From the NCBI GenBank assembly GCA_003990745.1, contig RBNI01002791.1, forward strand, positions 1 through 17,491: a DNA stretch of 17,491 bases, read 5' to 3'. Origin of the DNA: Jimgerdemannia flammicorona (taxonomy: Eukaryota > Mucoromycota > Endogonomycetes > Endogonales > Endogonaceae). The notes under the pieces are model-generated. The model saw only the letters and a list, made by a program, of their open reading frames with translations. It was not told where the DNA came from and searched no databases. This document shows positions 1 to 17,491 of this stretch, piece by piece. Position 1 is the first letter of the stretch. Every line of letters begins with the position of its first letter. Position numbers and translations under genes: made by a program.

Positions 1-38
1 AAAAAAAAAAAAAAAGAAAGATATAAAATAACACTCAC
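1..38 (-). other. Start of next ABCA intron, cut by the window edge
   Basis: The last visible ABCA exon ends at 39 with a GTGAGT donor in phase 2. The intron runs off the left edge through a 15-base A run. The remaining C-terminal exon or exons are outside the window. Confidence 0.75.
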
Positions 39-3000
39 GCAGTCGCCCGCCGGGTGTTCTCGGGCTTGCATGTGAACGTGAGCTTGAACCCGCGGCCGTA
101 GACTTCCTTGAGTCTCAGCTGGTTACCGATGCAGCGGAGGGTACCCTTGGCCTAAAAGAGATCCGAGCCATAAGACACGATTTGTTTAGCAATGCAAGAT
201 AAAAGGATCGCAAACCGTAGACAGAAAGGCGGAAAAACCGCGTTTTGTGAAAACATACCATGATACCGATCCGGTTGCACAGCACCTCAGCTTCCTCCAT
301 TGAGTGAGTGGTGAGGACGATGGTGCGTCCTTGCTTGGCCTCGTTCACGATTGTCCAAATCAACCTGAAAATGAACATGATGGTAAGATGAATAAGCGTT
401 CAACTCCATACATGATGAGATGTTCTGTGTAAATAAAAGGCGGTGAAGAAAAGGTACTACACTCATACCTTCGCATTTCAGGATCGAGACCAGTCTGAGT
501 GGAGATAGAAATTCGTGTAAGTTCCAAAACCTTCAAATGTCACCAAACTTACTGAAAGCAGCCACACAACCACCCACAACCAGCCACACAACCACCACAA
601 CCAACCACACCCACACATCCAAACCCATTCAACGCACCGTAGGCTCATCCAAAAACACGACGCTGGGGTCCGCGATGAGCGCAATAGCAATACTCAGCCT
701 CCGCTTTTCACCCCCGGACAATCCTTTAGATAACCTATTCTCGAATGGTACGAGGCTGACGGTCTGCAGGCTTTGTTGGACGACCTGTTGCTCGCGATTT
801 GGGGGCACGCCCTTGAGGCGGGCATAGAAGTAAAGATGCTCACCAACGGTGAGGTCGTCCCAGAGGATGTCGTGCTGCGGGCAGACGCCGATGGAGCGGT
901 ACACGTCCGACATCTCCGTCGAGATGTCGAAGCCCGCCAGCCTCGCTTGCCCGGCACTGGGTTCGTACAAGCCTGTTAGGATCGAGATTAGGGTCGTCTT
1001 GCCTGTGGAAGGAGAGGGAATATACGATGAGTTACGTACGTTACATGATTCGGAAAAATCTGCGCAGTAGGTTCAACCCTAACAATAGGAAAATGAAAGG
1101 AAACGTTTCGCGCACCTGCACCATTCGGCCCCAAAAGCCCAAAGATAATATTCGGTTCTACCGCCAAGGTGACATCCTTAACCGCCAACTTATTGCCGGC
1201 GCCATAGACCTTCCTCATCCTCTTCATAACCAATGGGCTATCATATGGATGCTCTTCGTTCAAAACCCTCTCCCTCTCAGCCTTAACATCTATATCCTCA
1301 AATTGTACCTCCTCCTCATCCAGCTCACGAATCTCGCTGTCGACATTCTTCTGATCGCGCTCAACAAAGGCCTTGTACGGATCGGAGAAGATAAAGTGCC
1401 ACCTCCTGCGGACTCCAAACTCGCTCGGCAGCACCGCGGAGAGGTACGCTGCTAAAGCAAGGAGCACGAAGGCCTCGAAGGTGAGGTACAGGAACGCAGA
1501 TAGAACCTCGTTGTTCCCTTGTAGATCCGAAAGACGGTATGCAATGGGGTGAGTTCCGACGGACTGCTGATTGATGACGGAGAGGGCGCGGTAGAAAGCG
1601 AAAGGTGGCCAGATGAAGTAGCCAGCGGGTGCGCCGTCGGTGAAGAGGAAGTCGAGTGCCTCGTTGACGATGACGCCGCAGAGGACGATTAGGAAGGTGA
1701 TGACGAGGGCGGTACGGTTCTTATTAAAGAGGACGGCGAGGAAGAAGGCGAGGGCGTTCTGGGTGTGGCCCCAGATAAAGAAGAGAAGGATGTAGACGCC
1801 CGGGTCCGTGCGCGTAAAGAACTCCATGTGGCAGACCAGTCCGGAGCCGATGAAGACGATGGTCGAGAGGATGTGGAGGATGTAGAAGTGAATGTAATGC
1901 GTGAGGTAGTAGGTGTACGATTTCAGCCCGTTCTGGAAAGGTTAAGGCGAGAAGCACGTGCGGTGTAAGTTCGATAGGTCGAGGCTGTTGACACAAGAAC
2001 GGTCATATTAACCCACCCTCAGAACACATTGCCCAATATTCCAAAATCACAATACCTACCATCCTCATCATGACCAAAATACGTTCCTCCTTCTCCTTCA
2101 CCAGTGCGATGACAAAAATGGGCAGCAGGAACGACACACCTAAGAGAAAACTCGAAATATGTTAAAACAAAATCCACCATTCTTGCCCGGTCCAGAACGC
2201 CTAGATCTCTACACCATCACATCGACATTTCGAAACAATATACAAAGGCCTACTCACCAAAAGGATATAAAATCCTTCCAGCAAGCGACCCGATGGGCAG
2301 GTTGACCATAGTAGAGTACAGACTGGGCATAATCTACGACACGTGAAAGTTAAGACCAGATAATATATATCGGCGGTAAAAAAACGGAGAAAACGAAGAT
2401 ACAATTCGCCTTACCCTGTACCCATGGGTGATGGTCGCGTTGCGGTAGGACGTGGTATTCGACGACCTCACTGCTCAATCAAAAACATTTGAATCAGTGA
2501 TCACGATAATCAAAGGGACCAGACATCCTCGATATCCACGCTTGCCTCATATCCCCACCACTAGCCCCTCCTCCAATTCCGCCAACATTCAACTACTCAC
2601 AGAACGCATTACTCAACATGCTCTGCTGCGCAAACCTCCTGAATCCCTGTGACGGGTAAGACGCAGCGAGGTTGATGCGCTTGTCGGTACCGATTTGCAT
2701 AGTGTAGTTCCACTGGCGGGTGCTAGGGGAAACTAATTCAAAAATGAGGTCTGCACAGGTTGGGGGAGTGAGTTCGTGAGGAGACGACGACACAACGATG
2801 GTGAGGGATGGATGGAAGATATGTTATGACCACTTACTGCCCCAGGGCATCTTGGTCACGATGTCGGAAATGTTGGCGTAGAAGGCGAGCCTGAATGGGA
2901 AAGAAGATCGGTATGAAAGGGTTCTGATGGGCATACATTTCACTCACAAAAGGACAAACTAAACAAAAAGAGAAGCGGCGCGTACATCTGTAGCTGCGTG

Positions 3001-4786
3001 GCGGAGTCGTTGAGAAGCGCGGTTTTGTCGACGGTAGAGAGGCTGTTGACCGTTCTGTATGTATAATTCGCAGGTGTGGTGATGGATTGCACAGGACGGT
3101 CAGTTTCCGTTGAGCAAGGGTCGCCTTTCGATCTCCAACGCGACGTGCGACAACGCTATCCTCCCCGAAATGAAACTCCAGGACATTAACAGATGCATCC
3201 CACTCAAAGTCTCACTGTATCAACTCTCTATCCTACGGACCAGCCATTCCTCCCTCCCCTCTCACAAATCCCCCACAACCAACAAAAAAACAAAACCCCA
3301 CAACCAACAAAAAATTAACATACTCCATAATCTTTTGCGTCAACAACGCATTCATATCATCCTTAGTATTACCATTATTGATCTTGACGTAATATGGCAC
3401 GGGAACGAACCCCGACAGGGCAAACTGCTCATTTCCGGAGACGGTGTAGTTAACATAGAGGTTATAGTCGATGGCCCCGAGCAATCCGGTGGAGCTATCG
3501 CCCGGGAAGGGGGACCCAGCGACACCGGGGGTCACGTTCGCGTAATCTGGATTGTTGTAGAGACTGAGAATGTCGTTCTGCGACAAGGCCGAGATGGGGG
3601 GGCGCGTGCCCGATTCCTGTCCCGGGAGGTCGAGGACGTACGCCCATGGGAAGGTCTGGTATTGCGAGAGGTGGGCTGGGAAGGTGAGCGAGCTCAGGCC
3701 GAACCAACCGCCGGGGGGGTCCGGACGGAAGGTGCTGGGTAAGGAGATAGATGGGTCAGGGGATGGCAATAGTGATATAGATATATGATCCTATTAAAAG
3801 TACGCAATACTCACGTGTCCATCCTCATCCTAGGATCTTTGACTCCGGGGTCGACCTCATAGGGCGCGCGATATGGGTAGTTGTGCTCGAACCACCGCAC
3901 GCAGCCGGAACCCACGGTGGCGCTAGTAGTGCCGGAGACGATGTAGTAGTTGGTGTGATTGACGTAGTCAGAGTCGTGCGGGGCGTTGGGGATATCGGAC
4001 CACAACGAGGAGGGGAGGGTCGAGTTGACGCCAGTGAGGGGGAAGCCGTCGGAGCCGGTGGCGTCGACCTTGGAGCAGGTGAGAAAAACTGTGGGTTGAG
4101 GTGAAACAATTGATATTAGGAAGGTTTTTCCAAATCGTGCAACGGCCAAAAAAATGGGAATAAATAAACAAACCATTCGCAGGTCCCGCCTTCCTAATCA
4201 ACAAGGTGACAATGAAACCCAGCAGGAAAGACACGACGACCATGATCAAGGGACACAGTGCCACGCAGCAGATGTTGACAAGGTACTGGCGCTTCTGATA
4301 CGCGAGGGTTTTTCGGGCCTGGGGGCACGATAAAGTTTAATCTTCAATTTCGATTTCGACCTTGTATCATTACTGCGCCAGACTTACCAACGCGCGTATC
4401 TGGTAGCTCTGCGGCTTTCCATCAAACGCTGAATTTTTCTCGTTAGACTCCGGCTCGGCATTGCTAATCTCCTCGGAGCCTTGGTATATTTGGACTGCGA
4501 CGGCCTCTGAGCTGCCGACAGTCGTCGAGTGTCCCAAAAATGACGACGAGGTGGGGGGTGGCGAGGTGGGGGGTGGCAAGGCGGGAGACGGGGTGCGCGA
4601 GCCTACGGAGGTGGGAAGCGTAGTCGGGGTTAGAGACTGGGAGGTGTTGGAGAGGGGTTAAACGGGTCGAGTGCTTGGCGTGGCTTTGATGGCTCGCTCA
4701 CCGTCGCTCGACGAACCGTCACCGAAACGATGGACCCTGGGGACCTCGGGGAGGTATTGGGAACTTGCGATAGATGATGATGTCAT
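39..4786 (-). CDS. ABCA-family half-size ABC transporter, 16 exons visible, 3' end missing
   Basis: Likely ATP-driven lipid transporter. Exons in order: 4702-4786, 4388-4602, 4174-4318, 3815-4088, 3324-3734, 2986-3054, 2838-2890, 2601-2750, 2415-2470, 2258-2333, 2068-2147, 1116-1932, 638-1002, 469-494, 259-364, 39-151. All junctions are GT-AG and the phases agree, giving about 1013 residues. The start ATG at 4786 follows an in-frame stop at 4820-4822. Layout: Pro/Ser-rich cytosolic N-terminus; first membrane helix near 112-140; large extracytosolic loop with several NxS/T sites; further helices near 460-700, with the family's EKE..L..M.MNGL stretch; then the ATPase domain. Its motifs are Walker A GPNGAGKTT (806-814), Q-loop Gln853, signature LSGGE (905-909), Walker B ending DE (929-930), D-loop TGLDP (933-937), H-loop His961, then the ABCA-typical LRCIG and YGRGFKL. 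All ATPase residues look intact. One TMD plus one NBD fits half-size ABCA proteins, so little should be missing. The substrate is unknown. Confidence 0.92.
495..637 (-). repeat. CA/CCA-rich degenerate tandem repeat inside ABCA intron
   Basis: The intron between exons 13 and 14 of the transporter is low-complexity (ACC/ACA on plus, GGT/TGT on minus). A 16-base block, cagccacacaaccacc, occurs at 559-574 and again at 581-596, a 22-base period. An ORF read through it gives Thr/His-rich or Trp/Gly-rich protein, which is an artefact of the repeat. Confidence 0.6.
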
Positions 4787-4870
4787 AAGTGAGGTTGGGA
4801 GCACGCGGCAGAGTCCGCTCTAGTCGATCTCGTTGTATCTGGCCGGCGAGGGTGAGTCAATGGCTCTCCG

Positions 4871-4950
4871 GGTGTCGGGCTGTGGAGGAGGTGGTCGGGC
4901 TGCGGAGGAGGTGGTCGGGCTGCGGAGGAGGTGGTCGGGCTGTGGAGGAT
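4871..4950. repeat. 20-bp minisatellite, four copies
   Basis: Four adjacent copies of a 20-base unit close to gtggtcgggctgcggaggag start at 4871, 4891, 4911 and 4931, and differ from each other by one to a few bases. The array begins 85 bp upstream of the ABCA start codon. It falls in that gene's promoter or 5' leader. ORFs across it read as Gly/Val/Cys-rich repeats and are not credible genes. Confidence 0.9.
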
Positions 4951-5048
4951 GTTCGTGCAAAGGAGGAGAATCGGAGGGAATGGCAGCCAGGTTACACGAT
5001 TATTTTGGGATCCAAATGACGCTAGCACGCTAGGTTAAACTGCTATTG

Positions 5049-5134
5049 CTCAAATGGCCTGAGTTTTAAAACCTGATACTGGCTCAAATGGCCTGAGTTT
5101 TAAAAACTGATACTGGCTCAAATGGCCTGAGTTT
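5049..5134. repeat. 34-bp tandem repeat, two full copies plus a partial third
   Basis: A 34-base unit starting ctcaaatggcctgag begins at 5049 and 5083, and an 18-base remnant at 5117-5134. The first two copies are nearly identical. The unit carries CTCA...TGAG ends around an inner GGCC, then a perfect palindrome GTTTTAAAAC (5063-5072) in copy 1; copy 2 has one extra A there. The array lies about 260 bp upstream of the ABCA start codon, so it could be an upstream regulatory array or neutral satellite. Confidence 0.9.
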
Positions 5135-5581
5135 CTAGACACAGGTCACTCGTCGTCTCCCAGGTCTCCGCGTTGCTCTGTCAATCTTTAAAGCACCATA
5201 GACGTAGCACGATAGCATCAACTTACACAGCTTTTCATACACAGCTGCCAGTTGCTATCATGGTTATGCATTCACTGCCGTGATGGCTCCGAACCAGTTT
5301 GCCGGGACGTTATGTTTGTTTGAAATGTTCCGTTGACCTTCGCCCTTGATTCGATAACATAGAGTATTCCTTCTGACAGGGGCGCCCAACGATAATAATG
5401 ATTGGTCCCAAAAATTCTCTCTAACCCCATATACCCTATTAACAACAAAATACTTTGACCCCGGACATGGACAAAATCGCCGATCCCACAGAGATGGACG
5501 AGAAATCCGGTTGGTCGGTTTGATAAAGAGGGTCGTTCAAGGATTTCTGACTAATAATACTAATAATGGCTAATGATCCCT

Positions 5582-5601
5582 ATTGGCTATTAATGGCCAA
5601 T
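5582..5601. promoter_or_regulatory. Palindrome with back-to-back CCAAT boxes
   Basis: ATTGGC at 5582-5587 and GCCAAT at 5596-5601 form an inverted repeat around an inner ATTAAT, giving a 20-base near-palindrome with one mismatched pair. Both arms contain the CCAAT pentamer, the site of the HAP/NF-Y complex in fungi. It is about 800 bp from the nearest start codon, so a promoter role is doubtful. Confidence 0.3.
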
Positions 5602-5766
5602 GCACACACCTCCTTTTGTTTGTTTGGCATAATCTTTGCTTGTCTGGTGCTTATTAGGTCTCCTTTTATGTGGTTTTGTACATATACTCTTGCTACTAGA
5701 TATCTTCATTTTAATAATATTCCGTCACCTCTTCAGCAAAAAACCAGTGCCAAAAATAAATTACAA

Positions 5767-5768
<2 letters not shown>

Positions 5769-5809
<41 letters not shown>
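5769..5809 (+). repeat. 41-base poly(A) run
   Basis: An unbroken run of 41 A, at the plus-strand 3' end of the AT-rich stretch. A run this long at the 3' side of compositionally distinct DNA is what a non-LTR retroelement or processed-transcript insertion leaves, but slippage of a shorter run would look the same. I found no convincing target-site duplication or reverse-transcriptase remnant. Confidence 0.85.
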
Positions 5810-5811
<2 letters not shown>

Positions 5812-5879
5812 CTTAACACCTTCACTTGACGTAGTCGCTATCACCTTCACTCCAATACCCTCTTACCTTCCTTCCAACC

Positions 5880-7199
5880 CTACTCCCACGGTCTAAACAC
5901 GACCTTGGTGCACCCGTCGACCTTACCCTCGAACCTCCTATACATCTCGACCGCCTGGTCCAGCCCTACATGATGGCTAACGATAGCGGCTATATCATAC
6001 TTCCTTGCCTCGAGGACGGGCAAAAGCCTTTCCATCATAGCACGTGACGGGCACCGACCGGACCGGTAAGTCAGGTTCTTATCGTAGCCCTGGGAGGGGG
6101 TGAAGGGGAACTCTGGAGCAGTATGGACGCCGACGGAGGAGAGGATGCCGGCGGGGCGGAGGAGTTCGTAGGCCAGGGAGAGGGCGTCGTGGGCGCCAAC
6201 GACCTGGTAAGTCGGATATGGTTAATGAAAGAAGAGAGACGGGATTACAAAAGAATGTGCATGTGTGTATGTCGGTGGATATACCTCAAGAACGACATCA
6301 GCCCCCCGTCCGTCAGTAGCCTTCTTCACCGTCCCAACAGGATCGCCTTCATGTAAGTGCACAGGCGTTGCGCCGAAGCGTTCCGCGAGTTCAAGCCTCT
6401 CCTTGACCGAGTCGACAGCATAAACGTTCGTACATCCAAGATCCCTAGCCGCGACAACGGCCATGATTCCCACCGGCCCGCACCCGACGACGACGACGAC
6501 AGCCTCCTGCGGGGTCTGGTCCCTCAGAGCCGTGAGTCCGTTCTCTGCACAAAAGTACCCCGTGGAGAAGATGTCGCCCAGTAGGAGGGCTTCGTCGTCC
6601 GTAACGACCACGGGGATCTTGAGTAGGGTGGCTTCTGCGAGCGGGACGCGAACGAATTGCGCCTGTGCGCCGTGGAGGCCTTGGCCGTTGGAGATCCTGC
6701 GGGAAAGGTGATCTGTCACGGTTTGCGTGGAATGAGGCAGGGATGGGGGGAAACATGAGGCCCACATTCTCTCACCATCCATACAGCTGTCCCTTCTCGC
6801 ACCGACACGTGAGCCCCTTCCGGCAGTACCAACACTGTCCACAGCAAGTGGTGAAACCGCTCGCGACACGGTCACCAACCTGCAGGCCATGAACCTTATC
6901 TCCCAGTTCGAGGATCACGCCAACAAACTCGTGGCCCATGATCGTTCCGACGTCGATCCCTTTCTCTTTGCCACGGTATGGCTGCGGAGGGTGATGATAC
7001 ATGGATATCGGGCGTCTTGTTAGCTGGGATGTTCGCTTCAAACGCGTCGGACGAAGAGGAGAAGACGCACATGGAGGTCGCTACCACAGAGGCCACAAGC
7101 ATGAATCTTGACGATGGCGTCTGTGGCAGAGAGTATGGTGGGGCGCGGCACGGTCTCGATGGCGACAAGGTAGGGAGCCTGGAAGGTCACGGCTTGCAT
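5880..7199 (-). CDS. Zinc-dependent alcohol/formaldehyde dehydrogenase-like protein (MDR family), four exons
   Basis: NAD-dependent oxidation of an alcohol or aldehyde, probably cytosolic. Exons: 7071-7199, 6776-6981, 6285-6696, 5880-6203. All introns are 79-89 bp and GT-AG; the first has a CTAAC branch site. The product is 356 residues, usual for medium-chain dehydrogenases. The catalytic zinc site is Cys38 (in GLCGSDLH) and His60-Glu61 (in MGHE), with Asp153 (in GDIFSTGY) as likely third ligand. The structural zinc site is the Cys90/93/96/104 cluster (CxxCxxCx7C). The Rossmann glycines are GCGPVG at 183-188. An Asp in AVDS at the end of the next strand favours NAD over NADP. The RGKE..I..G..MGHEFVG and GLHGAQAQFVRVPLA stretches match the subgroup often annotated as formaldehyde or glutathione-dependent dehydrogenase. 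The true substrate cannot be read from sequence. It is divergently transcribed from the next gene. Confidence 0.92.
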
Positions 7200-7267
7200 T
7201 GGTGGAGTGTTTGTCGACGAAGCGTTACACGTGGCCAGATTTTGTTGCACGAAATCGACTGTTTGGT

Positions 7268-7276
7268 CTTTATATA
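7268..7276 (-). promoter_or_regulatory. Candidate TATA box for the dehydrogenase gene
   Basis: Minus-strand TATATAAAG, 69-77 bp upstream of the ATG at 7199. The distance suits a fungal TATA box with a short leader. There is no transcript evidence. Confidence 0.4.
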
Positions 7277-7302
7277 CCTAACAGCCTGGATGTTGGAGTA
7301 AT

Positions 7303-7352
7303 CCTTTCGTTAATAAATGGTTCTATGTTGAACGAAAGGAATTCCATTTATT
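7303..7352. repeat. Two interleaved inverted repeats
   Basis: CCTTTCGTT at 7303-7311 pairs with AACGAAAGG at 7331-7339; AATAAATGG at 7312-7320 pairs with CCATTTATT at 7344-7352. All 9-base arms are perfect. The order A-B-A'-B' means the two stems interlock rather than nest. Confidence 0.75.
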
Positions 7353-7469
7353 CCATTTATACACCATCGTAGCGATCCAATAGTTTGGAAGTCATGTCAT
7401 GTGACGTGACAATGTCGCTGAGGATGTAGCATCAAGCCACCGAAGCGCGAAAACTTGGACGCGAACTCC

Positions 7470-8597
7470 ATGTCCAACAAGAAGTTTCCAAAGTCCCGAT
7501 CCCGGCCAGCGACCTCTCGCCCCGTCAAACCGCCTCCCCCGCCTCCCCCGCCTCCTCCGCCTTTCGAACCCCGCCCAAAGCTTCGTCTAGCGCCGCTCCT
7601 TTTCGGCGGGACGGTTTTATACATCGGCGCGGCGTATGTGATGTACTACGTCACAACCGAGAAGAATAAAGCGTCGAAGATGGCGGAAAATATGAACGAC
7701 GCGGGGGGTGCGAAATCCGCTATTGACCCGTCGACGTTCGATACTCAGACGGTGTGGGATCGGATCGCGGGATCGTACGATGGAGATATTGGGAGTGAGG
7801 AATACTGGACGGGGATAGGGCTGATGCGGCGGCGTTTGTTGAAACATGCGAAGGTTTGTGGGGGAATTATCAATCATCGTATATGTGCCATTATCAAGGG
7901 TGCTATCAACGTCCATTCTAATCTGATTACATCGTTCCTTCGGCATACCTCGCAGGGCGACGTCCTCGAAGTCTCCGCAGGCACAGGCCGAAACTTCCCT
8001 TACTATGTCCCTGACCAAATCAGCTCCTTAACCATCACGGACTGCAATTCGACCATGCTCTCCGAGGCCCGTTCCAAATTCACGCAATACGCCCAAAAGT
8101 TTCACGACACCTTCGTCTCCTTCCAAACCGCGGACGCGGAGCACCTAGACACCATCACCTCGCCTTCCTCCTCCCCACCCAACCCATCTAGCGCCCCATC
8201 GAAATATGACACCGTCATCGACACGTTTGGTCTTTGCTCGTGCGCTGACCCCGTGGCCGCCCTCGTCTCCTTCTCGCGCGCCTGCCGATCGAGCTCGTCG
8301 CGCATCCTCCTACTCGAACACGGCCGCTCGCACTGGAAATGGCTGAATGGGATCATGGATGCGCGCGCGCCAAGACACGTCGAACGATGGGGATGCTGGT
8401 ACAATAGGGATGTGATGGCGCTTCTGGACAGGGAGGAAGTAAGGAAAGAGGTGGAGGTGATATATGTGCGGAGGTGGCATTTTGGGACAACCTGCTATGT
8501 CGTGGCGAGACCAAGGAGAACGGAGTGGGAGGAAAAAGGGGAGAAAGGACGGGGTGGGCCGGACTTAGTCGATATGATGAAAGATGTTGTACAATAG
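7470..8597 (+). CDS. OMS1: OMS1-like membrane-anchored SAM-dependent methyltransferase, two exons
   Basis: Probable mitochondrial inner-membrane methyltransferase of the yeast Oms1 type; its substrate is not known to me. Exons 7470-7853 and 7956-8597 give 341 residues. The N-terminus is rich in Lys/Arg/Ser without acidic residues, as in a mitochondrial presequence, followed by an uninterrupted run of 11 prolines, a membrane helix at about residues 41-60, and FDTQTVWDRIAGSYD before the enzyme domain. The SAM-binding motif I is DVLEVSAGTGRN (130-141), an acidic motif II follows in LTITDCN, and DAEHL and YDTVIDTFGLCSC match later motifs. ILLLEHGRSHWKW, the WGCWYNRD stretch and RWHFGTTCYVVARP near the end are the features that point to OMS1. 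The 102-bp intron is stop-free and in frame, so an unspliced reading is 34 residues longer. Splicing is preferred because it joins LLKHAK directly to GDVLEV, as in relatives. Confidence 0.88.
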   Translation: MSNKKFPKSRSRPATSRPVKPPPPPPPPPPPFEPRPKLRLAPLLFGGTVLYIGAAYVMYYVTTEKNKASKMAENMNDAGGAKSAIDPSTFDTQTVWDRIAGSYDGDIGSEEYWTGIGLMRRRLLKHAKVCGGIINHRICAIIKGAINVHSNLITSFLRHTSQGDVLEVSAGTGRNFPYYVPDQISSLTITDCNSTMLSEARSKFTQYAQKFHDTFVSFQTADAEHLDTITSPSSSPPNPSSAPSKYDTVIDTFGLCSCADPVAALVSFSRACRSSSSRILLLEHGRSHWKWLNGIMDARAPRHVERWGCWYNRDVMALLDREEVRKEVEVIYVRRWHFGTTCYVVARPRRTEWEEKGEKGRGGPDLVDMMKDVVQ

Positions 8598-8997
8598 TTC
8601 GATTCTCTAGATGCACGGCACTCGAGCCTCGGTAATGGTCAAAGGTTCTAACAATGAAGTTTGCGCACATTCAAGCAATTGTGAGTCAAACTAATAACCA
8701 CAATGTATTTCTAAATTTAGTATGAGGATACACTTCTGAACGAGACAAGGAGGGAATGCAACAAAAAAAAAATAGTTTCCTCTCATAAACAATCCAAAAT
8801 TCTGTGGTGATAAACATGGAAAATCCCACCAAATTGAAATGCGAAGCGAGATAAACGATATTCAATAGCCTTAAAATGCAGAAAAGAAAGAAAAGAAGAG
8901 AATACGTGCTGTATAGTACGTGCTGTAGTTCACAGATAAACACTATTGAATGCTTCCTAACGGAATCTACTTTACTCGATTCAAAATCCTGGAGACC
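8598..8997. other. Convergent 3' intergenic region
   Basis: Holds the 3' flanks of the OMS1-like gene (plus) and the giant gene (minus), which converge. It is AT-rich, with an A run near 8762-8771 and a purine-rich stretch near 8879-8900. A 14-base unit starting tacgtgctgta is directly repeated near 8903 and 8917. No canonical AATAAA signal was found for either gene, which is common in fungi. No gene is supported. Confidence 0.6.
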
Positions 8998-11900
8998 CTA
9001 GCGAACATTTTGCTCAATTGTGGCCAGAATACTTATGAGATTCGTGTCTACGCAGTTGTTTTCTGAGAGATCGCTTGGGGACGACGGTTGCATATCCAGT
9101 TCATATGCCAGCCTCTTGTGTAATTTGAAAAAGAACCAGCGCATGAGGGTGTTGAACTGGTTCATGCTGTGCGCCTGAAACTTCCACCCTTTGAAGTCTT
9201 CGTGCAGCTTGGTTTCGCGCCATGTTATTCCGTCTGTGTGGTAATCTCCCCAATGCACTATAGCATCATCTTTCCGTTTATCGCACGCCATTGCGCGGAG
9301 CTCATTTGTTTTCCGATTGTGCGTGCCAGCGAGACCAGCTGGTTGGTGACAAGAGTGATGTTTCCTCGTGTTGTCGGTATTGTTGTAATGACCACGCTCC
9401 CCCCAGCAGAGAGCCCCGCACCAGAAGCATGCCTCTGTACAACCGAGCCTTCTCATCACTCTCTCGTCCTGCGACGGATTGGTGAAGGTACCATTCTCAC
9501 GATATCGTCTCATTGTCTCTTCGTTATCGAGAACCTTCAGGATGCTCTCGCGAAACACGTCCACATCTGATGCGATCGCCCCCTTGATCAATTTTTCGTC
9601 AGGTGTGTACTCGATCCAATCTACACCATTGGTGGTATAATGCTTGATGAAGTTTTGCATTTTCTGAATTGTGTCCCCATTTGAGATCTTTTGCCTAACC
9701 TGACGGAATTCGTTGTCAAAAGTGGTGTCGAATTCTTCCTCAGTCTCCGTGAAAACGTGTGCGTCCACCTTGCTCTTGAACCATTGATCGATTCGGTGTT
9801 TTGGATTCCTGAAAAATAAAATTGCCTTCTGAAGTCGCCCTCGTTGGACCTCCACAGCGAGTTCCCGAAGATATAAAAGGCGTACGTTCTGGCTGTTCAG
9901 TATCCAGGAAAGACCTAAAACCGAGTTCACCCTCGCCTCGTTGCCTGCATTCTCGGCTTTCTGCATTATCGCTCGAAACAAGTATTCCCCCACAATGTAG
10001 CCTTCGGAGGCGAATGAAAAGCCATACAGGAGCCTTTTGTCAATGGTTGAACGATACTCCTTCTCCATTCGTCCGAGTATCCGGACCGGGCTATTCTGGT
10101 CGTCCCATTTTCGTTGAATTTGTTCCATCTCCACAATGAATTTCTTGAGAACGTATACTTGTAAGGTGTGCTTGAAGGCGGAGGTCAATTTTACATTAAA
10201 TTGCCGTTCGAATTTGGTGATTGACTCTGTTATGCGTTTGTGGAGAACCCGAACGTCCCCTGTCTTGAAATGATCACTCTCCTGATCATCCAACAAGCGT
10301 CTTGGCAACTGGCCGAATTGGTCTTCCAGCCAGTCTATCTCCGGCTCTTTCAAGTGATGGCGTTTCAATCTACTAAGAAATCCTGATGTATCAATCGCCA
10401 CTATTTTCTTGCGAAGACATACTGGCTCCGCCGAATGATAAAGGTCCATGAGGCTGTCGGGCATATTGCTGTACTCTTGCGTCACTTCGTCGTCGATCTG
10501 TCTTTTCACTGGCACCACGTTATCTTTGGAGGATGCGATACGATATATTTCGTCCCAGATTGAGTCCACTATTGTCTTGCGTTCTTCGTTGGTAAATCGC
10601 TTTCCAGTCGGTTGTTTGTCAAGCTCTTCATTCAGACGATTGTTGATATGCCGCATAAATTCCATGTTATAATTTTGCTTCACCAGTAATGCATCAAGTG
10701 TCTGTGTGAGTATCGTCATGGTGGACTGATGGACGTGCTTAATGTGCCGCTTAATTGTAACCATGGTGCTTTGCTCACAATCTTGACGCTTAACGTGCGC
10801 AAAAAGGTCGTCCCATTCCTTGGCTGCTTCGGCGCATTGCTGGCAGAGTCTGGAAGACGGATTGCCGGTGTTCGCTCTTAAGCAAACTTTCGGTATATTT
10901 ACCAGCTCGCTTGAAACTCTTTCCAAGAAGATCTCTCGCTGCTTGTCATCAACGTTCTGCATGTTGATCCATTGCTGCACTTCGCTCCGAATTTTGTTCT
11001 TCAGCTCCGCTGAATGTACATGGAATGCTGCCTCGATGGCCTCTTTCACCTTAGCAATCATCTCGCCGCGTCCGATGAATTCTATAATCTCTTTAACGTT
11101 TTTGAACTGTACCGAAAAATTTTCATGTGACAATGAACTCCAGTAACTCCGCACGAGAGTATGCCACTCCTTGAAATTCATCTTGTTTTGTGCTTGTTGG
11201 CAGGATTGTAGAATGGTCTCGTACAAATCAACCACATCTTCGTGGTATTGTGCGGATGGAGGGGCGTAGGCACTTGCGCCGTTTTTGAACGGACGGAACT
11301 GTTTTAGCAGGTTGTTCTGTCCTGGCTGCAACCTCATAATCAGATTTTTCAGGCAGTCAGCCCCAGCGGCGCCAATCTGGTCGTCTTTCTTTGTCGCAAG
11401 ATCCAACGCTAACTCCAGAGCTTTGCGGAACTGTTCGGTGCCCTGAGATGACTTGCCCTTATTCCTTTCTGTCAGATGTTGAACCATTAGAAGGTCTGGT
11501 GACATTCCAGCCTCCTCAAGGCGCGTCATTGCTACGATGGCGATTTGCAGGATATCTGTCAAGTCGCGCATGTATTCTCCCAAAATGTTGATGAGTGTTA
11601 GGTTGCTCACACCCATTGCGAACGTTGCCAGCATCCGGTCCTTGCGCTCAGCATTAACGTCGTTCGCTTTCTCCGGGGCACCAAGCCCTTCAGTGTCGAT
11701 GAGCAAGATTGCGTCTACCTGCAGCTTTTCACGGAGATCTTCTTCCAAAAATAACAGCCTCATAAAAAGCCCCCGGGTGCAGCGACCAACCGATACGGCG
11801 AATCGACATGCGAAGAGAGCGTTCAGTAACGTTGACTTCCCGGACGACTGCAATCCGAGTATGGTGACAACGAACACTCGGAGGTTTGGGAATCGTACGC

Positions 11901-14900
11901 AGACATGATCGCATATCGCCGAAAGCCAAGCGTCAGGTATGCTGCTCGAATCCCCATCAAGAAGTTCGATCGCGTGACCAGCAATAAGTAGCTCGGCGTA
12001 TCGTTCGGGAAGTTGCAAGACACTGGCGTTTGCTGGATGATCGCGATTGGCTACAAGGGCAATCTCATAAATCTGTCCAAGTTCTCGGAAGAAATGTTCC
12101 GCACCGAGGTTTATACTGTCAACGCGTTCCATGGCATGAGCAATTTGCGTACGTATTCTCCTTTGAACCTCGCTCTTGTCTTTTAGGCCCAGTGTACGCC
12201 AGAGCTCCTCTTGACACTTTGCAACCTGTGCTCGGGATGCCGATGATTCCTCTGTAGAAAGTCTAGAGAGATCACGCTCCAAATGGGCAAGAGCTCGTTG
12301 CCGTTGCGCCAGCGGTAAATTCAATACTTTTACAAACAACGAAATCAATTTTCTCAGATCCGGATTGTCACTCCATAGTCGATATTCATCCTGCGATTGA
12401 TATTTCTGTGGCGATGCAGCGGAAAGGGCAGCTGAGCGGTTTGCCTGAATTCGCATGGTTTTCCTCGTTTTGTAGCAAGTCCTTTCAGTTACAAATTTCA
12501 CTAGATTTCGTGACTCCAAGCACTCAATCCCTTCCGTAAACCTGAGAGAGCTGCCAAGCTGGATATCCTTAAAATTCCCAAACGCTTGTGATGTTCGGAC
12601 CACAGAATTCAGAGCTTGATCGAACATGGAACGGACCTTGGCGAGTGTCCCGTCCTCCATAAGTCGCTTTGTGTCGATGACGTTTTCTTCGGGCTCCTCG
12701 CTCCCGTCAACAGGGTCCACCATGGCGTAAACAATCTGGTCGTCGGAATCGATCATCTGGTTAAATTTGTTCCACTTATCTTCATCGCAATCTGGCATCA
12801 TGAAAACCAAGAACACGGAAGCGAACTGGTTCAAGAATTGAATTACGTCTGGATATTCGACTGCATCGCCATGCAAATTCGCAAGTAGGACAATTGATTT
12901 TTCGCCTCTTCCATAATATCTCTCTAAGACGAATTTCCAGAGACTAGTGCCACAGGTTTCCTGCGTTAACCAGGTAAATTCAACACTTCCATCAAGTGTA
13001 CGGGGCTTCCCTCGTTCGGCACCAGGCTCGGCGCGTGATGAGAACATGTTTTTCGTAATCATCACTTGATTCAGGATAGTGCTCTTCCCTGTTGTTGAAT
13101 GCGTTCCGAGGCGAATGGCAACGAGCAATTGAAAGGGACTTTGAAAGAGATGGTTTTCCACGATCATCCCGGGCTCAGACTCCCACTTAATTGTAGGACC
13201 GAGAAGAGAGGGGAGCATCACCTTGTACACGTTCTCTTGCTCCAAGTCAGGTATCACCAAAGGGAGCGGCATAGGGAATTGTGAAATTATTCGGACGATG
13301 TCTTGCGCCACGGTACTACGTGCGGAGCAGAGAAGTCCGGAGATACAGTCAAACCGTGAGAGGGGCGTGACACGTGCCAACTGAGTGCTAGCTGTGTTAG
13401 CGGGCGCTTTAACCAGCCTCCTGCCAAAAGAAGGGCCAACCTTGGCGGATCCACCACCACTAGCTGGGACAGATTTTGTTTCGTCTTGCACAAGAGCAGA
13501 GACATTCTCCGAACGAAGCACGTCAGTTCCCCACATTTTCACTCTCTGAATAATAAACGGGAGTACAGTGTTTACACAAGCAGCCATGTTCGCCGCGGGG
13601 ATCTTTGGGGATGCGATGATGGAATGAAGCTTCACGAAGTCAGTTGGTGTGATTGCAGATAGCGTTTCGCCCATCACAGATTGCCATTTCTCGTGTATTT
13701 CTAAGGGACCGTCGCGAATGTTGAATTCTACGTCGCAGATGTCCGTCTCCTCGAAGTTGTCGATATCGAGGCGGAAGAGGACTTGTTCTGATGGAGTTGT
13801 TGGTGTGTCAAGTATCGGCTCTTTCCATTGCTCGAGGTTTTGCCAGGCATCCTTAATATGTTTCAGTTGCCAAGGCTCCTTGAATACCTTCTTTTCCGTG
13901 TCCCAGTAGAACAGAACATTGGCTTCAGAAAGCGATCTCTCGAGGTCTTGATTCGTCACAAGCGACTCCGCAAATACTTTACGGAATAACTCTGGCACCT
14001 CGTCATTATTGCTTATAATTCCACCTAGTGTTAGCATAACATCTTCAATAGTGTTCAATTTGCCGGGCATCTCGAACTTCTCCCAAGCATATTTCTCCTT
14101 CAGATTGTTGCGTATATCTTGAGGTAAGTAGTTGGGAAGCGGTGCATTTTCGTCGATGGATTTGCGCACCATGGAAGCAATTGTATCCGAGACGACCTGT
14201 TCTTTGATTCCAGCACGAGCAAGATATAAGAATCGAGAGTTTTGCCACAAGTCCGACCATTGCGCTTCCGTAAATTGGCTTTCCGACGACAATGAATTGA
14301 AAAACTTGACGATGGCATGACGATCTTCCTTACGATTTAAGATATCGATACCGATGAGCCGATCCAGTTCGTAGTGAAGAACAGATAGCTGAGGGTCATA
14401 GGCATGCTTTGCGAGAAATGAGACTATGTGGTACAGTTGTCGGTTCTCCAGATACGTGTCCATTTCTTCCTTCCTACGTAGCTCCCCGAAGCGATCGACA
14501 TACATCGTTAGAGCTGGGTAGACATTCAACGACGTCGGGAATTCTTCATTTCCAATCTGAGACATTTGGCGTAGTAGGGAGCTTAAAACCGTAATTTGTA
14601 GAAACGCGCACGTATCGCCAGAAGCTACTGATCGTTTGTTCAGGCTTCCCAAAACTGCTTTGCATCGGGGCTTGAAATCGTAATCTATTGAATCCACAAT
14701 AGCCTTTCTGACTTCATCTGGGCATCGTGGGTCGTCCATTACGGCTTTGACGGGGAGCTCGGCCGCTTTTTTCAACTCCTCACTCATTTCTTCTGGCAAT
14801 GATAGAACGTGTTCGATGGTCGACCTTGCCGACTCAACTTTCTCCAAGAATGGGTCTTGAGAATTCACCCAGGCGGTTATGGCGCCACAGAGTGATTTGC

Positions 14901-17184
14901 AATTCTGCTTGCTTATTATCTTTTCGCTGAATCGGCCAACCCATCCATGCGGTATTAGAAGCCGCTCTATTTCGGGGTGTTGTCGAACGACGTGACGAGC
15001 GATCGTAGAGATTACATTGACTGTGTCGCCTGCAAGAATACTGCGTGCGACATCCAAGGCATCACTGAGTGATTGATCGGGCAGTTTCTGAAATGCCGGC
15101 ATTTCGAATCTCGCTGAATCCGGCCTGTGCCCGCTGACTTTCGGCATCGTTTTCATGAGTTCGATGGCAAAGCGGGCGCGATCAGGATAGAGTGAATGAT
15201 CGAGGGAGTAAGGTGACAAGAAGGAGAAATCCGGTTCTTGGGAGTCCTGGGGCTTGTTGTTTGCGAGGTGCACGAGAATGAGAAGATCCAAATTGTCCAG
15301 ACATACGGCACGAAGCTCTCCACCGCGAAACACGCATAAAAGAGGCGCTGCGTAGAGATTCGCGGGCCCTAGAGTGCCAACTATCCATTCAATATCCCCA
15401 AACGTCAGCTGAGATCGCAATGTACGAAGCTGAATTACGGCGTCCAACGCGTCCAAGGAGACAAATAACTTCCACTTTGTATCGTCTTCAGAGTGACGGC
15501 AACTCAAACGCTCGAGCGTATCCATACGGGAGCGAGCGAGGTATACCCCCTGGTTAAAGTTCAACATGGACACCAATTCGTTCAAATCATTTAAACGCTC
15601 TTGTTGCAACGGTAGGTGCTTTCCGAACTGAGAGGCGTTAATTTCGTGGAATCGCGTCTCGATTGGCTCGCCCATTCCCACCGCGACACTCAAAATACTA
15701 AGGACGTGAGGAATGTTGACTGCATGGTGAATTGCTGCTTTGTCATACACTTTGATGGTCAGAGAAAACTCATCCGAAATGCAGGGTAGCGCGATTCCAA
15801 CATCGACGCCATTCTGCTGGAGTAATTTTCTGAGGGCAAAAAGGTGGCGAAACGCGCCGTCGGAGGACTGTCCACCAGTGCGCAGCAATATTTTGATATT
15901 CGTTTCCGTATTTATCCAATCGTCCAATTCGTGGGGATTGCTGAAGAGAGTGATATCCACTTTCATTAGTTTGGCGCCGCCTTCATGTACTCCTCTTAAT
16001 TCGCCTTTTCCGCTGAGCACAAATTCTTCGATCTTGGCGTACACGTTCATCACGCTGAATTCGCATGCCGAGTATTCGCGCACAATTTTGACAAGATCCA
16101 CATCTTTACTGCGGGCAATCTTGTAAGCTTCGAGGGCCTTGTAAGCGCGCCCGAAATAAATGTCGGCGGCCTCCCGCAGTTCCTTTTCGTAAATCGTGAT
16201 TTGTTCCGACAATGGAGACTTGGGATCCGACAAGATGACGTGCAGACGTGGTTCGATCTCCAGCACACTGTTCCAGACGTACCCGGAGATCCGAAAATCC
16301 TGAAGAGCCAGAAGTATCACGCGGAAACGTTCCAATATATCGTCATGCAATTGCAAGTATAGCTTTTCCAATTTCAAGTCGAGGAACTGACCCACAGGGA
16401 CAAGCTCAAAGCGAATGGGCACCCCCGTGATGCTCGCGTCGATGATTTGAAAGTGTCGTTCGGCGGCAATATGTGTATCTATCTTCTCTACCAGTTCGAA
16501 CACTTGTTTGATAGTCGACGGCTGGGTCTTCATTGGCGGTTTGGATTGCACAATGATCCGCGTTTCGTGACCACCCCCGTTCTCGGCGTCCATGAGCTCC
16601 AGTTCAGCCTTCAAAGACGTATCGATGGGGCCATATGCGAGTTTTCCAAGTACTCTGTTCTTGCCTTCACGGCTCGATGTCTCCCGCGAGATGAATATAT
16701 GGGCATTCACCTCCGCACCGAGGGTCATGCCGCATACCACATGAGTTGCCTTGATTTCACCACTAAGGAGCCGATTCTTCACCGAATCATCCACAATTTC
16801 TTTGACCTGGGGAAGCAGCTTGACCGAGTAGCTTTCAAGGAGGTATTGAACGACGAGGTGCCCGTCACTAGCGTTTTTGATGGCGTCGTCGTATTCGACT
16901 TTGATGAGGCCGGACAACAGCTCAATAGACATCGCACCGCCGATGTTAGCCATCTTGAATTTGTCCTCGGCGCTTCTCACACGGGTTAGGCGGTAGTCAA
17001 AATTCTGAAGGGATTCGGCCTTCATGTGTCCTTTTTCAGGTTCCTTGGTGAACAGGTTGGAGCCGGAGGGCTTGGAAAGGTGGCAGTCCCAAAGGTCCCC
17101 AAGACCACATACTCCATCTTTGAGCTTCGGAAATGTGAAGCTCATATCCTCCACGTACAAGCCTTCTTGTTTAGGAATAATCAT
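8998..17184 (-). CDS. Giant SNTX-like (MACPF-related) / VLIG-type GTPase fusion, 2728 residues, intronless
   Basis: Single ORF from ATG 17184 (in-frame TAA 12 bases upstream) to TAG 8998-9000. Residues 1-265 resemble the stonustoxin-branch MACPF-like domain: DLWDCHL near the start, SAEDK, LLSGLI, THVV (147-150), LGAEV, and closing GVPIRFELVP (from 254). Then come a helical segment (~265-405) and a thioredoxin-like segment (~409-515), the order seen in SNTX proteins, and about 780 residues of mostly helical, unassigned sequence. The VLIG/URGCP part has QFPMPLPLVIPD (1302-1313), first P-loop GTHSTTGKS (1360-1368), ANLHGDA (Asp1440), EHFFRELGQIYE (1696-1707), second P-loop GLQSSGKST (1777-1785), GRCTRG (Thr1803), DTEGLG (1830-1835) and QHLTERNK (1902-1909, the G4 position). 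Another helical region and a CxxCGALCW Cys/His cluster (2586 on) end it. There is no signal peptide or membrane anchor, so it is probably cytosolic. A defence or recognition role is inferred only. Confidence 0.85.
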   Translation of the reverse strand: MIIPKQEGLYVEDMSFTFPKLKDGVCGLGDLWDCHLSKPSGSNLFTKEPEKGHMKAESLQNFDYRLTRVRSAEDKFKMANIGGAMSIELLSGLIKVEYDDAIKNASDGHLVVQYLLESYSVKLLPQVKEIVDDSVKNRLLSGEIKATHVVCGMTLGAEVNAHIFISRETSSREGKNRVLGKLAYGPIDTSLKAELELMDAENGGGHETRIIVQSKPPMKTQPSTIKQVFELVEKIDTHIAAERHFQIIDASITGVPIRFELVPVGQFLDLKLEKLYLQLHDDILERFRVILLALQDFRISGYVWNSVLEIEPRLHVILSDPKSPLSEQITIYEKELREAADIYFGRAYKALEAYKIARSKDVDLVKIVREYSACEFSVMNVYAKIEEFVLSGKGELRGVHEGGAKLMKVDITLFSNPHELDDWINTETNIKILLRTGGQSSDGAFRHLFALRKLLQQNGVDVGIALPCISDEFSLTIKVYDKAAIHHAVNIPHVLSILSVAVGMGEPIETRFHEINASQFGKHLPLQQERLNDLNELVSMLNFNQGVYLARSRMDTLERLSCRHSEDDTKWKLFVSLDALDAVIQLRTLRSQLTFGDIEWIVGTLGPANLYAAPLLCVFRGGELRAVCLDNLDLLILVHLANNKPQDSQEPDFSFLSPYSLDHSLYPDRARFAIELMKTMPKVSGHRPDSARFEMPAFQKLPDQSLSDALDVARSILAGDTVNVISTIARHVVRQHPEIERLLIPHGWVGRFSEKIISKQNCKSLCGAITAWVNSQDPFLEKVESARSTIEHVLSLPEEMSEELKKAAELPVKAVMDDPRCPDEVRKAIVDSIDYDFKPRCKAVLGSLNKRSVASGDTCAFLQITVLSSLLRQMSQIGNEEFPTSLNVYPALTMYVDRFGELRRKEEMDTYLENRQLYHIVSFLAKHAYDPQLSVLHYELDRLIGIDILNRKEDRHAIVKFFNSLSSESQFTEAQWSDLWQNSRFLYLARAGIKEQVVSDTIASMVRKSIDENAPLPNYLPQDIRNNLKEKYAWEKFEMPGKLNTIEDVMLTLGGIISNNDEVPELFRKVFAESLVTNQDLERSLSEANVLFYWDTEKKVFKEPWQLKHIKDAWQNLEQWKEPILDTPTTPSEQVLFRLDIDNFEETDICDVEFNIRDGPLEIHEKWQSVMGETLSAITPTDFVKLHSIIASPKIPAANMAACVNTVLPFIIQRVKMWGTDVLRSENVSALVQDETKSVPASGGGSAKVGPSFGRRLVKAPANTASTQLARVTPLSRFDCISGLLCSARSTVAQDIVRIISQFPMPLPLVIPDLEQENVYKVMLPSLLGPTIKWESEPGMIVENHLFQSPFQLLVAIRLGTHSTTGKSTILNQVMITKNMFSSRAEPGAERGKPRTLDGSVEFTWLTQETCGTSLWKFVLERYYGRGEKSIVLLANLHGDAVEYPDVIQFLNQFASVFLVFMMPDCDEDKWNKFNQMIDSDDQIVYAMVDPVDGSEEPEENVIDTKRLMEDGTLAKVRSMFDQALNSVVRTSQAFGNFKDIQLGSSLRFTEGIECLESRNLVKFVTERTCYKTRKTMRIQANRSAALSAASPQKYQSQDEYRLWSDNPDLRKLISLFVKVLNLPLAQRQRALAHLERDLSRLSTEESSASRAQVAKCQEELWRTLGLKDKSEVQRRIRTQIAHAMERVDSINLGAEHFFRELGQIYEIALVANRDHPANASVLQLPERYAELLIAGHAIELLDGDSSSIPDAWLSAICDHVCVRFPNLRVFVVTILGLQSSGKSTLLNALFACRFAVSVGRCTRGLFMRLLFLEEDLREKLQVDAILLIDTEGLGAPEKANDVNAERKDRMLATFAMGVSNLTLINILGEYMRDLTDILQIAIVAMTRLEEAGMSPDLLMVQHLTERNKGKSSQGTEQFRKALELALDLATKKDDQIGAAGADCLKNLIMRLQPGQNNLLKQFRPFKNGASAYAPPSAQYHEDVVDLYETILQSCQQAQNKMNFKEWHTLVRSYWSSLSHENFSVQFKNVKEIIEFIGRGEMIAKVKEAIEAAFHVHSAELKNKIRSEVQQWINMQNVDDKQREIFLERVSSELVNIPKVCLRANTGNPSSRLCQQCAEAAKEWDDLFAHVKRQDCEQSTMVTIKRHIKHVHQSTMTILTQTLDALLVKQNYNMEFMRHINNRLNEELDKQPTGKRFTNEERKTIVDSIWDEIYRIASSKDNVVPVKRQIDDEVTQEYSNMPDSLMDLYHSAEPVCLRKKIVAIDTSGFLSRLKRHHLKEPEIDWLEDQFGQLPRRLLDDQESDHFKTGDVRVLHKRITESITKFERQFNVKLTSAFKHTLQVYVLKKFIVEMEQIQRKWDDQNSPVRILGRMEKEYRSTIDKRLLYGFSFASEGYIVGEYLFRAIMQKAENAGNEARVNSVLGLSWILNSQNVRLLYLRELAVEVQRGRLQKAILFFRNPKHRIDQWFKSKVDAHVFTETEEEFDTTFDNEFRQVRQKISNGDTIQKMQNFIKHYTTNGVDWIEYTPDEKLIKGAIASDVDVFRESILKVLDNEETMRRYRENGTFTNPSQDERVMRRLGCTEACFWCGALCWGERGHYNNTDNTRKHHSCHQPAGLAGTHNRKTNELRAMACDKRKDDAIVHWGDYHTDGITWRETKLHEDFKGWKFQAHSMNQFNTLMRWFFFKLHKRLAYELDMQPSSPSDLSENNCVDTNLISILATIEQNVR

Positions 17185-17491
17185 ACTGCTTGATTACTGT
17201 AAAAAAAAAAAAAAAAAAAAAAAAGAAAAAAATTGAGCAACGCAAGGTTATAAACTCATGTCGTTCCAGAATCAGGAACCACAATCCCCAAATGATAAAA
17301 GTGCCTCGAAAAACGCATAAATAGGTATGTAAAAAGAAGAAAAATGTATTTAGTGATACTAACCACAATGCTTCGACCGTTATACTTATGCTGGTAAGTA
17401 TGCGATATTTTAAAGTCGTAGGAATCCTGCAAGAGCCGGAGTAAGTCGAAATGTCAATAGTCGCAAAATAACGGGAATATTCGGGGGGGGG
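17185..17491 (-). other. 5' flank of the giant gene, possible leader intron
   Basis: Reading on the minus strand, 24 T (17201-17224) are followed by ACAG and, 12 bases later, by the ATG. A pyrimidine tract plus CAG is a good acceptor context, and a GTTAGT donor candidate sits at 17363-17358, which would give a 167-bp intron in the leader. An upstream coding exon using this acceptor in phase would run into TAA at once. No other gene is visible. The window ends in nine G. Confidence 0.4.
17201..17224. repeat. 24-base A/T homopolymer just upstream of the giant gene
   Basis: A on plus, T on minus, with a further interrupted A tract to 17231. In the minus-strand gene it acts either as a poly(dT) promoter element that excludes nucleosomes or as the pyrimidine tract of a leader intron. 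Confidence 0.8.

What the first reader, a model, noticed from the sequence alone, without database searches (positions are those of the whole stretch)
8998..17184. SNTX-type MACPF-like module fused to a VLIG-type giant GTPase in a fungal-looking genome
The ORF joins, in one reading frame, an N-terminal region resembling the stonustoxin branch of the perforin superfamily (SAEDK, THVV, LGAEV, GVPIRFELVP at residue positions and order as expected, then helical and thioredoxin-like segments) to a complete VLIG/URGCP giant GTPase. VLIGs are known mainly as interferon-inducible vertebrate proteins, and SNTX proteins as fish venom toxins and related proteins. I know of no described fungal protein combining both. 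It could be an intracellular sensor or effector in which GTPase assembly controls a membrane-acting module. The domain matches are by eye; the function is inference.
Basis: partly seen in the sequence, partly recalled or inferred. Interest (0 to 1): 0.88.

Follow-up and report, generated by a model that had tools for sequence, protein, structure and literature searches.

The report
Perforin-like module fused to giant GTPase
One intron-free gene in a likely fungal genome encodes a giant protein that joins a relative of the stonefish-venom pore-forming domain to a relative of the human giant defence GTPases; mycorrhizal fungi, lampreys, a springtail and a fungus gnat carry the same fusion, and it likely acts inside the cell, where assembly of the GTPase part would aim the pore-forming part at a membrane.

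Summary
The minus-strand ORF 8998-17184 is one 2,728-codon frame. Its C-terminal half is a VLIG/GVIN-type giant GTPase (URGCP E 7.9e-21, URGCP_GTPase E 4.3e-69). Its N-terminus has no Pfam hit of its own, but a family profile finds both stonustoxin chains in the PDB (E 1.3e-10 and 1.1e-9), the reverse profile agrees with clean controls, and the predicted fold's top match is stonustoxin. MACPF homology is therefore firm; the helical and thioredoxin-like parts rest on fold prediction only. The fusion is real: 18 of 74 collected proteins share the order, namely Glomeromycotina (4 species), lampreys (4), a springtail, a fungus gnat, the window and one unnamed contig. Hydra has a looser version. 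On the same platform other proteins carry kinase, TPR, RING, B-box or CIDE-N N-termini, so it looks like a modular effector-plus-assembly system. Fungal-type members keep P-loops in both GTPase-like domains. Function (GTP-driven assembly that aims a perforin-like module at a membrane for defence or cell death) is inferred from human GVIN1 and stonustoxin. Whether genes moved between fungi and animals is unresolved.

The parts
8998..17184 (-). Single-frame ORF, 2,728 aa: SNTX-type module plus VLIG-type giant GTPase
   Evidence: co-linear relatives
16390..17184 (-). Residues 1-265: stonustoxin-type MACPF/perforin-like domain
   Evidence: family profile finds 4wvm_B E 1.3e-10 and 4wvm_A E 1.1e-9; reciprocal profile 29.3 bits on the window against a best control of 3.6; AF2 confidence here is low
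15970..16389 (-). Residues 266-405: helical (FAT-like) domain in the stonustoxin position
   Evidence: AF2 pLDDT 66-94 in the ten-residue blocks of 281-400, low before and after; VIA top match 4wvm_A, model 280-497; no sequence-profile support
15550..15969 (-). Residues 406-545: thioredoxin-like domain without a CxxC motif
13354..15549 (-). Residues 546-1277: long middle region without a named domain, weakly conserved
   Evidence: 31-38% identity to Ambispora, Dentiscutata and two lamprey proteins
12685..13353 (-). Residues 1278-1500: URGCP domain, likely the first large-GTPase domain (LG1)
   Evidence: Pfam PF25496 E 7.9e-21 at 1278-1497
13078..13107 (-). P-loop-like motif of LG1 (residues 1360-1369)
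   Evidence: profile match to the LG2 P-loop, prob 91% over 30 columns
11464..12396 (-). Residues 1597-1907: URGCP_GTPase domain holding the second large-GTPase domain (LG2)
11830..11856 (-). G1/P-loop GLQSSGKST (residues 1777-1785)
11686..11697 (-). G3 motif DTEG (residues 1830-1833)
9340..9441 (-). C-terminal Cys/His cluster (residues 2582-2615), likely zinc-binding
   Evidence: pattern present in 43 of 49 proteins with a matched C-terminal region

Best explanation
The gene encodes one chain in which a stonustoxin-type MACPF module is followed by a VLIG/GVIN-type giant GTPase with P-loop motifs in two domains, and it likely works as a cytosolic defence protein whose GTP-driven assembly would concentrate the perforin-like module on a membrane and open it. 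Steps: (1) Shown: single frame, MACPF homology, the VLIG half, conservation of the order in fungi, lampreys and two arthropods, and a canonical G1 and G3 in LG2. (2) Predicted: the helical and thioredoxin-like parts of the SNTX layout, from a fold model. (3) Inferred: the protein stays in the cytosol (no signal-peptide-like or transmembrane-like hydrophobic stretch). (4) Inferred from human GVIN1 and GBP1, which form coats on cytosolic bacteria: nucleotide binding makes the GTPase half dimerise and polymerise on a target surface. (5) Inferred from stonustoxin: packing many MACPF domains side by side starts a pre-pore and then a pore, either in an invader's membrane or in the cell's own membranes as controlled death. 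(6) Inferred: the GTPase half is a general assembly platform and the N-terminus a swappable effector, because relatives carry a kinase, TPR, RING, B-box or CIDE-N domain in the same place.
For: Architecture. Conservation of the order. The SNTX module is held more tightly than the middle region (window against lamprey P0005: 49, 45 and 46% in the three subdomains, 33% in the middle), which argues that it is in use. LG2 folds best onto Sey1p/GBP/atlastin, GTPases that dimerise on GTP and act on membranes (recalled). No long hydrophobic segment: highest 19-residue hydropathy mean 1.54, and 0.29 near the N-terminus. Swappable N-termini. Human GVIN1 has two predicted LG domains and forms an antimicrobial coat (PMC11974893, abstract and passages). 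SNTX pre-pore packing (PMC8704401, passages).
Confidence: 0.45

Rival explanations
1. Non-lytic scaffold: the SNTX-type module no longer makes pores but serves as an oligomerisation or membrane-docking surface for a GBP/atlastin-like coat, with signalling or cell-autonomous immobilisation of microbes as the output.
For: Other members of the same platform have non-lytic N-termini (kinase, TPR, RING, B-box), and human GVIN1 works as a coat (PMC11974893). The MACPF part is not well modelled.
Against: The MACPF part is conserved across fungi, lampreys and a springtail, and the fungus-gnat member passes Pfam's general MACPF cut-off (26.1 against 21.5 bits).
Confidence: 0.3
2. Housekeeping membrane-remodelling GTPase, in the manner of Sey1p/atlastin: the N-terminal module docks on an organelle and the GTPase tethers or fuses membranes.
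For: The best fold matches of LG2 are Sey1p, GBPs and atlastins.
Against: No transmembrane-like segment; patchy distribution among the proteins collected and swapped N-termini look like a fast-evolving accessory system, not housekeeping.
Confidence: 0.12
3. Killer or venom-like toxin: the protein is released and lyses other cells as stonustoxin does.
For: N-terminal homology to stonustoxin, which is a venom protein.
Against: No signal-peptide-like segment and a 2,728-residue chain with a GTPase that needs cytosolic GTP. Stonustoxin's PRYSPRY domain has no match.
Confidence: 0.06
4. Annotation or assembly artefact that joins two genes.
For: None found.
Against: One frame without an intron, and the same order in 17 other proteins, several on contigs of 1.0 to 15.5 Mb.
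Confidence: 0.02

Closest known systems
VLIG/GVIN giant GTPases (human GVIN1, fish 'interferon-induced very large GTPase 1-like')
   Same: URGCP plus URGCP_GTPase domains above Pfam cut-offs; two LG domains, as predicted for GVIN1 in print; giant intron-free ORF (the single giant coding exon of vertebrate VLIGs is recalled). Some fungal relatives are already named VLIG-type or very-large-GTPase-like in databases (P0024, P0029, P0039).
   Different: The fungal-type clade is far from the other VLIGs used as outgroup (SH-aLRT 100, 1.72 + 1.72 changes per column). LG1 keeps a P-loop-like motif in 54 of 64 matched domains; the 10 without it are outside the fungal-type clade or unnamed. SNTX N-terminus. 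Interferon does not exist in fungi (recalled).
Stonustoxin and SNTX-like animal proteins (PDB 4wvm; fish and reptile proteins P0014-P0017)
   Same: MACPF domain by sequence; same order MACPF, helical, thioredoxin-like by predicted fold.
   Different: No PRYSPRY match; helical and thioredoxin-like parts not recognisable by sequence; followed by about 2,180 further residues that hold a VLIG GTPase.
SNTX plus AIG1 (GIMAP-type) GTPase fusions in reptiles and fish (P0014 Pantherophis, P0017 Candoia, P0016 Engraulis)
   Same: An SNTX module in one chain with an immune-type GTPase (Pfam scan of P0017; precomputed domains of P0014 and P0016).
   Different: Different GTPase family; in P0017 the best AIG1 stretch (36-240) precedes the SNTX module and further weaker GTPase matches follow it.
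GBP / atlastin / Sey1p large GTPases
   Different: Much longer chain, two P-loop-bearing domains, SNTX module.
NLR-type modular immune receptors (recalled)
   Same: Works like: swappable N-terminal effector on an assembling nucleotide-binding platform.
   Different: The platform is a GBP/atlastin-like GTPase; no NACHT or NB-ARC domain above cut-off in the window protein (one sub-threshold NACHT-associated helical match, 14.2 bits against 27).

Membership tests
VLIG/GVIN giant GTPases | URGCP_GTPase domain above Pfam cut-off | tested here: met
   233.6 bits against 55
VLIG/GVIN giant GTPases | URGCP domain before the G domain (LG1) | tested here: met
   75.1 bits against 27, residues 1278-1497
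VLIG/GVIN giant GTPases | Very long chain from one large exon | tested here: met
   2,728 codons in one frame; splicing not tested by RNA
VLIG/GVIN giant GTPases | Coat formation on cytosolic microbes | not testable with these tools
   seen in print for human GVIN1 (passages)
VLIG/GVIN giant GTPases | Induction by interferon | not testable with these tools
   no expression data; fungi lack interferon (recalled)
SNTX / MACPF-CDC superfamily | N-terminal MACPF domain of SNTX type | tested here: met
   family profile E 1.3e-10 to 4wvm_B; reciprocal 29.3 bits, best control 3.6; Pfam's own PF24674 does not reach the window
SNTX / MACPF-CDC superfamily | Helical FAT-like domain after MACPF | tested here: inconclusive
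   fold match but no sequence match
SNTX / MACPF-CDC superfamily | Thioredoxin-like domain after the helical domain | tested here: inconclusive
Stonustoxin-type fish cytolysins | C-terminal PRYSPRY domain | tested here: not met
   no such Pfam match at E up to 1, so it is not filed as a cytolysin of this type
SNTX / MACPF-CDC superfamily | Pore formation | not testable with these tools
   needs an assay
GBP / atlastin-like large GTPases | LG fold with canonical G1 and G3 | tested here: met
   G4 was not identified

The most novel reading that the evidence does not exclude
Fungi have an NLR-like immune system built on VLIG giant GTPases: a twin-P-loop GTPase platform polymerises on an intracellular target and fires whatever effector is fused in front (perforin-like pore module, kinase or TPR adaptor in mycorrhizal fungi, CIDE-N death domain on an unnamed contig, RING or B-box in lampreys), and whole genes of this system, SNTX module included, passed between fungi and animals such as lampreys, springtails and fungus gnats.
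Probability: 0.3. Interest if true: 0.92.

Novelty: new variant of a known kind. Interest (0 to 1): 0.76.

Why it matters
It puts a perforin-like module and a coat-forming type of immune GTPase into one chain, in fungi and in lampreys. In mammals these tasks are split between separate proteins (GBP/GVIN coats and detergent-like or pore-forming effectors; recalled). If confirmed, it makes the question of what VLIG GTPases do, and how fungi fight what grows inside their cytoplasm, directly testable, and bears on where SNTX proteins came from before they served as venom.

Full report
What is there. The minus-strand ORF 8998-17184 is open for 2,728 codons, with in-frame stops upstream of its ATG. 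Pfam gives URGCP at 1278-1497 (75.1 bits, cut-off 27) and URGCP_GTPase at 1597-1907 (233.6 bits, cut-off 55), and nothing else above cut-off. The first 560 residues alone give no Pfam family, with the limit set to E 10 (HMMER's filters drop most weak matches).

Who has it. Searching with residues 1270-2728 gave 68 proteins. Of the 74 proteins collected carry MACPF, helical and thioredoxin-like segments by local profiles followed by at least the URGCP domain, 17 of them with a G-domain match too: six from Glomeromycotina (Ambispora gerdemannii 2, Dentiscutata erythropus 1, Gigaspora margarita 2, Cetraspora pellucida 1; lineage looked up for Ambispora only, the rest recalled), eight from lampreys (Petromyzon marinus 4, Lethenteron reissneri 2, Lampetra fluviatilis 1, L. 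planeri 1), Folsomia candida, Bradysia odoriphaga, the window, and one unnamed contig (P0002). Several are partial or odd models (P0012 stops in URGCP; P0002, P0011, P0057 and P0059 lack C-terminal parts; P0010 has the module nearly twice). The Folsomia and Bradysia copies and five lamprey copies lie on contigs of 1.0 to 15.5 Mb, which argues against contamination. Hydra P0071 combines an SNTX MACPF stretch (38.7 bits; PF24674 22.7 bits, below its cut-off of 27) with FN3 and an animal-type VLIG, so the pairing may be older or have arisen more than once. The searches reach only proteins of similar length that share short words, so these lists are not a census.

Modularity. In ten relatives scanned, Pfam finds before the platform: a protein kinase (P0046, P0058 Gigaspora), kinase plus TPR (P0034 Cetraspora), TPR just under its cut-off (P0033 Entrophospora), RING (P0019 Petromyzon), B-box (P0020 Lethenteron), CIDE-N (P0048 unnamed), FHA plus GGDEF (P0056 Cetraspora, a possible chimeric model), and on a more distant VLIG a lipase_3 (P0072); the tenth is P0010. 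In the 47-row tree the lamprey RING and B-box proteins sit inside the lamprey clade of SNTX-VLIGs, so the N-terminus appears to have been swapped there while the platform stayed.

Evolution. The fungal-type clade (fungi, lampreys, two arthropods, unnamed contigs) is separated from the other VLIGs by a branch with SH-aLRT 100 (47 of 74 proteins, 27 of 74). The lamprey rows form one clade in the 11-, 47- and 27-row trees; in the second, outgroup-bearing 11-row tree the forks among the groups are open. Transfer between kingdoms is an attractive reading of this patchy spread but is not shown: holding named fungi together costs 1.19 log-likelihood units (p-AU 0.29) and with window plus P0002 2.46 units (p-AU 0.234).

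Surroundings. Neighbours are an ABC transporter gene (ABC_tran 65.5 bits), a zinc-type dehydrogenase fragment (ADH_zinc_N 56.6 bits) and a methyltransferase-like gene (matches just below cut-offs). The ABC transporter and methyltransferase genes have apparent GT-AG introns, of which I measured 113 and 102 bases. This suits a compact eukaryote such as a fungus; the species is unknown because the own-genome search did not complete.

Mechanism. Likely cytosolic location (no hydrophobic segment), a GBP-like assembly half and a perforin-like half with the stonustoxin order suggest GTP-driven polymerisation that packs MACPF domains as in a pre-pore. Everything after the domain assignments is inference; a non-lytic scaffold is the main rival.

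Noticed in passing
P0034, P0046, P0058, P0033, P0048, P0056, P0072 (proteins): Fungal and unnamed VLIG-type GTPases carry kinase, TPR, CIDE-N, FHA+GGDEF or lipase N-termini on the same platform. The FHA+GGDEF case may be a chimeric gene model.
   Followed up: partly
P0019 (Petromyzon), P0020 (Lethenteron): Lamprey fungal-type VLIGs with a RING or a B-box N-terminus, nested within the lamprey SNTX-VLIG clade.
   Followed up: partly
P0071 (Hydra vulgaris), residues 24-206: SNTX-type MACPF stretch in front of an animal-type VLIG, missed by the fungal-type profile but found by the vertebrate SNTX profile (Pfam PF24674 below cut-off).
   Followed up: partly
P0014, P0016, P0017: Reptile and fish SNTX proteins that carry AIG1-type GTPase domains in the same chain: SNTX modules seem to pair with immune GTPases repeatedly.
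   Followed up: no
window 13078-13107: P-loop-like motif in the URGCP domain: kept in fungal-type VLIGs and not found in the 10 other VLIG URGCP domains matched.
   Followed up: partly
P0074 (unnamed): A distant VLIG-type protein with a von Willebrand A-type domain in its precomputed Pfam list (domain name recalled from the accession); the position was not checked.
   Followed up: no
window 17201-17232: A 32-base A run (T run on the coding strand) just upstream of the ORF's ATG.
   Followed up: no
window 4874-4949, 5037-5134, 5765-5809: Short tandem repeats of 20 and 34 bases and a 45-base A run in the stretch between the ABC transporter and dehydrogenase genes.
   Followed up: no
P0010 (Lampetra fluviatilis): The SNTX module appears nearly twice in tandem and the G domain is cut; possibly a merged gene model.
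   Followed up: no
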